Part shown: in pieces, positions 1 through 64,000 of the stretch | How positions within the stretch are numbered: position 1 is the stretch's first letter | Layout: each line of letters begins with the position of its first letter | Source of the DNA: Bryopsis sp. KO-2023 | Lineage: Eukaryota > Chlorophyta > Ulvophyceae > Bryopsidales > Bryopsidaceae | DNA: 64,000 nt | Direction: 5' to 3' | Assembly: GCA_030272585.1 (NCBI GenBank) | Contig: BSYQ01000010.1 | Coordinates: 4,650,001 to 4,714,000, forward strand | The notes under the pieces: model-generated | What the model was told of the DNA's origin: nothing | The model's input: only the letters and a program-made list of their open reading frames with translations | Databases searched by the model: none | Program-made: the position numbers and the translations under genes

Positions 1-2796
1 ATATCGCATTCCAGATTGTTCCTGAGAGTCTTCGCTAGGGCCTCCACTTCTTTGTACTCTCGCAATTTTCCTGCCTCCTCTCCTGGTCCAGGTCGATACT
101 GCAAAAAGGAAAAACATTTGAACGGCTTCCTACACAAACAGATCCTTTCCAAGGCTGGAGCAAAAAAAAGAAGCACAATCAAACCTGTGATGGCGTGTGC
201 ATCTGCGAGTAGCCATTGGGGGCGTAACCACCTCCTCGAGAAGATCCTTGAGATCCCTGGCCTTGTTCGGCAATCTCCATCCCAGTTGGACGCCATGATT
301 CTGCCAAAACATGGGGGGCCAGAAAGAAAATGATTCACAAGAACGATGAGAAATTCGATCGCTGCCAGAAATTTTCTTACCTTCCTCGCAAGCGCTGTGG
401 AGTATCTGGTATTTCTTTCTTGCAGCGATTTCGAAGCGATCTTTCAACCACTTTTGGTCAGAAGCCTGGCCATTGTTCAACCGTGCTGCAAGGAAGTAAG
501 ATGACAGCATAGAAATGCATGCATAGGCCCAACAAGAATTCGATCGGGAACGAGAGCAAAACACTTACCCAACAGAAGAAAGGCCAGTTGCAGGACTGGG
601 GGTGGGCCATCCGGTTGGAGCAGTGTCCCCTCCACCATTCCAGATTGTCTCGTTTTTGTGAGGGAAAAATAGTTTTCGAACACCCTCCCCAGCAACTCCT
701 GGACGTCCACAACTTGAATTGTTCGGTCTTTTTCTGTACATTCATTTTGAATTGGCATACAAATGGATCGGGGACAAATTCATGGAACTTCTGGTGGAGG
801 TTACCTTGCATTCTCTCCCAATTTGCCTTAGCTCGGTCATTTCGTGTTCGCACAATCCCCTTTCATCTGCACCCACAAAGGTCATCATCTCAAGCAAACA
901 AATCACTGCCAGGCTCACTCATTTGCACAGAGAAATAAGTACCTCTTTGCTGGATCAGGGTTGTGTACTCTTGCAAGACAAGCTCCAGGCAGTCCACCGT
1001 GCAAGTTCGTACATCAGGTCTGCAAACACAGCCACACAGAACAATCAGCCAACGAATCTGCTGCCACAGTCAAGCAGCACATCAAAGGAAATTCACTGCT
1101 CACCTCAGCACCCATTTTAGATGGGCCAGCAGTGTATACCCTGAGCGGATCTTGTACAATTGGGCAAACTCCTCTAGGAGCCATTTCCAAGGCCCCTCCA
1201 ATACAAGCTTCGAGGAACCACAGCTTCCCACCTTCATGGCGGTGTTTAAGAGGCACTCGTACAACTGGGAAACACAACGCTGATTCAAACCATCAGCAAC
1301 ATACAATAACAACAGCTCCTCTTCGCTTCTGTTGGTGTCCCGTACCATGTAGGGGCTCACTCGGACATTGGGCGTAGGGGTGGTCACCTCGACAGGGGTT
1401 ACCGGCCGGTGGGGAGCTGTGGGGACAGGGTTTTGGTCGTGAAAGTCTTCAACAGAGATGAATGTTGTTCCCATTCTTTTGCTGCAAGCGTCACATTTAA
1501 TTTTCAGCAAATAACGTCTCCAATGTTGGATGAGAAAATGTACCACTCACACAAGGCCCGTAGGGTAAAAGCAGAGGCTTTGTCAATGTCCAGTCAGCGA
1601 CTTACCCATCCCTGAGGTGGAAGAGTTCCACTGGTACCGAATCACTCCTGGTAGAGTTTCGTTGCCATCTCTTTTTGCTCTTTCCCCAGCCTTTCCTCTT
1701 GCGAAATGGAAAGCAAAAGGTACGCTTGCCATCCTGTAGATGTGGTTCAGTGGGGTTGAAGCCACCCTGAAAACGAGGCCAAGGTCGATCCTTCAGATCA
1801 GGAATCTTCACAAGAAAGGACGTATCGGGTGGAATATCGGCAGAGCAATGTCCATGGATGAAGGAGGTATCACACTGGGGGTTTACCGGTGGTGATGCAG
1901 GGAGCCGCCCCGTTGCAACACAGATGTTGTCCTCGAACAACTGGACCACCACCCGGGATAGACTGCCATGGGTGATAAATTCCCCATCGTGACTGACATG
2001 GGAAGGGCGGCGATTGGAATTCAGGGCCACTTGAAAGTACGCCCCTGGAGTATCGTGGAGGAATCGTTTTTTGTCGATTGGTTCAGCATCAGGCAAGCAA
2101 CAATGGCTTAAAGTGTTGCTGTTGCGGGAGAAGTAAACCAAGGTTTTGCACTCACCAGATGCCTCATGAGAGACGCATATGCTCTCAGTGGCTTCTGGGT
2201 TCCTCTTGGTTGGCCTCCTGGTGATCCTCCTCAAAAAACATGTCCCTTTTGCAGGGTCGAAACCCTGGAACTTGACGCGCAGTCGTGGTGGTGCATCATC
2301 CATTGGCCACCCTGGACCTGTTGCCTCGCTCTGAGGTCCTGAATGGGGCTGTGGGGGGCACTGAGGGGGGCAATTGACAGTCCATGGCTCGTCAGCTGTA
2401 GGATTGGCGGGCGTGTCATTCCTGAAAACAGAAGAGATACTCGGCCACCTGTAGATGAGAGCTGGTCATTCAGGCTGGAAATCGTGTGTCCACATACTCA
2501 CCATGCGATGACTTGGGAGCTTTTGTGATCTTTTCCCCCGGGGACGGCTTCGTTTGCCTTCAGCATGATACCATCCACGTCCAGGGCAGACTTCAACGTT
2601 CGGCATCCGTCTGCAATGAACTTTTTTGCCTCCTCCTTGCCCTGCATGCTGGCCTGCATGCAGAGTTGGACGCAGCCCTGCGTAGCACCCAACCAGTCTT
2701 TGGACACCAAAGAGCCAATCCAGCGATTCATGTACATCAATCGCCCCACTCCCAGTTCGGGCAAAACACAAGCGGCCACAATATACCCCTTTTCAG
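1..2796 (-). CDS. Partial multi-exon gene, plant-type protein of unknown function with C2-like N-terminal part (3' end off window)
   Basis: At least nine exons join in phase on the minus strand. In reading order they include 2796-2499, 2417-2158, about 2054-1605, 1424-1102, about 1020-946, about 867-806, 692-568, about 485-381, about 301-190 and about 98-1, where the frame stays open to the window edge. The early part (near 2300-1800) is beta-rich and C2-like. The middle is helical, with motifs EEELLLLYVADGLNQR, GPWKWLLEEFAQLYK and RVFENYFSLTKTRQSG. From memory these resemble a land-plant family of unknown function (the At4g24610/At5g65440 type), distantly reminiscent of MUN-domain proteins. 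That assignment is tentative and no enzymatic motif is visible. The true start lies upstream of 2796: an open segment near 2820-2870 (LPREDAWTRFLAYE) may be another exon but does not join in phase. The exon chain is well supported; the identity is weak. Confidence 0.6.
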
Positions 2797-5736
2797 CTGC
2801 ATCTTTACCTCGTAAGCCAGGAACCTTGTCCAAGCATCCTCTCTGGGCAAGCGGACTGCCCCTTGCGTTGGTGTGGGATTCTGGTGGCGGTGCGCAAGGT
2901 TTCCTGAACCCCATCGCGAAGGTCCAGGTCGAGGGGGAGGGACTGTTGGACCCTGGGGGGGAAGCCTGCAGGGAGTGGGTGGTGGCAAGCTCCTCTGCCC
3001 GAGTAAGACGGGTCCTGCATGCAGCACATGCACCAAGGTATCAATACACTCAAGGTGATGGTTTGACATCAAAAATCGTGTCCATCACCCCTGACCCAGT
3101 GTTGACCCATATTTGACTGTTGACCCACATTTGACTAGGGTTTCAACCCAGTGACCTGGTCTGATCCAACAATGCTTCGATGAGGTGCAGGGGCCTCTAC
3201 CCCAATCCCACCAACGGGTGCATGCACAAGGTCTTTCCATCATCACTGTGTTCTTACCATATTGTGATGAGCAGCCGAGGGCCCCACATCTGCTACTTGT
3301 GGGCGGAGTTCGTTCCACCGGCATTGGCATTTCCACAGATGCTCCTTTGATCATCCAGTAGAAGAAAAAGATGCAGGTGTGGGGTCTGGTGGAGGCCAAA
3401 GGCCTAATATGCCCTCATGGGGCTGACCCAACCTAACTAGAGCTAACTTCCAACTGTATTGGGGCTCCATGGCAGTTCACAACCGCACCATCGATTGCTC
3501 CCAACAGAAGTCACAACCAACAGATGGTCTTAGGACAACCAGTGGAATCAGTACAAACTGTGAATCGATTCTTGATTGTGCTGGAAGAGATTGCTGGAAG
3601 AAAATTGGACCAACTAGTGAGCAGCAAATTGTACAAAATTGCAAGAGAGTAGTGATTTGCAAAAGTATTTTCGTGCAGATTTGTTGAGCGCAAGAAGCGC
3701 AGTGAAAAATGAATCACGGCACTTTCAAATTTCTGGGGGCTGGAATGGCATAGACCAGTCGATCGCATCCACTTGATTTTCATTCAATCCAGCTTTCAGT
3801 GTTGGGCTTTGATCATCACAAGAGGATGCATTGAATTAAGTGCTGGTTCTCACAATGTTACAGTCTCATGGCTGTGCATGTCTACAAAGCCACCTTATTT
3901 ATTCACATCAGTTGCTGCTGTGAACAAATGAGATGTTCCAGAGCCCAAGAGGACATTGTTGCCAATGACAACTAATGGCAGTTGAATGAGATGAATGGAA
4001 GGCCATGCAAAACGAACCACAGAAAGCGCACGCAGCCGCATGCAACCACTTGCGTCAAGCTGAACGCTGCGCGCTCCTCTCCAGTGGTCCCCCCACGCCT
4101 CTGGTCCAGTTGTTGCTCCACAAGAGAACCTTTCTCGCGCAGGCTTACGCGAGAACTGGGGAGATCAACTCCCCTTGGTCGGAAAGAGCAGTGAGCAACG
4201 AAGCTGCGTTGGGGTAGCGAGGTTTCGAGTGTCATGCATGCAAACTTCACACATCACAGTTATCACTGAAAAAGGATCCTCGTCCCTCTCTGTCACTCCG
4301 AGTTATCGACCCAATACACTGCACCAACCAACGGGATGTTTCCCTGGAAAAACGGACGGGCCAGAAACTTTGGACGCCAACTCCGACGTCGCGGCATGCA
4401 CGGAAATGCAGCAGCCCCAATCATGAAAAGTGAAAAACCTGGTCCATCATCATTCGTGGGATTATAATTCATTGCTGTTGTGTCCACCTACATATTACTC
4501 ATTAAACTCACTGTAGAATCACAGAGGGGCTGTTTGCTTTTCTGAATCAAGTTACAACATTCCCCCCCCCCTCCCCAATGGAGTTTTAGGTCAGTTGTTG
4601 GTTTGTGGAGGCGTATCATCTGCAATATTTGGGATGGTTTTTCAATCTAGCGACGGATATGTTGGATAAAGCGATGAAAGAAAAATGCTTTGTCAAGTCA
4701 ATGCAGTTGGGGTGGATGAGAGAGTTTTTAGCTGATGTATTGTGTGCATGTAAAGGAAGGAAATAGTGATTTCAGCGCATGAACATTCCAAATCATCTGA
4801 CACTCACAATTTCTTAACCAAATGGACAAATCCTTGCTGATGTATGCTATCCACATTTTGGTGCTTGTCTAAAGAATCCTGAGGGATGTGGTGCCTATCT
4901 GATGCCTGAGAATCAATGTGGTGGAGTTTGTTTCACGTATTCTCGCATCCAGCGATTGATTTTTCAAACCACCTCCACGCAAATCCGGATGCTAGCCGGG
5001 AAGCCAATCAAAACGTTCTTTGTAAATGGAACTAAAGAAGTTTATAAATGTCAAAACATGTCAATCAGTTGCCTTGATATGATAATAATTATTCATGACA
5101 TGACCTCGGGCTGTTGGCAACACGCATTGAGCACAGGAGGCTCACTATGAATTGAAGCATTTTGACATTCGCCCCAGCAACCAAAGAGAGGAAGAGGACC
5201 ATCACCAGGTCTCAACATCATTTTTTGGACTAGATATAGGGAAGCCCCCTTGATCCAGACGAGATATCTAATTTTGTTAGGAACAAGGAAAACTGGTGCC
5301 TGTGGATGGCCAGTATCCATGTTTTCTTCAAGCACCACAATGAGGTAGCTTTATGTGTTTCGAGGGGATTACTAAACAAAATTTTCTTTTCGCTTGACCG
5401 GGGAGAGGAGGGGGGGGGATTGGCATCAAGAAAATACAATCGTTACTTTTTCGGAAATTGAGCTCTCTTTTCTGTGCTGTTGGGGATGTGGATGGAAGGC
5501 AAGATTAAATTTATCTTCACTACAGCACATCAGCAACAAATGAAAAGACCCAAGGTGGTCTGTCCTGGACTTCCAGGACTCGCTCAGGAACAATCCGATT
5601 TTTTTTCTTTCTTTTTTTCCCTTTCGTCTCACTACCAGAAAAAAAATATCTGGAGCTTCACACACAGAATAAAATAATAACACTCGTTCAGAAATATATC
5701 CCCTGCAACGATTTAAAAAACATGATTGGACGAACA
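2797..5736. other. Region without a supported gene
   Basis: No open frame here joins into a convincing protein. 5' exons of the leftmost gene probably lie in the first part. Around 3090-3140 there is a short degenerate tandem repeat of TTGACCCAYATTTGACT. A GC-richer stretch at 4000-4250 could hold a promoter or a first exon. A 10-base C run lies at 4562-4571. Confidence 0.4.
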
Positions 5737-9313
<3,577 letters not shown>

Positions 9314-9984
9314 GGGTTTGGCGTCGTCATCGTTACACCACCTTCCTGCGAGATTCCCCTTGGCGCACCGATCGACGACCCCCTCGTCCTGACGGCCAAG
9401 GGAAATAATTGCGACTGACGTTAGAGATCATTTTCTCTGAATTTCTCTGTTGGGCTTATGAGTACATAGCATTGTGTTGGCAGATTGAAGGACCTGGGTT
9501 GTATGTTTGCTTTCTCTGTGAGATATCAGTGTCTGGATGTTGATTGCCCTGTTCGGATTTTTCAGGTTGATTGAGTGTGAGACTGGGGTCCATCGTCAGT
9601 CATAAAGGAATCGATACAGTTTGGGGGTGTAAACCAGTTTGGGGACTGTGCATATTCTGGAATCCAAATCTCCATGACAGTCATACGTTTCTGTTTAAAG
9701 CCATCCACAGTCTGGATCCCAACACCCTAGTTCTTCCCTAATCAAATACAAATTTCAATTGGAAACACACATACAAAATTCAAAGTCATACAAAAAAATG
9801 TCAATCTGTGAAGCCCCCCCAAAGAGTCATCTGTCCACCAGGTTGTGCCTGCAGAGCACACATTCGCAACAATATTAGTGTGCCGAGTGTCAGAAAAAAA
9901 TAATATGTTTCTTTCCTGGAGATAACATGGATAATTTTCTTTTTTCTGGGCTGGGAATATCAAGGTTTTGCTTGTCATGTCATC
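9314..9984. other. Intergenic region between PRA1 gene and RNF121-like gene
   Basis: Both flanking genes are on the minus strand, so this stretch should hold the 3' end of the PRA1 gene and the promoter of the RNF121-like gene. No further open frame or RNA gene is supported. Confidence 0.5.
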
Positions 9985-11167
9985 TCACCAGGCCGAAGCC
10001 ACTCTTGCCTTCAGTTTTGGAACCCTGCAGCTTGCATGAGCAATCCACAGACCATTCCCTGTTGGAAGAAAAACCACCGCTCAGCAAATGACTTCATCAT
10101 TAAAAAAAAATCCCTCTTTGAAAAATGGGAAATACAGCAAGTAATGCAGCAAGTGGCATTCTTGAGGAGGGGGGAATCTCTTACCTAGGATGGTGGCCCA
10201 GGCCATGGTCTTGTGGGCTGAGCTCAAGGACATGAGCACAAACCCTAGACAGAAAAGCCCCAATTGAAATTGCCATCTCGGAGCCCCACAAATCCTTACT
10301 GCTGCTCCGGAGCGGGGATTTCTGACCAAAACGGAGCCTCATGTCACTCTCAGCCGAATTCACTCAAGAAAAACAATGAAAACGACAACTAAGTTTAGCC
10401 AAAAACAGAAGGAAATTGCCGGGGTGGTTGAAAAAAATATTCCTCAGCAGCTTGGCGGCTATGACAATACTCACCTGCTTGTGTGGTGGACCACCCCAAA
10501 CTTTGTGGCCAGCTCAGGACTGATCGACTTAATCACAGCAGTCAAATGCTCACTGGTGCAGCCACAAGAAAAGAAAGACAAAACCATGTCACTTCTACAG
10601 AAAACAAAATAACAGAAAAGGCCATTGATTCAATGCTTTCAGATATAATTTCTGACTAAGACTAACATTCCTGCGGTTGTGATTAATTTTGGGATATTCA
10701 AGATGTTCACATTTGCCCACAGAGTAAATTTGTTTGAAATGTGTTGGAAAGCTGATTGCAACAAATTAATTCATTAACTCTAATTCACCTTAAAAACCCG
10801 GCCAGGGAATCATTGAAGGTCAAGAACGCCAACAAGCAGCTCAGAATTCCAATCAAAGCCAGGGGATTGCCCAGAAACAATGCGCCAAAAACAGCAACCA
10901 AAACAAGAAGGTAATTCGATCGATAGTAATACACGTTGCATTTCACACGCGATTGCCACTCCTTCTGATTCTTGACCGGCCCGAAACGACCAAAAAAATC
11001 ATTCGGAGATCGAGGCTTTTCCTTCCAGTCGACCTAATGCAAAACAGAGCCAACCCACAGTTGGTTTCAGTGGATTTGATTCCAAGCCAACATGAAACCT
11101 CATCAGCCCACCAGACCTGTCGTAAATGCTCCACCAGTTCTGCGATGGTTACTTTTGTCCAATCCAT
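9985..11167 (-). CDS. PRA1 family protein (prenylated Rab acceptor)
   Basis: Five exons: 11167-11117, about 11032-10797, about 10546-10478, about 10325-10190 and about 10057-9985. The start MDWTKVTIAELVEHLRQ is followed by VDWKEKPRSPNDFFGRF. Next comes the PRA1 hallmark KCNVYYYRSNYLLVLV and the first hydrophobic hairpin (ALFLGNPLALIGI). A middle linker and the second hydrophobic pair (WQFQLGLFCLGFVLMSL, MAWATIL) follow, and the protein ends HASCRVPKLKARVASAW. The arrangement matches plant and algal PRA1 proteins, small four-helix membrane proteins of ER/Golgi/endosomes that bind prenylated Rab GTPases and shape membranes. The first intron appears to use a GTCTGG donor, a weaker 5' splice site than the others; the VDW start of exon 2 fixes the junction. 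All other junctions are canonical and in phase. Confidence 0.93.
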
Positions 11168-13242
11168 GCTAATACTTTCGACACAAACGTTCAACAAAAA
11201 CAAGAAAAGAGTAGGATCAAAGGAAGGTGTGGGCCTTTCTAATGCTGCTGTGCGATGATCTGACTGTTGCTCGGAAACTATCAGGAAGCTGTAGGAATGC
11301 CATAATACAGCTGTCCCAGACACAGGTTCTGCATAGACATGACTTGATCCAGTAAAGGTTCAACTGTGTGTTCGCTCAAGATCAATGCTTTATTTTTCTC
11401 TTGAAAAGTATTGCACCGAGGTTGAGCAGCCCATCCACTGCGCAGATGAGTGATATGGGCCGCAGTAATGTTTGTGTTGATAATTGTTCGGGATGCCTGG
11501 GGTAACCCAACAGTCTTAAATGCTTGGAGATATTTTGCACCCAAGGTCAGTAGACAGACCCCCACATCAGCCACATTCATTAACAGCAGGCGACACCTGG
11601 TTTTTTTTCCCTTCTTCTTTTCATGCTCTCTTCTCACCCCCCGTTCGTTCTTTTTTAATATCAATCATCGTCAAAAATTCGTGTGTTGTGGATCTTTCTT
11701 CCAGTTGGGTGCTGAACCACCCCTTGGCTCTCGAAAGAAAAAGTCTATTCATCAAGTGGCAAATAAATCTCAATCTGACATACCTACCCTTGATTCACCC
11801 CTTCCCCCCCCCCAAAAAAAAAAAGAAACAAACAAAAACAAAGACGAAAAAAGAACAAACACAGTAGAAACATAACCATCTCTTGCACACCCGGTTAATA
11901 AAAGTGAGGCCCCCCCTTCCCCCCACCCCCCGTTTTCCGAAAAAATGCGTTGTATATCCTTTTTTTGTCTCTCTCTCTTATAATTCTTGCTTAGGCTTAC
12001 ATGAACGTCTCTCGATTTTCTTCTCGGATGACGGCCTTGGTTATAAGGTCCGCTCAAAACTGGAACCCTCACTTTAACGCAAACCAAACTCCAAAACCAA
12101 ATCCACACATCGATCTTCACAGACGGCAGTGTATTTGTGCCGTCAATTTTTTTTATATATAATTTTTTTTTCCCACCGACTTTTTCTTTTGTTTTTTTTT
12201 CTCCCCCAAAACCCCATTCTTCTTCTTCTCAAAAAAAAATCAGAAAGAAAGGAAAAAAAAAGAAAAACCTTGGCGACTCTTTTTTCTATTTTCTTCCCCA
12301 TTTCCTCTAAACTGACCGAATTAAAAAAAAAAAAACGCCTCAACAGTGGGCCAAGGTAATTTTCACAGCAATGCACCATCCTGTTTTCTCTCACCTGAAA
12401 TGATGTCTGTTTTGTTTCTCACCCTTTTTGCTTTGACTTCCCCCCTTTTTCTTTTTTTTTTTCTCCTTTCAAATTGTATTAACTCAAACGATTTTTTTCC
12501 CTTGGTCTTTCTTTTTTTTTTCCTGGAAATATCTCAAAACCTATTCCAATGAACAGAGTTCAAAATATTCTATCAGAGGCCCACCCGACCTGAAGCCTTA
12601 GTATCAGCATTTTTTTTCTTCATTGCACCAAACGTCACAACGATAAAAAAATGTTTTTTAAGAAAAGAAAAAAAAACACAAAACAAAACAAAATCAAAGG
12701 CCCATATATTTCTCTTCCCCGCCCCCCCCCTTCTCCCCCCTAAAATCAAACAATGGACTCCCCATACACCCACCAAAAGCTAATCATCCTAGAATATTTT
12801 TCTTTTCTTTTCTTTTTTGTGTGTTTCTTTTTGTTTTTTTCTCTCTCTCTTCTTCTTCTTCTTCTCCCCATTCCATCCAAACTGAAAATCCAAGACCTCA
12901 TCGCATATTGTCCAATACAAATACAATCATACAAAGAAAAGGGCCCAACAGATCGAGCTCTCCACGCACAGCCCATCCCCAACCCTCCCCCTTTCTCATG
13001 AAACACAAGCAACGCCACATCTAGCTCAGATGGGCCGTCGCGAAAACAAAAACACCTACATAGGTCAATAGCATCCTATTGTCTATACCCTACTTGAAAC
13101 TCAAATTCCACCAACCACGACACCGCACATCATCCCAATCGAAGCCTCCATCCTCCCCAAGCGTTAATTTCTGTCGAACGACCATTTTTGCTGCTCAACA
13201 GGATACTTATCCCTTCAATGAGGGCATACCATGCCAGATCAA
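11168..13242. repeat. Low-complexity, polypyrimidine/poly-T rich intergenic region
   Basis: About 2 kb between the PRA1 start and the 3' end of the DEG-like gene. From about 11,590 to 13,000 the + strand is dominated by T and C runs (CCCCCCCCCC then A-runs near 11,806-11,824; T-runs at 12,150-12,560; CTCTCTCTTCTTCTTCTTC near 12,840-12,864). Long open frames on both strands are Phe/Leu/Lys-rich translations of these runs and are not genes. No RNA gene is recognised. Confidence 0.6.
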
Positions 13243-15988
13243 TCACCGAATGTAACGTCTGACCACTCCTTGGAGCTCTTCAGTCCCAATGACCCCTCCA
13301 GCACCGATGGGGTCATGAAAGCCGACCAGTTTGTGGTCAGAATCCATCAGCACCCCTTTCATTATCCCATCGTCAGTGAAGCTGCTCCGATACGGTTTCC
13401 AGCGGGCTTCATACGATTGGCCCTCTTCCATCAGTACCCCACTTGTCACCATCATTACTCGACCCTTGTGGTTTTCCACATTCAAAATTGCAGCACTCCC
13501 TAAGGATCACCAGATGAGCAATTCACAACTTTTCCATCACCTCTGGGGGGAAAAAAAACCATGAGGGAAAAAAAACATGGGGGAAAAAGGAAAACCATGA
13601 CGGAAAAAAAAAAAACATGGGGGAAAAAAACGTGAGGAAAAACAACAAAAACTCACCATGAATGTTGTCTCCAGAATTGAACTCCACAGGTTTCATACGC
13701 TTGAAGTCCATCCCATCCACTTGCAGGACAGCAATATCGTTCAATTCGTCGTACCCGACCATTCTAGCGATTCTCTTTTCCCCGCTGCTAAAAGAAACTT
13801 TCACTTGGGCTGCATCCTACTCCGACAAACATCCCCGACAAAAAAAAATTTCAAAAAAAAATTATCTCCCACATTCAACTGCACTTAATTTCCTAACGGA
13901 GGCCAACCACACAGTTAATCTGCTTCTGGATACAGAGAAACATTCTTTCAAAAAAAAAAAACCCCGAAAAATGGGGCACCTCCGAAATGCACACAGATTA
14001 ATTTAAAAAGAAAATCTTCTGTGCCAGTTTTCAAAAATCCATTACTCAAAATGCCATTTCTGCACCAACTGCTCTTTTGAAAAACTACGTTCTACCTATC
14101 CAACAAAAAAGCAGCAAAACGACAGTATGCATCAGGGCATAATTGATCATGAAAGATAAAACAGGTGCTACCTTGACAGCTCGGTATGGGGCCACGATAT
14201 GACCCTTGTCATCCCACACCACCCCTGTTTGAGATCCAGTGGCGTACATCCGTGGAAGTCGGGTTTCCCTGCTGTAGCCCACGCCGAACCTCTCAACGCT
14301 CACCACAGAAGGATGCGCTTTTTGCAGCACAGTTTCCGCCACGATGGTCGGCTATATTAAGAAAAAAGAAAAGAAAAAGAAAGTCAGCAGCCAAAAAATC
14401 CATGATGGCTAGGCTGAAAGCCATGCAATCACGGTGGTGGTGGTGGTTGGGAGGAAAGAGTGTTGCAAATGTAACCCACCATTTTTCCCCAAAATTCTTA
14501 TTGCTCAAAACACCGCCAGAGCAAAAATAGTGTTTTTCCTCTCGAAAAAAAAACAAATACAAATACACCAAATAAATACATGGTTTGATGTGTTTACCAA
14601 AACAAAGGGGTAAACTCAGGAAACATGTGAAACCTACCTGCCAATCTGAAATCATTGCAGTTTCGCTAATTTCCGTTTTGGGCAGGGCGTGGGAGTGGTC
14701 TGACATGCGATTGTCAGACGAAAACGCCCCAGTCAGCATTGTGCCCACCAGGATCACAGGAAGCAGCCAGCGAAAAAGAAAAGACAATATCTGTCCAAAC
14801 CAAACCTCAACTATCAGTGGCAAAGTCAAAAAAATGCCCATTGTTTTGCAAGAAACCCTGACTGCTGGCCACAATCGACCATCCTTTCCACAAAAAGTCA
14901 GAACTTTGACGAGATAACACAGTTTCAAAAGAAAGTATTCCACATATTGCTCCTGTGCTTGCGATTCTCCTCTCATTTACACATCCAGAATTCTTCCCCT
15001 GGCTGATGCAATGCCTCGGTTCTGAATGGCCAACAGATGTTGCTATTTCACCTGTCTGATTTTCTCCTTCTTCTTTTGGGGGTCCGAGTGCCGAACGTCC
15101 ACAACGGCTCCATTGTGATTGGGTTTCTTGCCGGATTCCTGCGTGCCCGTGTGCGGTGGAATCACCACAGGATTTACGCAAGCATTCAATCTTGAAAGGC
15201 CACATCTTTGTGGCAGGGCAAGTCCTTGAGATTGAAGAAATGAATGACCTGATAAGGCACAGAGATAAACCAATAGAAAATCCACCAGTGGAAGAATCCA
15301 CAAACTAATCGTTGGGCAGTTGCTGGCCACCAGCTTTCTTTTTCTTCTTTTTCTTTGGGGTGGGTGGGGGTGAGGCAGTTAGTTTCAGGACTTGGAAGCA
15401 TTCTTGAACAGATTTAGTCCATAAATTAGGTATGCACGGTGAAACATACCCCCAAGCAAATTGTAGACTTGGAGATTTTGTGATGACTTCGGTGTGATTT
15501 CAGTCAGACAAAGTGTGATGCTCTCCCATTGGAATTCTAATAGGAAAATGATCACATGACAGAAAAACAAAACCAGGGGTCCACCACCAAAGTCCCTGTA
15601 CAGACTCAGTGCAGCTCAACGGTGTCGCACATATCGACCGAAAGATGAAAATACGAAACGTGCATTCGGAAAACTAGCAACCCCCTCTGCGAGAGAACTC
15701 GGTCAGTTGGAACACAGATTGAACCCGCGATCACCACGACGGGTTTGTGACGAGTTCAGCATGGTAAAAACAGAAAACGCTCGTCGCGCTCGACCCACCA
15801 GCTTTTCTCTTGTACAAGCAAGAAGGAATTTCTGGTTTGGGATCTCTGACGTTTTTCTTCAGGACTCTTCCTGAGCCGTGCAGGCGACCAGGCAACATCG
15901 AGCAACAGTGGTAGTTGTCCGCCAGAGAGGGGTTGAGCACCCCCCTCTGATCGATACGTGAAAACGCAACGGGGCCCAGCTTACTCAT
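13243..15988 (-). CDS. DEG/HtrA-like trypsin-fold protein, probable catalytically inactive pseudoprotease
   Basis: Six exons join in perfect phase: 15988-15799, 15248-15052, 14790-14638, 14351-14172, 13816-13657 and 13499-13243, giving 378 residues. The N-terminus looks like an organelle-targeting extension, followed by a membrane anchor (FRWLLPVILVGTMLTGAF). The protease-like domain starts at VAETVLQKAHPSVVSVE. GSQTGVVWDDKGHIV matches the DegP lead-in, but the segment that should carry the catalytic His reads PYRAV, so His is Arg. The Asp segment is present (YDELNDIAVLQVDG). The active-site GNSGGP segment is replaced by TDDGIMKGVLMDSD, so Ser is gone. This is therefore a DEG-fold protein unlikely to hydrolyse peptides; a structural, regulatory or chaperone role is inference. 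Exon 1 is assigned from its ATG and an exact phase match across a 550-base intron. The transposon lies 145 bases upstream of the ATG. Confidence 0.82.
13545..13650 (+). repeat. Degenerate short tandem repeat in intron of DEG-like gene
   Basis: Several imperfect copies of a unit like ACCATGAGGGAAAAAA lie head to tail within the last intron of the DEG-like gene (13500-13656). They give the sense transcript pyrimidine-rich runs upstream of the acceptor. Confidence 0.7.
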
Positions 15989-16122
15989 CCTCCTTCTGGG
16001 TACCCTGAAACTCTGGCATAGCGAACGGATGTTTCTGCAATTGTGGGTTTTGGAACCAAAGAATCACTTTTTTCGGAATCACGTGACCACTGCCACGTAG
16101 GGAATAAACGTCACAACAGCAA

Positions 16123-16133
16123 CAAGAAAACGA
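16123..16133 (+). repeat. Left target-site duplication of the MULE
   Basis: The 11-base sequence CAAGAAAACGA lies directly outside the left terminal inverted repeat. It is repeated exactly at 25188-25198 outside the right terminus. Mutator-like elements make 9-11 bp duplications. Confidence 0.9.
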
Positions 16134-16211
16134 TGTACCCCCATATCTGCAAATCCCATATCCGACAGTCCCATGTTCGAAAGTCCCGCGAACGCTAAAG
16201 TCCGACATACA
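16134..16211 (+). repeat. Left terminal inverted repeat of the MULE
   Basis: About 75 bases matching the reverse complement of 25093-25187 with a few differences. The right end has one extra internal copy of CATGGGACTGTCGGA, so it is somewhat longer. Confidence 0.85.
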
Positions 16212-18183
16212 CGCATCAATGTTCTGACTCTGCCTTCGTCCATTCCGCCTCAGCAACCCACCAGAATCGGAACAGCATTCCATGTCTGGCCATGCCCCAA
16301 ACTTTTCTCTTTCGCTCGTCTGCGGTCCGCAACCGTTTCCGCTTCGCAAAAGGAGCGCGCGCCACCGTCGCCGACGCCACTGCGCGTCTCTACCTCTCCA
16401 ACTCGCTGTCGCTGAGGTGGTCGTGTCGCGTCCATGTCGAATGCTGCCGAAACCCTCTGCGACCTAGGGTAAGCTCCATCTCTTTTTCGTTTTCGCTCTC
16501 TTCGCTCGTGCCCCGTGTAGAAATCACTTTCCCTGTCGCCGTTCCTTGCTCGTGTGTGTTTCTGTGTGCTGTGTGGTGTACAGGATTGCGTGCTCCTGTC
16601 AGGTTGTACGGCGTATTCCTGGGTTGACACTCCCTCTCCTCCATGCACTCTCCCTGTTGGGGAACAATGGTTTGTTTGTTCCTTTTCTTCCACTCGATTT
16701 GGTTGTCCCCTGCTCTTCTCTCTCTTGCTATTTGGTCTGCCTTTTCTTCTTTTGTTTGGTTTCCTTGACTGTCTTGGTGTCCTGTTTCCTCTCCTTGCTC
16801 ATGTGTGCATCTGTTTGCTTGGTGGTGTGCAGGGAATGTGGAATGAGTCGCCTCCAGGAGCTAATCTGACCTTCAATGAATCCAGAGCTCGATTGATGTC
16901 ATCCCATATATAGTGATGTGTATATCCACCAACAATTTTAAACGAGAAAGAAGCGCTGCATTTGAAAAGAATTCCTGGGCTGGGGGGGGATCGAAGAATG
17001 TGGTATAAAAGCGAATCCAAACCAGATGAGTGAAAGGATCCATCAGAGCCCGACAAGCTTCTTGGAAGCACACCCAGAAGCAATCCCAGAATAGAAAGCG
17101 CGCTCCTGGAGACCGCATCTCGCTGATACGGAAGAGAAGACCAGGAACCCCCAAATTAGGTACTGCTGGTTGAATATCCTCTTCGAAAAATTCATTTTCC
17201 CTTGTAGTAAAGCTCTCTTGCTGAGTCCAGTTCGTCGTACACAATCCCCAACCAAGAACAGCAGAAACCCTGCCATCAGTCCGTGTAGTTTTGTCCTTAG
17301 TGTCCCCCCGACAGTCCCTTCCAGGAAGGAGACCCAACTGGTGGTAGTGGAAACCCTTAGCCTGTGGGTGTTCAGTGGAGCCTGTAGAGACTCGCTGCTT
17401 GGATGTGCCTGTTTGATTAATGTGTTCCCTTTTCTGCTCTCTCTCTTGTGAATTTGAATGTCTTCTCCAGTGCTGTTGTCCCGAATCCCTTGTATCCCTG
17501 TTTGCCGTTGCGTGTATGTCTGGTGTGGTACCCAGCGTTGAATTTGTATGTGTCCTTGTGTGTCCCCCAGATGTCGATGAAAAGGGTAATGATCTTGTTT
17601 CGTGCTTCAGGTGATGTACAGGTGGCCATGCCCCATCAGCAACGTGCCCGAAAGAGGTTGCCGCCCAAGAACTCCTGCGGAGCAGACCACCGCGAGGGGC
17701 CGTGCCCCATCAGCAGCATATCAGGTCGTCGCGCGAGAACGGATGCGCGTGACACACAGTAGTAAATCTTCTTTCATACAGGTTGGGTTCTTGTTTCCTC
17801 CCATTCTTGTATACTTGTTCATCAAATTTTTGCAGACCATTTTGCAGTCTATTTTGTCAGGGGGGGACACTTGCTTGATTTCATGTGATGTTTTTATTGT
17901 TTTCTTTTGGGACTCATTTTTCCCTTCCCTTTCGTACTTATTTTTTCAACCAGCAAGGTTTGTTTAGCCCCCACACACACACAAACAGGAGTGCAATGGG
18001 GGCGAAGCATTTGGCCGATCGAAAATATGGCAAAAATACGGGACAGGGGGCAGTAAACCGAAACCATCGCAGCAAGGCACCTAACCGCGCTGTCCTCAAG
18101 TGAAAGTAGAAGTGATTGGAGCAGTGGGCGTTCATTTTTGAGGGGTGGAGGGGAAGTGACGTAGTGTGTGTTGTGGGGCAGGA
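16212..18183 (+). other. Left arm of the MULE without a resolved gene
   Basis: This 2-kb arm has CpG-rich DNA to about 16,460. Several plus-strand signals that look like exons follow: ATG at 16434 then a donor GTAAGC at about 16,471, and polypyrimidine tracts ending in CAG near 16,831 and 17,620. They may be 5' exons or untranslated exons of the small plus-strand gene downstream. The possible reading frames stop quickly, so no protein is claimed. Confidence 0.4.
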
Positions 18184-18602
18184 ATGGGAGGCGCTCAGGC
18201 CCAACAGCTTCAGGGTGCTAATTTGTTGTTGAGCATGCTGAGGAGAGCAACACGTCCTGCTCAGCAGGCCAATCCCTTGGTAGCGATGGCCGCTGCGCAA
18301 CAGCAACAACAGCAGCAACAGCAACAGGAATTGCCAATTGCAATTACACCAATTGCAGCAGCAGTTGCAAGTAAGTGCATTCGGAACACTACCCCCAGAA
18401 TTGTATCATGCTACCAAAAGAATAAAGCAACAAACAAAATAATGTGCCAACCCTGTCAACTGAATACGTTTTTTTTTCCTTTTGCCAAGGGGGGAATAAA
18501 TAGTAATAAAATACTTCTCTCAATTTGTGTCTAGGCCCAGAGAAAAATGGTATACGACCATCCTGCAGTTGTTTTAACGCTGCAGGGAGTACCTGTCAAT
18601 AG
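18184..18602 (+). CDS. Putative two-exon 84-residue Gln/Ala-rich protein carried by the MULE
   Basis: Exon 18184-18370 ends at a strong GTAAGT donor, and exon 18535-18602 follows a CTAG acceptor. They join in phase to an 84-residue product with a Leu/Arg-rich start (LLLSMLRRATRPAQQ), a run of ten glutamines and an AITPIAAAVAS segment. An acceptor-like GGGGCAG just before 18182 means the ATG may instead be internal to a longer spliced gene. It converges with the transposase gene, whose stop is 166 bases away, an arrangement like mudrA/mudrB in maize MuDR. No homologue is recognised. Confidence 0.5.
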
Positions 18603-18616
18603 TTCACAGTTCACTG

Positions 18617-18735
18617 ACTGGTTCAGTGTGCCACAGTTTGGTGGTGGTCGAAGTGAAATACAGTGGCGTTAGATAACTAAAAACAAAATAATTTTTTTGG
18701 GGGGTTTTTTCCCCTTCTTAAAAAAACAACTGTTG
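18617..18735 (+). repeat. Isolated copy of the MULE 120-bp satellite unit
   Basis: It contains CAGTTTGGTGGTGGTCGAAG, AAATACAGTGGCGTTAGATA and the T-run/A-run tail seen in the array at 19500-20065. It lies between the two convergent genes. Confidence 0.8.
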
Positions 18736-18767
18736 CAGCGCGTCCCAATCGTCACAACAACCCTTAA

Positions 18768-21700
18768 TCATTCGTTAACTCTTTTCCCCCAAGACTCCCT
18801 GACCATATCTAAAGCGAGTTGTCCTCTCAACGCGCTAAGATTATCGGTAGTGCATGGTACGAGTGGTTTCCCGGAAGCGAGTCTGTCTCCAAACCAGCAC
18901 ACGAATACGCCACAGCTCCAAGCGTCGTCTTGGATACGAGCTTCGTCAAGTGACCTGAAAACCCATTCTTTCTCCTTGTTCAACAGAGGGCAAAAGTCCA
19001 ACATCGCGTCGATTACGTTGTCCATGAATTCTCTGTCTGTATGTCGTGCACTGTCGATGAAGAACCCAAGTGCCTCTTTGGGTTTCAGTGCGAACAGGAT
19101 CCTATAAAGAAATGTGAAAAAATCAATAGTATTACAAGTGGAAGGATACTATAAAAAATATAGTATTCTAATACACTAGAATATTAGAATATTAATATAG
19201 TATTTTGTATATTGTATTAATAAAAATAAATAAATAATAATAATAATTAATAATTAATTAATAATAACAATAATTAATAAAAAAACATATCTTTTCAGCA
19301 TTTTTACCAGTGCTTATTCTTTTGGTTCAGGGGAATGAGAAGAAGGGATTTGCTGGATATGGAGTGGTGATCCATCCAAGAAGAAGCTCGGTCGACACCA
19401 TCGTCCATAACAAGCTTCGAGAGGGCGCAGCTCATTGCGGTAATGTCGGGCCCAGCTCTTGCAGCCCTATCCAGCTACGAAAAAAATCCACGAAAAACCC
19501 TTTTTCTAAAAGATAACTAAAAACAGAATAATTTTGGGGTTTTTTTTTCCCTTTTTTTCTTTAAAAAAAAAAAACTGGTTGGTTCAAAGTGACACAGTTT
19601 GGTGGTGGTCGAAGTGAAATACAGTGGCGTTAGATAACTAAAAACAGAATAATTTTGGGTTTTTTTTTCCCCTTTTTTCTTTTAAAAAAAAAAAACTGGT
19701 TGGTTCAAAGTGACACAGTTTGGTGGTGGTCGAAGTGAAATACAGTGGCGTTAGATAACTAAAATCAGAATAATTTTGGGGTTTTTTTTTCCCTTTTTTT
19801 CTTTTAAAAAAAAAACTGGTTGGTTCAAAGTGACACAGTTTGGTGGTGGTCGAAGTGAAATACAGTGGCGTTAGATAACTAAAAACAGAATAATTTTGGG
19901 GTTTTTTTTTCCCTTTTTTTCTTTAAAAAAAAAAAACTGGTTGGTTCAAAGTGACACAGTTTGGTGGTGGTCGAAGTGAAATACAGTGGCGTTAGATAAC
20001 TAAAAACAGAATAATTTTGGGGGGTTTTTTCCCCCTTTTTTCTTTAAAAAAAAAAAACTGGCTGGTTCAGTATCAAAGTGAATAATCTGAATATATATTT
20101 CCATGAATGAATATTCGGGATCTGGAATCGTTGGCTGTTGAACTCCAACGAGTCATTCGGTGTGGGTTTCATTGCAGTGACATGGCCATCAGGGCTATCA
20201 AGATATTCTGGAAACATGCAGTGTGGCCATTCCCTATGCTGCCTCCGAGGCAGGTCCAACTGTTGGTCAGGCAAGGAGACGCCGAGCAAAACCATGAGGT
20301 TCCATGACCCCTGGAAAAAAACTGAAGACGTGCACTGCTCGGAAAAAGTAAGGGTTGTTTGGGGGGCTATAGAGCACAGTACAACTCAGCCACAGAAAAC
20401 GTATTAAAAAAAATCCCTAGAGGCGAAAACACCGTTAATCTCCCCCCTAACATTGTCTTTACTGAAGGGGGAGTTTAGAAGGGAGGGATGAACGTGCTTG
20501 CTGCCAATGCCGAGGCTTTGTCTCGTTCAAATTAATTTGGATTAATTTGGCAGAATGCTGTTTAGCAGAAAATTGCAGCCCGGGGGGAAATACGGTTGAA
20601 AGGAAAATATAGACACCTGCATTTATGGGGGAGTGTTAGGCCATGTAGGTTTGGATACAACCTACATGGCCTAACACTCCCCCATAAATACAGGTGTCCA
20701 CATTTTCTTACACATAGTACATTTCTTACCCCATAGTCGATCACGGTATCGTTGAGCCATCCCCCCCCCCTCGTCGTTTTTAGACTTCTGACGGTCAACA
20801 ATTCTTTCGTGGGCAAAAAGCCATAAACTTCGGCGTCATCGGCTACGGTAAAGGCGCGTAAAATTTCAGTTCCCAAATTTTGGGGGGTGAAATGGTCGGG
20901 GGCTTCGATCCACTTCGTCGAAGGTGGAAGGAAATTTTCCAAATCAATCTCCGTAACCTGTATTTCTCGTGCCAAGGAACAAAAAAAATATTAAAAATAA
21001 AAATAACTTTTGCATACAATATTTAAATCATGTGGATACAAAAATTCTCGGTTGTTTCTTCGACCCTTGTACGGACCTTCGTTCCCAAACCCAAACCGGT
21101 TGTGTGGGCTTCTCCCGAACCCGAACCCGATGCTGGGGCTGCTCCCCAACCCGAATCTGTTGCCGAGGCTGCCAAAAAACCCGAACCCGATGCTGGGGCT
21201 GCTCCCCAACCCGAATCTGTTGCCGAGGCTGCCAAAAAACCCGAACCCGATGGTGGGGCTGCTCCCCAACCCGAATCTGCTGCCGAGGCTGCCAAAAAAC
21301 CCGAACCCGATGGTGGGGCTGCTCCCCAACCCGAATCTGCTGCCGAGGCTGCCAAAAAACCCGAACCCGATGGTGGGGCTGCTCCCCAACCCGAATCTGT
21401 TGTCGAGGCTGCCAAAAAACCCAATCCCGATGTTGGGGCTGCTCCCGAACCCAAACCAGTTGCAGGGGCTGCCAAAAAACCCGAACCCGATGTTGGGGCT
21501 GCCAAAAAACCCGAACCCGATGCTGGGGCTGCTCCCCAACCCGAATCTGTTGCCGAGGCTGCCAAAAAACCCGAACCCGATGCTGGGGCTGCTCCCCAAC
21601 CCGAATCTGTTGCCGAGGCTGCCAAAAAACCCGAACCCGATGGTGGGGCTGCTCCCCAACCCGAATCTATTGTCGAGGCTGCCAAAAAACCCAATCCCGA

Positions 21701-24700
21701 TGCTGGGGCTGCTCCCGAACCCAAACCAGTTGCAGGGGCTGCCAAAAAACCCGAACCCGATGTTGGGGCTGCCAAAAATCCCAAACCTGCTGCTGGGGCT
21801 GCCCCCAAACCCAAACCCGATGTTGGGGCTGCCAAAAAACCCAAACCCGTTGTTGGGGCTGCCCCCAAACCCAAACCCGATGCTGGGGCTGTCAAAAAAC
21901 TCGAACCCGCTGTTGGGGCTGCCAAAAAACCCAAACCTGATGCTGGGGCTGCCCCCGAACCCGAACCCGCTGGTGGGGCTGTTGATAAGGGAGGATCAGG
22001 AACCGTAGCTGGTGCTGGTCGAGTTTTTCCCCCCCGAAACTGCTCGGAGCCACCCTTATCAAACCCGGGTACATTATAGGCGACACCTCTCAAGAACTTT
22101 TCAAGAGTGATGTCGCCTTTAAGGAATTGCTCGTGTAGTCGAATAAGACGTTCGTCTACACGAGCGTAGGATTTTTTTTTCCTTTTAGGAGCTGCCCCGG
22201 CCTCCAGTTGTGCTATCAAAGCACCGGCGTCACTTTCCTCCTTCTGAAGTTCATCGAGGAGCTCCCATATGTTAGGGTGTGTTTTCCCTAGTAACCCGTT
22301 TAATTTTCGATGATACCCTTCTGCGAAATTTATCGTTCGGTGGTCGAAGCGATTATGAACATTCCAAATGCCTACCCCTCCCCGGTGATTCAGCCAATTA
22401 ACTCGGAAATACTCCAATAATTGGGTAATTGGGGTCACCGAACTGTTTGAGCGTTGTGAAGCTTCCTGGACAAGAATAGCAAATCCTTCGTTCACCCGGG
22501 GGGGGGGCAAGAATGCGAGAGCCATCAGTTTCTTAACAAACACCCGGAAGACTTCATCGCGATTGTATTGGGTCTTGAGACCTAAATCACAAACTCGCCG
22601 CCATATACACTGCGTGAAGTGAAAGTAACAACCGTGTATCGGAACATTCCACACCCCCCGGGCCGCCTCAATAGCGGCGTGCTCAAAATCGAGGACCATC
22701 TCCGTGGGCTGGAGATGGCGGAGGGTTTCAAACAATTTTCTGTAACTCTCCTCATCCTTGTTTGTAAGGAGAGCAAACATGCCGGGCACGGCGTTTCTGC
22801 CGTGCACCGAATGTATAATGTATATCTGTTGGAAAAAACGAGGCGCCGCTCGAAATGTGCCATCGAGAAACCAAATTTCCTGATCCATGCGCGCCAAGCT
22901 TGAGGGAGTAGCGAATATAATTATCCTTTTCTCCCCTTCCATAATATCAGCATGCAGAAAATTTTCACCGGACAAAGACTTTGCCCATTTCCCTTTCCAA
23001 AACAAAATTAAATAAATTTTACAGAAAAATTCTTTTGAAAAATACAAGCCTCGTATAAATTTCCAGCCCCCAAACCTGATTTCTAATGAAACAAAATTGA
23101 ATTCGCAGAAAAATTTTAATGATTTTTTTACTTTTATATGAGAATATATAACTTTTTCTCTTATTTTGTACAAGAGGTTTTTATTTACCCTCGTAAATAA
23201 TTTTTGCTTTTTTTATTTCTAAAAAAAAAAATCCGTACTTACTCGAGTAAATAAAAAAAAATAACTAATGCCTCACCTTCAATTTTCAGAGCACCAAGGG
23301 ACGAGGGGATACCCGGAAGTACGGCACGACGGGCGCGATACATCCTCTTTGAGAGGGTGCGAAAATTAGGTAGGGCGTTGACAACACCTAATGCGGCAGA
23401 TTCGATGCGTGCTTCCCTATATATTTTAGGGACTGAAAAAAAAATCGTTTTAATTGACCCTTGAAATTTTCGGAAAAGAAAAAAGGCAATATGGTCATCT
23501 TTGGGTTCGAATCCCAAATGCCTTAAAAAGAAATTTTCTTGTGGATCTTAGCGTATTTGTTTCCAAAAAATAAAAAAGGAAAAAATATATATATATATTT
23601 TTTAGTTCCCTGAAATATGAGATATCCACAGAAAATTTCACATGATTTTTTACTGAATCTGAGCATCTTTTTTTTTCAGAGTGCAATAGTCACACAAAAA
23701 AAAAAAATACAAGAAATTCATTTTAAAAAAAGGCAATATGGCAATCTTTGGGTTCGAATCCCAAATGCCTTAAAAAGAAATTTTCTGTGGATCTTAGCGT
23801 ATTTTTTTCCAAAAAATAAAAAAGGAAAAAAAATATATATATATTTTAGTTCCCTGAAATATGAGGTATCCACAGAAAATTTCACATAATTTTTTACTGA
23901 ATCTGAGCATCTTTTTTTTTCAGAGTGCAATAGTCACACAAAAAAATAAATATAAGAAATTCATTTTAAAAAAAGGCAATATGGCAATCTTTGGGTTCGA
24001 ATCCCAAATGCCTTAAAAAGAAATTTTCTGTGGATCTTAGCGTATTTTTTTCCAAAAAATAAAAAAGGAAAAAATATATATATATATTTTTTAGTTCCCT
24101 GAAATATGAGGTATCCACAGAAAATTTCACATAATTTTTAACTGAATCTGAGCATCGTTTTTTTCAGAGTGCAATAGTCACACACAAAAATAAATATAAG
24201 AAATTTATTTTAAAAAAAGGCAATATGGCAATCTTTGGGTTCGAATCCCAAATGCCTCGAAAAATACACTTTTTTTTTGATATTTTTAACAATCACATAC
24301 CTGGAGTGGTCTCAACAGCCGCTCGCTTTTTTATAGCCCCTTCTAGTCGTAAGACCTGAACCCTGGAAACGTCACCCGGGTGGTGATGGTCTTTTTCGTT
24401 TGTTTGGACCACTAAAGGCGTTTTCGATTTGATGCTGCATCTAGCTTCGCACTCCGTTTCGACGCAAGTGAAATAATGGGGGAGTTCTGGTTTTTTTCCG
24501 TTCGTCCGACGGAACCAATATCCATTCTCAATGTCGAAGAGAAGTTCCCCTCCTTTTTTCCCTTTTCCTAACTCCCACCGACTCATCGCTTCAACGCAAG
24601 GAACGAATCGAACCTTCCCACTCTTAAGAGTGCAGCCACAGTTGCGTCCAATATGTACATGATCGAAGTTTCCGACTGTAAGAATTCCACAGGATCGACG

Positions 24701-24790
24701 TTTCTGACTGGAACAACTCCACAGGCTCGAAGTTTCTGGAAGATGTACGTCCACTCGCATTGCCTGGGATTCGAACTGTCGCGCACTCAC
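18768..24790 (-). CDS. MULE transposase: FLYWCH zinc finger, MULE DDE core, coding minisatellite, C48 (Ulp1-like) peptidase
   Basis: Phase-consistent exons: 24790-24301, 23432-23277, 22992-21077, 20957-20730, then a final exon of about 19105-18768; one or more exons between 20730 and 19105 are not resolved. The first exon has a FLYWCH-type finger (FDIENGYWFRR, then HYFTCVETECEARC and a His cluster, roughly residues 75-140). The third has the MULE core: FLDGTFRAAPRFFQQIY with the first Asp, MVLDFEHAAIEAARG with the second, GCYFHFTQCIWRR, and FAEGYHRKLNGLLG as a candidate for the Glu region. Residues about 550-850 are minisatellite-encoded. The fourth exon starts the protease (GGGWLNDTVIDYG), and the last has QDDAWSCGVFVCWF with the oxyanion Gln and catalytic Cys. 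The exon carrying the catalytic His was not found with certainty. The start codon is provisional because short repeats overlap 24650-24760. Confidence 0.88.
19500..20065 (+). repeat. Tandem array of ~120-bp satellite unit inside the MULE
   Basis: Between four and five units of about 118-122 bases run head to tail. Each contains GACACAGTTTGGTGGTGGTC, AAATACAGTGGCGTTAGATA, AACAGAATAATTTTGGGG and a T9-C3-T6 / A11-13 tail that can fold back. They lie in an intron of the C48 part of the transposase gene. An AT-rich stretch with TAAT/TTAA runs (19130-19300) precedes them. Confidence 0.9.
20612..20698 (-). repeat. Near-perfect inverted repeat (40-bp arms, 7-bp loop)
   Basis: Arms 20612-20651 and 20659-20698 are reverse complements at 39 of 40 positions, with loop TGGATAC. 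In the transcript sense of the transposase gene the single mismatch becomes a G-U pair, so the RNA stem is unbroken. Weaker pairing continues outward for about 12 more bases. It lies about 30 bases inside the intron that begins at 20729. Confidence 0.95.
21090..21985 (-). repeat. In-frame coding minisatellite, 60-bp higher-order unit of two 30-bp halves
   Basis: About fourteen 60-base units in exact register encode, on the minus strand, runs such as SGSGFLAASATDSGWGAAPA. Each is built from two 30-base halves sharing GATGCTGGGGCTGC on the + strand. Later units (about 21,780-21,960) are diverged. The unit length is a multiple of three and lacks stop codons in several frames, so long open frames appear on both strands; only the minus frame continues from the transposase core. 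Confidence 0.9.
23484..24257 (+). repeat. Tandem ~244-bp repeats, each with a 40-nt tRNA-like minihelix (4 copies)
   Basis: Minihelix copies are at 23484-23523, 23731-23770, 23974-24013 and 24218-24257, spaced 243-247 bases. Each has AGGCA at the 5' end pairing with TGCCT at the 3' end, plus a complete T-arm-like hairpin (TTTGGG-TTCGAAT-CCCAAA). This is the acceptor-plus-T-arm half of a tRNA without D and anticodon arms. The array fills the intron between transposase exons 24301 and 23432. The sequence GGTTCGAATCC matches the RNA polymerase III B-box consensus. Confidence 0.85.
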
Positions 24791-25092
24791 AACTGTTCGA
24801 CGCCGTCACTGATCGCCCAGGAGACGACTGCCCCCCCCCCCCTCCCTCGACGACGCGCATCGATAATGCTTGGGAGGCGGGAGGTGGAGGTCCTGGTATA
24901 CAGGTTTTGGCGAGGCGAGGGGATGTCTGCAGGGGTAGACCTTCGCGCACGACGCACGCTCGGACTGCTCGGGTCTGTTATGATGCTTCCATCTCACGCG
25001 TTGCTTCGGTCGTGCGCCGAAGACAGAAACTGCAGGGCACGGAAACTTGTGTCTGTCGGACTCTTGCGCACACGTCTGTGTGTGCTGGGGGG

Positions 25093-25187
25093 ATATATGT
25101 CGGACTTTAGCGTTCGCGGGAGATGCGGACATGGGACTGTCGGATATGGGATTTGCGAACATGGGACTGTCGGACACGGGGTATAAT
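25093..25187 (+). repeat. Right terminal inverted repeat of the MULE
   Basis: Reverse complement of the left terminus with an internal duplication (CATGGGACTGTCGGA appears twice). Its outer end GGGGTATAAT abuts the 11-bp target duplication. Confidence 0.85.
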
Positions 25188-25198
25188 CAAGAAAACGA
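25188..25198 (+). repeat. Right target-site duplication of the MULE
   Basis: CAAGAAAACGA, identical to 16123-16133. Confidence 0.9.
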
Positions 25199-25418
25199 GG
25201 CTGACAGAAACATCCGACGGCGGCACCCGCCAACACACGCAAAAGCACGAGAATTGGAGGGTGTGGGCTCATTCTACCCCCATTCCAACCTCATTATTTT
25301 AACGCCGTACGTGTACGGGAAAGCAAACAGCAAAAAGACGACTTTGGGCGCCTGGGTGTTTATCGTCTAGCGATTCACCTTCCGACGCTCTCTTTCTCAA
25401 TCCAGACAAGTCGCCAGA
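25199..25418. promoter_or_regulatory. QCR9 side of a split divergent promoter region
   Basis: These 220 bases plus 145 bases at 15989-16133 would form a 365-base head-to-head spacer between the DEG-like gene and QCR9 if the transposon and one duplication copy were removed. No TATA box or specific site can be pointed to with confidence. Confidence 0.45.
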
Positions 25419-26484
25419 ATGGGGCTCCTCGAACTCGGATACCGGGTATGACGAATCGACGGTTGAATGTGTGTGTGTTGGTCGCTCACTCCCTTGCCAG
25501 AATCAGAAACATTGGCGCAGGTTCGATTCCCAGGGTTATTAACAGAACCTTTGCCTTGTGTCTGCCTCTTCAGACCTTGATGAGGCGAAACAGTGTGTAC
25601 GTCGCCTTCATCTGTGGTGGTGCCATCGCTGGCGAATACGTGAGTGCTAGGGACATCCACTTGGATAACTGAAGGGAAACGAACTGCTTTTTTTGGGGGA
25701 AAACTTGAGCTTATTTTCAAACCTCTGTGCTGCTTTTTGCAGCAGATGATTGATTCATTGAAATCTGTAATAAATAGAGTTCTGTGGCCATTTTTTTTTT
25801 GGGCTTTGAATATAATGCAGTGACACTGAAGCCTCCATAGCTCCACCAAAATCCACCCGCCTCCTTCCTTTCCTTACTGCTAATAATGATTTCCTTGTTT
25901 TATATTTTTGGAGGTGGGAAGGGGGGGGGGGGGGGGTAAATTGTTTCAGGACTCGAAGCATTTTTGAACGAATTTAATCCATAAATTAGATACTGTGTCC
26001 AGCAGACACAAAAAACGGAACTCCTGTTGTTGTATGTTGAAAATATGATCGAATATGGACCTAGATTCAAGTTTCCTTTTTGATGAAAAGCTGCTGAATT
26101 TGCTAATTGATAGTATGGTTGAGATGGTTTTTTGTTTTCTTTGCTTAGGCGTTTGATTATACTTTCGACAATCTGTGGAAATGGAACAACAAAGGGGTAA
26201 GCCAGTCTTCACAGAACAACGCTTTTTTTCTTTCTTTGTTTTTCCACCCAGCCCTCCACAGGTCTTTTTCAATTCTTGAACAAGAAACACTCCAGAGTAC
26301 TGTTCAATGTATTGAGTTTTAAGGGGAAGCATCAAATGCACCCAGAACAGGGTTAATGGGGGTTGGCATTTCCAATATGAAATGTCGGTTGTTGTAACGT
26401 TGAGCGTGTATTTGGTGTGGTGAACAGAAACTCTACGAGGACCTGCTTGGGTCAGTCATTGGGGGTGTCAAGGAGGAAGACTGA
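25419..26484 (+). CDS. QCR9: Cytochrome bc1 complex subunit 9 (QCR9/UCRC family)
   Basis: Four small exons (25419-25445, 25574-25639, 26149-26196, 26428-26484) join in phase to a 65-residue protein. It starts MGLLELGYRTLMRRNSVYVA, which matches plant QCR9 (the LMRRNSVYV motif). A single membrane helix, AFICGGAIAGEYAFDY, and the conserved NLWKWNNKGKLYEDL follow. The subunit is a single-pass component of respiratory complex III in the inner mitochondrial membrane, next to cytochrome c1 and the iron-sulfur protein. All donors and acceptors are GT-AG. The 509-base second intron contains a run of sixteen G at 25921-25936. The gene is headed away from the transposon, whose right end lies 231 bases upstream of the ATG. 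Confidence 0.93.
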
Positions 26485-27764
26485 GATGGTCTCCATTCTT
26501 TACAACGGCTTCCTCCAAAGTTCCATTTCGATTCGGGTTGGGGCACCTTTTCGGTGTTTTCTGTTGGAACTGGGGTTGCTTCCACTATGATGAGAGACAT
26601 GTAAGCAACGAATTCGCTCCAGGCAGAATTGAATCAACAATATTGTTGGAGTTGCATGAAGCTGGTCCTGAGTAACATTGCCAGTTTTTCCGTTTCGGAA
26701 ATACACACTCACACAGCTGGGGGGGCGATTGCCCTCCCAACATCATTCCGTTGCACAGCAGACAGGCTCCATGAGAATTTGATAACCCAGATTAAAGAAA
26801 CGCTGAACATCTTAGCTGAGGTCCAAGGATTCGTGTTCATTTTCAAATTGACCAGATAGACGCTATCGAGAAAAACTCAAAATTAGAATGAAAAAAAAGG
26901 GCGGCTGTTGAAGGACACCGAAACCAAGGGGTTGTTTTCAACACCACTTCCATGGTTCCTTGTGGAAAATAGCCACTTTCTTTTTTGAGATAAGGGTAGA
27001 ATGGCATCCCTACTCCTTGGATGGAAGGAACCTCAACAAAAAAATTTTACACCAACACCTTTCCTCCAACAGCCCAAATTTATTTAAGGAAAATCATAAG
27101 TGTTGATGTAGCTTTCCAATAGCACAAATAACAGACATAAGGCATTTTTCCCCAAAAAAAACACATCAAACATACACTCACAGCTTTTGGTCCACACAAC
27201 AATACACTAGGGAACTTGCTGATTTCAAGGTACAATGTAAATACAAGCCACCACGGCCAAATATCTAGATTAGTAGCAAATGCACGAACCATGCCCCTTT
27301 CGACATCTTTTGCTAATTTCTATTAGTTTTTTCTTGTGTTCTGTTTTTTTTTCTCCTCCCTCCTGATCCTCAGACAACCACATATTCTGGATCCACCAAC
27401 TTTCAAGTGGATTTTTCCCTTTTTTTTTGTGATGAAAATTTCTAGATATTAAACGTTGGTTGTCCATGCTTTTTGATGAAAATTCGGAAAATATGACTTA
27501 CTCTCCTTTTCCCATGGAAAAACATGACGGATGACTTCCTCAAGGGCTGAAAAAAACCCAGAAAAAAGACCTACTAATACAAAATTCCCAAATCCCACAC
27601 AAGTCACTGTTTCCCCCCCCCCTCCTTTCCCCGTATCGTTTTTCAATATACACACAGATCACTAATATCACACTGAGCATCAAATGTCCAGCACCATCCT
27701 CCTCCAAAACCGCGCAAAAAAAAATCAAATAAAACAATATTAACTCTTGGCAGTTTCTTTGTTT
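26485..27764. other. Region between convergent QCR9 and ATG13, no supported gene
   Basis: The 3' ends of QCR9 (plus) and ATG13 (minus) face each other here. Small minus-strand open stretches (for example ALEEVIRHVFPWEKE near 27,530) look exon-like, but no chain of them gives a recognisable protein. Confidence 0.4.
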
Positions 27765-30700
27765 CTACTCCCTTGGCGATAACTTTCCCAATTTGAACCC
27801 CTCGACTTTCACTTTGAATTCCCTCAGTTGCTCCCTGGCTCTTTCCACCGACATTGAAGGCGAAGTTCCAGGACTGGTCAACGGAGGAGCATCTTGCATC
27901 AAGCGTAAAAACGAAACCACCGCCGCATCCGATTGCGAGGACGACCCCTCTGCAAACAGAAAACCCAAGAAATCCCACATGTCAGTCATGGTGACATGAT
28001 ACACCCCATGCACAGCCCCAGCCCACCTTGTGAAATCACGAAAACGTACTTCACATTTCGCTGTCTGTGTGAATACTTACTACTAACATCGTCAGAAAAC
28101 AGTGAACTGATAAAAAGGAATCGATCCCTTGAAGGTGTTCTTCTCTGCTACGCAGCTGATATCCAAAAACCTCAGATACACCATATCGAACAGTCCTTTT
28201 TCTGTCAATGGTGCAAACTGTCCCTGCACAGGGGTGTTCTACAGAATTTGGTCAAAATGACCCCCTGTGGATGAAAACCCACCTGTGGTGCTTGCCCCCC
28301 CACCCGCATTAATCCCACTTCCCCCTTCACCAGACCCCTCAGCCCCTGACGGACCTTCACCATCCAAAGCGAAAGGCAGCAAATCAGACTCCGACGAATC
28401 CACGCAGCTGTGGAACACATCTGATTGCTGCAGAATGGAACCTGATTTTCCATCGCTGCCTCCCGATTGCAGCAGCCGTGAAGAAGGGGAAAGCCTGACA
28501 AGATTCTCGGGGGGTCCGCTCAGGGGAATGCAGAAACCAGCCACCGGCTGGCTGCATTGTGATAGCCAGGGCTCGGACGGGTCGGAAAACCTGGGGTTGT
28601 TCATGTCGAAGGACCTGTATGGCAGTCGACATCATTTATAGTCTGGAGCCTGCAAATTTCCTTCCATGAAGGCTGCCAGCTTGTCCAGGTGGACTTGGTG
28701 AACGACCAACATGCAGATTGGGGGGGGGGGAGCGTTACACACTGCAGGCGTTAATAGAACGATGAAACGCACCTGGAAGACCAAGACGGACGTCTGATCA
28801 CCGCTAGCGCAGAGATGTCTCTCCCTGATATCGGCGGCGACAAATTGGAAGCGCCCGATCCAAAACCAGCCTGGTCGCCACTGCTGGACGGCCCTGAGGG
28901 AGTGAAAGCGAATGGCAGCTGTGGGCTGCAAGACTGCGGAAACGCAGAAGAAAAGCTGCTGTCGCTGCAAGACACCGCCAATTGCATCGGTGGAGTGTCC
29001 TTCGGGATCCTCGGCGATCTGGGGATCCCGTTAAACGGTGGGACGTTCGCCGGCGCAGAAGCGACGCAGGAGCTCTCCAGAATTTGAAACCCCTCGTCGA
29101 CACCCACAACGGTCGCCGCAGAGAGATCTGGAAACGAACCTCCTCTGTGGGCTCGGTGGCTGTAGATCGGAGCAAACAATGCCAGAAACTCAGCCTACCA
29201 CGTGAAAAAAAGCCTGCGCTCGATTGAAAAATACGCCCTACCTTTGCCAGACGAAATAGATCCTCTCCGGCTACCGTATTATGTTTGTGTTCTGCTACTT
29301 ACCCAGGGATTGTGACGGGGGCACTCACTTTCCGTCCCTGGTCATCCACGATCGACGTCTCGACGCCCTCCCTGACGACCTTCGGGCATTGTGGAGTGTA
29401 TCTGTAATTTGTGCTGCATTCTCTGCCTCCGAATGATCTCGATTTGGTGGGAGATCCGGCCGAAGGACGCTTATTCTCTCTGGGCACTGGTGCAGAGGTG
29501 GTTCTGATGGGGTTTCGCCCTGGAATGTGCCTTTGTCCATTCAATGTGGTGGGTTTAGGGGAGGCTGCGATTTGTGAAGATGTTGCTGAGTATGGGGTTG
29601 GGAGGGGAAGAAGGTTGGGCACATCCTTCGAGCTCCAGCTATTGCGGTGCAGCATCGGAGGCTGGGCACCACCGTGGGTTCCTGCAATCGAACACCCAGA
29701 TCATCATGCATCAATGGATGGCTTGCTGCTTTTTTTTAATTATTTTGGGTGATTCTCTAACAATCGGACACTCGTTCAGGGTAAAGGTAATGTTACAAAC
29801 GTTTCACCAAACCAAGCCTCCAGAGATCAATTCAATCGTTTTTTTGGAATCATCCATCAGTCAGGACCGAGGTTGTCAACTCTTGAAAACCTCGTTTCGT
29901 CAAAATACCAATCCGGGAACCCCCCCTTGGAGCTATTACTAAAAGAAGAAAACAAATCAAACCAACACCACATCACTGCACTCCACAGAAAGAAAAAAAA
30001 ACAATTGAATTTGAGAGGAGGGGTTTTCAGAACAGTACTTTTTCTCTTTTTTTTCACCCCCAGTCGCTACTGTAGAAAAATGCCACACAATCAGCATCAA
30101 ATTAGCTGACCTGATGGAGATAAGCCAGCGGAAGCCACCACAGGGGCTTTATGCACTGATGCTGACAGCGACTGGAGCTGCCTCGGGGTATTTATGTAAT
30201 CAGAAATTATCCTCGGAAGAGCTTGAGTCTGTGTAGTCTCTTCCAAAACTCCGATCGTCGACGATGGCCGATAGTGCACTTGAACGCTCAAAGACCCCGA
30301 TGGAGTTGCCAAGTCAGAGAAACTGAAATGGTTGAATTGGACCCCAGAGTCTTCGATGGGCAGGCTGGGGATTTCGCCGCTGGAAAGTCGATAGATCAAA
30401 TCATATGTCCGCGATTCTGCATTCTGTAATGGAGTGCAAAACCTCTTGTTAGATAACATTCACCTCAACCTGCATATCACTACAGAGCGGGCTGGTGTGA
30501 AGCTTCCGGCCCACTTGAAGAAAAAAAAGTTGGAAGAGAGGCAGGGATCCTAAAGCCAGAGGGCAGCAGTGCTTGTGTTGAAATTGGTTTCCTGGGTGTA
30601 GGTCTAAAATGGCAGCAATCAAATCTGTCCTAATGCTACATATTGTGTTACATATTGTGTCCCTCTCTGGACACGTTTAACCATTCTGAATCACATACCT

Positions 30701-32127
30701 GACCAGCTCTGTACAGTCTGTAGGCTGGCAAAATGCGAAGGTAACTGTACAAAGACCTCGTCAATATGACCTACCCACAACAAGAAACAATGAAATTCAT
30801 GCACATGTTAGAAGCATCAACCAAATGCCTTTTTTCGACCAATCCATGAGGATGATGCCTGAAGGCACTGTCATGTAAGCAACTATCGTTTTGACATTCA
30901 AAGAAATGTCAATTCATAAAGTCCTGAGAATGGATCAATGTCTTCTGATGGATTGCTGCTTGCATACATTCCCTCACCATTTTTTTATACACAGAGTGTT
31001 TGTCCATTCGGACTTCATCCAATCCATCCAGACATGCGGAACCCGCCAGAGAGCTGGCTGGTGCAGAAGCATCGTATGCAAGCAACCACCTTTCTAGCAG
31101 CACGTCATCTGTGCATCAAAGAACATACACACAACATATGCATATAGGTTTTGGAAGTCGATTGAAAAGATAAGGGCCGGCCACTGTAAGCAGCACCAAC
31201 ACCGGCAGAGAAAAACGGTAGCATGCTCTCATCCATCATTTCTGGGAGGTCCATCCAGAGGTTTTCAACAAGATTTTACAATTTTGATTTCCGGAGAGCA
31301 TCTCAAATTCATCAGTACCTGGCTCGACAGCGCTGTCCTTTTCCGAAGATGCCGTGCAGTTGTTGGATCGAAGGAAGATCTGAAATAATGCAACCCCACT
31401 AACAAATTTCAGCAGTGTGTTCCTCAAAACCCTAGAAATATCTCACAGGAACTTCAAAATTTATTCTGAAGAATCAATATTTTATCAACATCAACAGTCA
31501 GCTTCACAGTAGCTTGTACAGTGGAGCTCATATCCACAACAACAAAGCTCAAGCTCCAAGTCGAATCCCAAAAAAGGCAGAGTATGGTATCTATAGATAT
31601 ATCCTTTTCGAGAACCGCCAGGAAGCTTCGTTTGCCACCGACAGGTGGAAATTAGCTTGCAACAGCAGTCCAAGGAAGTGACTGTTGAAAACCCCACCTC
31701 CACAGCTAACGGTTGTCGAGGGTCGCTTCTCCATTGGGCCAATTCCTTCACCGCTGGTTCGACTTCTTCCACCGCCAAGCTGAACTGAAAAACGACAACC
31801 CTCGTCACTCGAGATATGACCCCGACCCTCCCAAGCCCTAAGCATTGCCTCCCTCCGGAAACTGCGGTGGAATTTCAACACTAGGGTTTCCGAGCCAGAA
31901 ACTCTTCACACAAAACTGGTCGGAGCGCATTCCTCCAGCTTCGCGCCCGCGTGCTGTTCACAGCCAGGGGCTAAGCAAACATGAAGAGTACCCACCCACT
32001 TTTTGGCTCGTTCATCGGGGGGAATTCGATTCAAGCTGAATATTCTCGAGCTCAGCACGACGTTGGCACACTTCACCAGACAGTGCCCAGCATAAACGCT
32101 AATCACCTCCGCGTCCCTTTCGTTCAT
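27765..32127 (-). CDS. ATG13: Autophagy-related protein 13 (ATG13), HORMA-domain subunit of the ATG1 kinase complex
   Basis: Ten exons: 32127-31996, 31784-31698, 31379-31319, about 31104-30979, about 30774-30700, about 30425-30110, about 29682-29306, about 29200-28771, about 28612-28274 and about 27956-27765. The start is YAGHCLVKCANVVLSSRI. Family-specific HORMA blocks follow: KKWFSLAVEEVEPAVKEL, LAVEIFLRSNN, LLERWLLAYDASAP, the diagnostic LYSYLRILPAYRLYRAG, and TPSGSLSVQVHYRPSS at the HORMA end. The rest is a long Ser/Pro-rich disordered region (ALPRIISDYINTP, PPMLHRNSWSSKDVPN). It ends with a plant-like SFLRLMQDAPPLTSP segment before the stop. ATG13 recruits and activates ATG1 to begin autophagosome formation under TOR control; the disordered part is where phosphorylation is expected. 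The start could also be an in-frame ATG at 32205. Confidence 0.92.
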
Positions 32128-33134
32128 TCCGACTGAGGGGACTACCCCCCCGAGGGAGCCACCCTCCACACACAAACAAGAAAATAAAACTGGCAGTGGC
32201 CCCAAAGGCCCAAGAAAATATACAAAGTATGACAGACGGGGCCTTCAGGGAAACCAAAAACAAGTGCTCGAGAGGAGCAGGCCAAGGAAAAATATTTAAA
32301 AAAACAAAAACGTTCTTTGTTTGGGTAACGGGGGAGCGGCTACGACAACCCTTTTGAGTGCGAGGTGTCCCAAGCGCTGGGGATGCGCTCCGGAAGCGAT
32401 GCTGGATCGATTTATAAACGACACTGAATTGGTCCTGTTCGTTTGTCTGTGTGGATCACGATGAGATCGGACGTTCAGGTTGATCAGATTGTCAACGAGG
32501 TCATGGCACATCTTATGTTATTTGCAACCTGGATTTCCTCCAGCAGACATTGTTTTGGTTGATTGGTTGGGGCTTTGTGGTACTCAGGTCAAATCCAATT
32601 GACACAGAGTAGGAGGAAATGTGAGAGTGGACAGACATTATATCTCAATATGGTTTGGGGTAAACCATGTTGAGATTCCAGGATAAGATGCTCTTAAATA
32701 ATATGATTTTCCGCTTACAGGACCAAGACTTTATCATAAAACAAAAATTAATTGTAACTTTTGTCAAAATTGTGCCCTTGAAAGAAAGATTTGAGAAGAC
32801 TGCAACCACCATAATGTAAACTCCTCAAAACACAGCAGCAAGCCAAGCTCATTATAAAGACAGGACCAAGGTTCTTTTCAACAGGAACAGTCTCACACAC
32901 AAGCAGTGTTTAATAAAGCAATGGAACAAATTCTCTTACACCCAGCGAATGGAATGCAGACAAAGCCTTTTCCACAACAGAAGCGCCATTGATCCGGCAA
33001 AGTATAAGTCATTCCCCTTCTCTCTCTATAATCATAATCCCAACAAGAAATATAAAGCTCTTCTCTCAAACATCTCTCAAAAACATCTCTCATAAAAGTC
33101 CATTCTGATGAGGACAGAACCCAAAGGTGGACAT
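32128..33134. other. Spacer between RBCS 3' end and ATG13 start
   Basis: It should contain the RBCS 3' untranslated region and the ATG13 promoter. A TGTAA motif on the minus strand at 32936-32940, 195 bases past the RBCS stop, fits the green-algal polyadenylation signal. No gene is seen. Confidence 0.4.
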
Positions 33135-34077
33135 TTACCAGCCACCTCCGCTGGCCCTGCCACCACCGCCGCCGCCCCTACCACCACCAAAGCTGTTCTC
33201 GCCAACAGACCTCTGGTCTGGATCCTGGTAGTCAGTGGCGGAGGCTGGCCTGTGGACAAGGAACCCAGCCACCTGCACCTGCCTCACGGAATCAAATCCA
33301 ACGATACGGAGGTAAGCATTAGGGAAGGTCCTGATGCAGTTGTAAATCTCCACCTGGACCTGGGAGGGGTCGGTGCAGCCGAACATGGGCAACTTCCACA
33401 TCGTCCAGTACTTGTTGTCGTTGTAGTTCTGAAAAAACACCAAAGAAAAATTGAAACCATCACTTTTGGCCATAACATGCCCAAAAGGACTTGCATTGTT
33501 TTTTTTGATTCATTCACATGGCTTTTTCGAATAGCCCAACGAAAAGTGCAGTTTTCGCAGTCGGGAAATTGGGAACTCACCGAGGTGACTGGTCCGAAAC
33601 GGACGCACTCTTTGCTGGAAATGTAAGCGTGTTCGCTGTCCGCGAACTCGAGGCAAGGGGTCCAGCCGTTCCTGGTGATATAATGGACCTGGAGGGCGAT
33701 CTCGTCCTCGGTCAGAGGAGGCAAGTAGGACAAAGTCTCGAAGAACCTGCATAAATCATACAAGAAATTGAAAACGGAACGCTCCGAAACAAGAATCCTT
33801 CCAGTGCGCCATCAGGCCCCACCACAGCAGGAACTTTTATGCAGCCGCCACGTCCAATCAAAACAAACCAGAGTGGAGCTTGCGAAAAAACACCCTGGAC
33901 GAAAGAATAAGCTCACTTGTTGTTGTTGGGGGTCCAAGTCAACATCTGCCTGGCCTCGGCTCCGTTCGAAACGGAACGCACTTGAGCGCGGGGTGGGACG
34001 GCAGCCACGACCCTTGGGGCCTTCGTGGTTGTGGCGGCTGGCGCCACAATCTTCGATGCAGTCATGCTCAAGGCCAT
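33135..34077 (-). CDS. RBCS: Ribulose-1,5-bisphosphate carboxylase small subunit, with transit peptide and Gly-rich C-terminal tail
   Basis: Three exons (34077-33917, 33746-33581, 33428-33135) give 206 residues. A short Ala/Thr/Val-rich chloroplast transit peptide is followed by the mature start ([20 protein letters not shown]). Next are [18 protein letters not shown], the long beta-A/beta-B loop of green algae ([20 protein letters not shown]), [17 protein letters not shown] and [19 protein letters not shown]. The usual algal end ([10 protein letters not shown]) is extended by 22 residues, GENSFGGG plus a Gly/Arg-rich tail ending ASGGGW. The protein assembles with plastid-encoded large subunits into hexadecameric Rubisco in the stroma. 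An in-frame ATG exists at 34140, but 34077 gives a normal transit peptide and follows a possible 5'-UTR acceptor. Confidence 0.97.
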
Positions 34078-36287
34078 TTTGGATGTGAGCCTAGGAACAA
34101 GGTGGGGTGTAAAGGAAGGGCGTACAAGGCGAAAGTCCAAAGTAGACTGAGCGATTGAATGAATGGTGCGCCGACTTATATGGAACTGCAGGCGGATCTT
34201 TGGACGGGGGCTTTCTAACCCGTGCCGATGGGACCTTCAGTGTTGCGGACGGCTGCCACCTGCTGGTCGCCGTCAGTGTTGTACAACAACAAGACGCGAA
34301 AACCCCGCTTCTTATCAACCTGATCACCCTTTCGTTGGGTGATGGAGCTCGCAATTAGCTGACAGGATTCTCCTCCAGCATTTTCCATGCAAGGAAACAA
34401 GTGCCGTCTCCAATTTAAGGACGAGGTGTTCAAAAGAAATTTTCTTGATACGTCCACAAGCACAAGCACGAGCCATCTGAATAAGAGCTTGAAAAATACA
34501 CAGCAATCCCCAAAAGATGTAAAACCATGCGCGAAAATTTCGTTGGTTGAACGCTACAGTAAAAGCAACAAGCTTTGGAAAGCGTGTTTTGGATATTCTT
34601 AGCATTTCCTTTAGTTCTCTTTTTGAAAACCCCCCTGGTTACTTTGACCCTTTTTTGGTTTTGTTTCCCATCCTGGCCTGCATATACCTGTGGCTTTCTT
34701 TTGTGTTTAATTTTGGAACGTTGAATTCCAGGGAAAGGGCTGCATACACAAGCACGCAACACGTGTGCAGCGGTTGAACCTTATATGCCTGCCACAATCA
34801 AATTTATGAACTTAAGAAGATTTGCATGAATTTGAGTTGAGACATGAAAGGAAAAACTTCTTTCCTTCCTTTGAAAGGGGGCCTGAAGAAATATTCGGGT
34901 TGAAACCTTGCCTAACTTGGTATTAAGCCTCAATCAAGCAAGCATCAAGAATGAAGAGTGTGTAAGAGTGTGTTGGACCTCGCCCAAGGGGGTCCCCAAA
35001 TTGCCCCTGGAATCACGAGCTGTAAAAACTTGCCCTCCTCTCCCTGGACGGGAGCGAACAGACGCTAGTACATTCTGTGGGACTGACTCCTTGGATGAAA
35101 GTTTTACGGGTTGACTTTGGTGCCGTTTTTTGCTTTGGGCTCTGTCTGATCGAAGGGGCAACTCGTGATGGGTTCTCGACGAGCGAAGCGGTCGATTGCG
35201 GTGCAATGGAGATTGCAATATGCGGAAAACCGTCGAACTGCGAGAGTTCCGCTGGAACTGCGGTGTCATCCCACCCGTCGCTCGCGTCGCAGCCGAACTT
35301 CGCGCGCCGATTGCAACAAGCTGACGAGATCGGGTCGGAATCGGGCGCGGTTGGCAGACAATATTTTGCCATTCGTCCAATCTAAGCGAATATTTCACCC
35401 CGTTCAGATTTTCTTTGGGCGGTGGTGCAGCTTTTGTTTCGAATTCGGAAACTGTATCAGGGTTCAGCGCAGTAGCTAAAGTGACGGAGAAATTTGGGGT
35501 GGACCACCGAGTACCTACGACGAGGAGCAGCAGCCTTTTCAGGCGACAGTGCAGACAGCGGCCATCGCACGCATGGGTTCCGAACCGCAGAACATCCGAG
35601 GCAGCTATGTTCGACCGAAACTCGAGCCGCAGCCGACAGCGTTCTTCGACATACTGGTAGCGAAACCTCGCAGTTTACTCTCTCGAGTTGCCATTCGCAT
35701 AGCGTTTTCTGTTCACGTTCGACTGGTGTGGAAAACTGCTGGTGCTGTTCGGAGCGAACAGGCTTGGGACGTCTATGGTTTCTTGACGTAACATTGCTGC
35801 TTTCGTTCAAGACGGCGGAAGCTCTTTTTTTGTGTCGCTCCTGCCCGAAACAAGAACGATGCGTATCGTCTTAACAGAACCTCAACGGGTGGTGTGGTTT
35901 CCAGGCGGAAAACGATATCCAAGTTCGAGCAGCAAAAATCGAAAGCGTCAGCGGCAAAGACTACAGCCCCACTGCAAGTGCGGTCGAAAGCTTTTTCCCC
36001 CAGTCTGTCTTTTTTTACCCGAAAACCTCCTTGAACATCTCAAGACTCTGTTTTTTTGTTTCAGGCAGGAAGTCCTGCACAATAACAGTTTCTAATTTTC
36101 AACCCCAGAGCAAGCAATTTTCGTTTTGCTTAGTTTAATTTGAAGGAAGATGACAGAGTTTTACCTGCTTGTTGAATATCGATTTTCAAAAAAAGAATGA
36201 CTGAACTCATCCCAAACCCTGTTTGAAAAATCGAAAAATGCTGCGGGGGCCATGAACTCAGTTCCTGCCTAATATATCGCAGGTGGA
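34078..36287. other. Divergent spacer between RBCS and the kinase gene, probably with unresolved 5' exons
   Basis: The RBCS promoter must lie at the left end. From about 35,000 to 35,900 the DNA is CpG-richer and open on both strands. It may hold 5' or first exons of the kinase gene, because the first recognised kinase exon follows an acceptor-like ATATCGCAG at 36274-36282. No protein could be assembled. Confidence 0.4.
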
Positions 36288-39200
36288 ATGAAACTTACGG
36301 AGCTTCTGGAGCGCCTGGCTGGGGACCAATACATCGAAAAAGATCATATCAGACTTTTGAGAAAACTTGGGGAAGGCGGGTTCGCTGTGGTTGAAAAGGC
36401 TGAACTGGATCATGGAGACGGGAGGGACCCAGAAATTGTGGCGATTAAAACACTCAAACCTGGACTTATTGAAGATGACCAAGATCTGCAGGAATTGATT
36501 CAAGAAGCCAACGTCCTCAGAAAGCTGAAGCAAAGGTCGGTGGTCGGCAATGAAAATATTTTGGTCCAAAACCAGGAATCATGAAATTACTGCGATTAGC
36601 AATTATTTGTTCCATCCACAATGCAGTATTTTGTGGAGAAAATCTATAAATCGGTTGCCAGCACTTTGAGTCCATATTTTTTCAACGTCAAGAAAAAAGC
36701 AGGATAATATCAGCTGTGAAAAAAAAGTCAAGATTTCGAAATGATGATGCGATTTCATGTAGGGGGCGAAACCATTCACTCTGCACCTTTATGGACTTTT
36801 TTTAGATTGGCTTGCAACAATCAAAGGCCGTTTTTTTCATCTTCAGTTTTTGAGGTTCTCTGGGGCTTCAGGTACATCGTCGAGTTCCGAGGGATTGGGT
36901 GTTTAAAAAAGGGATCCGTGAGTGAAATGCGAAGTTCGGTGTTTTTCGCCGAGGAGTACATGGCGGGGGGCTCGTTGAAAGGGGCATTAGTCAGACAAAT
37001 GAAGGCCAAAGCAAGCCAACAAATCTACAGGGCAGAGGATGCCTGGAGGTGGTGCCTTCAAGTTGCTCAAGCTTTAGATTACCTCCATCATTGCAAGCCG
37101 GCAGTCGTACATAGGGACTTAAAACCAGAAAATGTGTTGCTGACTTGCTCAAGCATGGACAAAGCTGAGGTAGGTCTGCAAAACCTGATCCAATGAACCT
37201 ATTCCACTTGTAGGGCTGCCTACATCATGATGTGACAAGGAATTTGGTTTGCTTTCGATGCCTCCAGGCCCACATTGCTGATTTCGGGCTCCACAAGCGA
37301 ATTAACCGAGTGCGGAAAGCTCGAAATGCTTCGTATCGTAGTCTGAACACTTTGCAACCTGAGGTGGAGACCGACAAGGGGGCCTCCGGTTTATTTCACG
37401 ATGTTTCTGGAACCAGAGAGGCCTCCTCTTCCGAACTGGTCAAGAGTGAAAGCTGTGAGAATAGTCCCCCTGGCGGTGCTGCTGCTGGTGGTGGTGGTGG
37501 TGTGAAAACCGGCGGGAAGAAGAAAAAAGTCGTGACCTGGAAGGATCTAGAGACGTCTGATGATGCCGAGGAAGTCGAGGAGACCGACACGGTCCCTGGG
37601 ATTAATGTCGCTCCCTTAGCAATCTCCAATGTACATTCGTCTTCAGGTGGGAGTTGGCACCCAACCAGGCTCAATCGCTCTTCGTCATTACAGTCTGTCC
37701 CGGAGGAGGGCCCCGCGCCGGTAGAGAACTTAGAAATCAGAGCCTTCCCTAGATTTGGTTCTCAGGATTTGCATTCCTCCTCTTTCTCCCCTGTTACGGT
37801 AGTTACTGCGCTGGACCCTCCTGGGGAGAAGCAATTCGAATTAGACGTGGGGGGAGGCGGGGGTTCGGGCTCCGAAGATGGCTCTGATGGGAACGACAGC
37901 TCCACAGAATCGCTGTATTGTGCGGAGCCCCATCAAACCCCGAATTTACTCCAAATGGTCGGTTTAGTGTTAGAACAGGAGTTGCAGGGTGATGGGACCG
38001 ACCCAGGCGAGGCTAGCCCGTCCATATCGGGCTCAGACTTGCTTTCCACCTCCTCCTTGTGCTCTCCATTTGAACACAAGGTTCATGGGGGTGTGGTTGG
38101 GGCTTTGCTAAAGCGAGGGGGCTCCATGGACGAATTTGCTGGACCCGACGAACGCAGTGGAGACCATGCTTCCACCTGCGGAACCTCTCAACAAGAAGAG
38201 GAATTCATGACTAATGGAGAGGAATTCATGACTAATAAGGAGAGTGGTCTCGGTGGTTTAGGTGATGGTGGTGGTGGTGATGACGGCACGAATATGCCGG
38301 AGTCGCCTTTCCTGAGGGGGTCCAAATTCCAGGGGGACACTTCCTTGTCGCCTGAGGTGGACAAGCAGCCCCTTGTCAATTATGGGGTGGAGAGAAGTGA
38401 CGAACTGACCGAATATCCTTCCAATGCTAGTGCAGGGGGCACCAGTTCGTCGGAAATACACTCCGCCTCAGGAAATCATGGAGGATCAGGGGGGCGAGCA
38501 ACTGAGGGCAAGCCGGTGAGAAATGGATGCTCAATTTTCACTTATATTGAGAAATATTCCTGGGACTGTGATTTTTTCCCTTTTTTTGTTTTGGGAGTGT
38601 CTTGAGAGATGGGGTGTGGGGTGGTTCAGTTGAAGAAGGGTGGACTATCACGAGCGGTGGATTCCTTCAAGGTGGCCAACACTCGGAAAGGGAAAGATAG
38701 CACTTGTGGGTATCCGCTCGAGGGCCAGCAGCGAGGAAGCTCCAACGCTCTCGATAGGCTGGAAGAGGATGAGGAAAAACTCGACAAGGTGAGAAAAATG
38801 ACACACATTCGAAATGGTGTTTGTGCTTGGAGTTACTCGCTTTCCAACCGTTTTTCTCTCATTTTCACCTTTTTTTTCTCACCTTTCTCCAACAATTTGC
38901 CCAGAAGAGTATTTTCCTGACCAATGAATGGTAAAACATATTGGTGTTCTATCGACAAATCTAGCTTAATTGAAAAGTTGTTTGTTTGTGCAAGTTTGTC
39001 GTATGTGGAAAATATACACATATATGTATATATATATATATATATATGTATTGTATGTCTGGTGGGCTCCAGCGTAAGGTCAAAAGCGTTTTTGGACTTG
39101 GTTGATGGGTTTCCAAATCTGGTGTGCTAGGTTGTCAGCTTGGCCCCTGATGCTTACTCTTCTGTTCTCTATTCGCTTGGACTGTCTGGCACTGGCGATT

Positions 39201-40022
39201 TGTCAGGCATGGTTGGCAGTCTGATGTATATGGCTCCCGAAGTTGTCAAGGGGGCAAAATACTCGGAAAAGGTAATTGTTCACACTATAGCATGGTTTCT
39301 GGGAGCTGAATGTGTTTGATAAATGTGTGTATTGAGTCTTGTTTTATTTTCGGAAAGTCCCAAGTTCAGTTTTGGATAACAATAGTTCAGTTGGAAAGAA
39401 TTTATAAAGATATGAAAGAGAAAGTACAGCGGTACTGAACATCCCTCCAGAGTGTTTTTCTGTGCGATGATAAGTAGCCAGCTTTTGACTTTTTGCAACG
39501 GACAAGGAAATCTTTGCAAACGAACTTGTTTGTTAGGCTTGTGCCATTGAATTTTTCACTCCGCTGTTTTCTCCCCTGTTTTTTCTGTTCCAACTGGCAG
39601 TTTCCTCCGCTTTTCGATTTGCTCTAGTTTGAAATCTGTGGGGGTTTTCCTTTTTTTCCCAGATCGACGTCTTTTCTTTCGGTCTCATCATGTATGAGCT
39701 ATTCATCGGAAGGCTCACGATCGTTAAAGTTTTGGCAGCGGCATTCACCCCCAAGCAAATGGAACTCGAACTACAAAGGCACGCTCGTCGAGTGGCCAAG
39801 GGCCACAGAGAGCCGATTCCCAAAGAGTGGCCTCAAGCGCTGGCAGAACTAATCCAGGACTGCTGGCACGAGAACCCCGATCGCCGGCCTCGCATGTCAG
39901 ACGTGATAATTCGCTTGAAAGAGCTAGAGACGATCGGAGTCATTGATGAGATGGAGGACCTATTTCTCAGTCAACTGAAATCGCGGGGAGGCGGCCACTG
40001 GCGTTGTTGTACAATTGCTTGA
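36288..40022 (+). CDS. TKL/Raf-like protein kinase with ~496-residue insertion in the activation segment
   Basis: Six exons join exactly in phase: 36288-36535, 36872-37169, 37268-38515, 38630-38788, 39131-39271 and 39663-40022, giving 817 residues. Kinase motifs in order: glycine loop LGEGGFAVV, VAIKTLKPG with the Lys, helix C QELIQEANVL, hinge FAEEYMAGGSL, HRDLKPENVLL, ADFGLHKRI at about residue 187, GSLMYMAPEVV at about 686, IDVFSFGLIMYELFIG, and a C-lobe end with NPDRRPRMSDVI. The DFG-to-APE distance is therefore about 496 residues where 20-35 is usual. The insert is acidic, Ser/Gly-rich and low in hydrophobics, has a small internal repeat (EEFMTNGEEFMTNKE) and a basic patch (GGKKKKVV), and spans three exons. 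More 5' exons are possible upstream of 36288. Its substrate is unknown. Confidence 0.88.
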
Positions 40023-43000
40023 GTGTGAGAGAATTGGGTGCTGGGAAAAGACAGCCATCGAACGAGTTTCGATTGGCAGTGGTTTTCTTTGCATTTTTTT
40101 TTTTTTTTATAAATCTGTGTGGAAAATGCCGGCGAAGTTCGGCTAAACATCAGGTGCAATGATGCTTTCCCACCCCGGGAGGGGGAGGGTGGGGGGGGGG
40201 ATTCCGGGGTTAGCTCCCAATTTCTTTAACGGGTTTTCACGACTTGAGAGTCTAGAAGGGAGTGTTTTTTAGTTCGCTAAAAATATTATGAGAGTTTGTA
40301 CATGTAGCAACAAGAAGGGGTATATCTGGTGAGGTTTTTTTTTTCTTTTCTTTCCGAGTTTCTTAGGAAGACAAAATGAATGGGATTTCTTGAGCGGAGC
40401 GGCAATTCAAGAATAAAGGTTTGAAACAAAAATGGCAGTTTTGTATTGTGGTTGGTTTTCACATGGAGTGAGTGAAGGAAATACCCCCCTTTTTTTTTTT
40501 CGGTCAGAATTGTAGTGTGCAGGAGAATCGGGGAACTCTGTGATCAGCAGTGTAACTACGCTGGAGGCTCCGTCGATTGCGTTCGCTACGGAATTGAGCC
40601 TACTTTCAGAATTTTTCTCACTCGATTGCTCAGAAATTGTTGAAACTCTTTTTTTTATTTTTTTGTGTAATTCGGGTGGTTTGGGGGAAGGGGGGTTTTC
40701 TCGACATTGTTTTAATAACACTGTTGATTCTCTTTGATTGGCCAGTCATGAAAAATCAAAAATTGAAGAATGCTGAATGTGTAGTTTGGTCGTGCTGTTC
40801 TGACAAGTTTGTTTCTGCTTTTATTCTTTTAAAAGTAAAATAATACAAAGTAAAAAATACACATTTGCCCAACAGGATTAAATACCACTTCAACCCGTCT
40901 GGTGGCATTCCCTCCACACAGCCCCCCTACCATTAGGTCAAGAGTAAGGACAAAGTAACAAGGGGTGTTTTGCAAGATAGGGTAGATATCGACCACTGGT
41001 GAAGCCATACCTTTACAATAAGACGTTCAATACAATCAAATTCCACCTCAAAGTCCTCCACTTCCTCTCCAATCACCCCACGATTACATAATCACATGCG
41101 CAGACTATCCATGGGTTTTCTACACGACTGATATTGATATCGTGTGATTATTTTTCCATACATTTCCATGCATACCGCAACGTCGCAGGGCCCAGCTGTT
41201 TACGGGACAAAAAAGTGGCTGCTTGGTGCTCGGAGCAACAACCAGGTGCGACAGAGAGGAACGGGTGCCCACTTTTCAATGAACCCGTTGACGCGAAGTT
41301 TGCATTCCTGTCAGTCCAAAGCTGCGATGCATTCACCGATGATGATGATGTTACCAACTTTCTGTGTTCAGGACACAGCCAGAGAGGCCCCTGCCAGTTG
41401 AAGGACATATTTGTATTTGGGGGGCAAATATGGTCTGTGGATAGGGAACCCTGCATTCTGTCAGGTACATGCATGATGGCATTCCATTCATATAATTTCA
41501 CTGCAATTAGTTGTCATTGACAACATTGAACCCTTAGGCTCGGGAATTTCTGATTTGTTCTCAGTTGTACCTATTGGAGTGCCCCGCCTGTGCAGACATC
41601 CAAAGTTGTGAGTAGCTCATGATGTGAACGGCATGTGGCACTCTGAGGACCACCACTTTTTGATGCAAAATAGTGCCACTCTTTAATGATAATTAACCCT
41701 GAAAGTTGAGATCAAGTTTTTATCAAGTGCATCCCATCGACTGGTCTCTGTCATGGTTCAGGAGGTAGCAGATCTCCGCTGGAGTCACCAAACCCCAGGA
41801 GGACCAGTGCATGGGGTCCTTTCTGTTTTCCAAGGAAAGGCTACGGAAAGCACCAAAGCAGGTGGCATCGCTACTCTGGCGGCAGGGGTTCGGTATCTCC
41901 AGTGGAGATCCGCTACCTCAGGGATGCTGGAGGTGGTGAATACTTGGTTCGGTGACGTCCTGGCCACGTGCCAGCAGCGTGACGTACCGGCCAAGGACTT
42001 GAAGCTCCCCGTTCACGCTGGCTGGGCCGAGAAACTCCTCGCTCACAACTCCTCAGCAGCAAGCATGGCTTACACTGTCTTCTGACCTCGGGTCATGTGC
42101 TGAGGAGGAGGAGGGTTGGGTCATTTTCGGAAGGATCACATTGTGTCCAAGAACAAAGTTTGTATAACATTTTTTTCTTTTCATGTATGGGCCTGGGATC
42201 AACAGGGGGGGGCCAAGTTGTGGATTCCCTGTCCTGCAGGACTGTGGACTGGAGAACTGAGCTCCAGAAGAAGTTCATTCACACTGTTCTGACACTGTTG
42301 TGATCAAGCTCAGCCGGATTACTGAGAAATTTTGTCGAGGTCTGGTTGAATTCTTTCTTTGTCATCTGGGGTGGATGATGGATGCATATTTTTGTTTCGA
42401 TCAGTGGAGGATGAGTCGGGGCCAATTCGTCCATTAGCCCATCAGGTTTGACAGCAATGATATGGGATTCCTTTGCTTGGTGATTCGACCAGCGGCTGTT
42501 AGAAATTCTTCTGACGGCATTGGAACCCAAGACACAGCCCCCCAGAAACAGGAAGGGAGCAACCTTGATTGAATAGTGTGGGTGGCAAGGGGGCTACTCG
42601 AGGCCCTCGATTGACTTCAAACCCCCCACACCTTCCTCCAGCCCAACTACAGCAAAGGTCACCATCGATTGGGAGGACGTGGTTTCTGAATGGTTGTTTT
42701 TTCCCCCCATTTCCATTGGCACTTTTTCCCCCAACTTTCGATGATTCAAGTTTTAACATTTGGAACATAACATTGACTTATCTCCTCCACCCGTATCGTT
42801 CCATGCATCACGACTAGCACCATCATCATTTGTCCACTGTGGCATGTGGGGAGCTTTTTGCTGGGCAGTGTTCTTTGGTCCAAAAGAAGAGAGCACCAGT
42901 GGTGTTGAAGAAGACACTATTAAACCCTTCTGACAGTTTCTCAATCTGATTGTGAGGGGAAATCCTGTGAAGATGCTTTGCTTTACTGCATTGAAGGTAG

Positions 43001-44167
43001 CCAAAAGTGCGCCAATCAACACATAAGTTGAGAAAAGCATGCGAGCCTTTTCGCTCAGTAGTGTAAATATATATCAATGCCCAAATATCAACACAAAATG
43101 CAGGATTACAATCTTATTATTTTCCACTTCAAAAACCACTACATCACTCTCCCCCAGTGAAAATACAAAGAAATAGAACTATTTTTTAAAAAAGCTCTTT
43201 TTCATAAGATGGGTTTGAAACCACACTGCGACACACAGCGACAGATAGAAAAGACTGGATGTTTTGAGATGAAGGAGGGACGTTGGGACCATTAATGTTT
43301 TGAAGATGGCAATTGTGTGAGTATTTAGCGTTCGCATTCACTGTCCTGGGCTCTGGTGGGGAGTTCCATTTCACGGTGCGATCAGGAATGGCTCAGCGCG
43401 GGGAGGTACGTTCTGTTCTACGTCCTGGACTTGTCAGGTTTCCTCTGGAATCTCGAACGCTGCTCGAGATAATTACGCGTATTTACTTCACAGGCCAGAC
43501 GCTTCTTCTGGGTGCTTTTTTTAGCTTGCTTTGAATTCGGGGATGGAGGTCTCCTTACCTCAGATTTATTTCCTCACAGCAACATCAGAAAATGAAATAA
43601 TGCACCCACCAAAAAAAACAGGAAAAAAAGAAAGATCCATGTGGCCAATGGCCAGGATTCCTTCTGTCGCAAAACATACTATAGAATATATTGGTATTGA
43701 AACAATGGGTTTAGGGGTGACTCTGACGGAGGTTTTGAGTTCTGTTTTTTTTTTTTTTTCTTCTTGGTTTAAATAATAGGTACATATTTTTGGTGTGAAT
43801 TTGTGATTGTAGAGGAAATGGACTTTTGGACAATCGCCTCCAAGACAACCACAGAGGGATCCACAAGTGTCGTACCCAAGCCATTACTCACAAACACCGA
43901 ACAGGCCTCGGTATGCCTCAACATTACCATACAACAAAAATGCCAACAAAGATGCGGATGCCTTGATGAGCTGTCAGACATCAAGACATATGAGCTTTCT
44001 TTTCTCAAAATTCGATACAGCATTGCCGAGTCATCAAAAAGTTTGACACATAGCAGGATTGGACAACACATGGTTCTTTCGATGCCCTAGATGTTATAAC
44101 AGCTGTCCACTTGTGGAGGTTTTGGACTGAGGAAGATTATTACTAGCACCTTGAATAAGAGGTCATA
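40023..44167. other. 4.1-kb region without a recognised gene
   Basis: It holds the kinase 3' region and the upstream region of the NUP42-like gene. A 110-codon plus-strand open stretch at 41753-42085 reads protein-like (LEVVNTWFGDVLATCQQRDV) and follows a TTCAG acceptor, but has no partner exons and overlaps an inverted repeat. Exon-like stretches on the minus strand near 42,800-43,050 and a short ATG with a GTACGT donor at 43389-43406 could not be joined to anything. Confidence 0.4.
41762..41919. repeat. Imperfect inverted repeat, 35-bp arms
   Basis: Arms 41762-41796 and 41885-41919 pair at 30 of 35 positions (core GAGATCYGCTACCTC / GAGGTAGCAGATCTC), with an 88-base spacer. Each arm also contains a small palindrome (CTCCRSYGGAG). 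Confidence 0.8.
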
Positions 44168-46203
44168 ATGTTCTGCAGGCCTTCGGATAAATCGGTGTTT
44201 GAGAAGGATTTGAAAGATGAGCGGCCCTTGTGGGTTTTGAGTGTGTATGGGGAGCCTTCGAAAGCGAGACTGTTTGGGCATGACACCAGCTTTGAAGAGG
44301 TCAGACTTCATGAGATGAGTTTGAAGGCGGCGGGGTGCCCTGTCGAACAGGTTGGTTGCAGCACGCAGTGGATTCTTAAAAAAGATCTGAATGCAGATGA
44401 TATTGTGTACCTCGTGGTTGAAAATCTCTGCGATAAAAGTGTTGAAAAATCGACCCGCTTGCTCGTCCTTTTAATACCAACACCGATCGCCATTTTTGAA
44501 CGATTCAGATCTCGAGATAGCTTTGGTGCTCACTCAGTGTCGAAGCAGTCATAATTTCATTTTCCCTATTGATATGTTCATGCCTTAGTAAAAACTCAGT
44601 CCTATTTTCATGAAGGATTTCCGTATATAGCTGTTGGTGTCTTTCCCAAATGCCCAATTGTGAGTTTTTTTGCCCCAAAATTTGTCTTGTTAAGGAGCTT
44701 CCTTTCTTTTTGTGGCTAATGCACAGATAGCTGCAGAAACAGATGGGTATCGACACCAAGCGATGAGGGTCATTGAGGGGTTTTTGGACCATGTGAGTGC
44801 ACGATATTCTCCAAAAGCTGAAACATAAAGATGGGAGAAACAAGTAGCCTTATCCTGTCGAACAACGGTGGATATGTTCAAAAAGAACCCCCTCTGAATT
44901 AAACACCCCTCCGATTTCATGAGAGAGAGAAAAGGGATGCCCCCTGCGATGTTTGTGACCCTTCTGTATGTTCGAGGTCTGCCTCAGATGCTGCTTGTTT
45001 TACTGATTTTCTTTCGGGTGTACGATCGTGAAGAGGAGAAGGATCGAAGGAGGGCCCCAACAGACTATGTCTCCTCGGGGTAAATGGAGTTTCGGAGCGA
45101 CGCCAGGTGGAAGGAGTCCGGCCCGTGGTCACCATTTTCCGCAAGGAAATCAAACAAATCAGTACTATAACTCGCAGAGAGGAGGAGGGATTCCTTATGG
45201 ATCTCCTGGGAGAAGCACCCACCACCCACCACCTCCTCCTAGACAAGGTATGGATTACGTAAAACAAAATATAACACTTGGAAGAGGAGAGAATTGGGGC
45301 AATTGTTTGCAATGATGATAACACCCAGTCATTCGAGGAGAATTTGATGCATAAACCTCGTCCTCCCACACCCAATTTTGGTCAAGTACGTTCAGCTATG
45401 TCTGTCTTTTCATTTCATTGCCCAGTGGTAAAGGTGGTTTTCCCGTTTTAGATTTTCAGCGGGTGCCTTACGCATCCCCTCGAGGTTCGACCCAACAAGC
45501 CCAAAGCCGACCTCCTCAATTCAAGAGTGCATTGTTTGGTGCAAGTCCTAGTGCTGCCGAAGCCTTTTCAAACTCGCAAAAGCCGTCCGGTAAGAATAAT
45601 TGTTTGTTCTCCAGTGGTCAGTGACGAAAACCCTGGCAGTGTTCATTGCCGAATTTTGAATTGAAGAAACAGATTTATCCACATGTTGAATTGTTTGTGG
45701 AAGGGTTTGTGGAAGGGAAAAGGTAGAATATGAGGCAATGCATTCTCAGGAAAAAGGATTGGTGGCTGCATCGTAGCAATAGATTGAACAACACTATTCC
45801 CCATCGGCAAGGACGCAAGTGATAGAAAATTAGCTGTATGTGTGGTGGTACTTTTGCCCAGGTGCAGGTGTTGGCAACTCTGGTGTGGGGATTTCTATTC
45901 AAGCATCCACAGAAAACAAGCAAGATTCGGGGAATGTCCAAAATGCAGGCGATGGAGCGATGCAAACCGGAGAAGAAGGGAATCCCTGGCTGGCTGTAGA
46001 GTTCAAAGACAAGGCGAGTTTTTGCACTGCTCGTCTGAAAATTGCCCCCCAAAAGCTGAAGAGAATCAAACTGGACAGGTGGAAGATATTTGTGGGAGGG
46101 GGATTCATTGTTGAGGTGAAAGTAATGAAAACTTTTTGCTGTGGTGTTGATTGTGCAGATCCCGGAGGAGCCCCCTCCAGAAGAATACATCAAGGCAGTT
46201 TAG
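44168..46203 (+). CDS. NUP42: NUP42/CG1-like FG nucleoporin
   Basis: Exons 44168-44350, about 45041-45247, about 45451-45591, about 45862-46114 and 46160-46203 join in phase. The first carries the family block ERPLWVLSVYG followed by GHDTSFEEVRLHEMSL, recalling the W-x-L-x-x-YG and D-x-S-x-EE-x-R segment of plant NUP42-like proteins. The middle exons are FG/GSP-rich and disordered (GKWSFGATPGGRSPARG, KSALFGASPSAAEAFS). The last exon gives the short conserved end IPEEPPPEEYIKAV, which in the family contacts the mRNA-export helicase Dbp5/LOS4 at the cytoplasmic pore filaments. The CCCH zinc finger found at the N-terminus of many relatives was not found upstream. The join between exon 4 and the end may hide one more small intron. 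A TGTAA lies about 110 bases past the stop. Confidence 0.7.
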
Positions 46204-46596
46204 AGGATGGTTGTTTATATGATAGAAACACAGTTGGCAGAGTGGAATCAACAAGAGGATCAAATAGAAGCGATTCAGATCGGGAAAACAAAGGTTCAGA
46301 TTGTAGCTTTGGATTGTAAAGTATAGCCGTGAGTTAATGGCTTTTTCTCTGGCCCCCACACCAACAGTTCTGAGAAGTGAATTCACCTCACATTGATCCT
46401 CCAGCATGTGCAAACTCAATACCCCTCCCACCTGATGCATTTCTTCTGCCATTTGGTGGACCAGAAAAAATTGACTGAAAACTACAGGCCACTCGAATTC
46501 CTACCAATTCCATATCAAAATTCATCCCCCAAAACAATCACAAAACTGTGCCAATTCCTTGGCATCCTTTCACTTTTTCTTTCCTAGCGAACAAGG
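46204..46596. other. Short spacer between convergent NUP42-like and tafazzin genes
   Basis: 393 bases that must serve both 3' ends. No gene is seen. Confidence 0.5.
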
Positions 46597-47839
46597 TCAG
46601 GATGGATTTGATAGAGTCTGATCTCGATTTGGCTTGGCGTTTTCCTCCATCTTCTTTAGAGAAGTTTCAATCCTCTGCGTGATTTCCTGCCAGGCTTCAT
46701 GGGGGTTTCCTTTTTGGTTGCACTTGCAGGTGAGGTCTGACAAGTCAATAGGTTCCCCGATGACCACCTCCACTTGATTTCCAGCCCTAGGAAATCTTGC
46801 CTTGTTTGGCATCACTGCTCCCATGCCGGAATGAAAGAACGGAAGCACTATTGCAGCACTAAACAAAATAATAATTAAACAAAAAATCAAGGGAAACAAG
46901 TCACTTCCTCCACTTTTTTGGGTTTTTGGCTCAATTTCATGTTGAAAAAAGTGGTGGTCCAAACTCACGCACTGCGATTTCTCAAAAAGCTTCGCACTCG
47001 TTGCAAATGTTGTGCATCCAGTTTCAGGATTTATTTTCAATTTCCAAGCTACTTTACTCCCAATGAAGGTTGGGATTTTTCTTTCTTTTTCTCATTTTAT
47101 TAAACCCCTCGACAAAGAAAATTTGTTCTCACCTGCCATCCTCCTTCAGCGAATCGCACACCATTTTGCCAACACCCCATTTCATTGGCAAGACTTTGCC
47201 AGTGAAAGAAACCCGACCTTCAGGAAACACGTGGGCCCAATCCCCCCGTTTCACCATCTCAGCCACTTGATGCAAAGATGGCTGGTCCAGGCCGCCACCC
47301 CGTTCCACAGGAAGTGTTTTTCCTGTGATGAAGAACTGTCTAACCAGCAAACCCTCTGATCAGATAAGCAAGGAAAGAACTCTGCACATTCTCAACATTT
47401 TCAAATCACCCAGTGAATCGAGCTGAAGCCACGTCGATGGATTCTGAAAAAAGGACCAGTGTTCCAGTTTAACAATTTCAACACCTCCAAGTTCACCCAA
47501 CATCATCACCAATAAGCATACACAGACAAAACCCACATTCCACTGACGAAGAATCGTACATCCATGGCAGGTATGCTGCACAGTGTTACTATATCCAGAT
47601 GGAGATGTTCACACTAAATGCATTATAAGTGTGTTCAATTCACGCACCGTAGGAACTCGTTTCTGAAACAGATATCAGCAGCGCAAAAAGTCCAACGGAT
47701 CCCACCATATTTGCCCTCTTGAAGGAAGTAGCTCCAAGGCACCAGGTTAGAGACAACCCCTGGATCATCAAATGTGCTGTTCAATGGCAAAATATCGATC
47801 CGTCAATCAATCAATCCACCCTTCACTCCCCCCCAAAAA

Positions 47840-47879
<40 letters not shown>

Positions 47880-48401
47880 AAAATAGATGCAGCAGGCTAG
47901 ATGTACATGGATGATTACACCCTCTATTTTTCAAATTTTCAGGAACTGGGATCATCTCTTGATCTAATTTGGAATAGAGCACATCACTGCATTCTTCCTG
48001 AGGCAACAGAAAATCACCAATTCCACAAAGCACTAGCAATATGGACTTGGGCAGCGCCACAGAAATGCAGTGTCTCTCGATTGTCGTTCTCACCTTGTGT
48101 GGTTGCACACTGTTATCAGCCCCACCCCCTCGGGCCTACGCATCGCCAACTCGTGCATCCTCGCTTCGTTCACGAACGTCGTCGAGTTCATTACGTGCAG
48201 CACCGCTTTGCTGAACAGCGAAACCAACCCCAAAGTAATAGTCCTTCCAGTTTTTCCCCAAGGAATCGCAGTGTAGTCAGGAATATCAGGGTCCACCACA
48301 CTATCCATCAAGTCGCTTTCTGTTCGGGAAAGACGAGGAGGCTGGAGCAACGTTGCAGAGCGAGACGACGTTCTTTCGTTGGAGGGCGAGCCTCTTGTCA
48401 C
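46597..48401 (-). CDS. TAZ: Tafazzin (cardiolipin-remodelling phospholipid-lysophospholipid transacylase)
   Basis: Four exons (48401-48094, 47776-47648, 47339-47133, 46858-46597) join in phase to 301 residues. The acyltransferase HX4D motif is created across the first intron: NHT and STFDDP join to NHTSTFDDP. KYGGIRWTFCAADICF matches the tafazzin segment after it. QFFITGKTLPVERGGG, then GDWAHVFPEGRVSF with motif III (FPEG), KWGVGKMVCDSL, and AIVLPFFHSGMGAVMPN complete the family pattern. VEVVIGEPIDLSDL and a charged helix end the protein. Tafazzin acts at the mitochondrial membranes, exchanging acyl chains of cardiolipin. A TA dinucleotide repeat (47841-47878) lies in the first intron. The gene is head-to-head with the 411-residue gene at 48732, with 330 bases between the ATGs. 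Confidence 0.95.
47841..47878 (+). repeat. (TA)n microsatellite in tafazzin intron 1
   Basis: A run of alternating T and A with one GTATA interruption, on the + strand. Confidence 0.9.
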
Positions 48402-48731
48402 TCTTTTGAGAAGGATCGGAGAGTGTAAAATTTGTCTGTACGCAATGTAGATTCTGGCATGTTCTGAAATTGTTCCGTGGATATTTTGGTCGTGGCGGCC
48501 CTGGGCTCCACTGGGGCTGGAGAGATTCGATAGCAGCTGTCTCGTGTGAGGAACGAGCAGATTTCGCTATCGGAGTGGAGGAACCTCACCAAGAGTCACC
48601 AAAGATAGGCCTGGACGTCGCATTCGCGTTGGATACACGACGCATACAACTGACCAAATGCATACGGACGCATCTGCTCGAACGTTACGCGAATTCAGAG
48701 CAACCCTGTGCCGCGGAATTTGAGCGCAAGA
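48402..48731. promoter_or_regulatory. Divergent spacer, tafazzin / 411-residue gene
   Basis: 330 bases between opposite start codons, presumably a shared promoter region. No specific element is claimed. Confidence 0.45.
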
Positions 48732-50174
48732 ATGGATTCCGAAACGCTTTCGAGAAAGAAACGAGACAGCAGCAAGCAAGAGACAACACCAAAGACCGAT
48801 CAAGAAGGGAACTTCTGTTTCGGTAGTTACGTCTCTGATCCGACGACCACCAGAATCAAGAAAGCGTCGAGCAGAAGCTCAAAGGTACTGTGAGCTCTTT
48901 GTTCCTTTGGCGGTTGCCTCGAGGGGATACGACGGCAGCGAAACTTTTCACGTCTGTTGACTTTGTTGATCTCGTCTGTGTTTGTGTTGTTTTGTTTTCC
49001 CTAGCGTTATGAGAACGAAGCGTTCTGAGACTCCTATTTACTGGCCGTGGCCCGGGGTCGCTCGATCTGAAGTTCTTGCAGTTGTGTGCAGGAGAAAAAC
49101 CTTGACCCTCTGCGACCCATACGCTCAGACTCGCCGGAGCAAACCCGGCCCAGAAAGAAGAGGATTGGCCAAAGCACTTCGACTCTAGCACAGCCCCCCC
49201 AAAGGTCCACGAGAGAAGGGTTTCGACGTGGGGGGCCAGAACGAACGGTGTCGGAGCCTCTTCCGAACGCAACTCTATCCAGAAGCTCCGAACTGGTGAG
49301 CAGTGTAGAAGATTTCGAAGCGTGGAAGCGGGCGTGCGATGCTGTTGAAAAGTATCGCGAAGATGGCGATGGACTTGGTCAAATTCAGGAGACCTACGGG
49401 AACTATCTGTGCAAGGCGATATCTTGGGATGGGCCCTTGTGGCCTAATTTGAGTGAATCGAAGCAGGTGCTGGACAGCGCCTCCACCGACGCTCCCTACA
49501 TCACAGGAAGTGATTCCGTTTTGGCCAGTGGATCAGGAGATGCTGCAGCCAGCCAAAGCAGTTTGCAAGAGGAAGTGCCGCAGCAGGCTGGCGGCCAAGT
49601 CTCTGCGTTGGTGAGGAGGTTTAGTTCGCTCGATGTTGGGGAAGAAGGGGAGGTCTACGAGGGGGATGGCGAAAGCGGGAACGCTGGGGGTGATGCCACG
49701 ACCTCAGAGAAAAACGAAAGATTGCATGGTTGCGATGCTGATGTGTGGATGGTCACGAACGTCGTTCAAGGGCGTGATGCTGGAATGGCAACCCAGCCCA
49801 GTGCGGATTGGGTGGTTACTGACGTCTATCAACCATGTGATGCTGCGGTGATGACGGAACCTCAACCAACAGTCCAAACTGCAGACGTTGGGGTCATGAC
49901 TCCAAACGTTAGGTCGATCACTGTTTCACGAGCGGTGAGCGATTCTGAACTGGTAAATCCTCAGGAAAGAGCTGTTATAAGACGTCACGCCGCCGAAAGG
50001 GGCCTTCCACCGGCTCGTGCGGCGGCTGGCCGTCAGCGGCGTAGGGGGTTTCCTTGGCAGTTGGTGACTTGCCTCCTGACCGCTGTTGGGACGGTGCTCG
50101 CAATGGATGCGGGGGTGGATTTGATTTCTGCCCCTCCTTGTGGAAAGCGTGCTGTGTTCCGAAGACACCTCTGA
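48732..50174 (+). CDS. Unrecognised 411-residue protein with C-terminal membrane segment and internal degenerate repeats
   Basis: Two exons (48732-48884 and 49092-50174) join in phase 0 with GT-AG borders. The first 100 residues are basic and Ser/Arg-rich (RKKRDSSKQETTPKTDQ, QTRPRKKRIGQ). A helical block follows, FEAWKRACDAVEKYREDGD, then LCKAISWDGPLWPNL. An acidic Ser/Gly-rich region leads to a repeat zone with variants of D-A-x-V-M-T (CDADVWMVTNV, GRDAGMATQP, CDAAVMTEP, ADVGVMTPN). Near the end, after RRHAAERGLPPARAAAGRQ, a single hydrophobic segment (QLVTCLLTAVGTVLAMDAG) suggests a tail anchor. No family is recognised. The alternative ATG at 48708 is in frame and would add eight residues. 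Confidence 0.72.
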
Positions 50175-50601
50175 AACAAAAGTCGACCCTCCCCAAAGGA
50201 AAAACTTAGGCTCAGAATTGGCTTCATGTCAGTCAAGCCTGGCTCATTCCAAGGAGCTTTGTTTCATCGTTGAAAGCATTTTCAATGACAGTGAATCTGG
50301 GGAGCGATGGTACAAATCAAGCAAAAAAAAAGGACACAGATAGCTAGCGGCACGAAAAGAGTTCTAAACAAGAATTTGTGTAATGTACACCAAGGGTAGT
50401 AGACTATCTCCAGCTCGCAACTATTTCCATTAAATCCACCAAACGATGTCCGTGCATCGATCTTGACCTTGTCGATGATTCCCCTCCTGACTAATTCCCA
50501 CCATCTTAGCTTGAAATGAAAGAAAGACGTTATAACAGTGGTCTAGGATGAAACTGAACTAAAGAGAAAAAAAACACAAGCGCTTAGCTAACAGGGCTCC
50601 A
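50175..50601. other. Spacer between convergent genes
   Basis: 427 bases holding both 3' ends. A TGTAA at about 50,379 lies about 205 bases past the 411-residue gene stop. No gene is seen. Confidence 0.45.
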
Positions 50602-52146
50602 TCATTGGGGATGGATGGCATCCAGAAGCTGCATTCACACACCAAAGAAAACAACTTCATGCAAGTGCTTTTTCAATATCTTGAAGAAAACTCATTTGTA
50701 CCAAAGAAATCCCATTCTCGCTGGTGCATTGGTTACCTTGTCAGTAAAAATCTTGAAATCTGGGTTGAGCAAAGCAGCATCCAGAGCCTACAAAGGTGCA
50801 AAAAATAGTAAAAAGCCCTTCAAGCATCCGTCAAGGTTTGCCACTTTGTCATACCCCTAAATCCACTCACATATTTTTTCTTCTCTCATTCCATTTCTTT
50901 CATTTCTTGGGGGGGGGAGGGGGATGTTGGAAGGAATTTATAAGGCGATTGTTGCAGAAACGCTCCCAATTTATTGAGAAAAACCATTTTCAGAATTCCC
51001 CCCCTTTTAGTTCGTCTGCTGTGAACTAAGCCGATCCCTGGATTCGATTGAATCATTGGATCATTCTTTTTTTTAATCGAAATTGCATATTCCCACCTTC
51101 TCCCTGTCTTGAGCACTGTCTATTTTCCTCAAATCTCTCTCAAGTCTTTCATCTGCCACCATGTTCCTCAACGCTTCATTGGAAACTGAAAAAGAAATCA
51201 ACAAAACCAATGGCACATGTCAGGTTCAGGATTTAGAAACAACTGAACAGGTATTCTATTGGCTCATGGACGAGTGAGCAGAATTTGCCACACTCAAAAC
51301 GACTGCAAACTGAAGGATTAAACAAAGAATATTGTGAGAACGCCCCCTCTGTTCCTCCCCATTTGTCGATGCCAGATAACGTGGCAACGTGCTTAGTGCA
51401 CCCATCTGGTCGAACAGCATTTTCCCACTTCTTATATATAAATTCTTTTTATTCTTTTTATTTTTTGATCCCCATGTGCAACATTGTTTAGAAAACAGTG
51501 AACTTATACTTATTGTTGAATCAAGTAGTTTGAGGGATGTTTGATATCATAAAAAGGCACATCTCAATGTCTGACATAGATTGTGTCAGATATTTCATCA
51601 GGGGAGTGTTAAAAAAGTGAGTTGATGATCCTGTGCTCCACAGTAAGATATCAAATTTCTGGAATACCTGGAAGAAACCCCTTCAGAAAATGAACAGCTT
51701 TTCTTTCTATCTTTTTTTGTGGTGGGGGTTGGGAAGTGATTGGATATCCCACCTAGCAGCTCAAACTGTGCCTGCTTCACTCTCCAACCCTCCTCATCGG
51801 CCTCCTCCTCTAGACTCGCTCCCTCCCTTGGAGGATGGGGGTTGGAAAAGGCAATTGAGCCTCTTCTTTCAGTCACTCTTACCACCACCTCACAAACTCC
51901 ACCTTCGGAGTTTCGCCTCAAAGTCCGAACCCGACACTCTGCCGCCGCCAAATCTTTAAACCCGTCAAGTTTTGTAGAACTTACGGATCCCAACACTACG
52001 TTTTCGGAATTGCAGAATTCTGCGGAGTCGTCCCCAAACGTGATGGTGAGTTGCATTCCAGACTTGAGCGTGCACACCTCTTTAGACTCCGGGTTTACAT
52101 TCTCCAAACAGAACTCCGCTTTTCGATGAACAAACGGTAAGCTCAT
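50602..52146 (-). CDS. ZNHIT3-like protein (C-terminal domain); HIT zinc finger not found
   Basis: Exons about 52146-51753, about 51191-51097, about 50791-50739 and 50623-50602 join in phase. The C-terminal 55 residues (SNEALRNMVADERLERDLRK, then IDSAQDREKALDAALLNPDF and KIFTDKLLDAI) match the helical end of ZNHIT3/Hit1-type proteins, which act in box C/D snoRNP assembly. An acidic EEEADEEGWRVKQAQFELL just before it also fits. The N-terminal 110 residues (MSLPFVHRKAEFCLENVN, VCTLKSGMQLTITFGDD, CEVVVRVTERRG) are beta-rich and lack the CxxC pattern of a HIT finger. Either the finger lies on unrecognised upstream exons or this lineage has replaced it. The 560-base intron before the C-terminal exons could hide another exon. 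Confidence 0.55.
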
Positions 52147-52522
52147 AGCGTTCGAGAAAAGAAAAAACCCGGAGCGACAGAGTCAGTTGCTGGCAAGACG
52201 AATTCGATGGCTGGGTGAAATCTGGTGTTCACCCCAGCCCGACGCAATTCAAACGTATCCAAATTTTCCAGATCAAAATGCGTTCGATTTGAGAATGCTC
52301 GACTGTCTATTCTCAGTGTTCCATCATTACAACTGCACTTGACCTCCAAATCGAGGTTGTGTGAACATAAACTTCTTCTATCAACCAATGATACAAAAAG
52401 ACCAAAAAAAAACCCAACTCTTTGTAAGCTGCAATCACTTGTTTGAACTATTTTCAGTTCCACACACTAATCTATAGACTGTGATTTCCCAAACAATGTA
52501 CAGAAAAACTCTTCCTGCTTGT
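52147..52522. other. Spacer between ZNHIT3-like gene and coiled-coil gene
   Basis: 376 bases between two minus-strand genes. A 107-codon minus-strand open stretch overlaps it, but it has no splice-compatible partner and is not called. Confidence 0.4.
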
Positions 52523-53735
52523 TTATGACTCTTCGGCTGAAGCGATGGCGTCTTCAGCCACCTCTTGTGCAACATCTGAGAGGAATCCACCAAACAAAAA
52601 CTTCAGCGATCGTGACTAATCTATTTCGTTAACGGAAACCTTGAAACTAGCCACAGTTCACCAGCAAACCCCCAACAGTAAAGCTTGTTATGATGATTTA
52701 AGAGGAAACACTGTACCTTCAGTGATGTTCTTTTCCTCCACTGCATCGACTGTGGCATTAGGGATCGTGTCAGCCTCCTCAACCACCTCTGGCGGCGCCT
52801 CCAGACGCTCCTTCTCCTTGTTGCTCCTGTCCAGCGTTTTCTTCAAGCCTGCTTCCTCCACAGGCTGATCATTGGTCGAAGGTGAGCTCTTGCTGGTGTT
52901 GGAGATATGACCTGGCGGCGGTCTGCCAGGCATTGTACTCCTTGATCTTGCGCTTTTTTTTGATCGAGGTCCTCTTTGTCCAGGGGTGCTTTGGCTTCTC
53001 AGCGACAGGTCTGATACAGGTCCAATTTCCTTTTTGAATTTCGCTAAGGCATCCTCTTCTATGATATCCCTCGGCCTTAGATTTCGAAAACGTCCCAAAC
53101 GTTCGCAGTATTGGCGTCGTTTCTCTGTTTCGTCCGTCTTGAAAGTCTAGGAAGTGAAAGCAATATGGTGCTGGAGGTCAGTTGATGTATAGACATACCC
53201 ATCGCAACAGTCGAGGTAGCCTTGACACCATTTCAAGCCCTACCATCAGAAAATCATCCTCAAAACGTTCATAAAGGAGCTTCTCTTGCCTCTCTTTCAG
53301 CCTCCTGAATTGCTCATTCCCCATTTCTCTTTCCTTTGAAAACTTTTCGTGCTTCTCCTGCCACCGCCTGGAGCGTTCCAGAATAGCTTGCCGCCGCGCC
53401 GTGGCCGCCTCATCTCCCCCGACCTTCTTTTTTTGCGCTTGTTTCTCTTTTTTCAGCGCTTGAACCTTAGCCTGACACTCTTGAAATGTCCTCCGGTCGT
53501 CCTCCCACTGTCGCCGCTTGAGGGCCTCTTCTTTGGTTGGGCGCGACACAACAGGTGGTGCTTTCGCCTGCACCATATTCCGGTTGTACTTGTTCCATGG
53601 TTGCTCGTGCCTGGCGCGGCGAACCCTCGTCCTCTGATACGAACTGGCTAAGGACCCCGCCGGTTTTTTGACGTCTTCAGATACAACTCTACTAGTCGTC
53701 TCGACCTCCGTTCTGACAACCAAGTCCCCCTCCAT
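52523..53735 (-). CDS. Coiled-coil protein of unknown function
   Basis: Three exons (53735-about 53186, about 53147-52716, about 52576-52523) join in phase to about 344 residues. After a basic N-terminus (SYQRTRVRRARHEQPWNKY) there is a long charged helical region, residues about 70-175 (EEALKRRQWEDDRRTFQECQ, QAQKKKVGGDEAATARRQAI, LERSRRWQEKHEKFSKER). It ends in FEDDFLMVGLEMVSRLPRLL. A second helical/charged block (TDETEKRRQYCERLGRFRN, IIEEDALAKFKKEIG) and a disordered Ser/Pro/Glu-rich tail ending DAIASAEES follow. Architecture suggests a cytoskeletal or scaffold protein, but no family is recognised. A slightly different split of the TGG codon at the first donor does not alter the protein. 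Confidence 0.72.
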
Positions 53736-55648
53736 ATATGTGTCCCCTCTACCCCAGGTAAGGCATCAAGCCAGAGCTGCGAGTCCCTGTTGGGTTTTTT
53801 AGATATCCCCGAATTCACTATCACCACCACAACCCCTGTTCTCTTATATTCGGGGACGACTGGTTTTCCTGAAATCCAAGTGAGAAGGCCGCCGCCTTAG
53901 TGCTCGCTATACAGCATAAATCTTATCGAAAAAAGTATGTTGTCCAAGGTTCGGACATCGATTCTGTAAACCTTGGTTATTTCAGGAGCTGCGCTCAGGT
54001 CCACACTCAGTCGACACTGCACGTTGTCAGAAAGCCAGACGCACTAACCTGCACTAACCTGCGACCGGTCACAGATTGATGACGACCTGCACTGACGTTA
54101 GGGGAAGAAACAAGGTTTGAACAAATTGAGCAAAACTGGACAAGGCCACCAGGCCAAGTTTTGTTGAACTGGACACGATTAACGCCCTAACAGTATAAAT
54201 CGGACTGTCCAAGATACCAAAGCACAACCCCCGATTTAAGCCCCACCCACTAACCAGCTCGTATTTTCTTTCGATAGAAAAATGGTAAAGCACAGAACAA
54301 GCACAGCCACACTCAGCAATTGTCCGACAACAACAGTTTGCCGCAAACAGTTGCTGTTGCACAACGTGAGGTCGATGCGGTGGAGGGCCCACTTTGAACC
54401 CGCCAGGTTAATTTGTAAATTGAAGTCTCCCATTTCCCACACAAGAATTGGCTTCTTAAACAGCATATTTGTTTTTGGTGAACAAGATCCTCACTGCCAG
54501 AGTGCCAGCACCCTCCTTTTTATTTACTTTTGCACGTTTTGAACTCCAACGCGCGCTGCATGTGAAAACAGTGTCCAATTTCACACCGCAATCCAAAAAG
54601 ATACTAAAGTTGCAATTTGTGGGCTTCCGTTGAACTCTACCCAAGCACATGTGAGGTGTTGCAGCCCAACAGTGAAGCTGAGAAAAGACGGGGGAGAGCA
54701 ATGTAAAGTTATCCATAACACATTCTATCTCCGCAAGGAAACACCCAAACCAACCCACTGGGGCACAACAGGTCTCAGACCTTGTTGTAAGGCTTGCAAC
54801 AACGCTTGCACACCTGCCCCAATCATTCCATTTCCTTACTGTTCTGTCTCACTGATCTCTTGAGGAGGCCTGAAGTTGAACACTCCCAAATTCTTGTGCA
54901 ATCAGGGCTGTGTGTAAGGTCTGAACGACGCTCAGAAATATATCCAACAGATATTATGGTGTTGAGTGATAGAGTTTTTGGTTAAGTAAAATTGTCGTGA
55001 GGATGGTGATGAGAATCGGATGATGTGTGTGATGTACCCAGACAATCACCTAGCCGCAAGATATTCCGCCAACACAGAAGCATGGGTCTTTTTTGTAGTG
55101 TTGCTGGTATTTAAAAAGACTGAGGGAAAATCTTTTTCTCAAACACCAATCTTCCCACACCACTGCATTGTGTTGAACCGACAAAAGCTCCTTACATCAA
55201 CAGTACAAGAACCAAATATATGATGTCTCCTCCGTTTTCCATTTACCATGTCCACCAAATACCCTTTGGACCCCGCCTGAAACCAAACAACAGCACGATG
55301 CGAAGTATACCAACATCTAGCACACACACACACACATACACACGCACACACACACATACACACACCAAACCCCACATCAGCACCCCCAGGTGGAAACCAA
55401 CAGCATGTTTTTCAACACAAGGAGGCAAGCAGGGCAAGAACCATGCGACTGAAAATGCACATGTCCTTGTAAATCTCAACATTGAGCCTAGGCATTCACA
55501 GACCTTCCACATTGCACCAACCACAAAAAAAAGTTGTTTCATTCCATAGATAAAACGACGATTTTGACAAAAAGGATATCACCGAACACAATCAAAGAGG
55601 TGCTGGGTAGTCATGTTGGCCTCTGCAAGCATCATACCTTGACAAGAC
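53736..55648. other. 1.9-kb region without a supported gene
   Basis: It lies between eL21 (3' end) and the coiled-coil gene (5' end). Minus-strand open stretches at 54069-54760 contain Cys-rich but unrecognisable sequence. There is a short direct repeat of GCACTAACCT near 54,040-54,060. Confidence 0.4.
55318..55372 (+). repeat. (CA)n microsatellite
   Basis: Mostly CA repeats interrupted by TACACA and CGCACA, about 55 bases. It generates a Cys/Val-rich minus-strand open frame that is not a gene. Confidence 0.9.
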
Positions 55649-57227
55649 TTAGGATGAAAGCAAACCTTCCTTGAGAATATCGTAAGGAATAGGAGCGATC
55701 GTCTCCATTTCACTCAAGGCATTCTGCAGGGTGAATCCATCCTTGGGGCCAACAGGCTGCCTCTTCGGCCTAACATATGGAACTGAACAAACCAGAAACT
55801 CACGATTAGGCGAAACAAATACAAACACACTGCCCGGGACTATCACCCATCGATGCCATGTCACTTGAAACCCACATTCAAAAACCCATGTCTCTTTTTC
55901 TTTTTTTTTTTTCCCCCCCGGGGGGGGGGAGGAGGACGGCATACCCTGCCCCAACACTCCCTTTTCCATAAGCAGAGATACTGAACCTCTTTTCCTTCAG
56001 GTAATGAAAAATCCTGCACAATGCATGCACCCGGATTTGCATTTGCAATTGGATTCGGATTCAGATTGTTTATTTATTTATGAGGAACACCTGCTAAAAT
56101 ATGAGTGAAAAGTAGAAGAGCGTAAAAGTGACAGAACCGATACAGGGAAGACTAGTTGACAGTACCTCCTTTCTTAATAGCCTCCTTCTTCAGCTTATCG
56201 TGCTCATCAACCCTGGCCAAGAAATCCTCTCGGCACCTGGACTTCCTGATGTGCTCAACTCGCACATGAAGCCTCTTCCTGAAGATACGATGGCGGACCT
56301 AACCCAACAAAAAAAATTGGACCTAAAAATAAATTCAACAGTGTCGCCAGGTCAGACACCTGGTGGCAAGTGTTTCTTCGACATGCTTCAATGTCCTTGC
56401 ATGTTGTTACAGATTGATTTTTCTACATGGAATATAGAAAATCTGTGATTTTTGCTTCCATCAACAACAATTCAAATCGACATGTTGGGACAGAAAACAA
56501 CCTCTTTCTATTTCAGTTCCATAGAAAAATTCCATCAAAATAAAAATAGGAGTGCAAGAAAACAATTCCTATCCAATTGGTACTGGTTTTCTATCTTCAC
56601 CAAACCATAAGTTGCTATGCTTACATAACGGTCCGATATTTTTCCTCATTGGAAATCTTGGTATGGGAACAGAGAAAAGGCATAAGAAAGAACTAAACTA
56701 CGGTCCTAACAACCCCTTTCCTTATCTTAGAAGTCCCGATTGTTCAGAGATATTTCCCCAATCTAATATATATTATTTGCACACAGATGGTGTCTTTGTT
56801 AAACTTACCCTCTTGTTGACCTCAACACCGACTGCCCTCTTGGTAACGTTCCAGACTCTACCAATCTTTCCATGGTAAATCTTGAAAGGCATTCCCTACA
56901 GCACAAGAACCCCCCCCACAACAAATAATCAATAAAACACAAACCAAAGCCCTCAAGGATCCACTCCCTTTGAAGCTTCTTCACTTCGAGCAACCATCAA
57001 CGCAATCAAGACGAAGGCACAGAGCCTGGGAACAACAGAATCTCATAAACCGGGCGTGTTTCGCGAGGGATTCCCACCTGCTGGATGGCTGGGTCGCAAA
57101 TGATGTCCACATACTCTCCCAACTTGAAAGTTCTCAAGTAGGTTCCAACCGTGGGCATGCCATGTTTCCTGTGCTTCTTAGAGAATAAATCTCTGGTCTT
57201 GTTCCTGTACCCCGCTCCGGCTGGCAT
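55649..57227 (-). CDS. RPL21: Cytosolic 60S ribosomal protein eL21
   Basis: Four exons (57227-57078, 56895-56809, 56298-56166, 55782-55649) join in phase to 167 residues. The start [20 protein letters not shown] is characteristic of the family. Next are [99 protein letters not shown] and the end [18 protein letters not shown]. Length and motifs are typical. It is a structural protein of the large cytosolic ribosomal subunit. The gene is head-to-head with the EXS gene, with 331 bases between start codons. A homopolymer-rich stretch (T and C, then G runs, 55,895-55,932) lies in the last intron's continuation and produces spurious reading frames. Confidence 0.97.
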
Positions 57228-57558
57228 CTTGTCCTCTCTTTCCCGTCGTAAAAACGAAAATTCTCCTCAGTACGGAGCCCCGCCTTCCTTCGCCGTTAGC
57301 CAACCCGCAAATCCGGACCCCTCGAAAAATTTGCTGTTGTCCAAGTGGCGAGCCAAAAGGTCTTAGAATACGATACAAACCCATGCAGGCGGCGAATTTC
57401 GGACCCAGATCATTTCGATCAATAATTGATCATTTAGTCGCTTTGTTTTCGACCGCACTGTGTTGCTTGTGGTCCTCCAGGAGAAAAAACTGTGCCTGGT
57501 GGTTTCTCGTTAACGTGACTTCCGGTTTGAAAGGGAGATCAGGCGGGGGATCTCCTCT
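57228..57558. promoter_or_regulatory. Divergent spacer, eL21 / EXS-domain gene
   Basis: 331 bases between opposite start codons. A shared bidirectional promoter is inferred; no individual site is claimed. Confidence 0.45.
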
Positions 57559-59106
57559 ATGACCGTCTCAACCCCGAGACCGGATGGGATTGCGGGGGTG
57601 CGGTGGAAAATCCCTTTCGTTGTGTTGAACATTTCGTGCTTGGCGTTGTTCGCCTACTCCTGGAAATTAGTGAGCGATGCCGGTCACGACCTGGTTTACA
57701 TCTATTTCCAACCGCTCGTTCCCGTCTTGTTGATGCTGTGGCTATGGGGCGTCAACGTGGGGTACTTCGAGACGTCAGGGATAAAGTACGACGCTCTGTT
57801 TGGAAACGAGGAGCGTCGATTTTTGTTGAGAGGGGACCAGATTTTCGAACTGGCTGCGGCGGCAACGACTCTGACGAGCGGCAGCGCTGCGGCCTTCGTG
57901 ATGGCTTTGACGGTTCAGGTCAGGAGCCTAATTTCTCTACGGTCGTCAAAGTAAGGCAGCTCTCGCTCCCGCTGAACCTGACGCAAGAAACACACATGAA
58001 TGTTGAATTTCCTTGCTCCTTAAAATACTTTTTTGAATGGAAAATTATTTTTCATGCATACCTCCAAGAAATATCTGTATTTTGCATCATCCAAGTGAAT
58101 ACATCCCAGCTCGCTCCTCCAGACAGTCAGTCCTCCCACCAACCAGGATGACTAATCACCCGCATCAACATTTTACTGAGCACTTCTGTCAACTTGTTTG
58201 CAGAATACAAAATTAGCCTCCTTGATTCCTGTTGGCCTTTATGGCTGCTTGGTGCTGTCGGCCCTTTGCCCGTTCAACGCCCTTCACAAAAGCACAAGGC
58301 TTCATTTCTCAAGTACCTTCCGGAGGGTGGTCCTGCCTGTCCAGTCTGTCACATTCTCCGACTTCATTCTGGCTGACATCCTGACATCCCTGGCCAAAGC
58401 TTTTGCCGACATCCACCGGGCATCCTGCTTAATGACCACCGGCGATACCCTGGCAGGGTACATCAATGGAACAGTTCGAGATCCGGAAAAGATATGCTCA
58501 AGAGCCTCCTGGCATGTCAATTTGGTGTTGGCGCTGCCTTATTTGTTCCGACTCTGCCAGTGTGTTATCGTTTCTCAGGTCACTGGGGACCGAAATCAAC
58601 TCAGAAATGCACTGAAGTATTCTACAGCGATCCCTGTCATTGGCCTATCCATGGTGAAATACCATGTCAGCATGGAATCTTGGACGGGATTCTGGTGGAA
58701 GCTATGGATCTTGGCATCCGTGGTTAACACACTGTACTCATACTATTGGGATATCGAAATGGATTGGGATGTGCCCTGGTTTTCACAATGTGGGAAAGCC
58801 ACGGGAGGATTTCTCAAGTCCCCCACCTTGAAGACGGATGCTATGTACACCGCTTCCTTCTACAAATGGGCGATCGGGTCGAATTTTTTCATGCGGATTG
58901 CGTGGATATATAAGCTGTCGTCGCATCTGAGGTATAACAAGAATGTGAATTTTCTGGTGGCGGTGATAGAAGTGTGCAGGAGGTTTCAATGGGTTTTCAT
59001 AAGGGTGGAGTGTGGGCTGAACAAATTGCAGGATAGTCAAAAGGGGCACACCATCAGGGGGGAAAAAGTGTACCATGTGATCGAGCAGCATGGGAGCAAT
59101 ATTTGA
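57559..59106 (+). CDS. EXS-domain membrane protein (ERD1/XPR1-related, no SPX domain)
   Basis: Two exons (57559-57918, 58204-59106) join in phase 0 to 420 residues. Hydrophobic helices come early (IPFVVLNISCLALFAYSW, PLVPVLLMLWLWGVNVGYF, LIPVGLYGCLVLSALCPF). The EXS-like core follows: FSDFILADILTSLAKAFADI, LPYLFRLCQCVIVSQ, NALKYSTAIPVIGLSMV, ILASVVNTLYSYYWDIEMDW, FFMRIAWIYKLSSHL and CRRFQWVFIRVE. The WDIxxDW and RRxQWxxxRVE elements are typical of EXS. No N-terminal SPX domain is present, so it is closer to ERD1-type Golgi proteins, linked in yeast to glycosyltransferase retention and phosphate recycling, than to the XPR1 phosphate exporter. A TGTAA polyadenylation-like motif lies about 50 bases past the stop. 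Confidence 0.9.
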
Positions 59107-60342
59107 ATTCTTTGATTGGGATATTTTACTGGCATGATGTGGGAGTGATTTCATAATGTAAGAAATGGAGATTATCTAGAGTGCTAAGTGTCGAGATTTG
59201 AGTAAAAGGCATTTGGGAGAAAAAAAGGGGGGTGGGTGGGGTACCAGAGTGAATCGCTGAAACGCCAAACTGTGAGAATATCAGTGCAAAACTAGAATGT
59301 CAATCCTAGTTTCTGGTCAAGCATTGAAAGCTGTATGGCTGTGGAGTGTGTGTGATATGAGGTTCCACGGATACATGTGGACTTATGGACAGTGTGGCTA
59401 ATCCGACTGCTGGCACAGAAAATCAACACAACTCATTCGGTAGATGGCAGTTTTTTTGTAGCTGCCAACACGCACATGACAGCCTCTGAGCAAGTATTTA
59501 CTCCTCAAAGTAGAATCCTTGTTGCAAGGAATGAGGATGTTGCGTCCAGCAAAAAAACACACGGTCAGCGACTGTGCAATACCATATTACATTCCATAAG
59601 CATGTTCCAAAAAACCATTCCTCTCAATTTCGATTGTGACCTCAACTGCTGCCACTCCAGTCCCTCCCAGCAGTGTTGCGAAACCAGTAACACTCAGTCG
59701 TCTCTTGCCGATCCAAGATTGACGATTGCAATACTGCCCATTCATTTGACACTACAGAAGTTCTACAGAAAACAATTTGCCTTAAGCTATTAACCTGTCA
59801 ATTTGATGCCAGACCTGTGCACTCGTTCGCCTTACCATCCTACCCTACCCCCCCTCCAAAAAAATGTTGAGAATCCAGCCTCAATTGATGTTTTTCCCTG
59901 CCTGCCCTACTAAAGCCCATCGTGCAACGAAAGTAAATCTAGTAACTAATATATTTCGAGTAGCTGAAAAAAAAAAGAAACAAAGACAAAAAAATATGTG
60001 CCTCAAGGTGAAACTCGACACTGACTATTGGCGGGAGGGCTGCACTTGATGCCCCTGCCCGCCAGAACAAATTTCTGTTCTTGATTTTGTGATCTAAAAA
60101 AAAAAGCTTATATACAGTCCATCCCGAAGTTTTTCTTTCTTTTTTTAAATGGTGATTTTTCAACCCTCCGATTCTAAAACATAACAGCTGCTCCATTGTA
60201 CCTAAAGCTGGACCCAGAGGCGCATGCTTCATTCTTTTTTTTTGGGGTCCTCTTTTTCTTTCTATCTATGATGCATATGTTTGCTTGTGTAAAAAAGGTT
60301 GCGACATTTTTTTGTTCTTTTTTCCAAAATTTATGAAATTTT
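59107..60342. other. Spacer between convergent EXS and GATA genes
   Basis: 1.2 kb with G-rich and A-rich runs (59,220-59,245; 59,965-59,995). A 138-codon plus-strand open stretch at 59377-59793 lacks recognisable features and is not called. No RNA gene is seen. Confidence 0.45.
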
Positions 60343-62552
60343 CTACATATGAGTTTTCAGCGTAGCATTCACATCCGGAGCAGGTGGATTGTCCCCCCGC
60401 CACAACGAGGTTGGTCGATGGGAGCCGTTTTTCGTGTGATATAGCCCGCAGGCATTACACAACGCACGGCCAGTGGCACGATCCTTCCTCCAAAATGGTG
60501 TAGTTGCCGTCCCACAGTTCATGCAGACCTTCGCACACAGATTCCCAAATTCAGTCGATGCAACGATCTCACCATCAAAACAAAAACAAAACTTTCAGCC
60601 ACGGCATGATCGCACAGATTCCTCTCGAGCGGCTTTCCAGAAACATATTCACCAAACTGTAGCGGGCACAAAACAGAAAACACATAAACATCCCCCTTCC
60701 CTCCCCCCACGAGCAAAACTGTCGCTCATTTGAAATACCCACCCTGTCCAGTTCACGGGCCCTCCTGCCTTTCTTCAAGTTCTGCTCCAGCACAACCCCG
60801 CCCATGTATTCCCTGTCTCTGCGTTTCCTCTTTGCAAAATTAGGTAAAGCCGAATGGTGTGGAGGCGGCGGCTGGACGCCCACCGGCCAATTCCCAAAAC
60901 CTGTGATCACTGGCATCCCTGCAAGAGGAGGGATGTTCGCCAACGCTTGTAGGGATTGTGCCCCACCTGGCATTGATGCCAGCCCGAAACCACTGTACAA
61001 TCCCGACAAGTAAGCACTCCACATCTCGGCCTGAAAACAAATTCCACCGACCATTAGTTTCTGAGCATTTCCTCACAAAACTCTGAAACCCATACTGGCA
61101 ATCGGGTATACATATAATGAATTGAAAGTATTTTACAGCCAAAAGGCCAAGTGCAGCGCGTTCACGGAAATATGTTTTGGCTGATACATACATATTAAAA
61201 ATATTTTTTTTACTCAAAACAGAAAATCCAGGTTTTTCGGATCATGTCGACAGTGACCTGTCGAAAAACTTGACAGTCTCTTGGAAATTTAAAAATGTGA
61301 AAAGTCACTTTTCAGCTAGGGGGGAAATGGATGCTCATCCCACACAGGGGGGTAAGGGGGTGCAGCTCTCACGGCGTGTTGCTGGTAGCCTGCGACACCT
61401 TCGTAGGAAGACATGGGGGGGTTGTGCGAAGCTGAAACAGGAATCTGACCACGCAGTTGCTCAGACAAATGGATGGGAGGGTGCCCTGGCTGGGAATGAT
61501 CCTCCACCTCGTCCCCTTCCAATCCTCTGCTGTTCACTGGTCGCAGCTCCCCGTGCTCAGCCACATAAACTTCGACCACCTCTCCTTCGTCCAATGACTG
61601 GGAGTCTTGATGCAAATTTACAGCTGTGTACAAGGAAGATAATCATCAGCAACAGGGGTGGGGCACCTTGATTCTCTTTTTTATATTAGTGCATCCACCC
61701 AGCCTAGAAGAATACTCTTAACAAAAAAAGAGGGGGGGGGGGTGGAAAAGGAAAATTATTTTGGTACTGGGTGGAAAAGTGATTCTCAGGTGAAAATTCT
61801 GGACAGCCCATTCATGTATTGCTGAGCAAAAAGCTCTCAATAGAAAACGTTGCTAGCCAATGCTTACACAATCACTGATGCTTTCCTACAGTCAATGGAG
61901 CTTTTCTCTGAAAGACTGGTTTGAAACGAGTGAAAAACGATTTGCTAACATGATGACAAGTTGCATCACTGCCTTTGATGGATTTCTCTCCTCTATGACA
62001 GACCCAGACGCGTGACAGTCATCCTCTACACGGCGACCGCTCACCGGAAAGTACAGGCTCGCTCCCGCTATTCGACGATTTCTTGTGAAGGTCTCCGTCA
62101 CGACAAAACTCCCCCTCGTTCACGGACGCGCCGTGGTTTCGACTAGGCGATGCTCCCTCCCCATGTCTCTCGAAGTCCGTGGCCCGACATTCTTCGCCCC
62201 CTTCTTCCTTAAATACCGAGTGGGGGTGGAAGGGCGGCTCCCCAGCTGCCTTGACGCCATCGCATTGAGTAAGGAAGGCCACAGTGTCGTCGTACTCGGT
62301 CAGTTTCTGAAGGTCTTCTGACGTCATTATTTCGTTATCCGCGCCCTGAACAGAGGCCCCAGCGCTCTCATCTCCAGACACCAGCGCCACCGACTGGCGT
62401 TGGCCGTCCCCACCCCCTAGCCTCTGCTCTTCCAGCACCAAGTCAATCTCCTCCAAGCTATTCGTTTCTGGGTTGAAAACCGTCACTGGAATGGTTTGGC
62501 GACCATCGCCACCCTCCAGCACGATATAAGGAACTCTCCCAGTTTTCGACAT
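60343..62552 (-). CDS. GATA-type zinc finger transcription factor
   Basis: Four exons (62552-62045, 61623-61346, 61030-60743, 60567-60343) join in phase to 432 residues. The single GATA finger is near the C-terminus, [15 protein letters not shown] then [16 protein letters not shown]-x2-C-x18-C-x2-C, the 18-residue loop typical of plant GATA factors. A basic segment upstream ([28 protein letters not shown]) is a likely nuclear localisation signal. The N-terminal 260 residues are acidic and Ser/Gly-rich with no recognised domain ([35 protein letters not shown]), a likely activation region. A Pro/Gly-rich stretch with [16 protein letters not shown] precedes the finger. It should bind WGATAR sites; targets are unknown. 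The last acceptor (GGTGAG before ATC) has a weak pyrimidine tract, so that junction is the least certain. Confidence 0.9.
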
Positions 62553-64000
62553 CTCACTTTTTTGCCTCCTTCCACCGAAACCTCTCTTCCACCTCAGCTA
62601 CCGAACGCTCTCGGAAAAGAGAAACAGTGGCGATGGCTGCTTCGCTCAGATACGGCCTCCCTACTGCTATGAGAACGTCCGAATGGAAACTGCTCTGTCA
62701 GACCTGTTCACAACACAGGAAACGGGCCTCAGTTCAGCCGAGAGCTCTGCCTGTCGCCAGGACACGGTGACAGGTTTACTCACGCATTACGCTGGCTCCA
62801 TGAACGCAACGACCATGCGCTGCGAGACGAGCTGTGTTGCCACAGCGGGAGAAGTCTAGAGAGGTGACAATCACAGTCACTGTACTCCCACGACAGTTAT
62901 AGAAACCACCACTACTGAAATAAAATTGAGAAGGCCATTTCGCGCAGCAGCAATGCTCGCAACCGGACCAGCTCGCCAGAAACAGGCAAAAGGAAAGCGA
63001 GTGTGAAGTGTCGTTCACACCGCCCGGCAGCTGACTCTTATTCTTCACCGGACAGAACCTGCCAGCGAGCAGAAGATAAAAACAGTGCAGCCCAAAATAG
63101 CTACCTATCGATCTGGAGACGCAACAGAATCTCGGGCCCAACGTGACCTCGCAGCAATCCGCTGTAAAAAAAAAACAACACACAAGAATGTCTTCCGTGG
63201 TCTGGAACTCTTACGTCTCCATAGTAGCGGCACACCCCCGCTGCCCGAGCGATCTCATACAACGACTAAAACAGATGAGGAGATTGACTTCCAATAAAGA
63301 ATGCGAAATCAGATAGGTTGACGCATGCACATCAGCCGCCAGATCTCCACCACAGGTTGGAGGAGATCGACCCAACGCCACAGCGAGTGTTGCAGACACC
63401 ACCTTTTTACTTCTCCCTTCCAATCTTCAGGTAAGTGTCTATCGACCCAAGGTCCCCATTAGTGGCCGACGAAATCCTTGCAGCACGGAGGCTAAAAAAT
63501 CGGCGGGCAGGAAATCAAACACGAGCGACACGTGGCGCGAGTGCGGCCCAAGGTTGAAAGAACGAGTGGAAATACTGCACGGCGTCGACGATTGTGCATA
63601 GATCTGTTGAGATCGTAGGGTCCCCAAAACCATGTGCTAACTATTACAGCACAATTGGGGACGACCGCTCCTGGATGCAGAGGTCGTGGAGGCGACCGCC
63701 CACGAACATCTAAACGAACCATTGTTTAAAATCGGCACGAAAACAAACAAACAAACAACATTTACACGAAAACACCAACCCCACAACCTCGGAATGCACC
63801 GATCATCAGAAATCCACCCAACGTTTTTCCCACTCTCTGAAGGGAGAAAAAAACACAGGGAGGGTGGGTAATAAGGCACTCCTGCCAACAGCGCTGCCTT
63901 ACCACTCCAATAGATGTGGATGCATGCATTAACTTTGTAAAACGACTTTATGATTGGGTTTTGAAGCAAAGTACGCTTTGCTCCCTTTCCCGAGTTCAGA
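62553..64000. other. Right edge, no supported gene
   Basis: It contains the GATA gene promoter and CpG-richer DNA at 63,300-63,680 that may be the start of another gene. Open stretches on both strands show no recognisable domain, and no exon chain could be built before the window ends. Confidence 0.4.

Follow-up and report, generated by a model that had tools for sequence, protein, structure and literature searches.

A probably autonomous, recently mobile MULE with a predicted fused FLYWCH-MULE-C48 transposase in Bryopsis sp. KO-2023

Introduction

Transposons of the MULE family move by cut-and-paste transposition and usually, although not always, have terminal inverted repeats (TIRs). Their target site duplications are 8-11 bp long (PMC6446971). 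Mutator transposons that encode Ulp1 are described from hydra, lancelet, Arabidopsis, maize, rice and melon, and a figure legend places Ulp1 domains in Mutator transposases (PMC2836005); the passages concerned are silent on which species have the domain fused. The same source describes Ginger1, whose transposase has an integrase-type core, not a MULE core, with a Ulp1 or OTU protease at its C-terminus, and suggests that Ulp1 and OTU proteases may act in transposition (PMC2836005). In plant MULEs, ULP is found in both orientations, and in the Arabidopsis KAONASHI elements (KI-MULEs), which are non-TIR, it is reversed to the transposase gene (PMC2528002). FLYWCH-MULE transposases are also known, including those of the Phantom and MuDRx-Phytophthora groups, for which the passages describing them list no Ulp1 domain; Phantom has duplications of 8-10 bp, and the Tm1 family has MITE-like relatives (PMC6446971; PMC3169594).

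The window analyzed here is a stretch of 64,000 nucleotides from the green alga Bryopsis sp. KO-2023 (assembly GCA_030272585.1, contig BSYQ01000010.1, positions 4,650,001 to 4,714,000). It contains what we consider, with good confidence from the sequence, to be an autonomous and recently mobile MULE with a fused FLYWCH-MULE-C48 transposase. Because Ulp1 in Mutator and FLYWCH-MULE transposases are both in print, the element is a variant combining known parts, and a well-preserved one of a kind known from plants and animals. It shares the C48/Ulp1 domain with the Mutator-Ulp1 transposons and differs from them, compared by description only, in a FLYWCH-like finger and a repeat linker. A borderline FLYWCH match beside its MULE domain recalls Phantom and MuDRx-Phytophthora, its duplication is 8 bp and its short relatives recall those of Tm1, but unlike what is listed for those groups it has an Ulp1 domain. 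It resembles Ginger1 in the C-terminal protease and KI-MULE in being a MULE with a ULP domain; in contrast to KI-MULE, it has TIRs and its C48 domain lies on the transposase strand. In a limited search of papers, none was found that has FLYWCH, MULE and Ulp1 together, and for at least two out of FLYWCH, the MULE transposase domain and Peptidase C48 the one paper to come up was PMC3169594.

Boundaries of the element

The original prediction of an intact MULE of about 9 kb is upheld by termini that are common to copies elsewhere in the genome (Table 1). Its inverted termini are present as 70-nt arms with 90% complementarity, and in both the target duplication (8 bp) and these repeats the element has the marks of a MULE. 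The perfect 11-bp target duplication proposed with it stands only as an exact repeat: CAAGAAAACGA is present at 16123-16133 and again at 25188-25198, and neither strand of the window has it at any other place (0.11 occurrences expected; two or more in 1 of 100 shuffles). The copies on C5 and C7 have different flanks, yet share GA before TGTACCCC and C after TATAAT. Since the copies thus have GA on the left and TC on the right in common, we moved the ends to 16132-25188 and cut the duplication to 8 bp; with GA...TC ends, the 11-bp repeat is therefore an 8-bp duplication plus chance matches between end and flank on both sides.

An exact 8-bp duplication, different in sequence each time, flanks all 15 two-ended elements outside C1 (3 long and 12 short), of which 14 were counted in one scan and one, the 962-bp element L031, separately, as it lies beyond the length filter of that scan. 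A duplication of 11 bp was rejected because all 15 elements are accounted for by GA...TC ends and 8 bp, as was one of 9 bp, which fits some copies only if the ends are shifted between copies.

Table 1. Features of the element, in window positions.
Feature	Position	Strand	Basis
Whole element, 9057 bp, GATGTACCCC...GGGGTATAATC	16132..25188	.	Ends same in 3 long copies, similar in 12 short elements
Left 8-bp target site duplication, AAGAAAAC	16124..16131	.	Copy comparison
Right 8-bp target site duplication, AAGAAAAC	25189..25196	.	Copy comparison
Left TIR	16132..16209	+	Arm 16140-16209 pairs with 25096-25165, 90%
Right TIR	25096..25188	-	Inverted-repeat pairing with left arm
Predicted exon 1, from first in-frame ATG (tentative start codon), with borderline FLYWCH finger	24301..24760	-	Pfam, frame, copies
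Predicted exon 2	23277..23432	-	Phase; splice sites kept in 3/3 copies
Predicted exon 3; MULE DDE domain and 290-aa repeat linker	21077..22992	-	Pfam, phase, alignment
Predicted exon 4; C48 domain start (WLND motif)	20730..20957	-	Phase, Ulp1 alignment
Predicted exon 5; C48 to catalytic His (HW)	19308..19474	-	Ulp1 alignment; L069 homology ends at same border
Predicted exon 6, last; C48 catalytic Asp, Gln, Cys and stop codon	18768..19101	-	Pfam, phase, Ulp1 alignment
Candidate further exon, considered and rejected	20059..20310	-	Copies, Ulp1 alignment
30/60-bp coding repeat array making linker	21118..21981	-	Repeat scans
121-bp tandem array in long C48 intron; 4.6 copies, 7.6 in C7 copy	19511..20069	.	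Repeat scans
About 244-bp tandem array in intron 1; 3.2 copies, 5.2 in C7 copy	23479..24257	.	Repeat scans
Hairpin in long C48 intron, 49-nt arms 94% complementary	20603..20707	.	6 genome matches, all within three long copies

Long copies and short relatives

We searched the genome (91 Mb, 28 contigs) with the transposase exon and the left terminus. The proposed check for further copies with the same termini found two near-full ones, on C5 and C7, with identical ends, so that the result named beforehand as speaking against the element, copies with different boundaries, was not seen. The two are 99.97% and about 99% identical to the window element (n=2): across 9057 bp the C5 copy differs by one substitution and two gap runs, while the C7 copy differs by 30 substitutions and nine gap runs and has extra units in both intron arrays. 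Near-identity combined with different duplications indicates recent transposition. None of the nine indel runs between the window and C7 copies falls within exons, and substitutions number 6 in 3261 exon bases versus 24 in the 5788 others, a difference that is not significant (Fisher p 0.085).

The left-terminus search gave 37 matches genome-wide, which we sorted into three long copies (6 ends), two derivatives on C1 (4), 12 short elements (24), and three matches with one end only (C10:2327959, C6:1270448 and C8:4726584). Eleven of the short elements are 339-410 bp long and L031 is 962 bp, and their termini are 84-87% identical to the left terminus of the window element. In L031 (C16:112609-113571) the left end lies about 570 bp from the rest of the left terminus, as if an insertion had occurred near that end. 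The short elements and the C1 derivatives have the right end CGGTGTATAATC, the window element CGGGGTATAATC; a sister subfamily may thus have moved the short elements, as their right ends match those of the C1 derivatives and not that of the window element.

The C1 derivatives are rearranged, without exact duplication, and have a stop in exon 1. In both, a single pair of termini encloses the FLYWCH exon together with a portion of the last C48 exon, at about 88-96% DNA identity, which argues that these exons have been together for some time. Compared with a C1 derivative, exon 1 (153 codons) and a 65-codon part of the last exon each have a dN/dS of about 0.5; a 45-codon part of the last exon compared with a C2 fragment, itself carrying a stop, has 0.22 (stops excluded in both cases). 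As signs of selection, these values are suggestive only.

Downstream of the transposase gene, the stretch 17985-18375 recurs with 91-97% identity at four places outside the long copies, namely C10:2327134, two on C1 and C7:5497356, the last without a terminus match; the C1 derivatives, for comparison, have termini with about 88% identity. It is possible that the stretch is a second, plus-strand gene or a regulatory region; for such a gene, a search of 16132-18767 gave two guessed peptides without a Pfam family. Among the transposase matches listed, at least 16 of the 31 lie on C2 (8.8 Mb), at least 12 of these with stops, and C2 seems to be a collector of decayed MULE relics.

Structure of the predicted transposase

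The preferred model is a minus-strand gene of six exons and 3261 bases, that is, 1086 residues and a stop (Table 1), in which all introns are GT...AG and the phases agree. Exons 1-4 comprise 920 codons from the first ATG and join in phase, close to the 930 codons over four large exons first proposed. The reading frame is open and the splice sites are kept in all three long copies, which are near-identical and thus not independent. Two splice contexts are weak, the donor GTCCGT after exon 3 and the acceptor GGAAAG before it.

All three domains predicted were matched by Pfam profiles on open frames, just over the cut-off. MULE (PF10551) scores 29.9 bits on its open frame against a cut-off of 27.6, and 30.7 in a longer protein; FLYWCH scores 24.4 on its own open frame against 23.6, but drops to 19.2, under the cut-off, when 546 residues of the predicted protein are scanned; Peptidase_C48 (PF02902; cut-off 20.7) scores 21.2 in the last exon alone and 46.5 in the joined exons. 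The MULE residues D249, D307 and E430, like the C..H motif, are matched at all positions that align in five relatives from this genome, three of which cover D, D and E. In the C48 domain, the columns for His, Asp, Gln and Cys, the catalytic residues of C48/Ulp1, are matched in the alignment with the 1euv chain. The linker between MULE and C48 domains (residues 542-831) consists of Ala/Gly/Ser/Pro-rich repeats.

An extra exon at 20310-20059, likewise in phase, would give a seven-exon gene of 1170 aa with 84 residues inserted into the C48 domain. Its donor is GT in the window but GG in the aligned C7 copy, and it breaks the match to Ulp1: without it the C48 region aligns with yeast Ulp1 (1euv) gap-free across the exon join (query 54-201, E 6e-8), whereas with it E rises to 0.0029. 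The Pfam C48 scores (46.5 bits without the exon, 45.4 with it) are by themselves not decisive. We rejected this exon on the broken alignment and regard the seven-exon gene as very unlikely. Two relatives bear on the exon borders of the six-exon model: homology to L069, a degenerate relative on C2, extends no further than the same His-Trp exon border, while the homology to L064 has both its limits close to those of exon 4.

Relation between transposase and protease

The original prediction that transposase and protease are made as one spliced polyprotein fared differently in its two parts, the single spliced gene gaining support and the polyprotein, with self-processing, finding none. One spliced gene for FLYWCH, MULE and C48 is well supported as a prediction, because the phases match, exon 4 has no methionine, all three copies keep the frame and the joins restore the Ulp1 alignment. 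An origin of the C48 exons as a separate captured gene on the same strand, with its own promoter, would be in keeping with plant MULEs, where a ULP gene may stand apart and may point either way (PMC2528002; PMC13317346), and three C48 relatives on C2 have no MULE match in the short stretches examined. However, exon 4 has no in-frame methionine ahead of its conserved WLND motif, and exon 3 enters it in phase 0 through a GT-AG pair kept in the three near-identical copies, which makes a separate gene improbable. The fusion is not general in this genome, as seven other MULE places matching the protein (C13, C8, two on C12, C3, C6 and C5) have no C48 match in the short stretches examined. No recent capture of C48 from a host ULP gene is visible, since at E 0.001 the element protein is not matched by any of the loci of the C48 places that Pfam lists for the genome, at least nine in number.

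SUMO proteases cut after Gly-Gly. A protease tethered by a long linker could in principle free the transposase from the fusion by cleaving its own polyprotein, but Gly-Gly, while found elsewhere in the predicted protein, is absent from the linker, and the parts of the protein scanned have no Pfam match to a SUMO-like fold. Self-cleavage is thus highly improbable, and self-processing is less likely than removal of SUMO, by the protease of the fused transposase, from proteins present where the element inserts or excises.

Repeats and other features of the window

The predicted richness in internal repeats was borne out by repeat scans, in coding sequence as well as introns (Table 1). The units of the array in intron 1 contain GGGTTCGAATCCC, which resembles a tRNA T-arm or B box; searches of the window for tRNA genes and Rfam families found none, including at 23479-24257 for tRNA. 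The unit of the 121-bp array and the stretch 18613-18695, just past the stop codon, have 83 bp in common at 92-93% identity, from which one seems to have been copied from the other and amplified in the intron. Outside the element, an open frame at 58180-59100 with a strong match to the EXS family (223 bits) is probably a host gene.

Discussion

In the mechanism that we propose for the window element, a single spliced minus-strand transcript would encode the transposase, in which the FLYWCH-like finger at the N-terminus is the probable DNA-binding part. The MULE DDE core would cut and join the element ends and leave the 8-bp duplications; cut-and-paste transposition by this core follows from family membership and from the duplications. 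It was probably this transposase, or one closely related to it, that mobilized the 12 short elements. At the C-terminus, the Ulp1-type cysteine protease domain would be tethered through the flexible repeat linker and could act on proteins at the place of insertion or excision by removing their SUMO. That it takes SUMO-like tags off proteins of the transposition complex, or off host silencing or repair factors, is the least certain step, and we hold it to be possible rather than probable. Tentative, and somewhat more doubtful still, is the suggestion that this is a still-active MULE with a Ulp1-type deSUMOylase as a working domain of its transposase, in which removal of SUMO would be part of movement or of escape from silencing.

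Proteases of the Ulp1 and OTU types are found repeatedly on transposases that are not related to one another. The family described here, whose long copies are near-identical, whose catalytic residues are intact and whose short relatives have similar ends, is suited to testing the role of the protease domain by domain.
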